A stretch of 64,000 nt of DNA, from the NCBI RefSeq assembly GCF_002843235.3, contig NZ_CP031123.2, forward strand, positions 2,108,001-2,172,000, read 5' to 3'. The stretch's first letter is position 1. The number at the start of each line of letters is the position of its first letter. Below are positions 1 to 64,000 of the stretch, one piece after another. The notes below the pieces were generated by a model that was not told the DNA's origin, made no database searches, and saw only the letters and a program-made list of their open reading frames with translations. Source of the DNA: Providencia huaxiensis. GTDB lineage: Bacteria; Pseudomonadota; Gammaproteobacteria; Enterobacterales; Enterobacteriaceae. Both the position numbers and the translations under genes were made by a program.

Positions 1-387
1 AAAAGGTGGTTCAAGAGGATTCTTGCCAGTAGAATAGAATTATAAAAGCAATAAATGCAATGTCGTCACTCATATGCCCCACTCTGTGGGGCTATGTTTG
101 AAATCCCCTCTATTTCCTCTTCAATTTCTCCTTAATTTTCTTCACCATTCATACTTTGTGACATTTAAAATATCTTCAATTCACCTTTAATTCGCTCATC
201 ATTGATATGATTTATCGGATTACCATTTTCCAGATAAGGGAAAATCCGATTGAATCTTCTGGAATTACAATTAGACTTAAACAAAATTAAATACCCCTTT
301 AGGAGTAGTAACTCCACTCAATAAGCCGTGATAACGCGATAAATCTAAATGGAGCGTGGCAAGTAACCACTATAATAAGGAATAACA
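1..387. other. Left-edge region upstream of the Sel1 gene
   Basis: No complete gene is visible. In one plus-strand frame the first 38 bases could be the tail of a gene running in from the left (ending GGSRGFLPVE, stop at about 36-38), but this is too short to identify. A short perfect hairpin at 76-92 (GCCCCA/TGGGGC) may end that transcript. The rest is AT-rich and should hold the promoter of the gene starting at 388; an AAGGA ribosome-binding site lies just before that ATG. Confidence 0.3.
76..92 (+). terminator. Possible rho-independent terminator
   Basis: A perfect 6-bp GC-rich stem (GCCCCA and TGGGGC) encloses a 5-nt loop and is followed by TATGTTTG, a weak T-rich tail. It may end whatever gene lies to the left of the window. 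Confidence 0.35.
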
Positions 388-2808
388 ATGACTAAGCCGT
401 TTAAAGTTGGGTTGTTCATATTGATAATAATTGCTGTAGCCACTGGCATTTATTTTATCAATAACACCAACCCATCCTCTCCCTCCCAATTAGGCTATGA
501 TTTATATCAACAAGGTGAGTCTCAAGCTGCCTTTGAACAGTTCCAAAAAACAGCAGAGCAAGACTCACAATCCGCTTTTGCATTAGCCATGATGTATAAA
601 GACGGTATTGGTACAAATGTCGATGATGTGGCAGCTCAAAACTGGTTAATTAAGGCAGCAGAAGCTAACAATAAAAATGCGTTATATAACCTTGGTTTTT
701 TCCGCTATAAGCACATGATAGAAGACACTTCTACAGATGAAAACGGGTTAGCTTCTTTAACGAAAGCGGCTGATCTCGGTGTAAAAGAAGCACAAGAAAT
801 GGTTGGTGGTATTTATTTAGCTGATAAATACGAAGAAGTTCCACAAAATATTGAACTTTCTCGCCAATATTTCACTTTAGCTTCTGACCAAGGCTCAAAA
901 CTGGCCAAATTTGCTTTAGGTTATATCGCCCATGACTTTGACAATGACAGTAAGAAAGCCGTTGATATATTAACGCCACTTGTCAGCAACGATTTTCCCT
1001 TACCCGCTATGCTGCTTGCCTCGATTTATAAGGATGGCGGTAACGGTGTGCCACCGAACCCATCACTCGCTAAAAAGTACGAGCGCCTCTCTTTCTCCTC
1101 TGCATTAGAATACATTTCTGACGCGGATGAATTAGAACCTGGAGCTTTATCATTGTATGGTTCACAAACAGAAGAAGAAAAACAAAAGGTCATTTCTAAT
1201 TTAGAAGAGCGGGCAAGCCGTGGTGATGAGAACGCCATCTATGTGTTGTACCAAAAATACATGACTGGCGATGGTGTTCGGAGAAATAAAAACCGTGCAA
1301 TGGCTTATATCCGCCCCCTTGTAGACGCAAAAAAACCTAAAGCCTTATATTTAAATTACAAAGCTGATACCGACCGTATTCAGGATTTAACTGATGCCGC
1401 TGATGGTCAATACCCTCCCGCGATGTATCAAGCCTATAACGTGTATTCTGGCCGTACATTTAGCGATGTTAAGCGAAATGACGCTTTAGCTGAAAAATAT
1501 CTCACCGCTGCCGCAGACCTTGGTGATTTAAACGCACTTGTTATCATCAACCAGAGAGCAATTTCCAGTTACGATTTTCCAAACAAAAAACTGAGTGATA
1601 TTGTCGCCAAATATACCCCTATTTTAATGGAAAAGTACCCGAACTCTGCGGAAGCGTTAGTGGCGGCAAGTGATGTTTATAGTGTTAAAGGTAGCCCATT
1701 ATTTTCGCCAGAAAAAGCCTTCACCGCTTTAGAAAAAGCAAATCGCATTGACCCCACTTATGATGCCCAGATGCAATTAGCGCGTTATTATATTAATGCT
1801 TTTGGTACTAAGCAGGATGTGCAGAAAGCCGCTAAATTACTCATCGACAACCTTAATGAAAACGGTTACCCATCAACCGCTGAGCGCTTATTGGTTCAAA
1901 TATATTATCGCTATGATATTAAAGCACTTATCGATGAAAAAACGATTATCGATATCCTCAAAGAGGATGTGATTAAACGCGAAAATTATTCCTTAGCTTA
2001 TTTGTATGCTGACTATTTACTAAAGGAAGATGCTGAAAAAAATAGTGATCAGGCTTTTGATTTATACGAAAAATCAATCAAGCAAAATTATAATAGCCAA
2101 GTTTATTATGCTGCTGCATTATTAAAATATCGCCCAACAGAAACCAATAAAATAGCTAACTTGATAGTCAATGTGCTCCATTCATCCCAAGCACGAGCCG
2201 AATTACTTCCAAGCCAGTTACAAATCGCTAAAGATATTTTATTAAAAACAGGCTTAAACCGAGCTGACACAAAAAAAATATTAGTGCAACTTGCCTTATA
2301 TGATAACAATGTTGAGGCTCAAAAATTAATTGAACCGCTTATTAATAATGATGCTGATATCACCTATTTATATGGGATAAACAAGCTTACTCAATTAACG
2401 AATGTTGACTCTTTAAGTGATGCTGAAATAAAACCATTGTACGATTATATTTTAAAAGCAGGAGAATTAGGTAGTTCATCGGCTTATTTATATATCGCAC
2501 AGAACCTTGATGGCGTCACTTACCACAATGATAAGGCATATTATAAATCTCGCTTCCAAAAAATTACTGGGCTTAGCGCAAAAGATTTAATTTCTCAATA
2601 TAAAAAATGTGCTGCACTCAAAAACAACCGCTGCTTATATGAATTAGGGGAAATATACCAAGAAGGTAACTACGGGGAAGATGCCAATTATGACACCGCC
2701 CTCTCCTATTACAATCAGATTTCTGATCCTGATTTTAGCTTCTTAAAATCACGTAAAAGAGAAATTGAAAAATCCAAAGCTTCGTTTGCCAATATTCAAG
2801 AAAATTGA
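388..2808 (+). CDS. Sel1-repeat protein, N-terminal part
   Basis: An 806-residue protein with an N-terminal hydrophobic anchor (about residues 5-24, after a Lys-containing start) followed by many Sel1/TPR-like repeats of the type AxxxLAxMYxxGxGVxxDxxxAxxWLxKAAE. Sel1 repeats form alpha-solenoids that bind other proteins; the anchor suggests periplasmic or membrane-bound location. AAGGA precedes the ATG. The frame stops at a TGA, and a second Sel1 frame starts immediately in the -1 frame within the same bases, continuing the repeat pattern. One inserted T at about 2805-2806 would join them into a protein of about 1,555 residues. It is therefore probably the front half of a frameshifted gene, though two coupled genes remain possible. 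The specific function is unknown. Confidence 0.75.
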   Translation: MTKPFKVGLFILIIIAVATGIYFINNTNPSSPSQLGYDLYQQGESQAAFEQFQKTAEQDSQSAFALAMMYKDGIGTNVDDVAAQNWLIKAAEANNKNALYNLGFFRYKHMIEDTSTDENGLASLTKAADLGVKEAQEMVGGIYLADKYEEVPQNIELSRQYFTLASDQGSKLAKFALGYIAHDFDNDSKKAVDILTPLVSNDFPLPAMLLASIYKDGGNGVPPNPSLAKKYERLSFSSALEYISDADELEPGALSLYGSQTEEEKQKVISNLEERASRGDENAIYVLYQKYMTGDGVRRNKNRAMAYIRPLVDAKKPKALYLNYKADTDRIQDLTDAADGQYPPAMYQAYNVYSGRTFSDVKRNDALAEKYLTAAADLGDLNALVIINQRAISSYDFPNKKLSDIVAKYTPILMEKYPNSAEALVAASDVYSVKGSPLFSPEKAFTALEKANRIDPTYDAQMQLARYYINAFGTKQDVQKAAKLLIDNLNENGYPSTAERLLVQIYYRYDIKALIDEKTIIDILKEDVIKRENYSLAYLYADYLLKEDAEKNSDQAFDLYEKSIKQNYNSQVYYAAALLKYRPTETNKIANLIVNVLHSSQARAELLPSQLQIAKDILLKTGLNRADTKKILVQLALYDNNVEAQKLIEPLINNDADITYLYGINKLTQLTNVDSLSDAEIKPLYDYILKAGELGSSSAYLYIAQNLDGVTYHNDKAYYKSRFQKITGLSAKDLISQYKKCAALKNNRCLYELGEIYQEGNYGEDANYDTALSYYNQISDPDFSFLKSRKREIEKSKASFANIQEN

Positions 2809-5051
2809 AACAGAATGACCCAGATGCGTTACGTACACTCGCCAATGCTTATAAATATGGTAACTATGGGCAGAAAATCGATCAGAAAAAGTGGCTTGAA
2901 TATTTAGAGAAAAGTGCAAAATTCAATCAAGAAAGTGCGCTTGAAGAGCTTATTGATTATTACCAACAAGATCAATTTATCAATGCAAATAAAGCAAAAA
3001 TCTTAGGTTATTACGACCAATTAGCCGCCATTGGCAGTAAAGACTATACCCGTAAACTGGCACACCAGTATTTAAAAGGCAGCCAGCTTGTTGAGCTTAA
3101 CCGACAAAAAGCACGTGAGTATTACCTAAAAGCAGGAAGTTGGGGCAATGAATTCATCAAATATATGGATGATTATGATATTGGCATGAAAATGCTCAAT
3201 GATAGCCCTTCTGCGAAATACAAAGTGGGTCGAGCTTATTTCTATGGGCAAGGTGTCAAAGAAGACCTTTTAGAAGCGGCTAAATACCTAAAACAAGCGA
3301 GTGATGAAGGCAATGACTACGCCATCGCGCTCTATAGTGAAATGCGATATATGGGCGTACTGAATGAAGAAAAAAATGCTTGGGTAATGGAACCTGATTG
3401 GGACGAAGCCATTGTTTATCTAAGAAAACATTCTAATCCAAAACGGGTTGATGATTATATTGAAGCCTATGAAACCCTCGTGGTTCCTGCCCAAAAAGGT
3501 GATACCACCGCTTATATTAAACTCGGGGATTGGTATAGTACACGCGGCCGAAGCCTAGCAGCGCAAGGTTGGTATAAGAAAAGTATCGACGCTGGCAATT
3601 TAGCCGCTTATCAACCTCTTGATTCCGTGACTGAAGATAACCAAGCAAAACGCCAAAATTATATTGATGGCACAGCGAAAGGTGACCTTTTCTCTAAAGT
3701 TCAATTAGCCGAAACGTATTTATATGATAACAAAATTCTCACGAACTCTCCTGAATATGATTTAGCAATTCAATATCTTCAAGAAGGGATAAAATCAACC
3801 GATGAGGCGCTTTCTAATAACGCCTTCAATGCATTGGTGAATTTATATCGAGATGGGATCAAAAATACAAAAAGGGAGCTTAATCGCCCCAAAGATGAAC
3901 AAAAGTATTTAGCATTGCTACTCAGTGAAGAAAACAATCGTACCGTAGCATTGGTGAACTTGTATTACTATTATGTAAATAGTGATAACGCTAAAGCCTT
4001 AGCCTATTTACAACGGGCTTATGATAAGGGTGATTTAGCGGCAACGAAAAAACTCTATCAAATCTATTATCCTGGCCAATACTGTAGTAACAGCGATAAT
4101 GTCGACATGGATAAAGCGAGCCGATATTTGAAGGAGTGGATTGAGAAAAGCAATTTCCAGAAAAATACCGACAAACATTATATCCATTATCCTGAGAGCC
4201 TTTCCGAAGAGATGGGAACCATCTATTTAAAAGGTGATTGTAATGTTGATCAAAATATCGACAAAGCCATCGAATGGTACCAAATTTCGCTAAATTACCA
4301 TCCAACTCATGCACTTGGTTCGATTTATCAGGCTTATGTAGAAAAAGGTGATGCCAAGCAGGCCTATTACTATGCATTGCTACTTGATAAAAAACCAAGT
4401 TCCATCGAGCTACTGGATACACTTTCAGCCCAAGACAAACAAGCGATTGAGAAACAAGTTGCCGATGAAAAAGCCTATGAGAAATATGGCCGCTTTGCCG
4501 AGCAAATTGAAAAACAGCGCGTCGAAGCTGAGGCCGGTGACAAAATGTCAGCCTTCTCCTTAGGTGTCGCCTATGCGCGTGGTGAACGTGTGCCTGAAGA
4601 TACGCAAAAGATGATCTATTATTATGAATTAGCAGGGAAAAATGGCTATCCTCGTGCTTATAATATTTTAGGCAATCTGTATCGTAAAGATAACGAACGC
4701 GGCATTGAAAAAGACTTCCCTAAAGCACTTTATTATTTTGATTTAGGTGCGCAACAAAATGACAGTAATACGGCTCACCTCGCTGGTGACATGCTCTATT
4801 TTGGCCAAGGCATACCAAAAGATTATGTCCGAGCAGCGAAATATTATGACATTACAAGCCTAGAACAAGGCACCCACCATGCAATGGCAAAATACAAGCT
4901 TGCTTATATGTATTATAACGGCTGGGTCGGTAACAAGAGTAAAGAAGATATCCAAAAAGCCCATGATTACCTTAAACTTGGTGCTAAATACTTAGATGAT
5001 GACTCAATCAAAGCCCTAAAAGAGTGGGACTTTAGTATGTTAAATCAATAA
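2805..5051 (+). CDS. Sel1-repeat protein, C-terminal part (probably one gene with the preceding frame)
   Basis: This frame encodes about 748 residues of further Sel1 repeats (for example KYKVGRAYFYGQGVKED, AFSLGVAYARGERVPED and AHLAGDMLYFGQGIPKD). It has no signal peptide, no ATG near its beginning, and no good ribosome-binding site; the first usable codon is a TTG overlapping the TGA of the upstream frame. A Sel1 solenoid lacking any N-terminal export signal directly behind one that has it is best explained by a single-base deletion (or a sequencing error) in an originally continuous gene. Translational coupling through the TTGA overlap is the alternative. A hairpin follows the stop. Confidence 0.7.
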   Translation: MKQNDPDALRTLANAYKYGNYGQKIDQKKWLEYLEKSAKFNQESALEELIDYYQQDQFINANKAKILGYYDQLAAIGSKDYTRKLAHQYLKGSQLVELNRQKAREYYLKAGSWGNEFIKYMDDYDIGMKMLNDSPSAKYKVGRAYFYGQGVKEDLLEAAKYLKQASDEGNDYAIALYSEMRYMGVLNEEKNAWVMEPDWDEAIVYLRKHSNPKRVDDYIEAYETLVVPAQKGDTTAYIKLGDWYSTRGRSLAAQGWYKKSIDAGNLAAYQPLDSVTEDNQAKRQNYIDGTAKGDLFSKVQLAETYLYDNKILTNSPEYDLAIQYLQEGIKSTDEALSNNAFNALVNLYRDGIKNTKRELNRPKDEQKYLALLLSEENNRTVALVNLYYYYVNSDNAKALAYLQRAYDKGDLAATKKLYQIYYPGQYCSNSDNVDMDKASRYLKEWIEKSNFQKNTDKHYIHYPESLSEEMGTIYLKGDCNVDQNIDKAIEWYQISLNYHPTHALGSIYQAYVEKGDAKQAYYYALLLDKKPSSIELLDTLSAQDKQAIEKQVADEKAYEKYGRFAEQIEKQRVEAEAGDKMSAFSLGVAYARGERVPEDTQKMIYYYELAGKNGYPRAYNILGNLYRKDNERGIEKDFPKALYYFDLGAQQNDSNTAHLAGDMLYFGQGIPKDYVRAAKYYDITSLEQGTHHAMAKYKLAYMYYNGWVGNKSKEDIQKAHDYLKLGAKYLDDDSIKALKEWDFSMLNQ

Positions 5052-5062
5052 GTCATGACTCT

Positions 5063-5088
5063 AAGGCGCTAATTAACTTTAGCGCCTT
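5063..5088 (+). terminator. Terminator after the Sel1 gene
   Basis: A perfect 10-bp inverted repeat (AAGGCGCTAA / TTAGCGCCTT) with a 6-nt loop lies 11 nt after the stop codon. The tail is only moderately T-rich. Confidence 0.6.
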
Positions 5089-5304
5089 CATCCGTCTACA
5101 ATTATCATTTTACATCCACGCAAAATATCTTTTATAGCACCCACTTATAATATAACTAAAAAATTATTAGCTAATGATTTTTGATTATATTAATGAGATT
5201 TCCATACTAAATAAAAATTAGTCTTCCTCCTATCGTTAGATTATATTTTATTTGCGTCTGCACATCTGCAGATTTAAATAATCTATTAACAAGGAGTGTT
5301 TACT

Positions 5305-7347
5305 ATGATTTCAATATTTAATAAAGACCATAAATCATTGGGAAGTATAAAAATTCAAGATATATATAAGGAGATAGACTATTCAACAATTTTATCAATT
5401 AGTAAAAAACCACCCCAAAATATCATTTACCTAGAAAAAACATATCAAAGCATTAGAGAGAATACAGAACAGAATAGTACAAGAATTCGTCATTTACTTA
5501 ATAAAATTGATAATTTAAAACATAAATTTAAGACGACGGGTTCTGATGAATTGAATGAATTAAAAAACATAGAGTATAAACTTCACAAACAAGCCGAAAA
5601 CCAAGAGAAAAATTTCGAAACGCTACAGTTTTTACACAGTAAACATACAAATAAGCAAGGCCATTATACGATTTCAGGAACTTCAGAGTCTATGAGTCTC
5701 AATAAATCCAATTTAATTGACCGATATGGAGCTGATTTATCGAGTTTACTGAATGATATTAACGGTCATTTTATTTTTCCTAATGAAATTTCACATCAAG
5801 AAAATCCTATTATTCTAAACGCCATAAGTTCAGAGCTTAACCAAATTAACACCAACCTAAATAATAGTTACAATTTATCCCAAAAATATCTGCATAAAGC
5901 CACTGAAAACATGCAGTCTAGGCTTAGACTTATGCAAAAAACATTTTATGCAGAAGAAGATATACATAATTTATACGCAAACGCTAAAGAAAGTAAAAAT
6001 AACATAGAAAAACTGCTAAAAAAACTTAATAATGAAGGAGCAATGCACTCCTCTAGCAATAATACCATCAATAAATTAATAAAACACACGACAAAACTAA
6101 ATACTCAATATGCGAAAATTCAATATTTACACCATAGTTTTGATAAAATCAAAAATTTTGAATACTTAGATGATGTTCATAATTACATTGAACAAGACAA
6201 AGGTTTCGACAGTAACTATCTTGAAAGCCATTTTCAAAAAAATAAAGAGTTTAAATTACTAACTGAGTTATCCAAATCCGCTGATAATTTAAAAAATTTA
6301 AAAATTGACGCTCAAAAAAAACTGGAAAATCATATATTACCCGTTGATAAGCTATTCACACATCACTCTGATAGACAGAAAGAATACCAGCAAGATATAG
6401 AAAATAAATTAGAAAAATTATTCAATAAGATTGAATTACGTATCAACATAGAAATAAAAAAAGAGGCGGGTTTATATTACGACCAATCCACATACTTGAT
6501 CCACAGGGCTCAGCTAGAAAAAAACATACTGAATATAAAAGAAGATTTAGCAAGTTATATCATTAAAAATAGGATGTTAGTTCAGGAGAAAAAGACCCAT
6601 GATAGCATTGACGAGTTAGCGACGCAGTTTTCTGATGAATTACTTAGGGCAAAAACTCTCCAAAAATTTATTAACTTAGAGTTTAATAATCATCTACAAC
6701 AATTTTCTCAGCCAAATAAGGTAGGTTCTTACATTAATAACTTTGGTGAAAATAAAGATAATATCTACATGCTAGCCGTGGAAAAGAAGCTATTGAAAAA
6801 TGAAATAAATAGTTTAATTTCTAACATTCGTATAAAGATCCCCTTAAAATCAGCGTCGTCTACGATTGATGAAAATACATATTACCAAACGGTTCAAGAT
6901 AAAATGTATACATTATTAGGCTTAACTGACCAATTAGGGTCGTTAACAAAACTGTATAACTCAAAAGGGCATGCAGAAATAGTAGAATACATTAATGATA
7001 TACATTCTTTAGAGAAACAAATTGCTCAGACAGAAAAAGAGATATCTCAATATATTTATACCCATTCGGAAAATAAAGATAAGAAATCAATTTCTTCAGA
7101 GATCACACCACTACTTATTGAATTAATTAACAAAAAAACAAAAGTAATGTCAATTGAAACCACGATTAACAAGGGATCAGATAAAATCAATCTCAACTTC
7201 GCTGATAGCGATGGAAATGATAAAGACCTAGAATCTCTATTATCGTCAATCATCGCAGAGTTTCCACAAGACACGATAACAAGTGATGTAAACCACCAAC
7301 CATTGCATAGTAAATCAACGCCTATATTTGCACCATTACGCAACTAA
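5305..7347 (+). CDS. Large coiled-coil protein of unknown function
   Basis: A 680-residue, very AT-rich, Lys/Asn/Glu-rich protein, almost entirely predicted helix. Long heptad-like stretches (for example ELNELKNIEYKLHKQAENQE and LRINIEIKKEAG) suggest extended coiled coils. No signal peptide, membrane segment or known catalytic motif is visible. The ATG at 5305 is chosen because AAGGAG lies 8 nt upstream at 5291-5296; a GTG in frame at 5296 overlaps that Shine-Dalgarno and is less likely. It stands alone between a Sel1 gene and tctE, with a terminator after it. Its composition is richer in A+T than the neighbouring backbone genes, which suggests acquisition. It could be a secreted effector or a structural protein; no function can be assigned. 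Confidence 0.7.
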   Translation: MISIFNKDHKSLGSIKIQDIYKEIDYSTILSISKKPPQNIIYLEKTYQSIRENTEQNSTRIRHLLNKIDNLKHKFKTTGSDELNELKNIEYKLHKQAENQEKNFETLQFLHSKHTNKQGHYTISGTSESMSLNKSNLIDRYGADLSSLLNDINGHFIFPNEISHQENPIILNAISSELNQINTNLNNSYNLSQKYLHKATENMQSRLRLMQKTFYAEEDIHNLYANAKESKNNIEKLLKKLNNEGAMHSSSNNTINKLIKHTTKLNTQYAKIQYLHHSFDKIKNFEYLDDVHNYIEQDKGFDSNYLESHFQKNKEFKLLTELSKSADNLKNLKIDAQKKLENHILPVDKLFTHHSDRQKEYQQDIENKLEKLFNKIELRINIEIKKEAGLYYDQSTYLIHRAQLEKNILNIKEDLASYIIKNRMLVQEKKTHDSIDELATQFSDELLRAKTLQKFINLEFNNHLQQFSQPNKVGSYINNFGENKDNIYMLAVEKKLLKNEINSLISNIRIKIPLKSASSTIDENTYYQTVQDKMYTLLGLTDQLGSLTKLYNSKGHAEIVEYINDIHSLEKQIAQTEKEISQYIYTHSENKDKKSISSEITPLLIELINKKTKVMSIETTINKGSDKINLNFADSDGNDKDLESLLSSIIAEFPQDTITSDVNHQPLHSKSTPIFAPLRN

Positions 7348-7388
7348 CACGTATTTTTATTACCGCCAGTTGCAGTTTGCTGTTATTT

Positions 7389-7414
7389 AAACCACCTATT
7401 TTACTAGGTGGTTT
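7389..7414. terminator. Bidirectional terminator between convergent genes
   Basis: A perfect 10-bp stem (AAACCACCTA / TAGGTGGTTT) with a 6-nt loop sits between the coiled-coil gene and tctE. It is flanked by T-rich sequence on the plus strand (TTTCTCTT) and can serve both transcripts. Confidence 0.8.
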
Positions 7415-7417
7415 CTC

Positions 7418-8845
7418 TTATAACGGCGCTTGGCTGGCTTTGAATGGGATTCTGACCAACAATCCATTGAGTAATTTACTTTTTAATAATTGAGGCTCAG
7501 AACCATGATAGCTTGCAATATCTTTCACGAGCGCCAACCCAAGCCCTGCCCCTTCCTTCCCTAGCGCATTATTTAAACGCGTAAAGGCTTCCATAGAACG
7601 GTTAATTTTAGCATCAGGGATCCCAGGCCCCGAGTCCTCCACCTCCAAGACCCAATGAAGATGGTCGTCACTGCTAACCACACGGACGGTGACCACCCCA
7701 TTTTCGGGTGTATATTTGATGGCATTATCAATTAGATTTGCACACATCTCTGCTAATAAAATCGGCTCGCCTTTGATCCATGCTGTTTCCGCGCCTTCAT
7801 AACCTAAATCAATATTTTGGCTTTCAGCTTGGGGCAGACGAGTAAAACAAACTTGATGAACAATTTCTACCAAATTTATGGCTCGATACTGTGTAATCGC
7901 CTCTTTTTCATGAGCTTTTAATCGCGATAGCTGCAAGAGCCTATCCGTCAGGATAATCGTATTATCGAGCGTTTTTTCAATGGCTTGCAAACTCTGTTGC
8001 CGTTGGGTTTCGTCCGTACTATTAATCGCTACGGAAACTTGAGTTTTGAGAACAGTTAGTGGCGTTTTAAGTTGATGAGAAGCATCTGCACTGAATCGCT
8101 CTTGTCGCCTAACCATCCGCTTTAGGCGGGAAATATAACGATTTAATGCATCAATGAGTGGTGATAAATCAGACCACGGCAGTAAATCTGGCAATGGGGT
8201 TAAATCATTAGCAGAACGGCCTAGCATTAAATGGGACAATTTTTTCAACGGTGCCAGTAGCTTACTCAGTAGGATATAGGCAAGGGCCAAGGTTAATAAT
8301 ACCACCGTACCTTGGCTCATCAGGGCAGAGATTAACAATTGGTTAGCGAGATCTTGCCGTGAATAGACCGTTTCCGCCACTCGGATTTCAACCATTCCTG
8401 TTATCCCACCTTCGTTAATCGGTTGATAAAACGCAGCAATACGAATAGGAAGCCCCTTATACTGCGCATCATAAAAATAAACTAGCGCAGTATAGTGTTG
8501 TGAACGCATCCAATAAGGGGGAATTGGTGGTAAATCATCATAACCAGAGATGGTTTCACCATCAGGGGAGATCACTTGATAAAAAATTCGGTCATTATTA
8601 TTTAATTCGAAACTATCAAGCACGACATAAGGCACGCTCACAGAGAGATGACCATCAACGACTTGCAAGCGTTCCGCGACGGTTCGTGCTGAAGCTAATA
8701 AGGTTCGGTCATAGGCTAAGTTTGCGGCATTTTTTGCACTGTAATAGTGGGTATAAACCGAGAAACTTCCCAACAAAATGAGCGGGATACCGAAAAAGAG
8801 CAGCAACTGATGAAAGAGAGAGCGTGGATGAGAGACTAATTTCAT
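7418..8845 (-). CDS. tctE: Sensor histidine kinase TctE
   Basis: A 475-residue membrane sensor kinase. It has two membrane segments (about residues 13-30 and 165-190) around a periplasmic sensor domain, then a HAMP-like linker, an H-box (SADASHQLKTPLTVLK, phospho-accepting His at about 255), an N-box (NLIDNAIKYTPENG) and G-boxes (DSGPGIPD, GAGLGLALVKDI). TctE senses external tricarboxylates and phosphorylates TctD to induce the citrate transporter TctCBA. The start overlaps the end of tctD by 4 nt, which indicates translational coupling. Divergence from tctCBA supports the assignment over the other TctE/QseC-type kinases. Confidence 0.85.
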   Translation of the reverse strand: MKLVSHPRSLFHQLLLFFGIPLILLGSFSVYTHYYSAKNAANLAYDRTLLASARTVAERLQVVDGHLSVSVPYVVLDSFELNNNDRIFYQVISPDGETISGYDDLPPIPPYWMRSQHYTALVYFYDAQYKGLPIRIAAFYQPINEGGITGMVEIRVAETVYSRQDLANQLLISALMSQGTVVLLTLALAYILLSKLLAPLKKLSHLMLGRSANDLTPLPDLLPWSDLSPLIDALNRYISRLKRMVRRQERFSADASHQLKTPLTVLKTQVSVAINSTDETQRQQSLQAIEKTLDNTIILTDRLLQLSRLKAHEKEAITQYRAINLVEIVHQVCFTRLPQAESQNIDLGYEGAETAWIKGEPILLAEMCANLIDNAIKYTPENGVVTVRVVSSDDHLHWVLEVEDSGPGIPDAKINRSMEAFTRLNNALGKEGAGLGLALVKDIASYHGSEPQLLKSKLLNGLLVRIPFKASQAPL

Positions 8846-9510
8846 ACACTACACTGCTCTAATCGGTATCCCAATCCGCGTAAGGTATTGATGTTAACGT
8901 CTGAACCGGCAAGCTTTTTTCTTACACGATGAACATATAACTCAATACTTTGTAAATTGGCTTCATCTGACAACGAAAAAACCTGTTCAAATAATTGCAT
9001 TTTAGAAACAGGACGTCCTCGTCGATGAAATAAGGTGTTTAACACCGCATATTCTCTTGGTGTTAAGCCTAGAGGCTCTTCGCCTAATAGAAAATAGCCA
9101 TCCTCATGGTAACTCAGTAACCCAAACTGTTGTGACTCATTGACTTTCCCTTGGCTGCGTCGCAATAAAGCGCGAAGGCGTGCTTCTAATTCCGCAATAT
9201 CAAAAGGTTTCGTCAAGTAGTCATCAGCCCCTGCATTTAGCCCTTGCACACGGTCGGCTACGTCTGAATTCGCCGTTAATAACAAGACAGGGGTTTCTTG
9301 ATGACGCTTGCGCATTTGCGCCAATACCTCAAGCCCACTCATTCTCGGAAGTGATACATCTAACACGACTAATTCATAGTGTTCGGTTTGTAATAGTTGG
9401 TCTGCTATCGCGCCATCACTGGCAACATCAACCGCAAACCCGGATGACGATAACGCTTTTTGTAACCATAATGACAATTCGTCATGGTCTTCAACCAATA
9501 AAATTCTCAT
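8842..9510 (-). CDS. tctD: Response regulator TctD (OmpR family)
   Basis: A 222-residue regulator with a receiver domain (acidic residues in VEDHDE near the N-terminus, phospho-acceptor Asp in LVVLDVSLPRMSG at about residue 51, conserved Lys in DDYLTKPF at about 101) and a C-terminal winged-helix DNA-binding domain (GLTPREYAVLNTLFHRRGRPVSK). When phosphorylated by TctE it should activate the divergent tctCBA transport operon. Length and order (tctD-tctE, 4-nt overlap, divergent from tctC) match the Salmonella arrangement. Confidence 0.87.
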   Translation of the reverse strand: MRILLVEDHDELSLWLQKALSSSGFAVDVASDGAIADQLLQTEHYELVVLDVSLPRMSGLEVLAQMRKRHQETPVLLLTANSDVADRVQGLNAGADDYLTKPFDIAELEARLRALLRRSQGKVNESQQFGLLSYHEDGYFLLGEEPLGLTPREYAVLNTLFHRRGRPVSKMQLFEQVFSLSDEANLQSIELYVHRVRKKLAGSDVNINTLRGLGYRLEQCSV

Positions 9511-9821
9511 TCCGCATACTCATTATAATTATTTATCAGTATACGTTGGCATTCCATTGGATGAATGGAAAGCAAATGTGACCATTTTTACTGTATCCAT
9601 CACAACTATTATCAGTAAACACCATTAACGTGATTAAATTAACATTAAGTTAACATAACAAAAAAGCAAAAATACAAAACAATCTGATATATATCACATA
9701 AAAATAATAATATTTGTTAATGAAAGGTAAATGAAAGCTTCATAGGGCAATGATGTCATACGAATACAACAAGAAGTAAACAATTTTTACCTCTAATTAT
9801 TGTCTTAGTAAGGAAAAAAGA
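9511..9821. promoter_or_regulatory. tctD-tctC divergent control region
   Basis: This 311-bp gap must hold the tctDE promoter, the tctCBA promoter and the TctD sites. It is AT-rich. A CRP-like site TCTGA-TATATA-TCACA occurs at 9683-9698, about 124 bp before tctC; the first half-site has one mismatch from TGTGA. No TctD box can be assigned by eye. Confidence 0.5.
9683..9698. promoter_or_regulatory. Possible CRP site upstream of tctCBA
   Basis: TCTGA-N6-TCACA fits the CRP consensus TGTGA-N6-TCACA with one mismatch. Catabolite control of citrate uptake is plausible, but this is inferred from sequence only. Confidence 0.4.
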
Positions 9822-10796
9822 ATGAAAAAATTCACACTGAAGGCCTTAGCAACAGCAATATTTTTAGTTGGCATCAACCCTGCAAACGCCCTACCTGAAC
9901 GTACAGAATGTATTGCCCCCGCCAAACCTGGAGGTGGTTTTGATTTAACTTGTAAGTTAGTACAAGTGTCTCTTCTTGAAACCAAAGAAATTGAAAAACC
10001 GATGCGAGTGACCTATATGCCTGGCGGTATTGGCGCGGTTGCTTATAACGCTATTGTTGCTCAGCGCCCTGCAGAACCCGGCACCATCGTCGCGTTCTCA
10101 GGAGGCTCATTACTCAACCTTGCACAAGGTAAATTTGGCCGCTATAACGAAAATGACGTGCGTTGGCTTGCCAGCGTTGGTAGTGACTACGGCATGATTG
10201 CGGTTCGTGCAGACTCCCCTTATAAAGACCTTAAAGATTTAATGGATACCTTCAAGAAAGACCCTAACAGCATCGTGTTTGGTGCGGGAGGATCTATTGG
10301 TAGCCAAGATTGGATGAAAACCGCTTTACTCGCAAAAGCGATAGACATTGACCCTCGCAAAATGCGTTATGTGGCTTTTGAGGGCGGTGGTGAAACCTTA
10401 ACCGCGCTACTGGGCAACCATATTCAAGTACTTTCAGGGGATATCAGCGAAATGACCCCATATATCAATGAAGGTAAAATTCGTATTCTTGCCGTCTATG
10501 CAGACAAACGCCTTGGTGATGGGTTATCCGATATCCCTACAGCAAAAGAACAAGGGTATGACATTGTCTGGCCAATCATTCGCGGTTTCTATATGGGCCC
10601 CAAAGTGTCTGATGCCGATTATAACCAATGGGTTGAAGCCTTCCAAAAACTGCAACAAACCGACGAATTCAAAAAACAACGCGAACTCCGTGGTTTATTT
10701 GAATACAACTTAACCGGGCAAGAACTCGATAGCTATGTCAAAAAAGAAATTGAGCAGTATCGTGAACAAGCCCGCGCTTTCGGTTTAGCTAAATAA
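9822..10796 (+). CDS. tctC: Tricarboxylate-binding protein TctC
   Basis: A 324-residue periplasmic solute-binding protein of the TTT (Bug/TctC) family. A signal peptide (MKKF, a hydrophobic core, cleavage after NPANA) precedes the mature start LPERTECIAPAKPGGGFDLTC. The APAKPGGGFD loop and the FGAGGSIGSQDW segment are typical of this fold, which traps citrate-like acids and delivers them to TctBA. AAGGA lies upstream of the ATG. It is the first gene of tctCBA, with 11 nt to tctB. Confidence 0.9.
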   Translation: MKKFTLKALATAIFLVGINPANALPERTECIAPAKPGGGFDLTCKLVQVSLLETKEIEKPMRVTYMPGGIGAVAYNAIVAQRPAEPGTIVAFSGGSLLNLAQGKFGRYNENDVRWLASVGSDYGMIAVRADSPYKDLKDLMDTFKKDPNSIVFGAGGSIGSQDWMKTALLAKAIDIDPRKMRYVAFEGGGETLTALLGNHIQVLSGDISEMTPYINEGKIRILAVYADKRLGDGLSDIPTAKEQGYDIVWPIIRGFYMGPKVSDADYNQWVEAFQKLQQTDEFKKQRELRGLFEYNLTGQELDSYVKKEIEQYREQARAFGLAK

Positions 10797-10807
10797 CGGA
10801 GTGAACG

Positions 10808-11239
10808 ATGAGCCAACGCATATTTGCCATAGTTTGGCTAATACTGTGTGCTATCGGAATTTATATTGGTTGGGGGATCCAAAGTGAGTTTACCTATGAA
10901 CCACTGGGCCCCCGCCCTTTTCCGGTTGTCATACTCTCCTTAATGGCCCTTTGTGCTCTTGCCTTATTATTTGGCAAGCAAGAAGCCGTTGAGTGGCCAA
11001 AACCCTATGTATTACGTCGTCTAGTTTTATTAGTCATTGCACTTGTTATCTATGCATGGGCTTTTGAATGGTTAGGGTTTCCAATTGCAACCAGTTTAGT
11101 CACCATCAGTATCGCCCTGCTATTTGGTGCGACACCTATTGCCGCGATTATTTCGGGTCCGGTCTTAGGTATCTTTTTGTTCTATGCCTTTGATAAATGG
11201 CTAGATGTTACCTTGCCTATTGGCAGCCTGCTAAGTTAA
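10808..11239 (+). CDS. tctB: Tricarboxylate transporter small membrane subunit TctB
   Basis: A 143-residue protein with four hydrophobic segments (about residues 5-22, 35-52, 70-95 and 98-128). Size, topology and position between tctC and tctA match TctB, the small integral subunit of the three-component tricarboxylate transporter. GGAG precedes the start, and 11 nt separate it from tctA. Confidence 0.87.
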   Translation: MSQRIFAIVWLILCAIGIYIGWGIQSEFTYEPLGPRPFPVVILSLMALCALALLFGKQEAVEWPKPYVLRRLVLLVIALVIYAWAFEWLGFPIATSLVTISIALLFGATPIAAIISGPVLGIFLFYAFDKWLDVTLPIGSLLS

Positions 11240-11250
11240 GGAGCGAAGTC

Positions 11251-12759
11251 ATGGAAACTTGGATGTACCTATCGCAAGGTTTTGAGGTCGCTCTGGTTCC
11301 TCAAAATATCTTGATCGCCTTAATTGGCTGTTTTATCGGAACAATCGTGGGCATGCTTCCCGGCCTCGGCCCTATCAATGGCGTGGCAATTTTACTGCCG
11401 TTGGCTTTTGCGCTTAAATTACCGGCTGAGTCTGCATTAATCTTACTCGCCACGGTTTATTTAGGCTGTGAATATGGAGGACGCATATCATCAATCTTAC
11501 TTAATGTCCCCGGCGATGCCGCAGCAATCATGACCACGCTAGATGGTTATCCTATGGCAAAACAGGGAAAAGGTGGCGTTGCGCTCTCTATTTCCGCGGT
11601 CAGTTCATTTATTGGTTCAACGATTGCAATTGTAGGGATAATTCTATTCGCTCCTTTGCTTGCTCAATGGTCACTCGCCTTTGGTCCTGCCGAATATTTC
11701 GCCTTAATGGTTTTTGCCATTGCCTGCTTAGGTAGCATGATGAGCCAAAACCCAATTAAATCACTACTGGCTGCACTAATTGGTCTATCACTTGCCACTG
11801 TGGGGGTGGATGCCAACTCTGGGGAATATCGTTTTACGTTTGATAGCGTACATTTATCAGATGGCGTACAGTTTATCGTCGTGGTTATTGGTTTGTTCTC
11901 TGTCAGCGAAATTTTATTGATGCTCGAAGGTACCGCGACAGGCCAAGGGCTGATCCGCAAAACAGGCCGAATGCTATTCAATCGCAAAGAAGCTAAAGCG
12001 TGTGCAGGTCCAGCTTTACGCTCCTCTTTTATCGGTTTCTTTGTTGGCGTTTTACCGGGAGCCGGTGCCACCATCGCCAGTGCTATCACCTACATGACTG
12101 AAAAGAAAATTAGTGGTGAAAAAGGGGATTTTGGTAATGGCGATGTGCGTGGTGTTGCCGCACCAGAAGCGGCCAATAATGCCTCTGCATGTGGCTCATT
12201 TATCCCAATGTTAACCCTTGGTGTGCCGGGTTCAGGAACCACAGCGGTAATGATGGGGGCGCTAACGCTCTATAATATCACCCCAGGCCCAGGGATGTTT
12301 ACTGAGCAACCTGATATTGTTTGGGGGTTAATTGCGGCTCTGTTGATTGCTAACGTGGTTCTGCTCATCATGAATATTCCATTAATTGGCCTATTCACAC
12401 GAATGCTAACAGTTCCATTATGGTTTTTAGTCCCTGCTATTGCTTGCATTTCTGCTGTAGGGGTATATGCCGTTCATAGTACAACGTTTGATTTGTTACT
12501 CATGATGGGGCTAGGTGTATTTGGGTTTATTCTACGAAAAATGAACTTCCCACTTTCTCCATTAATTTTAGGGTTTGTACTCGGTGAAATGTTAGAACAA
12601 AACTTACGCCGTTCACTGTCCATTAGTAATGGTAATTTCGATATTCTTTGGAGCAGTACGATTTCTCAAAGCTTATTAACACTTGCGGTATTAGTGCTAA
12701 TTCTACCACCGATTGTAAAGCGTATTCGTAAACGTAAACATTCCGCGGTTTCATCATAA
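11251..12759 (+). CDS. tctA: Tricarboxylate transporter large membrane subunit TctA
   Basis: A 502-residue, highly hydrophobic permease with about 12 membrane segments and the conserved Gly/Pro-rich motifs of TctA ([18 protein letters not shown] near the N-terminus and its internal repeat [16 protein letters not shown] about 250 residues later). It carries out Na+-coupled uptake of citrate or related acids together with TctB and TctC. The ATG at 11251 is chosen because AAGGAG lies 7 nt upstream and it gives the usual family length; an upstream in-frame start would overlap tctB. Confidence 0.9.
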
Positions 12760-12819
12760 TTAAGTGTTCATACAATCTCTGTAAAACTTTGCCCCAGTGA
12801 ATTTGGGGCAAAGCTTTAT

Positions 12820-13647
12820 TTAATCAACCATTTGTTTAAAATAGTTATATTGCTTTAAAAACTCAGCTTCCACATTTTTATGCTTTTCAAAATATTTACG
12901 ATTTGACTCATAAGCTTTATTTAGTTCACTCAACAATCCTAATTTTATATTTTTATCATTAATTGTTAGTATTGATTTGAAAGCACTACTGTTAATGTAA
13001 TTACCGTCCTCACCAAATAAAGACACTAAGTTTACCTCACTTAAATTTCCACTAGGGATACCTATTTCAATGTCTGTATTATTTAATTTGGCTCCCGTGA
13101 AATCATAATCAACACCTAATTTAATGGGCAATTTAATCTTTACATCATTCAGATTTGCATTAGAGAAATCAGCTCTAACTAGTGCTTTATTTCCATCATA
13201 TTTTATTATCGCGCCAGATAATGTTGAGTTAGAAAAATCAATATTAACATTAGTAGACATTAAATTATTTCGATCTACCCCATCAAAAAAAATATAATCT
13301 ATATCTTTTCTTCCTAACTGACGACATGACGAATCATAATGTAGTGAAATGCGGTCAAGAAGATGATGAGATTTAATTTCCACTGAACTAGCAATACCAT
13401 TTTTATTTAAATTAGATTTAAGAAACTCATTATGAATTATATTATCTAATACATTAATTGCCTTATCTATCTTATTCTTATCTTTTTCTTTAATATTCCA
13501 ACCACGTGCATTATAAACATTCATCACCTTTAAAAGATGTTTCTTTAATAGCTTTATTTTAATTTCAGTGCTATTACTTTTCTCATACTCTTTAATCATC
13601 TTCGTCGAGCTATTGCTTAACATTACGAAATAATGCTTGATATTCAT
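12820..13647 (-). CDS. Unknown protein with pentapeptide-like repeats
   Basis: A 275-residue AT-rich protein. The first 110 residues are Lys/Asn-rich and helical. The middle (about 125-205) has short repeats resembling pentapeptide repeats with phased Phe/Leu and Asn/Asp (IDFSNSTLSGA, ADFSNANLNDV, YDFTGAKLNNT, GNLSEVNL). The C-terminal 60 residues are again helical. There is no signal peptide or membrane segment. The ATG at 13647 has TTGAGG about 9 nt upstream; a TTG at 13662 overlaps that element and is rejected. Pentapeptide-repeat proteins include topoisomerase mimics and type III effectors such as the PipB and SopA groups; nothing here decides between them. Standing alone with a composition unlike fabB and tctA suggests transfer. 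Confidence 0.6.
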   Translation of the reverse strand: MNIKHYFVMLSNSSTKMIKEYEKSNSTEIKIKLLKKHLLKVMNVYNARGWNIKEKDKNKIDKAINVLDNIIHNEFLKSNLNKNGIASSVEIKSHHLLDRISLHYDSSCRQLGRKDIDYIFFDGVDRNNLMSTNVNIDFSNSTLSGAIIKYDGNKALVRADFSNANLNDVKIKLPIKLGVDYDFTGAKLNNTDIEIGIPSGNLSEVNLVSLFGEDGNYINSSAFKSILTINDKNIKLGLLSELNKAYESNRKYFEKHKNVEAEFLKQYNYFKQMVD

Positions 13648-13657
13648 ATTAACACGC

Positions 13658-13691
13658 CTCAATTCAATTTATTTTTAGAAGTTGAATTGAG
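13658..13691 (-). promoter_or_regulatory. Inverted repeat covering the Shine-Dalgarno of the pentapeptide-like gene
   Basis: CTCAATTCAA (13658-13667) and TTGAATTGAG (13682-13691) form a perfect 10-bp AT-rich stem with a 14-nt loop in the 5' leader. On the transcript the 3' arm includes the GAG of the ribosome-binding site GAGG, so folding would hide it. The weak stem could melt with temperature. A protein-binding operator is equally possible. Confidence 0.4.
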
Positions 13692-13750
13692 TATCTCATG
13701 CTAATCACTTCTATAATTTAATAAAGTGATACTCCAACAATAACTTATTG

Positions 13751-13776
13751 AAAAAAAACGAGAACCGAAGTTCTCG
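13751..13776 (-). terminator. fabB rho-independent terminator
   Basis: On the minus strand a 7-bp stem (CGAGAAC / GTTCTCG) with a 4-nt loop is followed by eight T residues, a textbook terminator 29 nt after the fabB stop. Confidence 0.9.
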
Positions 13777-13804
13777 CTTATTTAATACGTTAGCCTAATA
13801 CAAA

Positions 13805-15019
13805 TTACGCTTTGTATTTGCTCATCACTAATGTGGCGTTAGTTCCACCGAAACCAAAGCTGTTAGACATGACGGTTTCCAACTCTTGTTCCGTTGGTTT
13901 AGTCACGATATTCAAGCCAGCAGCTTTCTCGTCTAAATTTTCGACGTTAATGCTTGGTGCAATAAAGCCGTGCTCTAACATCAGTAAGCTGTAAATCGCT
14001 TCGTGTACACCCGCTGCACCTAATGAGTGGCCACTCATCGCTTTCGTTGCAGAAATTGCAGGAGAATGGCTACCAAACACTTCTTGGATAGCTTCTAACT
14101 CTTTGGTGTCACCCACTGGTGTTGACGTACCGTGTGTGTTGATATAATCAATTTTATCAACACCCTGCATAGCCATTTGCATACAACGCACCGCACCTTC
14201 ACCTGATGGGGCAACCATGTCTGCACCGTCAGAGGTCGCACCATAGCCGACAATTTCAGCGTAGATATGTGCACCACGCGCTAACGCATGTTCTAATTCC
14301 TCGACAACAACGATACCACCACCACCTGCGATAACGAAACCATCACGGTCTTTATCGTAAGTTCTTGATGCTTTGTCTGGCGTTTCATTGTATTTAGTCG
14401 ACAATGCGCCCATCGCATCAAACTCACAGGTCATTTCCCAGCTCAGCTCTTCACCGCCACCCGCGAAAACCACATCTTGTTTGCCTAATTGAATTAATTC
14501 AACTGCATGGCCGATACAGTGCGCTGATGTTGAGCATGCAGAACTGATTGAGTAGTTTACGCCTTTGATTTTAAATGGAGTCGCTAAACAGGCAGAAATA
14601 CCCGATGCCATTGCACGGGTCACCATGTATGGGCCCACACCACGTAAACCTTTAGCACGCATACCGTCAGAACCCGCCACTTGGTTACGTGGAGAACCAC
14701 CACCAGAGCCAACAACGATACCTGTACGTAAATTTGAAACTTGTTCTTCAGCTAAACCTGAATCCGCAATCGCTTGTTCCATCGATAAATAAGCATAGGC
14801 GGAGCAATCACTCATAAAACGGAAAATTTTACGGTCGATTAAGTCTTTTGGGTCTAAATTTTTGACATTACCCCAGACATGGCTACGTAGCCCTGCCTCT
14901 TTGAATTCTTCTGAGAAAGTGATCCCGGAACGACCTTCCTTCAGAGAAGCCAGTACTTCTTCCTGGTTATTACCAAGGCTGGAAACAATACCTAGACCAG
15001 TGATGACTGCACGCTTCAT
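13805..15019 (-). CDS. fabB: 3-oxoacyl-ACP synthase I (FabB)
   Basis: A 404-residue KAS I that condenses malonyl-ACP with acyl-ACP and is needed to elongate the cis-3-decenoyl intermediate of unsaturated fatty acids. The catalytic Cys lies in [12 protein letters not shown] (about residue 162). The two catalytic His residues are in [11 protein letters not shown] (about 297) and [12 protein letters not shown] (about 331), and the C-terminal loop [11 protein letters not shown] is conserved. Length is close to the E. coli enzyme (406). It is divergent from mnmC, as in E. coli. Upstream at 15073-15108 are a FabR-like palindrome and a FadR-like site, matching the known dual control of fabB. A strong terminator follows. 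Confidence 0.97.
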
Positions 15020-15072
15020 TCGTTACCTCATGACTATAATTATATGATTGCGGGATTACAGGATGTCACTTT

Positions 15073-15090
15073 AGCTTACACTTGTACGCT
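15073..15090. promoter_or_regulatory. FabR-like operator upstream of fabB
   Basis: AGCTTACACTTGTACGCT is an almost perfect 18-bp palindrome matching the enteric FabR operator pattern (AGCGTACA...TGTACGCT type). It lies 54-71 bp before the fabB start. FabR represses fabB and fabA in response to unsaturated acyl-thioesters. Confidence 0.7.
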
Positions 15091-15091
15091 G

Positions 15092-15108
15092 AACAAGTCC
15101 GATCAGGG
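15092..15108. promoter_or_regulatory. FadR-like activator site upstream of fabB
   Basis: AACAAGTCCGATCAGGG matches the reverse of the FadR consensus (AACTGGTCGGACTTGTT) at 14 of 17 positions, directly promoter-distal of the FabR site. FadR activates fabB in E. coli from an equivalent position. Confidence 0.7.
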
Positions 15109-15220
15109 TAAATATTTGTATTTTTTTCTTTATGACACGGATAAGACTTTTTTATTGCGGTAGCCTTACAGTGATATCAGCGGTAAAATTTAGGGATTAT
15201 ATAAAAAGTGTAGGCATATC

Positions 15221-17260
15221 GTGAAAAAGAACGCTGTACAAACCGCACGCCTGAGTTGGAATGACGAAGGCACTCCCATGTCTGAACAGTTTGCAGATAT
15301 CTATTTTTCTAACCAAGATGGCTTAGAAGAAGCTCGACATGTGTTTTTGCAAGGGAATCATTTTCCTGGCCGCTTTGCGACGCACCCTTTTGCAACCTGT
15401 GTCATTGCTGAAACTGGGTTTGGTACGGGTTTGAATTTCCTAGCATTGTGGCAATCTTTTAATCAGTTTAAAGCCGAAAACCCCAATGCAGCATTACAGC
15501 AATTACATTTCATCAGCTTCGAAAAATACCCTTTAACAAAAACAGATTTAATCGCTGCACATCGCTGTTGGCCTGAACTTGCTGGCTTATCGCAAACCCT
15601 TTGTGAAAGTTGGCCACAAGCTCTACCAGGCAACCAGAGGATCATATTAGAAAATGGCCATATCATATTAGATTTATGGTTTGGCGATGTTAATGAGCAA
15701 ATATCTTTACTGAAAAACAACTTAAACAACAAGATAGACGCATGGTTTTTAGATGGTTTCGCCCCCTCAAAAAACCCCGAAATGTGGAGTGAACAGCTGT
15801 ACACTAACATGGCAAAGTTAGCCCGCCTCAATGGGACTTTTGCGACATTTACTGTGGCAGGTTCAGTTAAAAGAGGCCTACAGCAAGCTGGCTTCACCCT
15901 TAAAAAGGTTAAAGGCTTTGGCAACAAGCGAGAAATGTTAACTGGCGTATTAGCCGAAAAAGAAATTGATATCCCAACGCCTTGGTTTGCAAGACGAAAA
16001 GCCGATAACCCAACTGACGTTGCTATCATTGGCGGCGGGCTTGCCAGTTTAACGGTGGCCTACGCCCTTCATAACCGCGGTGCTAAAGTCACCTTATTCT
16101 GCCAAGATGCCCAAGTTGCACAGAATGCTTCCGGCAATCGCCAAGGGGCTATTTACCCCTTACTCACCGGTAATAACGACCCACTTGAGCGTTTTTTTGT
16201 CAGTGCTTTCCCCTTTGCCTCTCGCTTTTATCACCAATTAGCAAAACAAGGGCTCACATTTGAAGGCCAGTGGTGTGGCGTAAGCCAACTCGCTTATAAC
16301 GACAAAATTGCTCACAAAATAGCAGGAATGTTAGAAACTGAGTGGCCTGATGATTTTGCGATTGGTAAAAATCGTCAGCAACTGAGTGATATTTGCGGCG
16401 TTGATGTCAACCATGATGGTATTCACTACGCGTCTGGAGGATGGTTGTGCCCTGCCCAACTGTGTGAGAGTTTACAACAATATTTGCAACAGCAGGGTGT
16501 CACCTTCTGTTTTGAACATAATGTCGTTGAATTAAAACAAACAGAACAAAATTGGCAGTTATTAATTGAAACTGCACAACACAAACAGCTAACACGTGTT
16601 CACTCAACTGTCATCATTGCTAATGGGCACAAGCTGCGCCAATTTGCTCAAACCGTTAATTTACCCATTTCGCCTGTACGTGGGCAAGTCAGCCATATTC
16701 CAACCAATCACACCCTACAACAACTGAAAAATGTTTTGTGTTTTGAAGGGTATTTAACACCAGCCGATGCCACTGGTACACAACATTGCTTAGGCGCTAG
16801 CTACCAACGTGAACGGCTTGATTTCGATTATAGTGAAGAGGAGCAGCAAGGAAACCGCCAGAAACTGGTTGATAACCTACCCGATGTAACTTGGCCTAGG
16901 GACATCGATATTTCACAGCAACATTCACGCCAAGGTATTCGTTGTGTTATTCGCGACCATTTTCCTTTATTAGGCAATGTGCCTGATTTCGAACAACATT
17001 TGGCACTCTATCACGATTTACCCACTCAAATCGCCAACAAACAGCCTATTGGACTCGCTCCTGTGCACCCAAATTTATTTATTTTTGGGGCATTGGGGTC
17101 AAGAGGGTTATCAACTGCACCACTTTGTGCGGAATTGCTGGCTGCTCAAATTTTTGGGCAAGTACTCCCGCTCGATGATGAAACCCTTGCAGAACTCAAC
17201 CCAAACCGTTTTTGGGTAAGGAAATTATTATTAGGTCGCCCTATTAAACTCCCTTATTAA
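15221..17260 (+). CDS. mnmC: Bifunctional tRNA mnm5s2U biosynthesis protein MnmC
   Basis: A 679-residue fusion. The N-terminal half (to about 245) is the SAM-dependent methyltransferase MnmC2 (IAETGFGTGLNFL motif; DAWFLDGFAPSKNPEMW). The C-terminal half is the FAD-dependent oxidoreductase MnmC1 (Rossmann motif DVAIIGGGLASLTVAYAL at about 267; NRQGAIYPLL; FGALGSRGLSTAPL near the end). It removes the carboxymethyl group from cmnm5U34 and methylates nm5U34 in tRNAs decoding two-codon boxes. The GTG start aligns with the usual enteric N-terminus; the ribosome-binding site is weak (TAGG). It is divergent from fabB as in E. coli. Confidence 0.95.
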   Translation: MKKNAVQTARLSWNDEGTPMSEQFADIYFSNQDGLEEARHVFLQGNHFPGRFATHPFATCVIAETGFGTGLNFLALWQSFNQFKAENPNAALQQLHFISFEKYPLTKTDLIAAHRCWPELAGLSQTLCESWPQALPGNQRIILENGHIILDLWFGDVNEQISLLKNNLNNKIDAWFLDGFAPSKNPEMWSEQLYTNMAKLARLNGTFATFTVAGSVKRGLQQAGFTLKKVKGFGNKREMLTGVLAEKEIDIPTPWFARRKADNPTDVAIIGGGLASLTVAYALHNRGAKVTLFCQDAQVAQNASGNRQGAIYPLLTGNNDPLERFFVSAFPFASRFYHQLAKQGLTFEGQWCGVSQLAYNDKIAHKIAGMLETEWPDDFAIGKNRQQLSDICGVDVNHDGIHYASGGWLCPAQLCESLQQYLQQQGVTFCFEHNVVELKQTEQNWQLLIETAQHKQLTRVHSTVIIANGHKLRQFAQTVNLPISPVRGQVSHIPTNHTLQQLKNVLCFEGYLTPADATGTQHCLGASYQRERLDFDYSEEEQQGNRQKLVDNLPDVTWPRDIDISQQHSRQGIRCVIRDHFPLLGNVPDFEQHLALYHDLPTQIANKQPIGLAPVHPNLFIFGALGSRGLSTAPLCAELLAAQIFGQVLPLDDETLAELNPNRFWVRKLLLGRPIKLPY

Positions 17261-17278
17261 TACACTAATATTAATGCA

Positions 17279-17794
17279 TTAAGTTAATGAGATAGCCATT
17301 GCACAGCGGTCTTCAGCAGCAAACCCTGCATCGACCTCAGACTGTAAAATAGCCTGTAACTCGGTGGTTAGCTCATTAATTTCAAGAATTTTAAAACCCA
17401 AGCGTTGGTAATAAGGTGCATTCCAAGGCACATCGCGGCAAGTGGTCAATGTCACTACCGTGATTTTGCGTGCCAAAGCGGCATCAAGAACCTGCTTAAT
17501 CAGCTTCTTACCCAGCCCCTGTCCTTGCCATTGCTGGCAAACAGACACTTCACAAATATGCAGGCTAGTATGGTGACTTTCAGCATTGATAAAACCAATT
17601 GGTTCATCACAATCATTCACAGCCACCCACTCTAATTGCTCAGAAATAAAACCGAGGTGGTCTTGCTCTGTTTGCCCATCACCTTCAGCAAGCCATTGAT
17701 ATTTTTCGATACTCGTGAACGCCTGCCCTGCGGAAGCTTCCACCGTAGGAAGGGATTTAGCATCAAGGGGGGTTGCTAAACGAACATTCGCCAT
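17279..17794 (-). CDS. GNAT-family N-acetyltransferase
   Basis: A 171-residue protein with a GNAT fold. The acetyl-CoA loop is in VCQQWQGQGLGKKLIKQVLDAAL (Q/R-x-x-G-x-G/A type, about residues 92-99), followed by the TLTTCRDVPWNAPYYQRLGF region typical of these enzymes. The substrate cannot be told from sequence. It sits convergent with mnmC, only 18 nt after that stop, in a place where E. coli has no equivalent gene. A terminator separates it from the upstream yfcL. Confidence 0.75.
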   Translation of the reverse strand: MANVRLATPLDAKSLPTVEASAGQAFTSIEKYQWLAEGDGQTEQDHLGFISEQLEWVAVNDCDEPIGFINAESHHTSLHICEVSVCQQWQGQGLGKKLIKQVLDAALARKITVVTLTTCRDVPWNAPYYQRLGFKILEINELTTELQAILQSEVDAGFAAEDRCAMAISLT

Positions 17795-17825
17795 AATGTG
17801 TACTCACAACAAAATTTAGCTAACA

Positions 17826-17848
17826 AAAAAGCGGGTTTCCCCGCTTTT
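17826..17848. terminator. Terminator after yfcL
   Basis: A GC-rich stem (AAAAGCGGG / CCCGCTTTT type) with a 4-nt loop. It is flanked by A-runs on one side and T-runs on the other, so it can act for the minus-strand yfcL/epmC/yfcA transcript. Confidence 0.8.
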
Positions 17849-17885
17849 CATGCAGAACTCAACAGATAATGCATAACACAATAAA

Positions 17886-18158
17886 TTAAATTGCGTTATT
17901 TAATAAGCTTTTCCACATATCTAATACCAGTACTTGGTCTGGTGGTGTCAATTCACCAGCTTTGATGGCATTTTGAATACTGACTTCAACACGTTGGTAT
18001 AATGCTTCAGAACTGGTTTCGTTTTCTTCTTCCAGCTCAGCCACAGCAAGGGTTAAGTGACCACGCAAATAGCCGCCAGCGAAGAGTTCATCATCACTCG
18101 CGTGTTCAACCATATCATCAATTTTCGTTAGTATGCGTGTTTCTAAATCCGCAAGCAT
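17886..18158 (-). CDS. yfcL: YfcL family protein
   Basis: A 90-residue acidic helical protein closely resembling E. coli YfcL (conserved segment MVEHASDDELFAGGYLRGHLTLAVAELE). Function is not established. It lies directly downstream of epmC on the same strand (28-nt gap), the same order as in E. coli, and is probably cotranscribed with it. Confidence 0.88.
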   Translation of the reverse strand: MLADLETRILTKIDDMVEHASDDELFAGGYLRGHLTLAVAELEEENETSSEALYQRVEVSIQNAIKAGELTPPDQVLVLDMWKSLLNNAI

Positions 18159-18186
18159 GCTTAATCCTTACTATATTGTGTGTTCA

Positions 18187-18735
18187 TTAGGCAAAAATAT
18201 CTTCCGGGTAAGGAAAAGCTTCTGCACAAAGAGGTGGCGTATTGTAAAACAATTGTAACGCATTAATAAAGCGTAATGGGCGCTCAGGGATACCATTTTC
18301 TAAATAAAGCATCACTTGGGCATGAACTTTGCGCATAAACGCAATGCGATCAGGCTCAAAATCCCCTTCTAAGTTGTCACAGCTGACATTAAATGGAATG
18401 CCAACAGCAACACAAAACAGCCAGTCTAGCGCTTGAGGTTTGATTTCCACCACTTCAAACTCACACTGTGTTTTTTCATCTCGCCCATCAGGGCAATACC
18501 AATAGCCGTAATCAACTTGCTGGCGCCTTGCTTCCCCTGCGATACACCAATGTGAGATTTCGTGTAATCCACTGGTGAAAAAGCCGTGTGCGAACACAAT
18601 TCGGTGATAAGGCACTTCCTCATCTGCAGGTAAATAAATGGGTTCATCATCCCCTTTTACCAGTCTAGTGTTATATGTCACACCAAAGCATTCATCAAAG
18701 ATATTGATTAGATCCTGATAATTATGTGTACTCAT
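18187..18735 (-). CDS. epmC: Elongation factor P hydroxylase EpmC
   Basis: A 182-residue enzyme that hydroxylates the beta-lysylated Lys of elongation factor P, the last step after EpmA and EpmB. The metal-binding HEISHWCIAG motif (after FAHGFFTSGL, about residues 48-66) is the family hallmark, and overall length matches E. coli YfcM (182). It lies between yfcA and yfcL in the conserved order, 17 nt downstream of yfcA. Confidence 0.93.
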   Translation of the reverse strand: MSTHNYQDLINIFDECFGVTYNTRLVKGDDEPIYLPADEEVPYHRIVFAHGFFTSGLHEISHWCIAGEARRQQVDYGYWYCPDGRDEKTQCEFEVVEIKPQALDWLFCVAVGIPFNVSCDNLEGDFEPDRIAFMRKVHAQVMLYLENGIPERPLRFINALQLFYNTPPLCAEAFPYPEDIFA

Positions 18736-18752
18736 GAATAATTTAAATCATC

Positions 18753-19568
18753 TTAAAATAATGAGAGGAACCAAGCTTTAATCACGTCACCATGGCTATC
18801 ATGGAGTAATTTAATACTCATCAGCAACGAAATCACCACGATCATCGGCCTGATCAGTTTCTGTCCTTTGGTTAATACCAAGCGCGCACCTAAACGAGCG
18901 CCAACCATTTGGCCAATTAGCATAACAAAACCTAATGCCCAAAGAACATGACCCCCGATAATAAAAAACACTAAAGAGCCAAAATTAGAGGCAAAATTAA
19001 GTAACTTCGCATGAGCAGTGGCTTTAGCAAGGTTATAGCCAAGCAACAAAACATAACCTAATGCCAAAAATGAACCAGTTCCGGGACCAAATGCACCATC
19101 ATAAAAACCCAGTGTCATCCCAATTGCCACCCCGAAAAATGGCATACTGATACGTTGTTGACGGTCTTGCACACCAATTGACGGCGTTAATAAAAAGTAT
19201 AAACCGACACAAATCACCAAAATGGGCAACAGTTGTTTTAAGAACGCAGTGTCAATCATTTGAATAACAATCGCACCTAACATGGCACCAATCATTGTCA
19301 TAATGAATGGAAACAATTGCTCTCGTAAATCTATGGCTTTTCGCCTGACAAAATAGAGCGTTGAAGAAAACGAACCGCCAACCGCTTGCAACTTATTGGT
19401 TGCTAAAGCTTCAACTGGAGTTATTCCCACAGATAACAGGGCTGGGATTGTTAATAGCCCACCACCACCCGCGATGGAGTCAATAAACCCTGCAAACAGC
19501 GCAACAAAGAAGAGTAAAGCATAAACTTCAGGTGCAACGGCAGTTAGCCAATCCATTTTACTATCCAA
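18753..19568 (-). CDS. yfcA: TSUP family membrane transporter YfcA
   Basis: A 271-residue protein with about eight membrane segments. It has the Gly-rich TSUP signature FIDSIAGGGGLLTIPALL (about residues 24-41) and its second-half counterpart GFYDGAFGPGTGSFLAL. The family exports or imports small organic anions, including sulfonates and sulfite; the YfcA substrate is not known. Unlike E. coli, no mepA lies between it and aroC. Confidence 0.88.
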   Translation of the reverse strand: MDSKMDWLTAVAPEVYALLFFVALFAGFIDSIAGGGGLLTIPALLSVGITPVEALATNKLQAVGGSFSSTLYFVRRKAIDLREQLFPFIMTMIGAMLGAIVIQMIDTAFLKQLLPILVICVGLYFLLTPSIGVQDRQQRISMPFFGVAIGMTLGFYDGAFGPGTGSFLALGYVLLLGYNLAKATAHAKLLNFASNFGSLVFFIIGGHVLWALGFVMLIGQMVGARLGARLVLTKGQKLIRPMIVVISLLMSIKLLHDSHGDVIKAWFLSLF

Positions 19569-19681
19569 AGAGAAGAAATATCATGATGTTGATGTGAATA
19601 TATCGCCAATCAGGTTTGGTGATATCACAACCTAGATGAGGTATTTTTAGGAGGCTTCATCCGAACCTTCATCATCAACAA

Positions 19682-19700
19682 AGCGACCTTATAGGCCGCT
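19682..19700 (-). terminator. Possible aroC terminator
   Basis: On the minus strand AGCGGCCT-ATA-AGGTCGCT forms an 8-bp stem with one G-U pair, followed by TTTGTTG. It lies about 30 nt after the aroC stop. Confidence 0.5.
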
Positions 19701-19731
19701 CAGTTGTCACTACATAAACACAGTAAAACGG

Positions 19732-20820
19732 TTATTCAAACGGTTCCATTGCTGGCGTTACATCCGCACATTGGCCACGATGACGTAAATAGTGGTCCAT
19801 TAGAACAATCGCCATCATCGCTTCCGCAATTGGTACTGCGCGAATGCCTACACAAGGGTCATGACGCCCTTTGGTGATCATTTCAACTTCTTCACCATCA
19901 CGGTTTAGTGTTTTACCTGAAACGGTAATACTGGATGTCGGTTTTAACGCAATATGCGCAATAATAGGCTGGCTGCTGCTAATACCGCCTAAAATGCCGC
20001 CTGCATGGTTTGAGGTGAAACCATTACGGGTAATTTCATCACGGTTTTCACTGCCTTTCAGTGCAATAACACCGAAACCATCCCCAATTTCCACGCCTTT
20101 TACCGCGTTAATACTCATCAACGCATGAGCGAGGTCGGCATCTAAACGGTCAAATACCGGCTCACCTAAGCCCGCAGGCACATGCTCTGCAATGACGGTA
20201 ATTTTAGCACCAATCGAATCACCTTCTTTCTTTAAACCACGCAATAATTCGTCAAGTGCTTCTAACTTGCTTGGATCAGGACAGAAAAACGGGTTTTCTT
20301 CGACAATTGACCAGTCTTTAATTTCACAAGCGACTGACCCCATTTGCGTTAAACAACCATGAATTTGCACACCAAGCTTTTCTTGTAAATACTTTTTCGC
20401 AATCGCACCTGCCGCAACACGCATAGCTGTTTCACGTGCTGATGAGCGACCACCACCACGGTAATCTCGCTGGCCATATTTTTGTTCGTAAGTGTAGTCT
20501 GCATGACCTGGCCTAAAAACATCTTTAATCGCGCCATAATCTTGCGAGCGTTGGTCGGTATTTTCAATCAGTAAACCAATACTCGTGCCCGTTGTCATAC
20601 CATTAAACACACCAGATAAGATTTTGACTTGGTCAGGCTCCCGACGCGCTGTCGTATAACGAGATGTCCCCGGACGACGACGGTCTAAGTCTTTTTGTAA
20701 ATCTGCTTCTGTCAGTGCTAAGCCAGGGGGAACCCCATCGACGATGCAACCTAATGCAACCCCGTGTGACTCACCAAATGTGGTTACGCGGAAAAGTTGC
20801 CCAATTGAATTTCCTGCCAT
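19732..20820 (-). CDS. aroC: Chorismate synthase AroC
   Basis: A 362-residue enzyme converting EPSP to chorismate with reduced FMN, the last step of the shikimate pathway. Family signatures are clear: [18 protein letters not shown] near the N-terminus, [21 protein letters not shown] (about 121-141) and [17 protein letters not shown] near the C-terminus. Length is the same as in E. coli (361). It follows prmB on the same strand, with a 115-nt gap. Confidence 0.97.
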
Positions 20821-20935
20821 CGGAGTATCCTATTCTAAGCCATTCTTGTTTTACTAAGAATTTTGGTTGTTAATTATTATATCGTTGTGTCGTTATTATT
20901 GATTACATGATCTTGGAACATCACGCAACTGTTGA

Positions 20936-21868
20936 TTAATCGATATAAAGCTCAAAATGTGCGTGGTGCTCAACAAGTTGTTCACGCGTTAACATAAACA
21001 CACCGTCACCACCATATTCAAAGTCTAACCAAATAAATGGAATTTCAGGATATTGTTCAATCAGATGAACCATGCTGTTGCCCACTTCGCACACTAACAC
21101 GCCTTCTTCTGTCAGAAAACGCGGTGCATTGGCTAAAATACGGCGCACCAATTTCAACCCATCACTTCCAGCGGCTAGCGCTAATTCAGGCTCGACACGA
21201 AACTCTTCCGGTAAGTCATCCATATCTTCCGCATCAACATACGGTGGGTTCGTCACGATCAGGTCATATTTAACCTCTGGCATATCGCGGAATAAGTCAG
21301 AGCGGATCGGTATCACCCGGTGTTCTAAACCATGATTGGCAATATTTTGCTCAGCCACCGCCAGCACATCACTTGAAATATCAACCGCATCGACTTCTGC
21401 ATCAGGGAATTCATACGCACAAGCAATCGCAATACAACCACTTCCGGTACATAAATCAAGAATAGTTTGTGGTTCATCCGCCACTAAACCAACAAAATGG
21501 TTATTGATTAATTCACCAATTGGCGAGCGTGGGATAAGCACTCGCTCATCAACATAAAACTCATGGCCACAAAACCATGAACGATTAGTCAGGTATGCAA
21601 CCGGAATACGCTCATTAATGCGGCGTAAAACACGCTCAATAATGCGGTGGCGTTCTGTTGGTGTTAGGCGTGAGGTTAACAGCTCATCGGGCAGGTCTAG
21701 AGGCAGGTAAAGTGTTGGTAACACCAATTGTAGCGCCTCATCCCATGGGTTATCTGTACCGTGACCATAGTACACATTGGCTGCATTAAAGCGGCTCATC
21801 GTCCAACGTAAAATATCTTGAATGGTATGAAGTTCTGCAACGGCTTCATCAACGAAAATCTTTTCCAA
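20936..21868 (-). CDS. prmB: Ribosomal protein uL3 glutamine methyltransferase PrmB
   Basis: A 310-residue SAM-dependent methyltransferase that modifies Gln150 of ribosomal protein L3. It shows the SAM motif [20 protein letters not shown] (about 134-153) and the Gln-binding [10 protein letters not shown] (about 203). The helical N-terminal domain ([31 protein letters not shown]) distinguishes it from PrmC. It precedes aroC as in E. coli; in E. coli smrB is divergent next to it, but here the hut cluster intervenes. Confidence 0.95.
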
Positions 21869-22012
21869 GAAGGGGTTCTCCAGCCTGTATTTTGAAAGGG
21901 AATATATGAATAGTTAAAGTTTGCCACGAAGTGAAAGACAAATCAGCAGATTAATGCAATAAAATTTGCCAAGGGGATCTGCTCATCGAGCTTATTAATG
22001 CATGTTTTGACG

Positions 22013-22043
22013 TAAAAACGCCCTTTATTTAGCTAAAGGGCGT
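22013..22043 (-). terminator. Terminator of the hutUH-permease operon
   Basis: A perfect 10-bp stem (ACGCCCTTTA / TAAAGGGCGT, 22018-22043) with a 6-nt loop, followed on the minus strand by TTTTT. It lies 37 nt beyond the permease stop. Confidence 0.88.
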
Positions 22044-22079
22044 GAAGAAAATAACAAGTTCAGCAAGGAAGCAACGATA

Positions 22080-23471
22080 TTAGCTTTCGTTTTGCAGTAC
22101 GATTTCCGCCTCTTTCGCAGGTTTTTTTACCCAAAGTGCGTAGGCGATAGTCAGTAATACTAACCAAACAATGCCTACATAGAGTGCAATTCGTGTTGAT
22201 TCAAAATACCCCAAGACACCAAAAACAAATACCATAAATGCGATGGCTAAAATAGGTGCCACAGGCCACATAGGCACAGGGAATTTTAATTGGCTAATTT
22301 CTTCTGGCGACATTTTTTTACGCATTGCAAACTGTGACAGCAAAATCATTAACCATACCCAAATGGTGGCAAATGTCGCAATTGACGCAATTACCACAAA
22401 TACATCATCAGGGATGACATAGTTCAATACCACACCGACTAACAACACAGCGACCATCACTAATACCGTCATCCAAGGCACACCATTTTTTGTCAGCTTG
22501 GTAAAGGCTCTTGGCGCTTGCCCTTCATGTGCCATGCCATACATCATACGCCCTGCACCAAAGATATCGCTGTTAATCGCCGAAATTGCCGCCGTGATCA
22601 CCACAACATTTAAGATATTCGCCGCAGATTGAATACCTAAGCTATCGAAAATTTGCACAAATGGGCTACCTTGCTGCCCAATTTGGTTCCACGGGTAAAT
22701 GCACATCAAGACAAATAACGTTAGGACATAAAACAGTAAGATGCGAATTGGTACTGCATTAATCGCTCTTGGGATAGTCGTTTCAGGGTTTTTCGCTTCA
22801 CTCGCGGTAATACCAATAACTTCAATTCCCCCGAAAGCAAACATCACGACAGCAAAGGATGCAATCACCCCACCAATACCATTTGGCATAAACCCATCGT
22901 GAATAAATAAGTTTGATACCCCAACCGCATGGTCTGCTGCTTGGCCAAAACCAAACATCATGATGGCTGCACCACCGACAATCATCGCAATAATCGCAAT
23001 AACTTTAATGATTGACAGCCAAAACTCCATTTCACCGAAGGTTTTCACGTGACATAGGTTTATCGCGCCAATAAAGAAAATAATGCTTAACACCCAAATC
23101 CACTGTGCAACCTCTGGAAACCACAGTTTCATATAAACACCAAATGCCGTCACATCCGCCAAACAAACGATGAGCATTTCAAAAACATAGGTCCATCCCG
23201 CAAAAAAACCCGCTCTAGCCCCTAAATAATGGCTGGCATACTGTGAGAACGACCCCGCAAGTGGCCGATGAACCGCCATTTCACCCAGCGCTCTCATAAC
23301 CATAAATACTGCGGCGCCGCCGATAATATAGGCGAGTAATACCGCAGGCCCAGCGGTTTCTATTGCTTTCGCTGAACCATAAAATAAACCTGTACCAATC
23401 GCAGAACCTAAAGCCATAAATCGAATGTGGCGCGCAGAAAGCCCTCGCGCAAGTTGTGATGTGCTTTGCAT
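22080..23471 (-). CDS. APC-family amino acid permease, probable histidine permease
   Basis: A 463-residue permease with about 12 membrane segments and the amino acid-permease signature at the start ([27 protein letters not shown]) and in helix 6 ([15 protein letters not shown]). By sequence it resembles the ProY/HutT branch of the family. Its position 89 nt behind hutH on the same strand, before a terminator, points to histidine (or urocanate) uptake for the hut pathway. The substrate is inferred from context. Confidence 0.8.
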
Positions 23472-23560
23472 GATTTATCCTTCGTATTATTTTATTGTCG
23501 TGCAGATAAATACTTCAGGTAGCCGATACTTTGCCGGCCACCTTTTATTTGCTTGATATG

Positions 23561-25093
23561 TTAGTTAGGGAAGACTGCGCCAGCCTTGAAGAGCGCAGAC
23601 AGTTTATATTGGTTAATTAAATCAATTGCCGCTTCAATATCAGGGGCAAAATAACGGTCTTTATCATAGTAAGTCACTTGGTCACGCAACGTTTTACGTG
23701 CTTTTTCCAAGGTTTCGCTCGACGTCAAACCTTCACGAAAATCCATTCCCTGACACGCAGAAAGCCATTCAATGGCTAAAATACCTGTGACATTCTTTGC
23801 CATTTCCCATAATCGACGACCTGCTGCAGGCGCCATCGATACGTGGTCTTCTTGGTTAGCGGATGTAGGTAGGCTATCAACACTCGAAGGGTGTGCTAAT
23901 GCTTTGTTTTCACTGGCTAATGCAGCCGCGGTCACTTGGGCTATCATAAAGCCTGAATTGACGCCGCCATTATTCACTAAGAAAGGTGGCAACTGCGACA
24001 TGTGGGTATCCATCAATAATGCAATGCGACGTTCGGATAACGCGCCAATTTCTGCTAATGCAAGTGCAATATTATCGGCTGCCATCGCAACAGGTTCGGC
24101 ATGGAAGTTACCGCCCGAAATAATATCGCCATTATCGGTAAAGACTAACGGGTTATCTGACACCGCATTAGATTCAATTAATATCACTTCGGCTGCTTGG
24201 CGAATTTGGGTTAAACAAGCCCCCATGACTTGTGGCTGACAACGTAGTGAATAAGGGTCTTGCACTTTCACGCAGTTTTCATGGGACTTCGCCAATTCAC
24301 TCGTCGGTGACAAAATATCACGGAACATCGCCGCAACATCGATTTGCCCTTTTTGCCCTCGAACTTCTTGCACTCGTGCATCAAACGGTTTACGGGAGCC
24401 CAATGTGGCTTCAACACTAAGCGCACCACAGACAATGCCAGATAGCAGCAATTTTTCTGCTTCAAATAACCCTTTCAATGCAAAGGCCGTGGATGTTTGG
24501 GTGCCGTTTAATAACGCTAGCCCCTCTTTAGCTTCCAATTTTAGTGGCACTAACCCAGCTTTTTCTAACGCTTTTTTCGCTGAGATCCACTTGCCTTCAT
24601 AACGCGCCTTTCCTTCTCCTAGCAGAATTAAACTCATATGCGCCAATGGTGCTAAGTCACCAGAAGCCCCTACAGAGCCCTTCGCAGGAATAAATGGATA
24701 AACTTGCGCATTCACTAATGCAATTAAAGCATTAATGACTTCGAGACGGATACCAGAGAAACCGCGAGCTAAACTATTAATTTTGAGCACCATGATTAAA
24801 CGCACGAGGTCATCATCTAACGGCTCGCCAACACCCGCAGCATGAGACATCACAATAGAGCGTTGTAATGATTGCAAATCTTTAGTCGCGATGCGGGTAT
24901 TGGCAAGTAAACCAAACCCCGTATTGATACCGTAAGCGGTTCTATCTTCTTCAATAATTTTATTGACCGTTGCAACACTTTTTTCAATAGCCGCATGAGC
25001 GCGTTTATCCAATGTCACTGTTACCGCTTGTTGGAAAACAATACGCAGGTCTTCGAGTGTCATTTTTCCTGGGTGAATAGTTAACTTAGTCAT
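23561..25093 (-). CDS. hutH: Histidine ammonia-lyase HutH
   Basis: A 510-residue lyase that deaminates L-histidine to urocanate and ammonia. The Ala-Ser-Gly triad that forms the MIO cofactor is in [18 protein letters not shown] (about residues 138-155). Other conserved segments are YGINTGFG and GNFHAEPVA. The ATG at 25093 is chosen because AAGGAG lies 8 nt upstream; an in-frame GTG three codons earlier falls on the Shine-Dalgarno spacing and is unlikely. It starts 12 nt after hutU and is probably cotranscribed with it. Confidence 0.96.
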
Positions 25094-25105
25094 TAATGGC
25101 ACTCC

Positions 25106-26785
25106 TTAACGTGTTTTAATCATTGGTAAATTAAGATTTTTTTCTTGCGCACAAGCAATCGCGATGTCATACCCTGCATCTGCGTGGCGCATGACGCCTG
25201 TAGCCGGGTCATTGTGTAGCACTCGAGCAATACGCTCTGCGGCTTCATCCGTTCCATCACAGACAATCACAACCCCAGAGTGCTGAGAGAAGCCCATACC
25301 GACGCCACCACCGTGATGTAAGGATACCCACGTTGCACCACTGGCTGTATTTAATAACGCATTGAGTAACGGCCAGTCTGAAACGGCATCAGAGCCATCT
25401 TTCATGGATTCTGTTTCACGGTTTGGGCTGGCCACTGAGCCTGAATCTAGGTGGTCACGGCCGATAACAATTGGAGCCGAAACCTCACCGTTTCTGACCA
25501 TCTCATTGAATGCTAAACCTAATTTAGCGCGGTCCCCAAGCCCTACCCAACAGATACGCGCTGGCAAACCTTGAAAGCTGATACGTTCACGCGCCATATC
25601 CAACCAGCGATGCAAGTGCTTATCATCCGGTAGAAGTTCTTTCACTTTCGCATCGGTTTTATAGATATCTTCAGGATCCCCTGATAACGCGACCCAACGG
25701 AATGGGCCAACACCGCGGCAAAATAGTGGGCGAATATAAGCAGGCACAAAACCAGGGAAATCAAACGCATTCTCTACGCCCATTTCCAACGCCATTTGGC
25801 GGATATTGTTCCCATAATCAAACGTTGGAATGCCTTGCTGTTTGAACGCCAGCATCGCTTTAACGTGTTCCGCCATGGATTTTTTTGCAGCCAATGCAGT
25901 CGCTTGCGGGTCTTGAACACTGCGTTCACGGTACTCTTCCCAGCTCATCCCAATTGGCAAATAACCATTTAGCGGGTCATGGGCACTTGTCTGGTCGGTC
26001 ACCATATCCGGTTTAACACCGCGTTTGACGAGCTCAGGAAGAACTTCAGCGGCATTAGCACACAGTGCGATAGAAATGGCTTTGCCTTCCGATGTGTATT
26101 TTTTGAGACGCGCTAGAGCATCATCAAGATCGACCGCTTGTTCATCCACATAATGGGTTCTTAAACGGAAATCGATACGGCTTTGTTGGCACTCAATATT
26201 CAATGAGCAAGCACCTGCCAGTGTCGCGGCTAGAGGTTGTGCGCCCCCCATGCCACCTAAACCCGCGGTAAGTACCCAGCGCCCAGTTAAATCACCGTTA
26301 AAGTGCTGACGAGCGGCTTCCACAAAGGTTTCATAGGTTCCTTGAACAATGCCTTGGCTGCCGATATAAATCCAGCTACCTGCCGTCATTTGGCCATACA
26401 TGGCGAGGCCTTTCGCATCCAACTCATTAAAATGTTCCCAGTTTGCCCAATGTGGCACGAGATTTGAGTTAGCGATTAAAACACGTGGGGCATTTGCATG
26501 GGTTTTGAAAACACCGACAGGCTTACCTGACTGAACCAGCAGTGTTTCATCGCTCTCGAGTTGTTTCAGGGACTCAACAATTTGGTCATAGCATTGCCAA
26601 TTCCGTGCCGCGCGCCCAATACCACCATAAACCACTAATTCATGAGGGTTTTCTGCAACATCTGGGTCAAGGTTATTCATTAACATACGTAATGGAGCTT
26701 CAGTGAGCCAACTTTTGGCACTTAAGGTATTCCCCCGCGGTGCCCTAATTTCGATATTTCGATATTTATTATTCAGTGCTGTCAC
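25106..26785 (-). CDS. hutU: Urocanate hydratase HutU
   Basis: A 559-residue enzyme that converts urocanate to imidazolone propionate using tightly bound NAD+. It shows the Gly-rich [12 protein letters not shown] near the N-terminus, the Rossmann-like [16 protein letters not shown] (about 168-183) and the active-site region [14 protein letters not shown] with the catalytic Cys in [13 protein letters not shown] (about 353). Length matches the family (about 557). It is the first gene of the hutUH-permease operon, with a HutC-like palindrome upstream. Confidence 0.97.
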
Positions 26786-27107
26786 TTGTATACCCTCTTT
26801 TATCTGTCCATTAGCTACCTTTTATTGTTCTTATAGATATAGTTGTATATACATGTACGATCAATTAATTTTTTAACATAAAGATTAAAAAAATGTGATA
26901 TGAAAATGTTTTTATACAAATAAAACAATTAGATAAAAAACAAGGCTGATATTTTGGTGTGTTTTCTTTATTCTAAATATGCCTACCAGATCACATTTTA
27001 TTTACAATAAATTCACACAAAATAGGTATGGAAGAGAATAACTCGATACGATAAGCGGAAAATAGGTTGTATATCATTCCGCCCATATTTTTACGTGGTG
27101 AAAGAAC
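26786..27107 (-). promoter_or_regulatory. hutU promoter region
   Basis: This 322-bp AT-rich gap between hutU and hutC holds the hutU promoter and a TGTATATACA palindrome at 26844-26853. A half-site resembling CRP (ATCACATTT at about 26991) is present, but no full CRP site is convincing. Confidence 0.55.
26844..26853. promoter_or_regulatory. HutC-like operator upstream of hutU
   Basis: TTGTATATACAT contains the perfect palindrome TGTATATACA, 59-68 bp before the hutU start. The same core occurs upstream of hutI (29460-29469). A shared palindrome in front of both hut units is best read as the HutC operator. Confidence 0.65.
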
Positions 27108-27845
27108 TTATGACGTGAAACTACCTTTAAGCTTATAACGGTGACCAGGAAACAATAGTTTGGTACTTGTCACAGTGAAAGACTGGGACCAAGTACGCCT
27201 TGTAATTAACAAACAAGATGCGCCTGTGGTAATTTGCAATAACCTCGCTGAGCGCTCATCAGCTTCTACGGCCTCAACAATATGCTCCCCTTGTGTTAAA
27301 GGGGCGACTTGGGACAAATAATCATGGGGGGTAATCGATAAAAAGTTTTGCTGTAAATAATCAGGCGCTGCTAACGCATTGACATATCTGTCTTCAATTT
27401 GTACAGGGACATCATTTTCTAAATGTACAATAATAGAATGAAATATCACGGTATCTGGACTAATATTTAACTCATTTGCGAGCGCGGGTGACGCTTGTAT
27501 TTCTTCGAGTTTAATTATCCTGCAGCTGTACTTATGGTTTCTCGCCAGTATTTCCGCTTCAATACTGTGGATTTCAAATAGCGCAGATTGCCCCTTTGGT
27601 TCAGCCACGAACGTTCCCACACCTTGCAAGCGAACCAATAACCCTTCTGCGGTTAATTCACGTAGTGCTCGGTTTGCCGTCATTCGACTACATTGAAACT
27701 GTGTAACTAACTCAGCCTCAGATGGAATACGGTCATTTGCCTGCCACTCTGCAGTGTGGATTTTTTCAATAATCGATTGTTTTACTTGCAAATATAGCGG
27801 GAGCGGTACCCCCTGCTTATCCTTTTTATCGGCTGTCACAGTCAT
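27108..27845 (-). CDS. hutC: Histidine utilisation repressor HutC (GntR family)
   Basis: A 245-residue GntR/HutC-type regulator. The N-terminal winged helix (PLYLQVKQSIIEKIHTAEW...RIPSEAELVTQFQCSRMTANRALRELTAEGLLVRLQGVGTFV) is followed by a UTRA effector domain (about 100-240), which in HutC binds urocanate. It represses hutUH and hutI. The ATG at 27845 is preferred over a TTG two codons upstream; neither has a strong ribosome-binding site. It is separated from hutI by 270 nt containing a small hairpin (27879-27901). Confidence 0.93.
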   Translation of the reverse strand: MTVTADKKDKQGVPLPLYLQVKQSIIEKIHTAEWQANDRIPSEAELVTQFQCSRMTANRALRELTAEGLLVRLQGVGTFVAEPKGQSALFEIHSIEAEILARNHKYSCRIIKLEEIQASPALANELNISPDTVIFHSIIVHLENDVPVQIEDRYVNALAAPDYLQQNFLSITPHDYLSQVAPLTQGEHIVEAVEADERSARLLQITTGASCLLITRRTWSQSFTVTSTKLLFPGHRYKLKGSFTS

Positions 27846-27878
27846 TTCCAATTTAATGATTAAAATCTTAAGTATTAA

Positions 27879-27901
27879 TATGCTATTTATTGAATAGCAT
27901 A
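27879..27901 (-). promoter_or_regulatory. Inverted repeat upstream of hutC
   Basis: A perfect 9-bp inverted repeat (TATGCTATT / AATAGCATA) with a 5-nt loop lies 34-56 bp before the hutC start. No T-run follows, so an operator or leader hairpin is more likely than a terminator. Confidence 0.35.
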
Positions 27902-28115
27902 CAACACGACCTTAGTGCTATCGGACATTTTTTATCCTGACAGTCGCGAATAAAAACATCATGCTTAATTATTTAGCATTCACATAATTAAACGATGTAA
28001 TTTTAATAGAAACAAACAAAAAACAGAAAATATTTAGGGCAAATTGCGGCAAACAACATTATTTACCGCTATTAATTATTATTATTTTCGTAGCTAGAAC
28101 TGCGAGTCACATATA

Positions 28116-29354
28116 TCACCCGTTTCGATGGGTAATTTTGCCTTCATGGACTCTAATGAACAATGGGTTACTCCCCTGCTCATAAATCATTTCGACTGGC
28201 TCTTGCGCGTTCCACACAACAAAATCAGCAACAAAGCCCGTTTTTAATTGCCCATGGCTACTTTCACGGCCTAACGCCTTCGCAGCGTGACGTGTCACAC
28301 CTGCCCATATCTCCTCCGGTGTCAGCTTAAATAAGACGGCCGCCATATTCATAATAATACGTAACGAGGCAAAAGGACTGGTGCCCGGGTTAAAATCCGT
28401 TGAAACCGCCATAGGAACGTTGTGTTCCCTCAACAGCTCAATTGGCGGTAATTTGGTTTCCCTCAGAAAATAAAATGCCCCCGGTAGCAAGACCGCGACT
28501 GTTCCGCTCGCTTTAAGTGCTTTAACCCCTTCTAAATCTAAATATTCAATGTGGTCAACCGATAACCCTTTGTATCGGGCAACTAATTCGCTCCCACCTA
28601 GATTTGATAACTGCTCCATATGCCCTTTCACAGGAATGCCTAATTTCTGCGCCGCTGCAAATAACTTTTCGCTTTGAGCAAGGGAAAAACCCACGCTTTC
28701 ACAGAAAACATCGACTGCTTCAAACAAGCCTTTTTCCCATAGTCTAGGCATGATTTTTTGGCAAATCAAATCAATGTATTCATCAGGTTTATCTTTATAT
28801 TCAACGGGAACGGTGTGAGCGGAGAGCAAGGTTGAACTGACTGAAATAGGATATTGTGCAGATAACCGTTTTGCGACTTGTAACTGTTTTTCTTCATTTT
28901 CATAATCAAGCCCATAACCTGATTTCATTTCTATACTTGTCACACCTTCTCGAATTAATGCTTCTAGCCTTGGCTTAGCGCGTTCAAATAATTCGTTCTC
29001 GCTCATCTTACGGGTTTCACGCACAGTAGAATTAATTCCACCACCTTGAGAACTAATGGTTTCATAAGAGACCCCATTCATTCGCTGTTCCCATTCAGAA
29101 GCTCGGTCACCACCAAAAACTAAATGTGTATGGCAATCGATTAATCCTGGGGTTATTAATTTACCCTTTACATCAATAACCTGGCAGTCATTTAATTCAA
29201 TTTCCTGAGTAGGAACAATTGCAACTATTTTATTATCACGGACAACTAAATCATGGTGTTCAACAAGCCCATAAGGGACTGATAGTTCTGGATCCATAGT
29301 GGCAATACGGCCATTACGCCAAACGATATCTTGAGAGTGTGTTTTGAATACCAT
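28116..29354 (-). CDS. hutI: Imidazolonepropionase HutI
   Basis: A 412-residue amidohydrolase opening imidazolone propionate to N-formimino-L-glutamate. Metal ligands are visible: the HTHLVFGG motif (about 78-85), His in [13 protein letters not shown] and the late Asp in [11 protein letters not shown]. The ATG at 29354 is chosen because AGGA lies 6 nt upstream and it gives the normal length. Four 15-bp tandem repeats sit immediately upstream, three of them adding in-frame ATG codons (MNSIT repeats), so longer N-terminal forms are conceivable. A TGTATATACA palindrome lies further upstream. hutG, usual next to hutI, is missing. Confidence 0.95.
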
Positions 29355-29364
29355 CGTTTTTCCT

Positions 29365-29424
29365 ATTGTTATTGAATTCATTGTTATTGAATTCATTGTT
29401 ATTGAATTCATTGTTATTGAATTC
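29365..29424. repeat. Four perfect 15-bp tandem repeats in the hutI leader
   Basis: The unit ATTGTTATTGAATTC (plus strand) is repeated four times without change, ending 11 nt from the hutI start codon. On the transcript each unit reads GAATTCAATAACAAT, and junctions create in-frame ATGs. Such arrays expand and contract by slippage. Confidence 0.95.
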
Positions 29425-29459
29425 AGTTTTAATCATTGTATTAATAAATAGTATAGATA

Positions 29460-29469
29460 TGTATATACA
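29460..29469. promoter_or_regulatory. HutC-like operator upstream of hutI
   Basis: TGTATATACA palindrome, the same core as upstream of hutU, about 106 bp before the hutI start and just beyond the tandem repeat. Confidence 0.62.
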
Positions 29470-29624
29470 ATTAGACTAGCAAGTCCCCTTTTGTCAATGC
29501 TTACCTGTAAAAAGGTTATAAATATGTTACTTAGCGCGAACAATCTACGATTATCACCATTCATTAAAAATGAGTTACACTAGCAATCAGAAAAATTAAT
29601 CACAAAAAATATATTATTAAAATT

Positions 29625-30167
29625 ATGAAGAAAAAATTTGGTCTAGAAGATGAAGAGATCCGTCTTTTCAAAGAAGCCATTAATGGAGCAAAGAAAATCC
29701 ATCAGGACCAAGTCCTGCACGCACCTGTTCGTGCCAAGGTGACACAACCATCAAATAAAAAAGTCATGCAAGAACAGGTTGACGCCTCTTTTTATTTTTC
29801 AGATGAATTTCAACCGCAACTTGAAAATGAAGGCCCAACGCGTTATTTAAGGCCCGACGCTAACCCTTATGAATTAAAAAAACTTCGTCGGGGTGACTAC
29901 GTTCCTGAGTTGTTTTTGGATTTACATGGCTTAACACAAATGGAAGCAAAGCAAGAAATTGGCGCGCTTATTGCGGCCTGTAAGCGTGAAAATGTCTATT
30001 GTGCCTGCATTATGCACGGCCATGGTAAGCATGTTTTAAAGCAACAAACACCGCTATGGCTTGCCCAACACCCTGATATTATTGCTTTTCACCAAGCACC
30101 TAAAGAATGGGGGGGTAATGCAGCATTATTACTACTCATTGAAACCGCGGAGAGCGCTCGCCGTTAA
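29625..30167 (+). CDS. smrB: Endonuclease SmrB (ribosome-collision factor)
   Basis: A 180-residue Smr-domain protein matching E. coli SmrB (183). The N-terminal helical extension is followed by the Smr domain (about 90-175) with [11 protein letters not shown] (the DLH motif) and [10 protein letters not shown] (HGxG motif). SmrB cleaves mRNA between collided ribosomes. It is flanked by the hut cluster and by the convergent sixA. Confidence 0.93.
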
Positions 30168-30185
30168 GCGCTCATCCGTTCTGTA

Positions 30186-30668
30186 TTATTTCGCAAATAA
30201 TAGTTGTGATGGACTCAGCATCCATTCTAAATGACTTTTCTGATGGGCCACATCAATATCAACACATGCAACTGTTGATGTGGTGAACATCGGAGGTTCT
30301 TTATGTGGACATAGCTCCGACACTAAATACCCCACCAGCGGTAAATGAGATACAACTAATATCGCATTAGCGCCTAGCACAGCAAGATCTCGAATATGGT
30401 CAGCCACAAATGCGGCATTCCCTCCTGGCGTTAATTGCCCTAAAACCTCCGCCTTTACGGGTAAATCGAGGTGCTGACTCACAACCTGCCTAGTTTGTTC
30501 GGCTCTTAGATAGGGGCTCACTAACACCGAATCAATCTTAATACCTTGGTTCTGTAACCATTGAGCCATTAATACTGAGTCGTCTTTTCCCTTTTGAGTC
30601 AATGGGCGCTCAGCATCGCTAGGCGCTTGTATCGCTGCATCACCGTGACGCATAATGTAAACTTGCAT
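30186..30668 (-). CDS. sixA: Phosphohistidine phosphatase SixA
   Basis: A 160-residue histidine phosphatase with the catalytic RHG motif at the N-terminus (MQVYIMRHGDAA, His at residue 8), Arg in SPYLRAEQTR and a second His in VSHLPLVGYLV. SixA dephosphorylates His-containing phosphotransfer domains and PTS-Ntr components. The order smrB-sixA-fadJ-fadI is as in E. coli. Confidence 0.94.
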   Translation of the reverse strand: MQVYIMRHGDAAIQAPSDAERPLTQKGKDDSVLMAQWLQNQGIKIDSVLVSPYLRAEQTRQVVSQHLDLPVKAEVLGQLTPGGNAAFVADHIRDLAVLGANAILVVSHLPLVGYLVSELCPHKEPPMFTTSTVACVDIDVAHQKSHLEWMLSPSQLLFAK

Positions 30669-31028
30669 AATCCACCATCTGAGTAACCTACCTTATTAAG
30701 GTGGCTATTCTTTTGTTGTTAAGATAATTGTTGTAAAAGTAACCATCAGTTGGGGTGAAATGTGATTCTGCATGAAATGACCAACAAAGAAAATGATTTG
30801 AGTAAATTTTTATGCATGTTTCTTTAGCAGGCTATGTTGCGAGCTAAATTTTGGTATTTATTATCAATCAGTTAAAGATAATATAATTAGTTATTCTAAC
30901 TGTACGAACTTGGCTTAAAAAAGCCTGATAACCAAGGATATATTTGGTATCAGGCCTTGACTGGTTTTATTGAATCAAACAACCATTGGCTAACAGGCTA
31001 CCCTGCTATGCCATGATTGTTGATGCTA
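30669..31028. other. sixA-fadJ intergenic region
   Basis: A 360-bp AT-rich gap. It contains the fadJ terminator hairpin (30915-30957) and presumably the sixA promoter. No small gene with a convincing ribosome-binding site was found. Confidence 0.6.
30915..30957 (-). terminator. fadIJ operon terminator
   Basis: On the minus strand a long stem (AAGGCCTGATACCAAA / TTGGTTATCAGGCTT, with small bulges) is followed by TTTTTTAAG. Confidence 0.78.
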
Positions 31029-33251
31029 TTACTGTTCGTTACTTGATTTTGTTGCATTAACCCCATCTTCTGCATCTGCAGAAAAAAAGGTTCGATTATT
31101 TTCTGCCATGTTACATAGCAATTCACAAGGCTGGAATTTATCACCATATTTCATAGCGAGGTTATTCAGGGTTTCCACGGTTTTTGCAATCCCCAGGCTA
31201 TCCATATACCTGAATGGGCCACCAAAGAAAGGTGGGAAACCGATACCAAATACCGCCCCGACATCCCCATCACGTGCACTTTTAATAATCTTTTCATCAA
31301 GGCAACGGGCAGCCTCGTTAAGCATCATCATAACGCACCGCTGTGCAATATCCGCTTTAGTCAATGTATCGTTGGGAACTACACCAATCAGTGAATAAAT
31401 GGTTTTATCGACTTGACGCTTACTGGCTTTTTTCCAAAACCACAACTTATTAGTGTGGTGACCATATTCATAAAAACCTTTGCCATTTTTCTTACCTTTA
31501 CGGTCGTCTTTAACGACTTTGTCGAGTAAATCAGGGGCTTTGAAACGCTCACCAAAACGCTCAACTAAAATCGGTAAAATTTTAGTTCCTACATCAATAC
31601 CGACTTCGTCTAATAGATTAAAAGGCCCGACAGGGAAGCCAAATTCGACTAAAGCACGGTCAATATGCTCTATTGATTCACCTTCAACAAGGCATTGGGC
31701 AGCTTCACATAAGAATGGGGCTAAAATGCGATTTACATAGAAACCGGCATCATCCCCCACGACAATTGCTGTTTTGCCTTGGCGTTTTGCTAGAGCAACA
31801 ACGGTTGCAATCGTTGTTTCGTCTGTGTGTTGATGAGGGATTACTTCAACCAAAGGCATTTTATCGACTGGGCTAAAGTAGTGTAAGCCGATGACTTTTT
31901 CAGGATGCGTCGCATTCTGTGCAATTTGGTGAATAGGTAAGGATGATGTATTAGAAGCAAAAATAGCTTGTTGTTTCGACATCTTTTCAACTTCAGCAAC
32001 CATTTTTTGTTTTAATGCTAAATCTTCAAATACCGCTTCAATGATAACATTAGCGTTTTCCAGCCCTTGATAACTTAATGTGCCTGATACCTTAGCCATA
32101 ACGGCTGCTCGTTCCCGGGCTAGTAACCGCCGTTTGATAACTCGCTGAGTCAGTAGGTCCCAGCTATAACGCAGGGCTTGGGTGACACCTTTGTCTGAAA
32201 TATCTTTAATACGAACGGGTAATTTACCTTGAAAAGCGGTGACATAAGCAATTCCGCCGCCCATCAACCCACCGCCAAGCACACCAACTTGGTTAATTTT
32301 CAAGGGTGCAGCTTGCGCCCCCGTTTCATTTTTTAACGCGGTAACCGCAAAAAATAAATTACGTAATGCAGCAGACTCTGGTGTCATCACAAGCTCACCG
32401 AAGGCTTTCGCTTCTTCTGCATAACCGGCTTGCAACCCTTTATTCATTCCTGTTTTCACAACATGAATAATTTTTTCAGGGGCTGGGTAATGGCCTTTGG
32501 TTTTGCTGAGTGCTTTTTGTTTGGCGCTATCGAACACTTTATTGCGTAATAATTTGCTGCTTAATAAGCGCTGTTGCCAATGGATAGCAGGACGCTGAAC
32601 GCCCCCTTTTTTCACCATTTTAACTGCAACGTCGAGTAAAATAGACTCAGGAACTACATCATCAACTAACCCTATTTTCAGCGCCTGTTTCGCTTTTAGC
32701 TGGCGGCCTGTCAGCATTAAATCCAATGCATGTGGAATACCAATCAACCGAGGTAAACGCTGCGTTCCTCCAGAGCCAGGTAATAACCCCAATTGTACTT
32801 CAGGCAAGCCTAACTTCGTTTTATCATCATTAGAACAAACCCTCGCATGACATGCCAAGGCAAGCTCTAGCCCGCCGCCTAAACACGCACCATGTATTGC
32901 GGCAATAATAGGCAATGGGTAATTATCGATTTTATCAAATAGTACGTGACCTGCTTTTGACAACTCACTGGCTTGGGCTTTATTTTCACAGCCAGCTATC
33001 ATGCTAATGTCTGCGCCTGCAATAAAACTGTCTTTTTTCCCTGAGGTGATAACTAAGCCTTTCAAACCAGAGGTAGACTGCGCTTGCTGTAAAACTGCAA
33101 GGAATTGCTCCGCAAATTCCGCTTTTAATGTATTCACTTTTTCATTCGGTACATCAATGAAGATGACCCCGACGTTTTCATCATGAATTTCTAAGCGAAA
33201 AGCCTGTTGTGTTTTTTCTCTTGCAACTTCTATAGCAGAATTTTGAGCCAT
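31029..33251 (-). CDS. fadJ: Fatty acid oxidation complex subunit alpha FadJ
   Basis: A 740-residue bifunctional enzyme. The N-terminal enoyl-CoA hydratase (crotonase) domain has the oxyanion-hole motifs [13 protein letters not shown] and [17 protein letters not shown]. The central NAD-binding domain of 3-hydroxyacyl-CoA dehydrogenase has [18 protein letters not shown], with the catalytic His in [18 protein letters not shown], followed by two C-terminal dehydrogenase domains. The start at 33251 overlaps the fadI stop (TAATG) and has GAGGTGG upstream. It forms the anaerobic-type beta-oxidation complex with FadI. Confidence 0.96.
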
Positions 33252-34570
33252 TATTCCACCTCTAAGATCATAGCTGCACCTAAACCACCCGCAGCACAAG
33301 CTGTTGTTAAACTAAAACCACCACCCCGTCTGCGCAATTCATTTAGGGTTTGTGTCACCATTCGTGCGCCTGTGGCTGCAAATGGGTGCCCATAAGCGAT
33401 AGAGCCCCCTAAGACATTAAATTTATCCATATCCACTTCGCCAATTGCGTTATCTATTCCTAATTTTTCTTGAGCGAATTTACGGCTACCAAACATTTGT
33501 AAATTAGCGAGTGTTTGCGCAGCAAAGGCTTCATGCATATCAATCAGGGATAAATCTTGCAGTGATAACCCCGCTCGTTTCAAAGCAAGCGGAGTGGCAT
33601 AAGAAGGCCCCAAAAGCATATCTTCCCATACGTCTATCGCTGAAAACGCATAACTTCGAATATAGCCTAGCGGCGTATAACCCAGTGATTTCGCTCGGGA
33701 CTCGGTCATCATCAATACTGCAGCGGCACCATCTGTCAACGGTGTGCTGTTCGCAGCGGTAACACTACCGTGCTTACGGTCAAAGGCGGGTTTTAATTTC
33801 GCATAGGATGATAGTACTGAGTTTGTACGCACATTGTTATCTTGGGAAAAAGCTTGCTTAAAGGGCGGCATATATGCGGTCATAACTTCATCATTTAAAG
33901 CGCCATTTTCCCACGCTTTTGTCGCTAACATATGCGAGCGATGAGCAAGCTCATCTTGCTGGGCTCGGCTAATTTGATAACTTTTCGCCATTTGCTCCGC
34001 GGTATCTCCCATACGCAGCCCTGTAGAATATTCCGCAACACCGGGTGCAACTGGTGCTAGATCCCTCAAACGTAATTTCGCTAACAATGATAATTTTTGC
34101 CCAACAGACTTTGCTTTGCTTAATGCTAATAACGTCTCGGCCAATTTTTTTGATACGCCAATAGGAAGCACAGAAGATGAATCTGCCCCGCCAGCAATAC
34201 CGATAGAAATATCGCCTACCCTCATACTTTGAGCAACATTAACAATTGCTTGAAAACTTGTCGCGCAAGCTCTTGATACACTGTAGGCATCTGTTGAGAC
34301 ACTCATCCCTGTACCAAGAACAATTTCCCGCGCAATATTCGGTGCTTCTGGCATTTGTACCACTTGCCCAAATACCAATTGCTCAATCAGGTTTCTATCT
34401 AAATCATTACGGGCTAATAATTCAGCAACTACGGCTTTACCTAGATCGACTGCTGGAATTCCTGCGTATGCCGTAGATTGCTTTGCAAAAGGTAAGCGTA
34501 GACCACTGACAATGGCGATCCTTTCATTTGTTTTATCTGTATTTTCACCATGGTTGAGATGTTGATTCAT
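33251..34570 (-). CDS. fadI: 3-ketoacyl-CoA thiolase FadI
   Basis: A 439-residue thiolase (436 in E. coli) that releases acetyl-CoA in the last beta-oxidation step. The acyl-accepting Cys is in [11 protein letters not shown] (about residue 102), and the other catalytic residues are in [25 protein letters not shown] and [13 protein letters not shown]. It precedes fadJ with a 1-nt stop/start overlap. A FadR-like operator lies 59-75 bp upstream of the start. Confidence 0.97.
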
Positions 34571-34628
34571 GGTCGCTCCTGCTAAAGCAAAAATGAAAAT
34601 TATAGTTAATTAGCTCTCTAAGCGGACA

Positions 34629-34645
34629 AAGAGGTCTGACCTGTA
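34629..34645. promoter_or_regulatory. FadR-like operator upstream of fadIJ
   Basis: AAGAGGTCTGACCTGTA agrees with the FadR consensus AACTGGTCGGACTTGTT at 12 of 17 positions and keeps the palindromic GGTC-N-GACC core. Confidence 0.7.
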
Positions 34646-34767
34646 ACAATTGTTAACATAAAATTCACAATTATCAATGGGTATTGATAAAAAATGCGAG
34701 CAGGTACGCAACTTAGAGTAAAAACCCAACAAATTGCAGCAGAGGAAAACAGGAGGGAAATAAGGAA

Positions 34768-34817
34768 GCCTTTTATCACTGGGCGTTAATCACGCCATCG
34801 TTTTAGTGATAAAAGGC
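34768..34817. terminator. Large hairpin after yfcZ
   Basis: A perfect 13-bp stem (GCCTTTTATCACT / AGTGATAAAAGGC) encloses a second small stem (GGCG / CGCC). It lies 26 nt beyond the yfcZ stop and between yfcZ and fadI, both on the minus strand. It probably ends the yfcZ transcript, though the T-tract is poor. Confidence 0.6.
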
Positions 34818-34843
34818 AAATCAGAGCAAATTCAATCGTTTGA

Positions 34844-35140
34844 TTAACGAAGACCTAATTGAAAAATCAAACTTTCTGCTTCACAGCTAAAACTAAACTC
34901 CGCCGTAAGCTCAACACCATCCTCTACAGGCTTAATAGAATGGGTTATCGCACAAGGGTCTGACTCAACAGATTTTGCTTTCTCTGTGAGTGTTTTCAAC
35001 ATAGTTTCCGCTTCATTTTGTGTAGCGAATACATGCTGATACGAGGCAGTGCAGTCTTTATTATCTAATACTGTTCCCACATCTACACAGCAGCAGGCTG
35101 CGGTTTCATCCGCGCTACAACGGTTAATCGCATCAGTCAT
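34844..35140 (-). CDS. yfcZ: YfcZ/YiiS family protein
   Basis: A 98-residue small protein very close to E. coli YfcZ (conserved CSADETAACCCVDVGTVLDNKDCTASY and the ending CEAESLIFQLGLR). The CCC cluster and other conserved Cys residues suggest metal binding or redox chemistry, but the function is not established. The ATG at 35140 follows TTGGAG; an upstream TTG on that Shine-Dalgarno is rejected. Position between fadI and fadL is conserved. Confidence 0.9.
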   Translation of the reverse strand: MTDAINRCSADETAACCCVDVGTVLDNKDCTASYQHVFATQNEAETMLKTLTEKAKSVESDPCAITHSIKPVEDGVELTAEFSFSCEAESLIFQLGLR

Positions 35141-35370
35141 TTTACTCTCCAAATAAACAAACTGTTAAGTCGCTATCATAACGCTGAAAAAGTGCTAAAA
35201 ACTAGTATGTATCAAAATATATCGCTAATAATTAAACATAAGTTTGATCTTACCCCGTATTCGTATACTTTTCGCTCCCAATTCGTCAGTTAATGTTGCC
35301 ATTTTGTTAAATATGTCGCATTTTTGAAAACAAAGTCACAATAACTGCAAAACAAGCTTGCAACATATCA

Positions 35371-35387
35371 GGTGGTCAGACCTATAC
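35371..35387. promoter_or_regulatory. FadR-like operator 1 upstream of fadL
   Basis: GGTGGTCAGACCTATAC keeps the TGGTC-N-GACC core of FadR sites. E. coli fadL also has two FadR sites. Confidence 0.6.
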
Positions 35388-35393
35388 TCTAGT

Positions 35394-35410
35394 AACTGGT
35401 CTGATTTGTC
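35394..35410. promoter_or_regulatory. FadR-like operator 2 upstream of fadL
   Basis: AACTGGTCTGATTTGTC matches the FadR consensus AACTGGTCGGACTTGTT at 14 of 17 positions, 84-100 bp before the start codon. Confidence 0.75.
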
Positions 35411-35493
35411 ATAACGGCAAGGGACCCTACAATTCTGCGCTTCTTGCGATAGAAGTCGCTTTATTCAAAATAAAACATAAGAGGGTTTTGGTC

Positions 35494-36798
35494 ATGAGCC
35501 AGAAAAACCTGTTTTCTAGATCAGCTTTAGCAATAGCAGTGGCAATTGTATCATCCAACGCAGGCGCGGCTGGTTTTTTGCTTAATGAATATTCTACATC
35601 CGCACTGGGACGCGCGTTTTCGGGAGCGGGTGCAATGGGCGACAACGCAAGTGAGGGAAGCCGAAACCCTGCTGCCATGATGTTGTTTGATCGCCCTTCT
35701 CTTTCTGTTGGTGCCGTTTATATTGACCCAAGCGTTGATATCAAAGGGCGTGATAAAGATATGTTTACTTCAAACAATATCGCACCAAATGCACTGGTTC
35801 CTAACGCTCACTTTATCTTTCCTATTAATGATAAATGGGCCGTTGGTACTTCAATGACGACCAACTTTGGTTTAGCAACTGATTTCCCTAAAGATTACGC
35901 TGGTGGCCCAGTTGGCGGCAAAACTGATTTAAAAACCGTTAACTTAAATTTAAGCGGTGCATATCGTTTAAATAACCATTTTAGTTTTGGTGTAGGTGCT
36001 AACGCAGTTTATGCAGATGCTGAAATAACTCGTCATGCGGGAGTGTTATCCCTACAACCCCCTGTCTCAAGCCTACCCGGTGTTAGCCCAAGCTCAACCA
36101 TGGCAAAGCTAAAAGGAGATGACTGGGGCTATGGTTGGAATGCGGGTCTGTTGTATGAGATCAATGAAGACAACCGTTTAAGCTTAACTTACCGTTCTAA
36201 AGTTAAAGTTAAATTTGAAAATGGTAAATACTCAAATGACCTACCAAATATGCCCCTTCCAAATGGTCTTGTAGGGACTGGTGGTGAAAAAATCAAGGGA
36301 ACTTTAGACCTTAACTTACCTGATATCTGGGAATTCTCTGGTTACCATAAAGTCGCACCTAAATGGGCACTGCATTATAGCGTTGCTTACACGGGCTGGA
36401 GTGAATTTAAAGAATTAACCGCTTATCGTAAGAGCGATGGCCAAGAACTATTCCATAAACCAGAAAACTTTGATGATGCATGGCGTCTCGCTATCGGTAC
36501 CACTTATTTCTATGATGATAATTGGACTTTCCGTACAGGTATTGCCTATGATGAAAGCCCTGTACCAGCTAAGTATCGTTCAATTTCGATTCCTGACCAA
36601 GACCGTTACTGGTTAAGTGCAGGAACCACTTATGCATTTAATGAAAACGCTTCTGTTGATGTGGGTATTTCTTATATGCACGGCAAAAAAGTCAATATAA
36701 ATGAAAGGCTTGTAGAAAAAGACCCTAGAACTATGACGAGTTTCAAATCTGAAGGTTCTGCTTGGTTATACGGTGTAAACTTCAACTATACGTTCTAA
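35494..36798 (+). CDS. fadL: Long-chain fatty acid outer membrane transporter FadL
   Basis: A 434-residue outer membrane beta-barrel. A signal peptide ([19 protein letters not shown]..., cleavage before AGFLLNE) is followed by the FadL N-terminal hatch ([19 protein letters not shown], with the conserved NPA in GSRNPAAM). The C-terminus ends in an aromatic residue (FNYTF), as usual for barrel assembly. It imports long-chain fatty acids. The ATG at 35494 has GAGGG 8-12 nt upstream. Two FadR-like sites precede it. Confidence 0.96.
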
Positions 36799-36813
36799 TT
36801 AATCGAATTTTTA

Positions 36814-36841
36814 AGTATCAGGGAGTTCTCTCCCTGGTACT
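36814..36841 (+). terminator. fadL terminator
   Basis: An 11-bp stem (AGTATCAGGGA / TCCCTGGTACT, one G-U pair) with a 6-nt loop, 15 nt after the fadL stop, followed by ATTATTAT. Confidence 0.78.
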
Positions 36842-37177
36842 ATTATCAATGTCAATTGCCCCATCCCACTAATTTTCAAAACTTAACATAAATTTTCTTG
36901 ACCCTCACCTGCATCATATGTAAATTAAATGTTAAGAATATGAGTTCACCTCATCATTTCTTTATAAAATACACACTATCGCATTTTTAAGATAAATCGC
37001 TTTAGATTTCATTAGATTATCATTCATTCTCTGAATGTTCTTATTTGCAAGCACAACCCAATAGCATATTTTATACTGATGATATCCACTAATATATATG
37101 GCTTTTCATCAAACTGTATTAATCACGCTATATTCTATTATTGGCTACGGCCACGAAGGCATGTAAAAGAGGCAACA

Positions 37178-37192
37178 ATGACTAAAACTTAG
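37178..37192 (+). other. Four-codon mini-ORF (MTKT) ahead of a small membrane protein
   Basis: ATG-ACT-AAA-ACT-TAG preceded by AGAGG at 5-nt spacing. Its stop overlaps the Shine-Dalgarno (AGGAGG, 37191-37196) of the next frame, so its translation could gate that frame. Confidence 0.3.
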
Positions 37193-37200
37193 GAGGCTGT

Positions 37201-37296
37201 ATGGGAACACTGTTTACTGTCGGTTTTATTGGTGTATTAGGGGTAATAGCCTTAATTGACACCGTCTCTCAACGAGGAAAGCGAGACAATGATTAG
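37201..37296 (+). CDS. Predicted 31-residue small membrane protein
   Basis: A short frame encoding one hydrophobic helix (about residues 3-19, FTVGFIGVLGVIALI) and a charged tail (QRGKRDND). A perfect AGGAGG lies 4 nt upstream of the ATG, the strongest evidence that it is translated. It resembles in form the many small single-pass proteins of enterics that modulate larger membrane proteins, but I recognise no specific family. It is convergent with mlaA and followed by a hairpin. Confidence 0.55.
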   Translation: MGTLFTVGFIGVLGVIALIDTVSQRGKRDND

Positions 37297-37303
37297 CTTT
37301 TTA

Positions 37304-37346
37304 TTTATCACTCTCTAGTATCATTCGTATACAAGAGAGTGATAAA
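37304..37346. terminator. Long inverted repeat between small ORF and mlaA
   Basis: A perfect 13-bp inverted repeat (TTTATCACTCTCT / AGAGAGTGATAAA) with a 17-nt loop between convergent genes. It probably ends both transcripts, although T-tracts are weak. Confidence 0.55.
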
Positions 37347-37368
37347 CCTTCCAAAACAATTCAATTTA

Positions 37369-38121
37369 CTAATCTATCGAATCAAGCTGGTCTTCAATCG
37401 CTGCTGCATTTGGGTTTTCTGTTGCTTTTAACGCGCCACCACTTGATAAAAAGTCATTACGTTGGAAATAGGCTTCTCGCATCATTAAGTACGGGTCTGA
37501 AGAGTTCTTCAATAATCCATCTGAATCTAATAGCCTTGCTCGGGTTTCAATTCCTTCCAGTGCCCATTTACCCGCGGACATCCAGAATGTGAGATAGCTT
37601 AGCATTGGATATAAATCATCAACTAAGTCCCCCCCTTGTTCCCTCGGTGTTGCACTGCCATACCCCGGTAACACCACATAAGGACCATAGCCCACATCGT
37701 AATAGCCTAAGGTATTACCAAAACGTTTTGGCTCTTCTTTCGCTAATTGAGGGTTTGCCATTGTCGCCACATCAATGAGCCCCCCCATACCGAAGACAGT
37801 ATTAAGGAAAAAGCGGTTAAAATGTTTGAAACCTTGAGTCACTTCCCCACGCAGAAAGCTATTTAACATACTTGCAGGTTCTTCAAGGTTAACAAAAAAA
37901 TTGGTTAATCCATTACGGGCAGGCATCGGGACATAATCATTCCAAGCAACAGCAACTGGCCTCAAGACATAAGGGTCAAGGACGTTATAGTTGAAATTAA
38001 ACATTGCTCGGTTGAACCCTTCTAATGGGTCCGAACGTTCATGTGTTTCTGGATCAATGCTACTTGCACAACCTGCAATTAACACCCCTGCCAGAAAAAC
38101 GCCCGTCATGCGAAACTTCAT
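37369..38121 (-). CDS. mlaA: Outer membrane lipid asymmetry lipoprotein MlaA (VacJ)
   Basis: A 250-residue lipoprotein with a signal peptide ending in the lipobox LIAGC (Cys18) and the MlaA core (DPLEGFNRAMFNFNYNVLDPYVLRPVAVAWNDYVP, then FFLNTVFGMGGLIDVA and GYGPYVVLPGYGSATPREQ). It removes misplaced phospholipids from the outer leaflet of the outer membrane and passes them to MlaC. Position next to fadL is the same as in E. coli. Confidence 0.95.
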   Translation of the reverse strand: MKFRMTGVFLAGVLIAGCASSIDPETHERSDPLEGFNRAMFNFNYNVLDPYVLRPVAVAWNDYVPMPARNGLTNFFVNLEEPASMLNSFLRGEVTQGFKHFNRFFLNTVFGMGGLIDVATMANPQLAKEEPKRFGNTLGYYDVGYGPYVVLPGYGSATPREQGGDLVDDLYPMLSYLTFWMSAGKWALEGIETRARLLDSDGLLKNSSDPYLMMREAYFQRNDFLSSGGALKATENPNAAAIEDQLDSID

Positions 38122-38474
38122 AACACTTCTCCATTCCCTGTACCGTCCTACTGCGGTACTTTTCCACTGTAATAACTGCTTTGCTTATAGTAAGGCGAAA
38201 AAAAGAATTATGTTAATCCTTTTGAGTTATTCGATTATCTTAAAGGCTAATTATACGCCATTTAATAATATTCTTATTATAAGAAAATTGAACAGTTAGT
38301 ACAAAATAGAAATGCGCCCACTCAACCATAAAGATGATAACCACCCTATTTTCGAATGAAAAACAGTCAAATAAATATTTATGGAAGATAAATTCGATTA
38401 TTTGTCCGTAACAACTTGATTCAATTAGACCTGAACAGTAAAATGCTTTCGCTATCGTAATTACGACTCCAAAA
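38122..38474. other. mlaA-argW intergenic region
   Basis: A 353-bp AT-rich gap with the divergent promoters of mlaA and the tRNA-Arg gene; no further gene seen. Confidence 0.5.
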
Positions 38475-38549
38475 GTCCCCTTAGTTAAATGGATATAACG
38501 AGCCCCTCCTAAGGGCTAGTTGCAGGTTCGATTCCTGCAGGGGACACCA
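38475..38549 (+). tRNA. argW: tRNA-Arg (CCT), argW
   Basis: A 75-nt cloverleaf: acceptor GTCCCCT/AGGGGAC, anticodon loop CTCCTAA (anticodon CCT, reads AGG), T-arm GCAGGTTCGATTCCTGC, and an encoded CCA. In enterics this gene follows the fadL-mlaA region and is a common phage attachment site; a decayed integrase lies just downstream. Confidence 0.96.
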
Positions 38550-38703
38550 TTACCACGTCTAAATACTTCCAATTTTTCAAATAAAAACAACAAATTAATT
38601 ATTTTGACTTCCAAGAAGATCTAGTAACTTCTAGTGGGGTCTAAGTACTCATGTGTATAGTACTGTGTATAGGTCTAGGTTCGATAAAAAAACTATACAC
38701 ATT

Positions 38704-39069
38704 ATGCTGCTCACTGATATCCAAATTCGTAAAGCTAAGTCTAAAATGATTTCATTTGGTGTGTATGGACAAATTTCTTTAGCCGATGCCAGAAGAAAAA
38801 GAGATGAAGCAAAAAGGCAGTTTTCAGATGGTATAGACCCAAGTGATGCGCGCAAATCGGAAAAGATCACACAAAAATACGCTGCTGGAAATACGTTTAA
38901 AGCGGTTGCAATGGAATGGCACTCATCAAAATGCTCTACATGGTCAAAAGGCTATGCGAGCGAAATATTGCGTTGTTTTGAAAATGATGTTTTTCCTTTC
39001 ACACGAAATAAAGTTCTCAACCACGTAAAATTCACTACACCGCACCCGCCTGCACAATTTGGATCATAA
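38704..39069 (+). pseudogene. Remnant of a P4-type tyrosine integrase
   Basis: The frame begins like a P4-family integrase (MLLTDIQIRKAKSK). The usual segment after this is deleted, so it jumps to the conserved MISFGVYGQISLADARRKRDEAKRQ..GIDPSDARK, continues through FKAVAMEWHSSKCSTWSKGYASEILRCFENDVFPF, and breaks off at HVKFTTPHPPAQFGS. The catalytic core (Arg, His, Tyr) is absent. It lies 155 nt downstream of argW, where such elements integrate. An upstream GTG-initiated extension to 38653 is not convincing. It is therefore the scar of a lost island or prophage. Confidence 0.85.
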
Positions 39070-39223
39070 AATTATTTCAGTTTCAAAGTGAAGTACATTT
39101 AGTGAATAAATTTATAATTATTTGAATATAAATAGTTTTTTATTTTATGTGAGATTTTTACTTAAGAGTATGAGTCGCATAAAAACTGAAAAACTAAACT
39201 ATTAGCCTCACTACCCTGCTACA

Positions 39224-39571
39224 TTATTTGTACATTGCTTCATTTATAGTTCCAGACACATTATCTAGATCAATACAATTGAATGTCAGTGTTCTATCCT
39301 CCATCCACACCCTAATAGAATATAACTTCTCCATTGAAACCCCTATTTTCTGAGGATATGCAGCGTATGGTGTCAACTGTTCTTTTTGCCACTCTTTGCA
39401 AGCGTTGAAATCACCTAACTCTTTCACTTTTATAAGCTGCTTATAAGGACGTACTATTTCTGGCTTTTTATTGTTAACTGACATCGCCTGTAGTTCATCC
39501 AAGCTATATGTCGTCGCCATTAAAGGCGACTGAAAACACGTAAATAATATAACCGCTAAGGCTCTTTTCAT
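39224..39571 (-). CDS. Hypothetical exported protein
   Basis: A 115-residue protein with a signal peptide (MKRALAVILFTCFQSPLMA) and a small mature domain with two Cys residues (FNACKEW, LTFNCIDL) that could form a disulfide. No family is recognised. It lies beside the integrase remnant on the argW side and may be cargo of the lost element. Confidence 0.6.
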   Translation of the reverse strand: MKRALAVILFTCFQSPLMATTYSLDELQAMSVNNKKPEIVRPYKQLIKVKELGDFNACKEWQKEQLTPYAAYPQKIGVSMEKLYSIRVWMEDRTLTFNCIDLDNVSGTINEAMYK

Positions 39572-39643
39572 CTCACCATCCCATCAATTAATTTCAGTCA
39601 TGTTAACTTAACGGGTGTGCGAATTTAAGCAAACAAAAAATAC

Positions 39644-40066
39644 CTACGCTAATTCAGTTTTAGTGAGATAATGCCTTTCCATACCTTTCTCTGGGAAATC
39701 AGGCAATGACATTTGTTTCACATATCCTAATTTTTCATAAAATGGCAAGGCTTGAAAACTGAAGGTGTCAACTAAGCTATGAATACAACCTAGTTTAATT
39801 GCTTCCCGTTCAGCAGCCTTCATCAATTTACTGCCTAATCCCATTTTTCTGGCGTCTTCACTTACCCATAGAAAATCGATACAGAGCCAATTCGCCTTGA
39901 CAGAAGCCAGTAATCCTCCAAGCATAACACCAGAATCATTTTTAAAATAAACGCCTAGCTCACCAAAACGTTCTGCACTCAAATATTGGATATTAAAACT
40001 ACGTAACCCTGCAAGGAGTTCTTCTTTATCTTCAGTGGTGATTTCATGTGCAACAATAATATTCAT
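39644..40066 (-). CDS. GNAT-family N-acetyltransferase
   Basis: A 140-residue GNAT enzyme with the acetyl-CoA-binding motif [25 protein letters not shown] (about residues 70-94) and the C-terminal [13 protein letters not shown] signature. The substrate is unknown. It stands alone between the small exported protein and mtlR, in the accessory segment after argW. Confidence 0.8.
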
Positions 40067-40174
40067 TCGATGCTCTGCTGATACTCTGCTAATACTCGGC
40101 TAATAACGTGTTATTTCAAACATATTTACTTTGATAAGAAAACAGTAAAATAGGAGAGGATTGAATATGCTATT

Positions 40175-40705
40175 TTAAAATACATCAGTTTCTATAATTT
40201 GGGTAATTAAAGCCGTTACAGACAATACCAATGAAGATTTGATCATTTGCTGAAAACGGTGTTTTTGTAATTCAATTAATTGGTTATCGACAAGATCCTC
40301 TGGTTGATTGAATCTCATCATTTCTGGTAAAGGTTCCATACAATGGAGCATTTTAATACTGCCTAAAATTTCATCATCCGTAAAATTTATATTTAAATCC
40401 TCTGCCGATAACGATTCGTTTAAAGCAAGAAATAATTCTATATCTTCATAGGTTTCGCGAGAAATAGCCCCTAATGCAAATAGGAGTTTCAAACGAACTG
40501 ATAACTCCCCTAATGGCCCATTTCCAGTTAAAAGTGGTTCAACGGCATACTTTACCGCATAATCATCCTTTCTAAAAACTTTTAACATTAATTTATCAAT
40601 AGCTTGTGAAATTAAAACAACGACTTCTTGAACAAACAAATATACTTCTGGCCGTTGATTTAACCGCTCAAGGATCTGATTTTCAATGTTTTGTTTATTT
40701 TCCAT
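40175..40705 (-). CDS. mtlR: Mannitol operon repressor MtlR
   Basis: A 176-residue helical protein of the MtlR/FumE family, last gene of mtlADR. Conserved features include ERLNQRPEV, NGPLGELSVRLKLLFALGAISRETYEDI and FTDDEI. In E. coli MtlR represses the operon without a classical DNA-binding domain. The ATG at 40705 has AGAAG about 6 nt upstream; a GTG six codons earlier is less likely. The gap to mtlD is 101 nt. Confidence 0.88.
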   Translation of the reverse strand: MENKQNIENQILERLNQRPEVYLFVQEVVVLISQAIDKLMLKVFRKDDYAVKYAVEPLLTGNGPLGELSVRLKLLFALGAISRETYEDIELFLALNESLSAEDLNINFTDDEILGSIKMLHCMEPLPEMMRFNQPEDLVDNQLIELQKHRFQQMIKSSLVLSVTALITQIIETDVF

Positions 40706-40806
40706 ATTAGCTTCTTTTATCACTTTACAGCTATACTACTTACTATCATACAGTAGATAGCCATAAAGTGACTGAACCTCAGTTAATCAATCTATTATCC
40801 GTAATA

Positions 40807-41967
40807 TCACTTGTTACTCAATATCAATAACTGGTATTGGGAACTAATTCTATCAACAACCTCGGGATATTTCTCTAACCCACAAAGCTCAACAACCGCT
40901 TGATATATACCTTTATCAGCTATTAACTTTGCCATTTTATTTGCTTGAGGATCGGCTTCACATCTGAAATGCAATGCGGCAGCAATTCCTATGATCAGAT
41001 TTTCATTTGGTAATTGATATTCTAATGTGCCTAGCAAAGGCTTAATTAAGCGATCATTAGAACTTAACTTTCTTATAGGCTGTCGCCCAACTCGACTAAC
41101 ATCATCTTTTAAATATGGGTTTGCAAAGCGACTTAGTATTTTATCTATGTATTGATTATGTATTTGTGAATCAAAACCATAACGTTGAATTAAAACTTGT
41201 CCACTTTCTTGCATAGCCGATTTAACAACAGTATAGATCCTCAAATCTCCAATTGCCTCGCTAATTGTCTGGTATCCATATCGCTGCCCTAAATACGCTG
41301 TCATTGCATGACCTGTATTTAATGTAAATAGTTTACGTTCAACAAATGCCATTAGATTGTTCGTCAATTCCATTCCATCGATAATAGGAATATCACCAAC
41401 AAATTGTGTTCGGTCAACAATCCACTCGCTAAAGGATTCGACAGTAACATCAAGTGGGTCATCATTCGCTGCATCCATCGGAGGAACGATCCGGTCAACT
41501 GCGGAGTCTACAAAACCAATATGTTGGTCAACCCATTGATGTAATTCTTCCGGCAAATGAACCAACACATGTTGTTTTAATTGGCTAGTTCCCCTTACCA
41601 TATTTTCACATGCAATTATATTGAGTGGCTGGTTATTTCCCTGCGATTTTCTATAAACTATGCCTTTAGCTATGGTTGACGCTATTTTTTCAAGTACTTG
41701 TGGCCCGACAGCAGTTGTAAGCATATCCGCTGTTGCAATAAACTCTATCGTTTTAGGGTCATTACTATTAACAGCGTGAATGTGTTGGACTTTCTCAATA
41801 CGATTTTCCTGACCAACCACGTGAACATTATAAGATTGCTGATGCGCGAGTTGGTCAATTAATGGCTGATTAACATCCGTAAAAGTCACTTGTGAATTTG
41901 CGTCTGCTAATAATTTACCAATAAACCCACGGCCTATATTTCCTGCACCAAAGTGAATGACTTTCAT
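40807..41967 (-). CDS. mtlD: Mannitol-1-phosphate 5-dehydrogenase MtlD
   Basis: A 386-residue long-chain polyol dehydrogenase that oxidises mannitol-1-phosphate to fructose-6-phosphate with NAD+. The Rossmann motif is at the start ([15 protein letters not shown]), and the catalytic region includes the Lys/Asn/His segment ([16 protein letters not shown], about 212-227). Length is close to the E. coli protein (382). It is 11 nt downstream of mtlA. Confidence 0.97.
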
Positions 41968-41978
41968 TATTATTCTCC

Positions 41979-43928
41979 TTATGCTGCACTTTGAGACGCT
42001 AAAATTTCGAGTACTTCCTGAACATCTTGGGTTTCACATAAACGCTCAATAACCCCATCTTCATCTAAAGCGGAAGTAATTCGTGTGATAACTTCAATGT
42101 GCTCATTATTTTGTGCGGCAATACCAATAACTAGGCGGGCAATTTCATCGGGTTCTTCACCAAATTGTACGCCTTCGGGGTATTGGCAAATAACAATGCC
42201 GGTTTTTAATACGCGGTCTTTGGCTTCTATCGTTCCGTGAGGTACCGCAATAGACTCGCCAAGATATGTGGGAGTTAGTTTTTCGCGAGCTAACATCGCC
42301 TCAATATAGTCAGGCTCAACATAGCCACCCTCAACTAATTTTTGCCCCGCAAATTGGATGGCTTGCGTTTTATTCTGTGCAGATAGGTTTAAATGAATAT
42401 GCTTTGCACTCAATGTAAATATCGCATCATCATAATTTTCTATTTCATAGGATTCATCATTTGCTGCAATAATCGTTTGCTTAATCAGTCGTCCGTCATT
42501 CGCAGCTTTAGGATTTTTTTTAGCTATTAAATTGGTGACTAGATCATTATACGTTTGGCTATCTAAGAAGTTTGTTAAAGAAATATGCATTGCATTTGGC
42601 GCAAATGACTGTGCCCTTTGTGTTAGATCTCTATGAGTAATAACAATATCAACGTTATCTGGCAGGTCGTTAATTGCCATATTAGTGACTGCAATATCGA
42701 TTAAGCCTGCATCTCGTACTTTTTTGGCTAATACCCCGGCCCCCATTGCACTTGACCCCATGCCTGCATCGCAAGCAACAATAATGTTGCGCACTTGAGC
42801 TAAATTGATAGAGATATCTTTACTGGTTGAGCTTGTTGCTGATGACTTTGATTGCGTTTTCATATTGCGCATTTTTTTCGTCGCACTTTCGAGCTCATCA
42901 TCATCGCCAATTCGTGTTCGTTTTAATAAAAGCACTGAAACGATAAAAGAAACAGCTGTAGCACTTGTGACTGATAAAATAACGCCAATAAGTGATGATT
43001 TAGGGGTCATCAGTAGAACTGCAAATATTGAACCTGGTGATGCAGGAGAGACTAAGCCCGCATGAAAAAGGTTCATCACAAATACCCCTGTCATCCCTCC
43101 AAGAATTACAGCAAGAATTAATCGAGGATTCATTAAAACATACGGGAAATAAATTTCATGGATACCGCCAAAAAAGTGAATAATTGCTGCCCCTGGTGCA
43201 GATTGCTTGGCATTACCTTTACCAAAAAACATATAAGCGAGTAAAACGCCTAAACCTGGTCCAGGGTTTGCTTCAATTAAGAAAAAAATGGAGGAACCTG
43301 TTTCAGATGCTTGCTGAATACCTAACGGTGAAAAAATACCGTGATTAATAGCATTATTGAGAAATAAGATTTTTGCAGGTTCAACAAAAATAGACGTGAG
43401 TGGAAGTAAGTTATTCTCCACCATCACGTTCACACCAGCCGCTAATATTTTGGATAACCCTGCAACAAGAGGACCTATCGCTAAATAAGCCAAAATAGCT
43501 AATAACATGCCGATAATGCCAGATGAAAAATTATTCACTAACATTTCAAAACCCGTTTTAACTTTGCCTTCGATCCACAAATCAAAACGTTTTATTGCAT
43601 ATCCGCCTAATGGGCCAGCAATCATTGCCCCCATAAACATCGGCATGTCAGCACCGACAATGACCCCCATTGTTGTTATTGCACCAACTATTCCCCCCCG
43701 CTCTCCACCGACCAAACGGCCACCGGTATAACCGATTAATAGAGGGAGTAAATAGGTGATCATAGGACCAACAAGTTGAGCTAATGTCTCATTAGGCCAC
43801 CAGCCCGTTGGGATAAATAACGCGGTAATTAATCCCCAAGCGATGAAAGCACCGATATTAGGCATAACCATATTACTGAGGAAACGCCCAAAATTCTGTA
43901 CCTTTAATTTGATATTTGATGTTACCAT
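41979..43928 (-). CDS. mtlA: PTS mannitol transporter EIICBA, MtlA
   Basis: A 649-residue three-domain PTS permease. The membrane IIC domain (about 1-345) includes the [13 protein letters not shown] motif. The IIB domain has its phospho-Cys in [15 protein letters not shown] (about 391), and the C-terminal IIA domain has its phospho-His in [13 protein letters not shown] (about 561). It phosphorylates mannitol during import. The upstream region has four CRP-like sites, as expected for the heavily CRP-controlled mtl promoter. Confidence 0.97.
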
Positions 43929-44050
43929 GATAGAACCCCGTGGTACGAGAATGATAAAGTTGTAACGTTATCGCCAAATAACGTCTGTGATTTTTTCAAC
44001 TCTTTCACTCTAGCATGAGCTTTATCAGATCCGCACCACGTGGGCCTTTA

Positions 44051-44066
44051 TGTGAACAAGATCACT
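44051..44066. promoter_or_regulatory. CRP-like site 1 upstream of mtlA
   Basis: TGTGA-ACAAGA-TCACT, 123-138 bp before the mtlA start. Confidence 0.75.
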
Positions 44067-44094
44067 ATTACCCCCCGGCTCACCCCACCTTTAT

Positions 44095-44110
44095 ATTGAT
44101 GAAGATCACA
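44095..44110. promoter_or_regulatory. CRP-like site 2 upstream of mtlA
   Basis: ATTGA-TGAAGA-TCACA; the left half-site is degenerate. Confidence 0.6.
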
Positions 44111-44166
44111 TAAAATTCATGTCACTAAATTACACTGCTCTTTTTTTACACAAAAAAACCATTTTT

Positions 44167-44182
44167 AGTGATATTGGTCACA
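44167..44182. promoter_or_regulatory. CRP-like site 3 upstream of mtlA
   Basis: AGTGA-TATTGG-TCACA, one mismatch from consensus. Confidence 0.7.
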
Positions 44183-44210
44183 GCTTAAAACTCGTTATTT
44201 ATCTTAGATT

Positions 44211-44226
44211 AGTGATGAGCATCACA
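44211..44226. promoter_or_regulatory. CRP-like site 4 upstream of mtlA
   Basis: AGTGA-TGAGCA-TCACA, one mismatch from consensus. Confidence 0.7.
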
Positions 44227-44560
44227 ATTTATTTTCTATTTATCTTTTTTATCCTGTGGACTAATGTCAATTATCCAACTGTACAAGTCACTTTTTATAT
44301 TTTGTAATAAAATTACTAAACGTACTTTCTTCATTTTTCTTTGCATGCTGCAATAAATCACATTATCGTCTTTCGTAGTCAATGCCTGTTATTGCTATTT
44401 GAAAACTTCATTTTCTATTTCATTATTACCATCATCTTTTTGCGATAATCTTAAATTGAATTAACGACAACGTATTATTATCAATACATTATTTAACCTT
44501 GCTTCGTCTGGTCTTCACCGATAAATTACCTCTAATTTTCTTAATTAAAATGTGAATATC

Positions 44561-45796
44561 ATGACGTCAACCGTTATTGTTTTTCTTTTGGTTTATATTG
44601 CGATGGGCTTTGGTAAGCTACCCGGCTTCAAAGTTGATAGAACTGGCGCTGCGGTTATTGGTGCCCTAGCTATGATGGCTATTGGTAGTATTACCCCTCC
44701 CCATGCATGGAATGCTATCGATTACCGAACGATTGGGATGTTATTCGGGCTTATGGTCGTTTCTGCTTCTTTTGTTGTGTCTGGTTTTTATAGCTGGACC
44801 GCAAATAAAGTCGCAATGCTAAAAGTTTCGCCCCCGATATTACTCGCTGTTTTAATTCTTGTTGGTGGCTTTCTTTCCGCATTGCTCACTAATGATGTTG
44901 TTGTTGTCGCGATGACTCCATTATTAGTATCAATTAGTTTATCTCGCGGTTTAAACCCAATTCCTTTTTTACTTGGCTTTTGTTTCGCAGCGAATAACGG
45001 GGCCGCAGGTTCATTAATTGGTAGCCCACAAAATATGATCGCAGCACAAGGGCTTGATATCTCGTTTGTTGGCTTATTACTGGCATCAGCAATACCAGCC
45101 CTGCTTTCCTTACCATTAACATGGTTAGTACTCGTTTGGTTATATCGTCATCGTTGGTATTTGACTAAAGAAAATACGCTCTCAACTCCCCCTAAATCAA
45201 CCCAAGAAACATTAGATGTCTGGGAGACAGCAAAAGCGGGTGTCATTACTTTCGCAGTCATCATTACCTTTATTGTGACTGATATTCCTAAAGAACTTAT
45301 TGCATTAACGGCTGCTGGATTTTTATTATTAAATCGATCTATTGCCTCGAGTGATATGCTTAAACTCGTTGATGGTAATCTTTTATTACTCATCATGGGG
45401 CTATTTGTTGTCAATGCCGCTTTTGCCGCCACAGGACTACCTCAGCAATTATTAACTGATTTGCGAAACTACGGTGTGGAACTCAATAACCCATTAGCCC
45501 TATTTTTAGTGACAGGCGTCCTAAGTACTATCGTTGGAAACAACCCTTCAGTCATGCTACTCGTCCCCTTCTTAACACCTGAAGGCAATGCCGATTCGTT
45601 AGGCGCTGCTCTCGTATTGGGTTCTGGTTTTTCAAGTAACTTACTGGTCTTCGGTAGCCTTGCTGGCATTATCGTCGTTGAGCAATCAGCGGCATATGGC
45701 GTAAAAATTTCTTTCGGTGAGTTCTCTAAATCAGGGGGAATTGTCGCGCTATTGTGTATGCTATTAGCCGCTGCTTGGATTTTACTTGCGTTATAG
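44561..45796 (+). CDS. SLC13/ArsB-type anion permease
   Basis: A 411-residue membrane protein with about 10-11 hydrophobic segments. It has the duplicated motifs of the ion-transporter superfamily (LTNDVVVVAMTPLLVSISLSRGLNPIPFLLGFCFAANNGAAGSLIGSPQNM and later VGNNPSVMLLVPFL). These occur in Na+-coupled dicarboxylate, sulfate, citrate and arsenite carriers; the substrate cannot be decided. The ATG at 44561 is favoured over a GTG three codons earlier; neither has a strong ribosome-binding site. It is convergent with a cyclase-family gene and shares a terminator with it. Confidence 0.78.
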   Translation: MTSTVIVFLLVYIAMGFGKLPGFKVDRTGAAVIGALAMMAIGSITPPHAWNAIDYRTIGMLFGLMVVSASFVVSGFYSWTANKVAMLKVSPPILLAVLILVGGFLSALLTNDVVVVAMTPLLVSISLSRGLNPIPFLLGFCFAANNGAAGSLIGSPQNMIAAQGLDISFVGLLLASAIPALLSLPLTWLVLVWLYRHRWYLTKENTLSTPPKSTQETLDVWETAKAGVITFAVIITFIVTDIPKELIALTAAGFLLLNRSIASSDMLKLVDGNLLLLIMGLFVVNAAFAATGLPQQLLTDLRNYGVELNNPLALFLVTGVLSTIVGNNPSVMLLVPFLTPEGNADSLGAALVLGSGFSSNLLVFGSLAGIIVVEQSAAYGVKISFGEFSKSGGIVALLCMLLAAAWILLAL

Positions 45797-45802
45797 TCGT
45801 TT

Positions 45803-45836
45803 TAACCAATCTGCTATCACACTGGCAGATTGGTTA
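45803..45836. terminator. Bidirectional terminator
   Basis: A perfect 11-bp stem (AACCAATCTGC / GCAGATTGGTT) between the convergent permease and cyclase-family genes. Confidence 0.82.
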
Positions 45837-45848
45837 TCATTATATTTC

Positions 45849-46586
45849 CTATGGCAATATCGCAAAAGAACGAACAGGAAAACCACTGGCATTATTTGGT
45901 TTAGCGACGATATTAAAAATTACCGCGCCACGTGTAGGCACTTGGTCTAAATTAGCAAGTAATTCAACTTGGTATGTATCTTGTTCTAATACGTAATACT
46001 CACCGAGTAATGCATTATTTTTTCGAAAATCTTTTGCAGCATCAGTATCAAATGTTTCATGTCCAATCGCTTTTATACCGCGTTCTTCAAATAAAAATTT
46101 GAGTGCGTCCATTCCCCAACCCGGTATTTGGTTATTGCCCTCATCATCTTTATTATCCATAAGCTCTTGTGATGGCCAACGTTTACTCCAATCCGTACGT
46201 AATGCAACAAAACTCCCTGATTCAATTCGACCATTTTTCGCTTCAAAATTAAGGATATCATCGAGAGAAAATGCAAAGTTAGGATCTTCTTTGGCCCTTT
46301 CTGACTGGTCAATAACAATCAGTGGCAGAACAAGTTCTTTTAATTCGAGCTCATGTAAATAACGTTTCCCTTCAACGAAATGACAAGGAGCATCAATATG
46401 GGTGCCATATTGCCCTGGAAATGTAAATTGCTGTGCAAAGAAACCTTCTGGATAGCCAAATAATGTTTTAAATTCGGCAGAGTCAAACATAAAAAAATGT
46501 GGTGAGTCTTTATCGAAGCTATGTGTCAAATCAACCCATTTTTTAGATTTTATTACATTAAATGCATCTATTAATTCATTGCTCAT
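45849..46586 (-). CDS. Cyclase-family metal hydrolase (kynurenine formamidase-like)
   Basis: A 245-residue protein of the cyclase/KynB-like hydrolase family. The metal-binding motif is FPGQYGTHIDAPCHFVEG (H-x-D-x-P-x-H, about residues 58-70), preceded by the conserved WVDLTHSFDKDSPHF. A further conserved segment is IKAIGHETFDTDAA. Family members hydrolyse amides or lactones such as N-formylkynurenine and isatin. The natural substrate is unknown. Proximity to a MetQ-like binding protein on the same strand (226-nt gap) may link them, but a terminator lies between them. Confidence 0.8.
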   Translation of the reverse strand: MSNELIDAFNVIKSKKWVDLTHSFDKDSPHFFMFDSAEFKTLFGYPEGFFAQQFTFPGQYGTHIDAPCHFVEGKRYLHELELKELVLPLIVIDQSERAKEDPNFAFSLDDILNFEAKNGRIESGSFVALRTDWSKRWPSQELMDNKDDEGNNQIPGWGMDALKFLFEERGIKAIGHETFDTDAAKDFRKNNALLGEYYVLEQDTYQVELLANLDQVPTRGAVIFNIVAKPNNASGFPVRSFAILP

Positions 46587-46744
46587 ATTTTCCCCTGTCA
46601 GTTCTATTGTCTAAATAAACTTATCTACAGACTATTTTTATAATGCCTTTCCTAACCTATTAAATAACGAAAAAACATTCTGTTGTCTACAAATTCAACA
46701 CGAATCTTTTTCATATTAAATCAGTAAGATATTTAATTTATATA

Positions 46745-46776
46745 GAAAAAACCACTAATTAATAAAAATTAGTGGT
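46745..46776 (-). terminator. Terminator after the MetQ-like gene
   Basis: On the minus strand a 10-bp stem (ACCACTAATT / AATTAGTGGT) with a 6-nt loop is followed by TTTTTC, 37 nt beyond the stop. Confidence 0.88.
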
Positions 46777-46812
46777 CAACGTAATAATCAGAATAAAAAA
46801 TAGACTAGGATT

Positions 46813-47655
46813 TTATTTAGGATATTTGTTCCAGCTGTCAGGTTCAATAAAACCATCATAAATACGCTGCGAACGAATATAATCTGCGTACTCTTTAGAC
46901 TCAAAAGCTTCTTTCAAATCTTTTGCCCACTGAGCATCTAAATCTTTTTGCATAACAGTCACAATAACGCGATGCTCTAGCGGTGAATTTTCTACAACTA
47001 AACCATCAGCAATACGTTGGCCAGCACTTGCCACATAGTTACCATTCACAACAACAAAATCAACATCATCTAATAATCGCAACCCTTGTGCCGCATCGGT
47101 TTCTCGAATATCTAAGTTATATTCATTTGGGGAGATATCATTAACACTAAAACTTAATGTACTCACATCTGGATTAATTTTTATCCAACCTAACTTTTCC
47201 AAGATCCTCGCGCCACGCTCTGCATTAACGGGGTCATTAGATAACGCAACAATCATACCGTCTTTCACTTCATCCAGTGTTTTATGTTTATTTGACCGCA
47301 GACTTTGAGGCGCACTCGGTGAGTCTGTCAATGCCACCATATTAATATTATTTTTTTTGTTATAAGCCTCCATATAGGCACGGCTTTGATTTACAGAAGC
47401 ATCAATAGAGCCTTCTTCAAAAGCAGGATTTATTTGTCTATTCTGTGAAAATTGGCGCAAATTAACGGTATAACCTTTTTTCTCTAAAATCGGTACGATA
47501 CCTTTGTCTACTTGGTCAATATAATTGCCAACACCAAAACCTATTGTAATTTGTTTTTTATTAGGATTATCTTTTTCACTATTATCGCCACACCCAGCCA
47601 GCACCGCTAAAGCAGTAGTAATTAAAGATAAATTTATTAATTTTTGTTTTAACAT
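46813..47655 (-). CDS. MetQ/NlpA-family substrate-binding lipoprotein
   Basis: A 280-residue lipoprotein: signal peptide ending in the lipobox VLAGC (Cys22), then a NlpA/MetQ-type binding fold (ITIGFGVGNYIDQVDKGIVPILEKKGYTVNLRQFSQNRQINPAFEEGSIDASVNQSRAYMEAYN). It differs clearly from a housekeeping MetQ in the ligand region. It is divergent from a gene set that contains a MetN-like ATPase and MetI-like permease but no binding protein, so it is the likely binding protein of that ABC importer. The ligand is not known and need not be methionine. Confidence 0.85.
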   Translation of the reverse strand: MLKQKLINLSLITTALAVLAGCGDNSEKDNPNKKQITIGFGVGNYIDQVDKGIVPILEKKGYTVNLRQFSQNRQINPAFEEGSIDASVNQSRAYMEAYNKKNNINMVALTDSPSAPQSLRSNKHKTLDEVKDGMIVALSNDPVNAERGARILEKLGWIKINPDVSTLSFSVNDISPNEYNLDIRETDAAQGLRLLDDVDFVVVNGNYVASAGQRIADGLVVENSPLEHRVIVTVMQKDLDAQWAKDLKEAFESKEYADYIRSQRIYDGFIEPDSWNKYPK

Positions 47656-47868
47656 AGATAACAGCCCTGTAAAGATATTTTAGGCAGTATAATCATAATT
47701 AGAGAGTACAACTTAGACTATATCGTTATAACTTAATACTAAAGTAATATAAGAGTGGCATTTGATTCCTTTTGGTTATAAGCATATAACAAACAGATCG
47801 TTCGATTAGTAATGTGATTGATATGTAATGAAGGAGATAAAAAACATTTAAAAAAAGTGAGTTGCTTT

Positions 47869-48993
47869 ATGACTATTTCCTATAATGATGTAATTAATTC
47901 TTTAACTAATTTAACACCAGATTCCAGCCTAGCTAAAATTCGCCATGAACGCGCGGTGGCGACTGAAAATACTCAAGCCGTATTTGAAGCCATTTTTTCT
48001 GCACCATCGACACTTCTCACAAATAATGTGAAATATTATTTTGCCTATGAAGTTGCAAAAATGACAGGAAGTCCCCGCCTAGCTGAATTTTATTTTCAAT
48101 TAATAAACTCAATGCCTGATGAACCTCTTAGCAAACCACTGGCTACAGCAAAAGAATATCTGCAAGTTTTAACACAATCACCTAAAGATACCCATTACCA
48201 ATTAATTGCTGCGTTAGCTGAACAAGGTTGGCAAGAAAGTGACATCATTTTACTTGCTCAATTAATAACTTATGTCACCTATCAAGCTCGGCTAATCGAA
48301 GGGGTTCTGTTACTGACGAATAGTAGTCATCTTACACATAACTCACCTAAAGTTGTGGCTGGTAAATGGAACCACCAACCATTAACCCGCAAAGGAAAAC
48401 CTTCACCAACGGCTTTTACACAAGATAATTTAGGATGGGAAGCTTGGATTTCAGCAAGGGATGCAAAAACGCTATCCGTTGAAGAAGCCCAAGTCATGAA
48501 AAAATTTGGTCAATTAAACTCTGAATATTTTTTACTGCTCGCCCATCAAAGTAAAATTTTAGAGTTACGAACTTTAGTTGACCGAGGCGTGTTTTATACC
48601 TCAGAAGGGTTACCTCGCTGGGAACGTGAATTTGCTGCGGCCGTAACTAGCAAAGTTAATGGCTGCATATACTGCGCTTCTGTACATGCTAGAAAAGCCA
48701 GTCAGTATGCAAAAGAACGACGTGCTGATGTTGATAAATTACTAGCAACTGCGACGGGTTCAGTACTTGCTGAAGGTTTTGATGACAGACTCCTAGCCAT
48801 CACAGATTTAGTCGCCTCTTTATCTGCAACCCCCATCCAAGCCACACCATCACAAATTAAAGAGTTACAAAACTTGGGTTTATCTGAACTTGAATTACTT
48901 GACTTAGTTCAATCAACGGCCTTCTTTTCATGGGCGAACCGCTTAATGTTATCGCTGGGTGAGCCCTTTGAAATAGTAGAGGATAAGGAGTAA
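47869..48993 (+). CDS. CMD / alkylhydroperoxidase-domain protein (tandem fusion)
   Basis: A 374-residue protein made of two AhpD/carboxymuconolactone-decarboxylase-like halves. The first (about 1-185) lacks the redox Cys pair. The second (about 190-370) has the CxxC-type centre NGCIYCASVHARKAS (two Cys three apart plus a His), as in AhpD. It resembles the paired CMD/alkylhydroperoxidase families that accompany ABC importers and flavin-dependent oxygenases in other proteobacteria. The ATG at 47869 is chosen from the start of similarity; the ribosome-binding site is weak and AAGGAG at 47831 has no suitable start nearby. It is followed 4 nt later by a monooxygenase gene. Confidence 0.75.
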   Translation: MTISYNDVINSLTNLTPDSSLAKIRHERAVATENTQAVFEAIFSAPSTLLTNNVKYYFAYEVAKMTGSPRLAEFYFQLINSMPDEPLSKPLATAKEYLQVLTQSPKDTHYQLIAALAEQGWQESDIILLAQLITYVTYQARLIEGVLLLTNSSHLTHNSPKVVAGKWNHQPLTRKGKPSPTAFTQDNLGWEAWISARDAKTLSVEEAQVMKKFGQLNSEYFLLLAHQSKILELRTLVDRGVFYTSEGLPRWEREFAAAVTSKVNGCIYCASVHARKASQYAKERRADVDKLLATATGSVLAEGFDDRLLAITDLVASLSATPIQATPSQIKELQNLGLSELELLDLVQSTAFFSWANRLMLSLGEPFEIVEDKE

Positions 48994-48997
48994 TTCA

Positions 48998-50458
48998 ATG
49001 GAACTGATTATGGGTTTAGAGGCATTAGAAGCGCAAATAAAACAAGATTTGCAGTATTTAAATTTACCAATAACGTCTTGGTCATTATCAAAAAATAACC
49101 CTGAAAACCAAATTATTGATGTCGCTATCATTGGTGCGGGTATGTCAGGAATTACAGCCGCATTCGCTCTGAAATTACGAGGTATCAATGCAATTGTTTT
49201 CGACCAAGCCCCTGCTGGCAAAGAAGGCCCATGGCAAAGCCCTGCATTAATGGAAACATTGCGTTCCCCAAAACATGTGGTTGGCCCTGCGCTTGCATCC
49301 CCCTCTTTAACTTTTCAAGCTTGGTTTAAAGCCCAGTTTGGCATTCAAAAATGGGATGAACTCGATAAAATTCCACGTTTGCAGTGGGGAGAATATCTGC
49401 AATGGTATAAAACCATGACAGAACCCTATGTACTTAATCAATACCAATTAGTCGATGTGCAATTAAACGATAACTACCGTGAATTAATTTTTGACACTCC
49501 TAACGGTACCGTCAGGTATCAAGCGCAACATGTTATTTTATCGACGGGTATGGAGTCTTTTAGTGAAGCTAATATCCCTAGTTTTATGAATGATATCCCA
49601 ACGACCTATTGGGAACATTCATATGCAGGTACTGACTATCGTCGTTTTAAAGGCTTAGACATTGGTGTTGTTGGATATAGTGCCGGTGCGATGGATAGTT
49701 CAGCAACGGCATTAGAAAATGGTGCTAATTCAGTTGAGATTTTGATCCGCGCTAGCGACATGCCCCGAGTAAATCGAGGAAAAGTTGCTGGAAGTGCAGG
49801 ATTTACCAATGCGTATGCCTATTTTACAGATGCTCAGAAGTGGCATTACACTGATTATGTTGCCAAAGCCAAAACGCCAGCTCCTCATGGCAGCACGTTG
49901 AGAGTTTCTCGCCATAAAAATGCTTATTTCAATTTCAATACCCAAGTTAAATTTATTGAATTGAAAAATAAAAAATTGCATGTCACAACAACAACAGACA
50001 AATTCGTATTAGATTATTTAATCTTAGCAACTGGCTATCGGATTAATTGGGCCAAACACAGCGCTTTTCATCAATTATCTCCGCTAGTTAAAACATGGGG
50101 GGATGCATACACGCCATCCATTCATGAAGAAAATGCAGAGTTAGCTTCACACCCTTATTTAGGTAATCATTTTGAATTTCAAGCTAAAAACAAGTCAGAT
50201 ACATTAAAAATCAATCAGTTATATTGTTTTAACTTAAGTGCATCGCTCAGTATGGGCCCGGTCATAGGGTTAATCCCTGGAACGAATATTGGGGCAGAAC
50301 GATTGGCTGACCATATTGCAGCTCAATTGTACCTAAGCTACCAAGAGCAACACCTTGAGCAAGTTAAAACTAGCCAAGAAGCTGAATTATTGGGGGATGA
50401 GTGGCAACCCGCTGTACCGCCTTCAGAACGTGTGCAATTAGCTGATAGTGTAGAGTAG
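48998..50458 (+). CDS. Flavin-containing monooxygenase-like oxidoreductase
   Basis: A 486-residue FAD/NAD(P)-binding protein. The first Rossmann motif is in DVAIIGAGMSGITAAFALKLRG (about residues 38-59). The NADPH-binding motif is DIGVVGYSAGAMDSSATALE (about 222), with an ATG-type LILATGYRINW (about 342). This pattern fits class B flavin monooxygenases and related NADPH oxidases. The substrate is unknown. AAGGAG lies 7 nt before the ATG; it is 4 nt from the CMD gene and 3 nt from the ABC ATPase gene, so all four plus-strand genes form one operon. Confidence 0.8.
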   Translation: MELIMGLEALEAQIKQDLQYLNLPITSWSLSKNNPENQIIDVAIIGAGMSGITAAFALKLRGINAIVFDQAPAGKEGPWQSPALMETLRSPKHVVGPALASPSLTFQAWFKAQFGIQKWDELDKIPRLQWGEYLQWYKTMTEPYVLNQYQLVDVQLNDNYRELIFDTPNGTVRYQAQHVILSTGMESFSEANIPSFMNDIPTTYWEHSYAGTDYRRFKGLDIGVVGYSAGAMDSSATALENGANSVEILIRASDMPRVNRGKVAGSAGFTNAYAYFTDAQKWHYTDYVAKAKTPAPHGSTLRVSRHKNAYFNFNTQVKFIELKNKKLHVTTTTDKFVLDYLILATGYRINWAKHSAFHQLSPLVKTWGDAYTPSIHEENAELASHPYLGNHFEFQAKNKSDTLKINQLYCFNLSASLSMGPVIGLIPGTNIGAERLADHIAAQLYLSYQEQHLEQVKTSQEAELLGDEWQPAVPPSERVQLADSVE

Positions 50459-50461
50459 ATT

Positions 50462-51475
50462 ATGATTACCTTTCAAAACATTCAAAAAGTTTATGAAAAA
50501 GATGGGCAGTCTTTAGTTGCATTGCAAGACATTAATTTGCATATCAATAAAGGTGATATCTTTGGGTTTATTGGTTATAGCGGGGCTGGTAAAAGCTCAC
50601 TGATCCGTTTGGTTAATCAATTAGAAAAGCCAACCAGTGGTGCCGTTATTATCAATGGCCAAAATATTGCTGAGCATACCCCAGCAGAAACGCGCTCACA
50701 TAAAAAAAGCATCGGTATGATTTTTCAGCATTTCAATTTGCTAGAAACGAAAACTGTTGCTCAAAATATTGCGATGCCCTTATTACTCTCAGGTGTCAAT
50801 AAACAAGAAATCAATCAGCGAGTTGATAGCATTCTTGAATATGTCGAGCTTAGTGATAAAAAAAACCAATACCCTGGGCAGTTATCTGGTGGGCAAAAGC
50901 AGCGTGTGGGTATTGCGCGTGCTTTGATCAACAACCCACAAATTTTATTATGTGATGAAGCCACTTCAGCACTCGACCCGCAAACAACGCGCTCAATTTT
51001 GCAATTACTAAAAAAGATCAACCAAGAACAGCATATTACTATTTTGCTAGTTACTCACGAAATGGAAGTTATTGAACAAATTTGTAACCGTGTTGCTGTT
51101 ATGGGGTCTGGCAAAATTGTCGAAGAAGGAACTGTACTTGATATTTTTGCCAACCCACGCCATGACACAACCAAGAAATTTGTAGGAACCGTATTAAACG
51201 AAGAAATTCCAGAACGCGTTCTGCATAACTTAGAACATCAACAAGATGTTTATCGTCTTGAATTTTTAGGGGCTTCCGCACAACAACCTGTCGTTAATGA
51301 GTTAATACTCAAAGAAATTGTCAAAATAAATATCTTATTTGCCAATATGAAAGAGATCAGTGGTGTCGTGCTGGGCAGTATGTTTGTCCAATTTATTGGT
51401 GATAAAGAAAAAATTGATGAAGCCGTCTCTTTTCTTCGCCAACGCGGAGTTGCAGTCAATCAGGGGGCACTATGA
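50462..51475 (+). CDS. MetN-like ABC transporter ATPase
   Basis: A 337-residue ATPase with Walker A (GYSGAGKSSL, about 38-47), Q-loop, signature LSGGQKQRVGIARAL, Walker B (ILLCDEATSALD) and H-loop (LLVTHEM). The C-terminal 75 residues form an ACT-like NIL domain, as in MetN. It energises import through the MetI-like permease encoded next (4-nt ATGA overlap). The operon context with a monooxygenase and a CMD protein argues for a substrate other than methionine itself, such as a sulfur- or nitrogen-containing derivative. Confidence 0.88.
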   Translation: MITFQNIQKVYEKDGQSLVALQDINLHINKGDIFGFIGYSGAGKSSLIRLVNQLEKPTSGAVIINGQNIAEHTPAETRSHKKSIGMIFQHFNLLETKTVAQNIAMPLLLSGVNKQEINQRVDSILEYVELSDKKNQYPGQLSGGQKQRVGIARALINNPQILLCDEATSALDPQTTRSILQLLKKINQEQHITILLVTHEMEVIEQICNRVAVMGSGKIVEEGTVLDIFANPRHDTTKKFVGTVLNEEIPERVLHNLEHQQDVYRLEFLGASAQQPVVNELILKEIVKINILFANMKEISGVVLGSMFVQFIGDKEKIDEAVSFLRQRGVAVNQGAL

Positions 51476-52140
51476 CACAATTATTCGAAACCGCTTTAAC
51501 GGCGAAACAGTTTTTATTAGCGATGTCAGAAACCTTTACGATGGTCAGCATTGCGCTCGTATTAGGTTCTATATTTGGGATCCTATTAGGTATCGTACTT
51601 GTTGTAACGAGGCCAGAGGGTATTTGGGAAAATAAATGTATTTATCGCATTGTGAACCCGATAATTAATATTATTCGTTCATTGCCTTTTATCATCTTAT
51701 TAGTTGCGATGATCCCCCTTACACGCTTTATGGTAGGAACCTCAATAGGAACAACTGCAGCAATTGTGCCATTAGTGATTTTTATTGCCCCCTATACTGC
51801 ACGTTTAGTTGAAAACTCATTACTCAGTGTACATTCAGGTATTATTGAAGCGGCTGATTCTATGGGAGCAACAAATTGGCAAATTGTTTGGCACTTTATT
51901 CTACCTGAAGCGAAGTCATCATTAATTCTAAGTTTAACCGCTGCCAGCATTACTTTAGTTGGTGCAACCGCAATGGCAGGAGCCGTTGGTGGTGGAGGTG
52001 TCGGTGACTTAGCACTAAACTACGGCTACCAGCGTTTTGATAATGTTGCAATGGCTATCACCGTTGTTACATTAGTAATTATCGTACAAGGCATGCAATT
52101 TATTGGTGACTATTTAGCGAAAAAAGCGCGCTTCCATTAG
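51472..52140 (+). CDS. MetI-like ABC transporter permease
   Basis: A 222-residue membrane protein with about five hydrophobic segments. The EAA-type coupling motif (EAADSMGATNWQIVWHFILPEA, about residues 125-146) and a conserved AGAVGGGGVGDLALNYGYQRFD region match MetI. It overlaps the ATPase gene by 4 nt and is the last gene of the operon, followed by a hairpin terminator. Confidence 0.88.
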   Translation: MTQLFETALTAKQFLLAMSETFTMVSIALVLGSIFGILLGIVLVVTRPEGIWENKCIYRIVNPIINIIRSLPFIILLVAMIPLTRFMVGTSIGTTAAIVPLVIFIAPYTARLVENSLLSVHSGIIEAADSMGATNWQIVWHFILPEAKSSLILSLTAASITLVGATAMAGAVGGGGVGDLALNYGYQRFDNVAMAITVVTLVIIVQGMQFIGDYLAKKARFH

Positions 52141-52554
52141 TCATTAGTTTCGTGGAAAAGGTCGAAAATATATTCGGCCTTCTCTCTTTTACCTTACTTT
52201 ATAAGTGTCGATTATCCCCCTTAAGACTTGTGGCGAGCCCCAACACCATAATTATCGTTAATAGAAAAAATTAACAATAAAACTCACTCTAGTGCTTACT
52301 TATTCATATCTATCAATTTTTTACGTGTTTTAACGCTTTTTTATAGTGAGAAATGCGATAAATAATCAAATTATTTAAATTTATTTATATTATAATCATG
52401 TAGATATATATTTTAATGGATGTTATCCGCTTTTCGCTAAAATAATCTATTCTCAATGTATATTTAGTCGTCTTGCTATTTTGTTGTTTTTGCTTTCTAC
52501 GCGCGCTTTACGATGCATCGTCAGCGTTTTATTCACTTACAGATTAAACTGATT
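52141..52554. other. Gap between ABC permease and nhaP2
   Basis: A 414-bp AT-rich stretch. The first 50 bases hold the operon terminator (52158-52190); the rest presumably holds the nhaP2 promoter. Nothing else is recognisable. Confidence 0.5.
52158..52190 (+). terminator. Terminator of the monooxygenase/ABC operon
   Basis: A 9-bp stem (AAGGTCGAA / TTCGGCCTT, one G-U pair) with a 6-nt loop, followed by CTCTCTTTT. Confidence 0.75.
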
Positions 52555-54279
52555 ATGCCAACTATTGAACAGCTCATTTTATTGATTTCTATACTCATTC
52601 TTTTGGGAATTTTTTCTAGCAAACTGTCCGCTAGGCTCGGTTTACCCATGCTTGTCATGTTTTTATTTGTTGGCATGCTAGCGGGTGAAGATGGGATAGG
52701 TAAGATTACGTTTGATAACGTTAATGTTTCGTATGCCGTTGGCTCTCTCGCGCTTGCTTTAATTTTATTTGATGGGGGTCTACAAACATCAGTAAAATCT
52801 ATTCGTCTAGTTTGGAAACCGTCTTTTACACTAGCAACGCTAGGCGTTCTTGTAACCGCTGGGGTGACTGGTCTCGCGGCTGCTTATATCCTCGACGTCC
52901 CTCTTCTGGAAGGGCTATTACTAGGCGCTATCGTCGGTTCTACCGATGCTGCCGCCGTCTTTTCCTTACTGCGCAACGCGGGGATCTATTTAAATGAACG
53001 CCTGCAATCGACGTTAGAAATAGAAAGCGCAACCAATGACCCGACAGCCATATTCTTAACTGTTGGCTTATTACAACTCTTAATGAATCCACAAGCTTCA
53101 GGTAGTGAATTAATTCTGTTATTTTTTAGCCAAATGGGGATAGGTACAGTTGTTGGCTTAAGTGTTGGCTGGGTTTCAGTCAAAATTATCAATAAGATTA
53201 AACTAATCGCAACTGGGTTGTATCCTGTGCTTGTTGCTGCTTGTGGGTTGCTTTCTTTTGGACTCGCGAGTAATTTAGAAGGTAGTGGCTTCTTATCTAT
53301 TTTTGTTACTGGTGTGGTGATTGGTAACCATCGGTTTGTTTTTCAACGCAATACCTTTTTGTTTCATGATGGATTAGCATGGCTAAGCCAAATTATCATG
53401 TTTGTTATGTTAGGGCTACTTGTCAACCCAAGTTCTCTAATTGAAGTCTGGCTTGAGGGTTTAATTATTGCTCTTGTCTTAACGTTTATCGCAAGGCCAT
53501 TAGCTGTAATACCGGTTCTAAAATTATTTGGTTTCCCTAAACCTGAAATTACATTAATTTCTTGGGTAGGATTACGTGGCTCTGTCCCTATTATTCTCGC
53601 CATTTTCCCATTTATCTATGGTTTACCTAATGCCCATCTGATTTTTGACGTGGTTTTCTTTGTGGTATTAATTTCAGCAACATTACAAGGTTCAACCTTA
53701 CCTTATGTTGCACGTAAATTAAATTTAATGCAGCCACCGCCATTGATCCCTGCAGCAACGTTAGATATTACCGCGGTAGACCAAATAGATGCAGATTTAG
53801 TGGAATATACATTAGGTGAGGATTGCGCTGTAGTAGGTCGTCGATTATCACAACTTGCATTACCTGACCAAACTGTCATTGCTATGATCACGCGAGAAAA
53901 AAGTGTTTTACCGCCAAGGGGGTCAACTACGCTTCATGCTGATGATCATTTATTTGTTGTTCTTAAACCTGAAAATCGTATTTTTCTTGAACATCTATTT
54001 TCAGAAAAAAACATCTCTGAAAACACGCCTATTGAACTACCCGATACCGGGTTAAGTTTAAAAGGAACGACTCGGTTAAATGAGATCCACTCATCTTATG
54101 GTATCCAAATTGATAATGGTGATGAAAGAACCCTTAACCAATTTATTTATGCTTCTATATCGGAACCTTTACAAGATACCGTCATGAAATTAGAACAACT
54201 GCAATTAAAAATTGGAGAAATGATAGGCACACGCATCATAACCGTAATATTAGAACCTATTAAAGCGCAGGAAGGTTAA
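52555..54279 (+). CDS. nhaP2: K+/H+ antiporter NhaP2 (CvrA)
   Basis: A 574-residue CPA1-family antiporter. The N-terminal 390 residues form about 12-13 membrane helices with conserved LFVGMLAGEDGIGKI, LILFDGGLQT, VGSTDAAAVFSLLRNAG and the family motif IESATNDPTAIFLT. The cytoplasmic tail holds a TrkA_C-type domain (about 400-480) and a CorC/HlyC-like end. It exports K+ (and possibly Na+ or Ca2+) in exchange for protons. The ATG at 52555 aligns with the usual N-terminus; an ATG 14 codons earlier adds a basic tail without a ribosome-binding site. Confidence 0.9.
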   Translation: MPTIEQLILLISILILLGIFSSKLSARLGLPMLVMFLFVGMLAGEDGIGKITFDNVNVSYAVGSLALALILFDGGLQTSVKSIRLVWKPSFTLATLGVLVTAGVTGLAAAYILDVPLLEGLLLGAIVGSTDAAAVFSLLRNAGIYLNERLQSTLEIESATNDPTAIFLTVGLLQLLMNPQASGSELILLFFSQMGIGTVVGLSVGWVSVKIINKIKLIATGLYPVLVAACGLLSFGLASNLEGSGFLSIFVTGVVIGNHRFVFQRNTFLFHDGLAWLSQIIMFVMLGLLVNPSSLIEVWLEGLIIALVLTFIARPLAVIPVLKLFGFPKPEITLISWVGLRGSVPIILAIFPFIYGLPNAHLIFDVVFFVVLISATLQGSTLPYVARKLNLMQPPPLIPAATLDITAVDQIDADLVEYTLGEDCAVVGRRLSQLALPDQTVIAMITREKSVLPPRGSTTLHADDHLFVVLKPENRIFLEHLFSEKNISENTPIELPDTGLSLKGTTRLNEIHSSYGIQIDNGDERTLNQFIYASISEPLQDTVMKLEQLQLKIGEMIGTRIITVILEPIKAQEG

Positions 54280-54343
54280 TTACACATAAATGTGCTAGAG
54301 ATAATGACTCTAATGTTAAGTAATAATTAGTTCAAAGATACAA

Positions 54344-54371
54344 AAATAAAAGCCCTTTCGGGCTTTTATTT
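54344..54371 (+). terminator. nhaP2 terminator
   Basis: A perfect 12-bp stem (AAATAAAAGCCC / GGGCTTTTATTT) with a TTTC loop, then TGTTCTTTT. A classic intrinsic terminator. Confidence 0.92.
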
Positions 54372-54515
54372 GTTCTTTTATGAAACCTAGGATAATAATA
54401 GATATTGTCTTATTTAAACTATAAACAGCAAATGTATTTAATTTACGTTCCTAATTTAAACAGGTAAGAATGAGAGCTAATTACGTTTCATTCTGGGACA
54501 ATATGGTTTATTCGG

Positions 54516-54815
54516 CTATATAAGGGTGTATGCAGAACTTTCAAACCCTTTATTAGCTGTGTCCTCATCTACTTGAGTATCCTCTTGTAGGACTTCACTA
54601 AAAAACTCACCCATGTTAACGTCTAAAACTTTTAGCACTCGAACAAGACAGTCTATATCAATACGATTAACACCACGCTCGTAACGAAATAGCTGCTGTT
54701 CACTTATATCTATCTCTTTAGCTAACTGAAAAACAGTAAAGCCTTGAGCTCTTCTAAGGGCTTTTATTTTTTGTCCAACTGCACAAGCGACAGGATATTT
54801 CGTGTTCATAAACAT
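54516..54815 (-). CDS. XRE-family regulator, MrpJ-like
   Basis: A 99-residue DNA-binding protein with one helix-turn-helix of the Cro/C1 type (VGQKIKALRRAQGFTVFQLAKEIDISEQQLFRYERGVNRIDIDCLVRVLKVLDVNMGEFF). The SEQQLFRYERGVNRIDID segment is characteristic of the MrpJ-type regulators attached to fimbrial operons of Proteus and relatives, which repress motility when fimbriae are made. No fimbrial gene is in the window, so it is an orphan member. Its upstream side is a long AT-rich gene-free region. A second ATG two codons in is also possible. Confidence 0.78.
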   Translation of the reverse strand: MFMNTKYPVACAVGQKIKALRRAQGFTVFQLAKEIDISEQQLFRYERGVNRIDIDCLVRVLKVLDVNMGEFFSEVLQEDTQVDEDTANKGFESSAYTLI

Positions 54816-55965
54816 TCTCGCTTCAATTTATTATTAAGGAAATAAAAATTAACAGATAATTACCTGCATATTTTATTTTTTATATTTATGTGTATAACAG
54901 TGATAATGCTATAGACGATTCAGCATATATCGGAAAGAATGATATACTACCCTTATAATTAGTTTCAACTAGTCCTAAATTGACATTGCAACTATGTAAC
55001 AAAGTATTTCATGCTATACATTATGCATTTAAAAGCAAAATAACACTTTAAAATCACTCAGTTACACCAAATATGTGTAATTTCATTTGATAGTAATCCA
55101 AAAGACACCCCTCCCCCCTCGGAATATTCATCTAAAAAAGACCCATATGGCCGATGTATAACCTAAAAATAAAGGAAATAAATAGAATTATTTAACACTG
55201 TAACAATATTAATGTTATTGATACAATTTAACATGGTCTGAAATGATAAAACCTGTATTCATGATACTTTTATGTAAAAAATAGTAAAAACAGTCAATTT
55301 TATCTCTAAAACTCTCTAATTTGACAAAATATCAGTACATTAAAAAACCAGCCAGTCTGTTACAATTAGTAAAATACTAAATTTTTAAAGTAGCAAAATA
55401 TGGATTTATTATATTCAAGTACCAAACATAACAAAACCATAACGTTAAGAAAGCTTATTATTCATTTTACTAGATGAATATCACAAAATTATGAAAAATA
55501 ATTTTCATCGACAATGCGTTTTTGATTTAACTGTTTTTTTGTTTTTTGCTGTGTGCAAACTGACGTAAAACTTCAAAAACAAACAAAATCACAGGATTTA
55601 TTGCTATATTATAGTATCTTACATTTACTATATAATAATATTCGTTTATAAAAAATTATATTTACTTTTTCTATCCCACACTCGATATTTATCCTCGCAG
55701 CTTTATTCTCTCATTTATACATAGTGAAATCATTATATTCTATAACGCACCAAATATATCCTGCTAGTACCATATTGAAACTTAGATGTAAGTACTAAAG
55801 GACTTTTATAAGATACATTCTGAATTATTCTGCATATAAAGCGAGTGACGCGATCATTAATTTTTGCCCCTTTATCATGCTACTTAGAGAATGTAACTTA
55901 CAAAACATGTGTATATTCGTTAGATTTAATTTGTAATAAAGTTATGTTTGATTTCTAATGACTTG
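54816..55965. other. AT-rich gene-free region
   Basis: About 1.15 kb without any convincing gene on either strand. It is strongly AT-rich with scattered stop codons in all frames. It must contain the promoter of the MrpJ-like gene and the end of the tRNA-repeat transcript. A 26-codon frame at about 55400 lacks a ribosome-binding site. The composition suggests H-NS-bound or decayed foreign DNA. Confidence 0.5.
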
Positions 55966-55967
55966 AG

Positions 55968-56626
55968 ATGGTGGGTCGTGCAGGATTTAAATTCTGCGAA
56001 TTTAGCCTTCGGCCTGAACCTGCAACCAGCTTGTCGAGGTATGTCTTAGCGACTGAGTGTTTACTTGATTGGGGATGTATTCGAATTTACGACTTTGAGA
56101 TGATGGGTCGTGCAGGATTTAAATTCTGCGAATTTAGCCTTCGGCCTGAACCTGCAACCAGCTTATCGAGGTATGTCTTAGCGACTGAGTGTTTACTTGA
56201 TTGGGGATGTATTCGAATTTACGACTTTGAGATGGTGGGTCGTGCAGGATTTAAATTCTGCGAATTTAGCCTTCGGCCTGAACCTGCAACCAGCTTATCG
56301 AGGTATGGCTTAGCGACAGAGTATTTACTTGATTGGGGATGTATTCGAATTTTCGACTTTGAGATGGTGGGTCGTGCAGGATTTAAATTCTGCGAATTTA
56401 GCCTTCGGCCTGAACCTGCAACCAGCTTATCGAGGTATGTCTTAGCGACTGAGTATTTACTTGACTGGGGATGTATTCGAATTTACGACTTTGAGATGGT
56501 GGGTCGTGCAGGATTTAAATTCTGCGAATTTAGCCTTCGGCCTGAACTTGCAACCAGCTTGTCGAGGTATGCTTAGCGACTGAGTGTTTACTTGATTGGG
56601 GATGTATTCGAATTTACGACTTTGAG
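55968..56626 (-). repeat. Five tandem units carrying tRNA-Lys 3' ends (rtT-like array)
   Basis: Five direct repeats begin at 55968, 56100, 56232, 56364 and 56496. Their lengths are 132, 132, 132, 132 and 131 bp (the last lacks one T), and they run directly into the tRNA-Lys gene at 56628. In the tRNA's direction of transcription every unit ends with AATCCTGCACGACCCACCA, the last 19 nt of tRNA-Lys including CCA; one unit has a C-to-T change in CCCACCA. Upstream of that, the T-arm is altered to GCAGAATTTAAATCCTGC. Units differ at only a few positions. The same design (tRNA 3' end plus spacer, tandemly repeated after the tRNA) is known from E. coli tyrT. Because 132 is 44 codons, the plus strand is open for 202 codons, but this is judged not to be a gene. 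Confidence 0.93.
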
Positions 56627-56627
56627 A

Positions 56628-56703
56628 TGGTGGGTCGTGCAGGATTCGAACCTGCGACCAATTGATTAAAAGTCAACTGCTCTACCGACTGAGCTAACGA
56701 CCC
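56628..56703 (-). tRNA. tRNA-Lys (TTT), promoter-distal copy
   Basis: A 76-nt tRNA with encoded CCA: acceptor GGGTCGT, D-arm TTAGCTCAGTTGGTAGAGC, anticodon loop CTTTTAA (TTT), T-arm GCAGGTTCGAATCCTGC. It is the last gene of the Val-Val-Val-Lys-Lys operon and abuts the repeat array. Confidence 0.97.
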
Positions 56704-56740
56704 ATCTGGATTACTTCTTTTTACTACTAGAGGCTTTAGA

Positions 56741-56816
56741 TGGTGGGTCGTGCAGGATTCGAACCTGCGACCAATTGATTAAAAGTCAACTGCTCTACCG
56801 ACTGAGCTAACGACCC
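56741..56816 (-). tRNA. tRNA-Lys (TTT)
   Basis: A 76-nt gene identical to the next tRNA-Lys copy, 37 nt upstream of it in the transcript. Anticodon TTT, CCA encoded. Confidence 0.97.
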
Positions 56817-56853
56817 ATCTAAATTTGTGTTTTAATGCGAGTAATGAATGAAG

Positions 56854-56929
56854 TGGTGGGCGATAGCGGGCTCGAACCACTGACCCCCTCCTTGTAAGGG
56901 AGGTGCTCTACCAACTGAGCTAATCGCCC
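56854..56929 (-). tRNA. tRNA-Val (TAC), third copy
   Basis: A 76-nt tRNA: acceptor GGGCGAT, anticodon loop CTTACAA (TAC), CCA encoded. One of three identical copies, matching the valU-valX-valY arrangement next to lysV and gltX in E. coli. Confidence 0.97.
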
Positions 56930-56966
56930 ACTTCATGACTTATACTACCACATTGTAATAAATAAT

Positions 56967-57042
56967 TGGTGGGCGATAGCGGGCTCGAACCACTGACCCC
57001 CTCCTTGTAAGGGAGGTGCTCTACCAACTGAGCTAATCGCCC
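56967..57042 (-). tRNA. tRNA-Val (TAC), second copy
   Basis: A 76-nt tRNA identical to its two neighbours; anticodon TAC, CCA encoded; 26 nt after the first copy. Confidence 0.97.
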
Positions 57043-57068
57043 AATTATTTATCATTCATCGTCAACGG

Positions 57069-57144
57069 TGGTGGGCGATAGCGGGCTCGAACCACTGACC
57101 CCCTCCTTGTAAGGGAGGTGCTCTACCAACTGAGCTAATCGCCC
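57069..57144 (-). tRNA. tRNA-Val (TAC), first copy of the operon
   Basis: A 76-nt tRNA closest to the promoter at 57163-57190. Anticodon TAC, CCA encoded. Confidence 0.97.
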
Positions 57145-57566
57145 CGTCGTCGATGGAGGTGCATTATAGGGATACTGAGTTCTGAGTCAACGCTTTTTCA
57201 ATAGATTTTTTTCGTTCGTTGCAAAAATAATCAAGATGTTTCAATATTCGCCAGAAAAGCCGCCTTTTTAATCAATTACCTATCATTTTCTCGTTATTCT
57301 TTTAAGAAAAAACATAAACTATTTTTAAAGCGTATTTATTTATGTCAAATTTGGCGAAACAAACTAATTTCTTGCCTTCTATTCTGATAACTTGATTGAG
57401 GAATCATTGTAGGATGATAGAATAGATATACATTTTAGCAATGCTTAGACATTTCACTGCTTAGAACATCAAACTCGCCATCAAGTCAATTGTGCCTGTT
57501 TTTAGTCTTCTAAACAGTAAACAGATAAGCGCTTCAAAAACATGTTTTGCAATTAAGGCAATCTCG
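57145..57566. promoter_or_regulatory. tRNA-Val/gltX divergent region
   Basis: A 422-bp gap with the tRNA operon promoter near its left end and the gltX promoter on the right. No further gene is convincing. Confidence 0.6.
57163..57190 (-). promoter_or_regulatory. Promoter of the tRNA-Val/Lys operon
   Basis: On the minus strand TTGACT, a 16-bp spacer and a perfect TATAAT, followed by a GC-rich start (GCACCTCC) as expected for a stringently controlled stable-RNA promoter. It lies 19 nt upstream of the first tRNA-Val. Confidence 0.88.
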
Positions 57567-58988
57567 ATGAGTAAAATCAAAACCCGTTTTGCGCCAAGCC
57601 CAACTGGCTATTTACACGTTGGTGGTGCACGTACCGCTCTGTATTCCTGGTTATTTAGTCGCCACAATCAGGGCGAATTTGTCCTGCGTATTGAAGATAC
57701 TGACTTAGAACGCTCAACTCAGGAAGCTATCGATGCCATTATGGACGGTATGAACTGGTTGAATTTAAATTGGGATGAAGGCCCGTACTATCAGACTAAA
57801 CGCTTTGACCGTTATAATGATGTCATTGACCAAATGTTAGATGCAGGTACCGCTTATCGTTGTTATTGTTCGAAAGAGCGCTTAGAAGCTTTGCGTGAAG
57901 AGCAAATGGCAAATAACGAAAAGCCTCGTTATGATGGCTGCTGCCGTGACCATGCCCACAACCATACACCTGATGAGCCACACGTTGTTCGTTTCCGTAA
58001 CCCACAAGAAGGTTCCGTTATTTTTGACGACAAAATTCGTGGGCCAATTGAATTTAGTAACCAAGAGCTGGACGATTTAATTATTCGTCGTACTGATGGT
58101 TCACCAACTTACAACTTCTGTGTGGTTATTGATGACTGGGATATGGAAATTACCCACGTTATCCGTGGTGAAGACCATATCAACAACACGCCTCGCCAAA
58201 TCAACATTCTAAAAGCATTAGGGGCACCAGTGCCTGTGTATGCTCACGTTTCGATGATCCTAGGTGATGATGGTAAAAAACTGTCAAAACGCCATGGTGC
58301 TGTTAGCGTTATGCAATATCGTGATGATGGTTACTTGCCGCAAGCACTTCTTAACTATTTAGTGCGTTTAGGTTGGTCTCATGGCGACCAAGAGATTTTC
58401 ACTGTTGATGAAATGAAAGAATATTTCAGCCTTGATGCTATCAGTAAATCAGCAAGCGCGTTTAACACTGAAAAACTACAATGGTTAAACCATCATTATA
58501 TCAATACATTACCAGCAGAAGAAGTTGCAACCTATCTTGCATGGCATATTGAACAACAGAATATTGATACCAGCACAGGGCCTCAATTAGTTGATCTAAT
58601 CAAATTACTGGGTGAACGTTGCAAAACATTGAAAGAAATGGCCGAATCTTGCCACTATTTCTACCAAGATTTTGACGAGTTTGATGCAGATGCTGCTAAG
58701 AAACATTTGCGCCCAGTCGCTCGCCAGCCATTAGAAGTGGTAAAAGTTAAGTTAGCTGCGATCACTGATTGGACGGCTGAAAATGTTCACCAAGCTATTG
58801 AAGCGACAGCAGCTGAGTTAGAAGTGGGCATGGGTAAAGTGGGTATGCCTTTACGTGTCGCTGTGACAGGTGCTGGCCAATCTCCAGGCCTAGATGTCAC
58901 TGTTCACGCTATCGGCCAAGCTCGTTCTATCGCTCGTATTGAAAAAGCCTTAGCGTTTATTGCTGAACGTGAAGCTTCTGCTCAATAA
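57567..58988 (+). CDS. gltX: Glutamyl-tRNA synthetase GltX
   Basis: A 473-residue class I synthetase (471 in E. coli) that charges tRNA-Glu. It has the HIGH-type motif [17 protein letters not shown] (about 10-26), a zinc-type CYCSKE...GCCRDH region (about 98-128) and the KMSKS-type motif [11 protein letters not shown] (about 235-245). The ATG at 57567 follows AAGG and gives the canonical N-terminus [14 protein letters not shown]; the longer upstream frame is not conserved. It is divergent from the tRNA operon, as in E. coli. Confidence 0.97.
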
Positions 58989-58996
58989 TTTTAATT

Positions 58997-59024
58997 ATTG
59001 GCCTCCAATTTATTGGGGGCCAAT
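58997..59024 (+). terminator. gltX terminator
   Basis: A 12-bp stem (ATTGGCCTCCAA / TTGGGGGCCAAT, one G-U pair) with a 4-nt loop, 8 nt after the stop, followed by TCTCTG. Confidence 0.75.
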
Positions 59025-59109
59025 TCTCTGCCTCAATCTCCCTTCCCTACTCAGCTGACTGCAAAATGTTCTATATTTCAGCAATTAAACCTAAAACCCG
59101 ATTATTTTA

Positions 59110-59138
59110 TTGACACTCTAACTTAGCTTGAATATGAT
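59110..59138 (+). promoter_or_regulatory. Promoter of the tRNA-Ala operon
   Basis: Perfect TTGACA, a 17-bp spacer and TATGAT, followed by a GC-containing start, 25 nt upstream of the first tRNA-Ala. Confidence 0.85.
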
Positions 59139-59163
59139 GCATCCCGTCCAAAAGATTTTGTTT

Positions 59164-59239
<76 letters not shown>

Positions 59240-59281
59240 TCTAATTCCCTGTTAGGTGGCACAATACAAAACATTTCGATT

Positions 59282-59357
<76 letters not shown>

Positions 59358-59427
59358 ATCACTTAAAGACTAAAAGTCGCTATTCACCCCTTCCATTTTA
59401 AATCAATAATATCTTTTAGATTATGAA

Positions 59428-60180
59428 TTACTGCGCGGTATAACCACCATCAATAGGAATAAATGCACCGGTTATAAAGCTACTCTCTTCTGATAACAAA
59501 AAGGCCACCACATTAGCAATTTCTTGCCGAGTCGCCATTCTGCCCATTGGGTGAGTAGAGGCCATCCATTGCTGCGTTTCCTGGGGTAATACACTGATAT
59601 TCGGAGTTTCTACATAGCCAGGGCCAACAGCATTGATACGGATACCTTTTTGAGCGTTCTCTAAGGCTGCGGAACGTGTTAACCCCAATACTGCATGCTT
59701 TGCTGCCGTGTATGGTGCTATACCCGCTATCCCTGTTACCCCATTGCAAGCTGATAAATTGACGATAGCTCCCCCACCACTACGCAAAATCGCAGGAATA
59801 CTGTACTTCATACCATGAAATGTCCCTGTTATATCGGTTTCAATCACCTCATGCCAAGCCTCTAAAGGATAATCCTCAATATTGACACCATGAGGGCCAG
59901 TTATCCCTGCATTATTCACTAAATAATGTAGAACACCGTATTGCTGCTCAATTTTTTCGACTGTTGTTTTAAAGTCTTGTGCATTTGCGACATCCATTTT
60001 TATGGCATAGACACGCTGTCCTGTTGGGTCTATCTCTTTAGCGGCTTGCTGTAAAGCTACCTCATTACGCCCCGTAATTACCGTTATCGCACCAAGTGAA
60101 TACAGCTTTTGTGCAATAGTAAAACCGACACCCGTCGATGCCCCTGTAACCAATGCCACTCGCTGATTAAACTTACCCAT
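59428..60180 (-). CDS. Short-chain dehydrogenase/reductase
   Basis: A 250-residue classical SDR. The cofactor motif is TGASTGVGF (about residues 13-21), followed by NNAG (about 89-92), the catalytic Ser in NLSACNG and YTAAK (about 156-160), and a C-terminal FITGAFIPIDGGYT. The substrate is unknown. It is divergent from a MarR-family gene and likely controlled by it, with a large palindromic operator between them. Confidence 0.88.
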   Translation of the reverse strand: MGKFNQRVALVTGASTGVGFTIAQKLYSLGAITVITGRNEVALQQAAKEIDPTGQRVYAIKMDVANAQDFKTTVEKIEQQYGVLHYLVNNAGITGPHGVNIEDYPLEAWHEVIETDITGTFHGMKYSIPAILRSGGGAIVNLSACNGVTGIAGIAPYTAAKHAVLGLTRSAALENAQKGIRINAVGPGYVETPNISVLPQETQQWMASTHPMGRMATRQEIANVVAFLLSEESSFITGAFIPIDGGYTAQ

Positions 60181-60196
60181 AACTCACCTCAATTAT

Positions 60197-60238
60197 GATT
60201 AACTTTAGTTAACTATAATTAATTAACTAAAGTTAATC
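60197..60238. promoter_or_regulatory. MarR-type operator between SDR and MarR genes
   Basis: GATTAACTTTAGTTAA (60197-60212) and its exact reverse complement TTAACTAAAGTTAATC (60223-60238) form a 16-bp perfect inverted repeat. Each arm also contains its own palindrome TTAACT-TT-AGTTAA, so two regulator dimers could bind. Confidence 0.75.
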
Positions 60239-60303
60239 AACTAGTCGTCTTATTATTAAAATCAATATATACTCAATAGATTGAATGTTACGGAGTTTTC
60301 ATA

Positions 60304-60720
60304 ATGCCAAATTCTCTTGAAGATGCACTTTCCCTGCTGCAATGTACGCTAGTTGCACGCAGAGTTAGCTTTACCCCTGAGCAAATAACTTGGGGTCAAT
60401 ATGATGTGCTAGAGATATTGAGATTAAAAGGGGATTTAACACCAAGCCAGTTAAGCCAATCACTTGGGCTCTCTCGCCAAAATTTATCGAAGTTTCTTCG
60501 AGTTCTGAAATCTTATGAATTTGTCGAGCAATATCAATCTGAAGAAGATAGACGGGAGCTGATCACCCGTTTAACCGACAAAGGGCATCATTTTTTGCAG
60601 CGTGCAGCTACAGGGCGTGCTGAAAATGCAGCTAAGGTCAAAGCAGCATTAACCCCCCAAGAACAGAAACTATTTATTGCTTTAAGTCAGAAAATTACTC
60701 ACGCACTAGGCCACGATTAA
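60304..60720 (+). CDS. MarR-family transcriptional regulator
   Basis: A 138-residue winged-helix regulator. The recognition region is LTPSQLSQSLGLSRQNLSKFLRVLKSYEFVEQYQSEEDRRELITRLTDKG (about 40-90), with the DRR wing typical of MarR proteins. It probably represses the divergent SDR gene and itself through the inverted repeat between them. Its stop overlaps the end of the convergent DUF3820 gene by 4 nt. Confidence 0.87.
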   Translation: MPNSLEDALSLLQCTLVARRVSFTPEQITWGQYDVLEILRLKGDLTPSQLSQSLGLSRQNLSKFLRVLKSYEFVEQYQSEEDRRELITRLTDKGHHFLQRAATGRAENAAKVKAALTPQEQKLFIALSQKITHALGHD

Positions 60721-60932
60721 CCCCGTTTTAAAGGTTTTACCAGCCCTTCTAAGCCTTCTATTTTTAGTCCTAGGGTCATCTCCATTAATTGCCCTAAACG
60801 TCCAGCAGGGAACTCTCCTTTCTTATAGAACCATAATAAATATTCTTCGGGTAAATCAATTAATACGCACCCTTTATATTTACCAAATGGCATATACGTA
60901 TTGGCCATATCAATGAGGTCTTGTTTTTCCAT
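60717..60932 (-). CDS. DUF3820 family protein
   Basis: A 71-residue protein (MPFGKYKGCVLIDLPEEYLLWFYKKGEFPAGRLGQLMEMTLGLKIEGLEGLVKPL) of the DUF3820 family, sometimes called a quorum-sensing-regulated virulence factor. No biochemical function is established. It overlaps the convergent MarR-family gene by 4 nt. Confidence 0.85.
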   Translation of the reverse strand: MEKQDLIDMANTYMPFGKYKGCVLIDLPEEYLLWFYKKGEFPAGRLGQLMEMTLGLKIEGLEGLVKPLKRG

Positions 60933-60960
60933 TGTGATTTCTCTTTCGTATCAAAGCATA

Positions 60961-60989
60961 AAAAAACGGCGCTCATTTGAACGCCGTTT
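60961..60989 (-). terminator. nupC terminator
   Basis: On the minus strand an 8-bp GC-rich stem (AAACGGCG / CGCCGTTT, extended by weaker pairs) is followed by a T-run (TTTTTTATG), 25 nt beyond the nupC stop. Confidence 0.85.
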
Positions 60990-61013
60990 CGTAATCTAGC
61001 ATGTTTTAATGGA

Positions 61014-62198
61014 TTACAAAACTAACCCAACCACCGCTGCAGATAAGAAACTAACTAAGGTTGAACCGTACAGTAATTTTAAACCGAAGCGAGCCACAGT
61101 ATTACCTTGTTTCTCATCTAATCCTTTAATTGCACCCGCAATAATACCAATGGATGAGAAGTTAGCGAAAGACACTAAGAATACCGATAAGATACCAACA
61201 GAACGCTCAGATAACCCACCAGCAATCGCTTGTAAACCATCCATCGCAACGAATTCATTCGTGACCATTTTCACTGCCATAATTCCGCCAACCTGTAAGG
61301 CTTCATCAGCAGGAATACCGAGCATCCATGCAAACGGATAGAACACGTAACCTAACATAGTTTGGAAGTCGATACCGAATACAGCTGAGAAAATACCGTT
61401 AATCATCGCAATAAGAGCAATAAAACCAATCAACATCGCTGAAACAATAATCGCTACTTTAAACCCTGCAAGAATATATTCACCTAACATTTCAAAGAAG
61501 CTTTGCCCTTCGTGCAGGTTGCTCATTTGAATATCTTCTTCACCTTCCGGTGGGTAAGGGTTAATCAGTGACAGTACGACGAAAGTACCAAACATATTCA
61601 GAACCAATGCAGCGACCACGAAACGTGGCTCTAACATGGTCATATATGCCCCAACGATAGACATAGATACCGTTGACATGGCTGTTGCTGCCATGGTGTA
61701 CATTCTGCGGTCTGACATCCGGTTCAATTGGTCTTTATATGCGATAAAGTTTTCTGACTGACCCAATAACAATGAACTGACTGCGTTAAAAGACTCCAAC
61801 TTACCCATACCATTCACTTTCGATAATACGGTACCGATAATACGGATCACGATAGGAAGAATTTTGATGTGCTGTAAAATCCCGATCAACGCAGAAATAA
61901 AGATGATTGGGCATAACACTTGTAAGAAGAAGAACGCTAAGTTTCCTTCAATCATGCCACCAAAAATAAATTTGGTTCCTTCTGCTGCATAGCCTAGCAA
62001 GTGGGTAAATACCCCTGCCACACCAAGAACAAAAGATTCGCCAATATTCGATTTCAAGAACAAATACGCTAATGCAATTTGAATAACGAGCAGTTGAACA
62101 ACATAGCGAGGACGGATCCCTCTACGGTTACTACTAGCTAAAATGGCAAGAGCTGCGATTACAACTAAAGATAAAACGAAATGCAGGATCGAGGTCAT
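61014..62198 (-). CDS. nupC: Nucleoside/H+ symporter NupC
   Basis: A 394-residue concentrative nucleoside transporter very close to E. coli NupC (400). Conserved segments include [75 protein letters not shown] and [18 protein letters not shown]. It imports pyrimidine nucleosides and adenosine. The ATG at 62198 has GGAG 6 nt upstream; a TTG five codons earlier lies on the Shine-Dalgarno and is rejected. A CRP-like site lies upstream. Confidence 0.95.
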
Positions 62199-62264
62199 AT
62201 GCGACTCCAACAAATTTAAGAATCAGTCTATGGTGCATATTCTATGTAATAGGTAACATTTAAA

Positions 62265-62280
62265 TGAGATGGACGTCACA
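62265..62280. promoter_or_regulatory. CRP-like site upstream of nupC
   Basis: On the minus strand TGTGA-CGTCCA-TCTCA, about 67-82 bp before the nupC start. NupC is under CRP and CytR control in E. coli; no CytR box could be assigned. Confidence 0.65.
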
Positions 62281-62474
62281 TTAATATGAAAGCTTACTAG
62301 GTGTATTTTGCAAAAAGAAGAAGGCGATCACGTTTCAACGATAACAATTCCTACCATTCGCTTTTTTTGCACAGAAATTTTACTGAGAATTTAAGTTAAG
62401 ACTTACAACAACCTGCGTATAAAATTGTTGCCTACAGAGATTGTAGGCAACTAAGCCAAATTGAATATAGTTCA

Positions 62475-64000
<1,526 letters not shown>

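Follow-up and report, generated by a model that had tools for sequence, protein, structure and literature searches.

The window analyzed here is a stretch of 64,000 nucleotides from Providencia huaxiensis (contig NZ_CP031123.2, positions 2,108,001 to 2,172,000). On its reverse strand lies a tRNA operon with the gene order Val, Val, Val, Lys, Lys, as called by ARAGORN (Table 1). An open reading frame at 57492-58988, identified by eye as gltX, is divergent from this Val3-Lys2 operon, and the same arrangement is found for gltX and valUXY-lysV in Escherichia coli K-12. The promoter-like site upstream of the tRNA operon is a consensus match only, and the scan that detected it gave 7 sites versus 5.9 in shuffled sequences. 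Five direct repeats of 131, 132, 132, 132, and 132 bp (55969-56627, reverse strand) abut the last tRNA-Lys(UUU) gene. The array was also detected by TRF, with a period of 132 and 97% matches. The 3′ end of tRNA-Lys, AATCCTGCACGACCCACCA (nt 58-76), closes all five units, with one mismatch in unit 4. An earlier, sequence-only reading of this locus had described five 131-132 bp units behind the last tRNA of the operon, each carrying the 19-nt 3′ end of tRNA-Lys and one of them having one mismatch; the repeat and tRNA calls agree with both statements. The interval given in that reading, 55968..56703, does cover the array, but it starts one base too low and includes the last tRNA-Lys gene.

No terminator-like site was found by the scan in the region 55400-57500, which includes the stretch before the array. 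The units of the window were not called as tRNAs by ARAGORN or by the Rfam tRNA model, and none of them forms a complete tRNA-Lys cloverleaf. A protein-coding repeat was considered and rejected. A frame of 202 aa (55968-56576, forward strand) is open across the five units because 132 is divisible by 3, but this frame lies on the strand opposite to the tRNAs, and inspection gave nothing in its favor. Elsewhere in the window, at 29365-29425, a perfect 15-bp tandem repeat with 4.1 copies (ATTGTTATTGAATTC) was found.

Table 1. Features of the tRNA operon and of the adjoining repeat array (positions in the window).
Feature	Position	Strand	Details
Promoter-like site upstream of the tRNA operon	57163..57190	-	TTGACT-16-TATAAT, 11/12 consensus matches
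tRNA-Val(UAC) 1	57069..57144	-	ARAGORN, Rfam tRNA
tRNA-Val(UAC) 2	56967..57042	-	ARAGORN, Rfam tRNA
tRNA-Val(UAC) 3	56854..56929	-	ARAGORN, Rfam tRNA
tRNA-Lys(UUU) 1	56741..56816	-	ARAGORN, Rfam tRNA
tRNA-Lys(UUU) 2, host whose tail is copied	56628..56703	-	ARAGORN, Rfam tRNA
Unit 1, 131 nt	56497..56627	-	T-stem 5′ strand 56547-56551 (GCAAG, one change), P5 56532-56542, P6 56517-56531, tail 56497-56515
Unit 2, 132 nt	56365..56496	-	T-stem 5′ strand 56415-56419, P5 56400-56410, P6 56385-56399, tail 56365-56383
Unit 3, 132 nt	56233..56364	-	T-stem 5′ strand 56283-56287, P5 56268-56278, P6 56253-56267, tail 56233-56251
Unit 4, 132 nt	56101..56232	-	T-stem 5′ strand 56151-56155, P5 56136-56146, P6 56121-56135, tail 56101-56119 (one mismatch, CCCATCA)
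Unit 5, 132 nt	55969..56100	-	T-stem 5′ strand 56019-56023, P5 56004-56014, P6 55989-56003, tail 55969-55987
Start of a further unit, where the repeat ends	55963..55968	-	Six bases, TCTCAA, after the last tail

The short units share one order of elements: a variable leader, the remains of a D-arm, GCAGG-TTC, the hairpins P5 and P6, and the tail, which runs from T-loop nt 58/59 to CCA. GCAGG is a copy of the 5′ strand of the tRNA's own T-stem and pairs with CCTGC of the tail. The hairpins P5 and P6 occupy the position of the T-loop in the Providencia units and covary. Among 54 distinct cores, which come from closely related sequences, 97.2% of 810 cells (15 pairs) were paired, as compared with 88.3% in shuffles. 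Both sides were changed in 68 cells versus 23.5 in shuffles, and sliding the pairing partner made the pairing score collapse. Pairs with both sides changed numbered 6 of 15 versus 4.2 in shuffles, a value equalled by 14 of 500, and further pair types did not exceed expectation (16 versus 15.4, reached by 243 of 500). The Providencia cores contain 96 G-U and 4 A-C cells, two pairs giving most of the G-U cells (51 and 32 in one alignment); such an excess is expected if the tRNA-sense strand folds. The stand-alone folding energy of single units is not unusual (z from -1.1 to +0.3).

A D-arm remnant, CTCAGTCGGT, is kept in the units. For 26 of the 54 cores, at most 2 of 200 shuffles scored as high in a comparison of this region with the tRNA D-arm. 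The test gave 15.2 for tRNA-Lys, 12.8 for a tRNA-Val control, and 10.3 for shuffles; since the control is nearly as high, the signal of descent from tRNA-Lys is modest. Additionally, pseudo-tRNA-Lys sequences with a hairpin insert in the T-loop were found beside or between true tRNA-Lys genes at the loci L009, L016, L018, L023, L024, L032, L033, L034, L037, and L038. These forms keep most of the tRNA body, mostly contain two hairpins, and have mostly lost the 3′ acceptor strand. At L024, a CCA-ended form is kept.

The units are conserved across the genus. The sequence-only reading had suggested that one unit be searched against genomes of Providencia and two other genera, and for Providencia this search gave matches in 18 of 24 genomes. 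A covariance model of the 54 distinct cores, herein referred to as R1, had matches in 21 of the 24 genomes at E up to 0.001 (15 above 90 bits), the weaker ones including pseudo-tRNA forms (e.g., G023:C1:1058398) and one RtT unit; the R1 match in genome G015 overlaps an RtT match. The Rfam model of RtT, RF00391, had matches in 10 of the 24 genomes, 9 of them over the cut-off. Taken together, R1 or RF00391 matches were found in 23 of the 24 genomes, G021 being included solely through RF00391 matches below the cut-off, and G019 had a match to neither model. In total, 25 arrays with units behind tRNA-Lys were found in 16 Providencia genomes, loci without a unit behind the last tRNA-Lys being excluded from this set. 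The arrays contain 1 to 6 intact copies, and their units are 102 to 173 nt long, save one 86-nt copy. At L022, the unit tail shows the same change as the differing tail of its tRNA-Lys.

A second locus in the genome of the window has one intact unit and a truncated copy behind another tRNA-Lys pair. Misassembly, named in the sequence-only reading as an outcome that would speak against the array, was rejected on the grounds of this second locus and of like arrays in independent Providencia genomes. Regarding the tRNAs themselves, the tail of tRNA-Lys reads CCCGCACGGCCC at L022 and L037 (genomes G016 and G007); at L037, GCAGG is retained as the T-stem 5′ strand, which, as judged by eye, gives an A-C mismatch in the tRNA T-stem. 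Outside Providencia, further R1 matches in the family sample of 119 genomes were found in G077 and G035 only, and neither counts as the short subtype. The G077 matches (L156, L160) are 3′-half fragments of tRNA-Lys, with no ARAGORN tRNA in the stretch, and are perhaps attachment-site copies of an integrated element. There is likewise no ARAGORN tRNA in the stretch with the G035 match.

In E. coli K-12, rtT (gene rttR) consists of tandem 178-nt units behind tyrV, which end in 19 nt of tRNA-Tyr and have an insert at the T-loop. Comparison with this locus bore out the earlier proposal that the array has the same architecture as the E. coli tyrT repeats. Like RtT, the window's units are arranged in tandem directly behind a tRNA gene, end in its 3′ end (host nt 58/59-76), and carry a multi-hairpin insert at the T-loop; their two hairpins stand where RtT has its last two, P5 (CCCGNAGGG type) and P6. 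RtT is also found on tRNA-Lys. In other Providencia, longer units on tRNA-Lys (L020, L033, L034) score 94.6-105.4 bits with RF00391; scores reach 107.3 bits elsewhere in the genus, and some of those loci were read. In K-12, an RtT unit lies behind lysV, the equivalent place, with 47.3 bits (cut-off 45). At L033, 171-nt RtT and 102-nt short units alternate in a single array. In intermediate forms, the insert has two hairpins, which align with the final pair of hairpins in RtT. For four such forms (L033, L016, L024, L022), the alignment to RtT inserts reached z 19-22; the insert of the window's units resembles RtT weakly (z 3.5), and no RtT likeness was seen for 3 of 14 short inserts (z below 2), all of these z-scores being inflated as means over many related targets.

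The window's units also differ from RtT. They are 131-132 nt long, versus 171-178 nt in RtT, and their insert consists of P5 and P6 only, the central RtT hairpins P3/P4 (GAGCGAAGCGAG, CGTTGC..GCAACG) being absent. Reading of the window's units did not reveal the re-paired 5′ arm of RtT, in which P1 and P2 complement host nt 49-69 and GA stands opposite GA; in these units, the strand that closes the tail is the T-stem strand of the tRNA itself. RF00391 gave no match to the window's units at the gathering cut-off (45 bits), none in L001 at E up to 1, and none in the window's own genome at E up to 0.001. The short unit is not a member of RF00391 as defined, and it is likely a reduced relative of RtT. 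An independent or distantly related instance had been suggested from the sequence alone: distant relationship is the better description, given the RtT units on tRNA-Lys in relatives, the mixed array at L033, and the alignment of the intermediate inserts with the last two RtT hairpins. The accompanying remark that no description existed at this locus does not hold in view of the K-12 RtT unit after lysV and of the RtT-family RNAs near Lys and Asn tRNA genes of Actinobacillus, for which the available text of PMC4986893 reports detection by Northern blot.

RF00391 matches were found in 67 of the 119 genomes of the family (65 over the cut-off) and in 52 of the 247 genomes of the order (34 over the cut-off). 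The family matches form at least 97 clusters, of which 92 were read and five, at contig ends, were left out; for the order, 60 loci were chosen from the matches, spread over families. Among the family matches listed, the nearest upstream tRNA of 144 units was Tyr (80 units), Pro (36), or Lys (28). The order set adds the Ser, Arg, and Glu tRNAs and one tmRNA as hosts. The tmRNA unit has 15 of 18 matches to the last 18 nt of the tmRNA; this unit and the Arg units with a matching tail are below the Rfam cut-off and are therefore regarded as RtT-like rather than as accepted RtT. At argQ of K-12 (L269), the tRNA-Arg tail occurs again 116 bases on, with a partial RtT match of 43.9 bits, below the cut-off of 45.

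The copied tail has a sharp boundary. For the 206 distinct units with a CCA-ended host, the last 18 nt were copied exactly in 144, and at least 16 of them matched in 171. Among the 183 units with at least 14 tail matches, to which the position profile is confined (the other 23 having a tail below 14 of 18), identity with the host is 0.94-0.99 at nt 76-59, 0.50 at nt 58, and 0.01 at nt 57. The rule for host assignment gave three units to Val in error; these have a Lys tail, and their match starts within the following tRNA-Lys. Five loci of the order set were first found without an upstream tRNA. The tmRNA accounts for one of these, and for two others tRNAs were found once longer stretches were read. 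The remaining two showed no tRNA in the stretches read: an array in G369 (L233/L261) of four units, RtT or RtT-like, that have a Ser-type tail, with approximately 5 kb read upstream, and a weak match (L228/L264). Units lacking a tail would be under-sampled, since the tail is part of the Rfam model. In E. coli, a Pro-type unit used as query had matches in 5375 of 5426 genomes, with a median of 6 places, and the eight matches listed were all annotated as RtT sRNA. One of these eight, with a tRNA-Pro-type tail (L267, NZ_AP017610.1), is located between dppA and an IS3 transposase gene, with no tRNA in the stretch. This copy is annotated as "processed from tyrT transcript".

In sequence, the 5′ part of RtT is similar to the reverse complement of host nt 49-69, and GA stands opposite GA. 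The first and second motifs of the GA region were found in 157 and 152 of the 183 RtT units, respectively, and GA is kept in 141 of each; the available text of PMC7657543 likewise mentions a tandem GA motif in RtT. In a fixed window, pairing with the unit's own tail was better than with the tail of a random other host in 72 of 73 Tyr, 36 of 37 Lys, 30 of 38 Pro, 22 of 23 Ser, 3 of 3 Glu, and 4 of 9 Arg units, and the same comparison for the P2 strand gave 73/73, 31/37, 34/38, 22/23, 3/3, and 4/9; since units of one array are not independent, all such counts are not probabilities. In a position-free test, the own tail exceeded every swapped tail in 66/73 Tyr, 34/37 Lys, 2/38 Pro, 10/23 Ser, 3/3 Glu, and 8/9 Arg units. 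The Pro units fail this test, with 17 of 38 above the mean of the swapped tails and 2 of 38 above all. All nine Arg units were better than this mean; their failure in the fixed window (4/9) arises because the strand lies elsewhere, and Arg fits only with the strand placed next to P4. A direct copy of host nt 49-58 was better than that of a random other host in 69 of 73 Tyr (2 worse), 32 of 37 Lys (1 worse), and 33 of 38 Pro units (0 worse), and was weak for Ser (11 of 23, 6 worse) and Arg (3 of 9, 2 worse). In most host types, the unit has a second strand complementary to the copied tail.

Terminators are distributed unevenly among the hosts. According to our own terminator rule, a terminator is located between the tRNA and the first RtT unit at 21 of 21 Pro, 8 of 19 Lys, and 0 of 51 Tyr loci of the family set; one of the 92 family loci, with a spacer over 250 nt, was excluded from this count, and the 60 loci of the order set lie outside it. 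None of the 25 Providencia arrays has a terminator before the first unit, and 5 have one within 350 nt after the array. At proK (L266) and lysV (L268) of K-12, a strong intrinsic terminator precedes the RtT unit, and a repeat of this terminator follows the tail of the unit. Units behind such terminators, on Pro and Lys hosts, are reached only by read-through. Hence, obligate production of RtT RNA as a by-product of tRNA processing cannot be the general case, and with terminators at all Pro and 8 Lys loci simple excision cannot hold for all relatives. The ratio of G-U to A-C was 51 to 1 for Pro, 6 to 3 for Lys, 7 to 2 for Ser, and 17 to 24 for Tyr, the Tyr count resting on a poor alignment; as these counts differ by host, the strand argument is mixed for RtT.

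In Actinobacillus, Northern blots gave signals for RtT-family RNAs located near Asn and Lys tRNA genes, and promoter elements were reported close upstream of all candidates (PMC4986893), which favors an own promoter there over release from the tRNA transcript. Two of these RNAs, Arrc20 and Arrc21 of Actinobacillus pleuropneumoniae (PMC4986893), are RtT-family RNAs found, like the window's array, at a Lys tRNA gene, and were detected by RT-PCR, Northern blot, and RNA-seq. However, they are described as lying upstream of the tRNA gene and having their own promoter elements, and the available text of that paper mentions neither a copy of the host tail nor tailored arms. In Thioalkalivibrio, RtT was reported to be up at 10 degrees (PMC8092127).

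With moderate confidence, the units of the array are interpreted here as tRNA-trailer elements that belong to a short, RtT-related subtype of Providencia with two hairpins; they would form the 3′ end of the Val3-Lys2 transcript and would probably be cut at CCA. The array is probably transcribed and would be read as the 3′ end of this transcript. The copied 3′ strand of the T-stem and the GCAGG strand would pair, with P5 and P6 replacing the T-loop, and would form a T-arm-like knob with a CCA end. RNase E, followed by 3′ exonucleases, may cut at or after each CCA and so release RNAs of about 130 nt. Recombination between identical tails would change the copy number, and conversion with the tRNA gene would keep the tail of the unit identical to that of its host. 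The freed RNA may also have a function. Some external transcribed spacers of tRNAs act as sponges, among them 3′ETS-leuZ of E. coli, a spacer RNA freed in tRNA 3′ processing, as the units here would be. We know of no tail copy, tandem units, or shared hairpins in 3′ETS-leuZ.

Beyond the window, it is conceivable, although doubtful, that RtT and the short Providencia units constitute one family of site-specific tRNA-gene elements, in which a conserved hairpin insert is placed between T-loop nt 58 and 59 of a copied tRNA end and the arms are rewritten for each host (Tyr, Lys, Pro, Ser, Arg, Glu, and tmRNA). In such a family, the Providencia form, including the pseudo-tRNA-Lys sequences with the insert in a body that is otherwise tRNA-like, would be a fossil link between tRNA and RtT.

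The sharp nt 58/59 boundary over several tRNA types would also be expected if the units were DNA-level repeats, that is, selfish or neutral elements inserted at the T-loop site of tRNA genes (between nt 58 and 59) without damage to the tRNA and with arms re-tailored to the host, the RNA fold mattering little or the hairpins acting as single-stranded DNA. Such repeats would fit the terminators found before the first RtT unit on Pro and Lys hosts and repeated after it at proK and lysV of K-12, the patchy distribution and variable copy number, the weak stand-alone folds of the window's units, and the array with a Ser-type tail in stretches without a tRNA. However, no clean right-hand boundary was seen, the last copies being cut at varying points, and the Tyr and Providencia arrays have no terminator before the first unit. 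The bias of G-U over A-C in the Providencia and Pro units and the discrete RtT RNAs (detected according to the available text of PMC4986893) also argue against DNA-level repeats, as does the retention of GA opposite GA (141/157 and 141/152), which plain palindrome repair is expected to erase. We consider this explanation rather unlikely.

Another candidate explanation is decay, with the units being functionless pseudo-tRNA-Lys copies that acquired a T-loop insertion and were amplified by unequal crossing-over. The surviving D-arm remnant and the pseudo-tRNA-Lys forms with a like hairpin insert, located by or between true tRNA-Lys genes in Providencia, are in line with such an origin. Nevertheless, decay does not explain the covariation of P5 and P6 across species, units or RtT persist in 23 of the 24 Providencia genomes, and the tRNA-Val control was only somewhat lower in the D-arm test; we consider this origin unlikely. 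Known attachment blocks of tRNA genes span the T-loop to CCA, the same extent as the copied block, and the G077 fragments lack an ARAGORN tRNA in the stretch, but it is highly improbable that the tails represent attB sites of tRNA-integrating elements, whether left over or acting as decoys, as the same conserved insert occurs at many tRNA types and neither the array form nor the covarying hairpins would be explained.

RtT at other tRNA operons, including those of E. coli, is already in print (PMC4986893), and the occurrence on several hosts is therefore not new. No published description was found of the short Providencia subtype, of the exact nt 58/59 boundary across hosts, or of the host-following arms, in a search whose scope left aside the older tyrT papers. 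A stringent-response effect of RtT, from a 1991 paper, is cited in PMC4986893, and in the available text of an E. coli sRNA screen no effect is given for RttR (PMC4606813). Since the unit carries the host tail and, in most hosts, a strand complementary to it, any functional model must explain the tail copy. Regarding annotation, one E. coli copy with a tRNA-Pro-type tail is labeled as processed from tyrT, and the Rfam model misses the Providencia subtype. For the biology of the family, the versions without a preceding terminator (Tyr and Providencia Lys) versus those behind a terminator (Pro) constitute a natural experiment.
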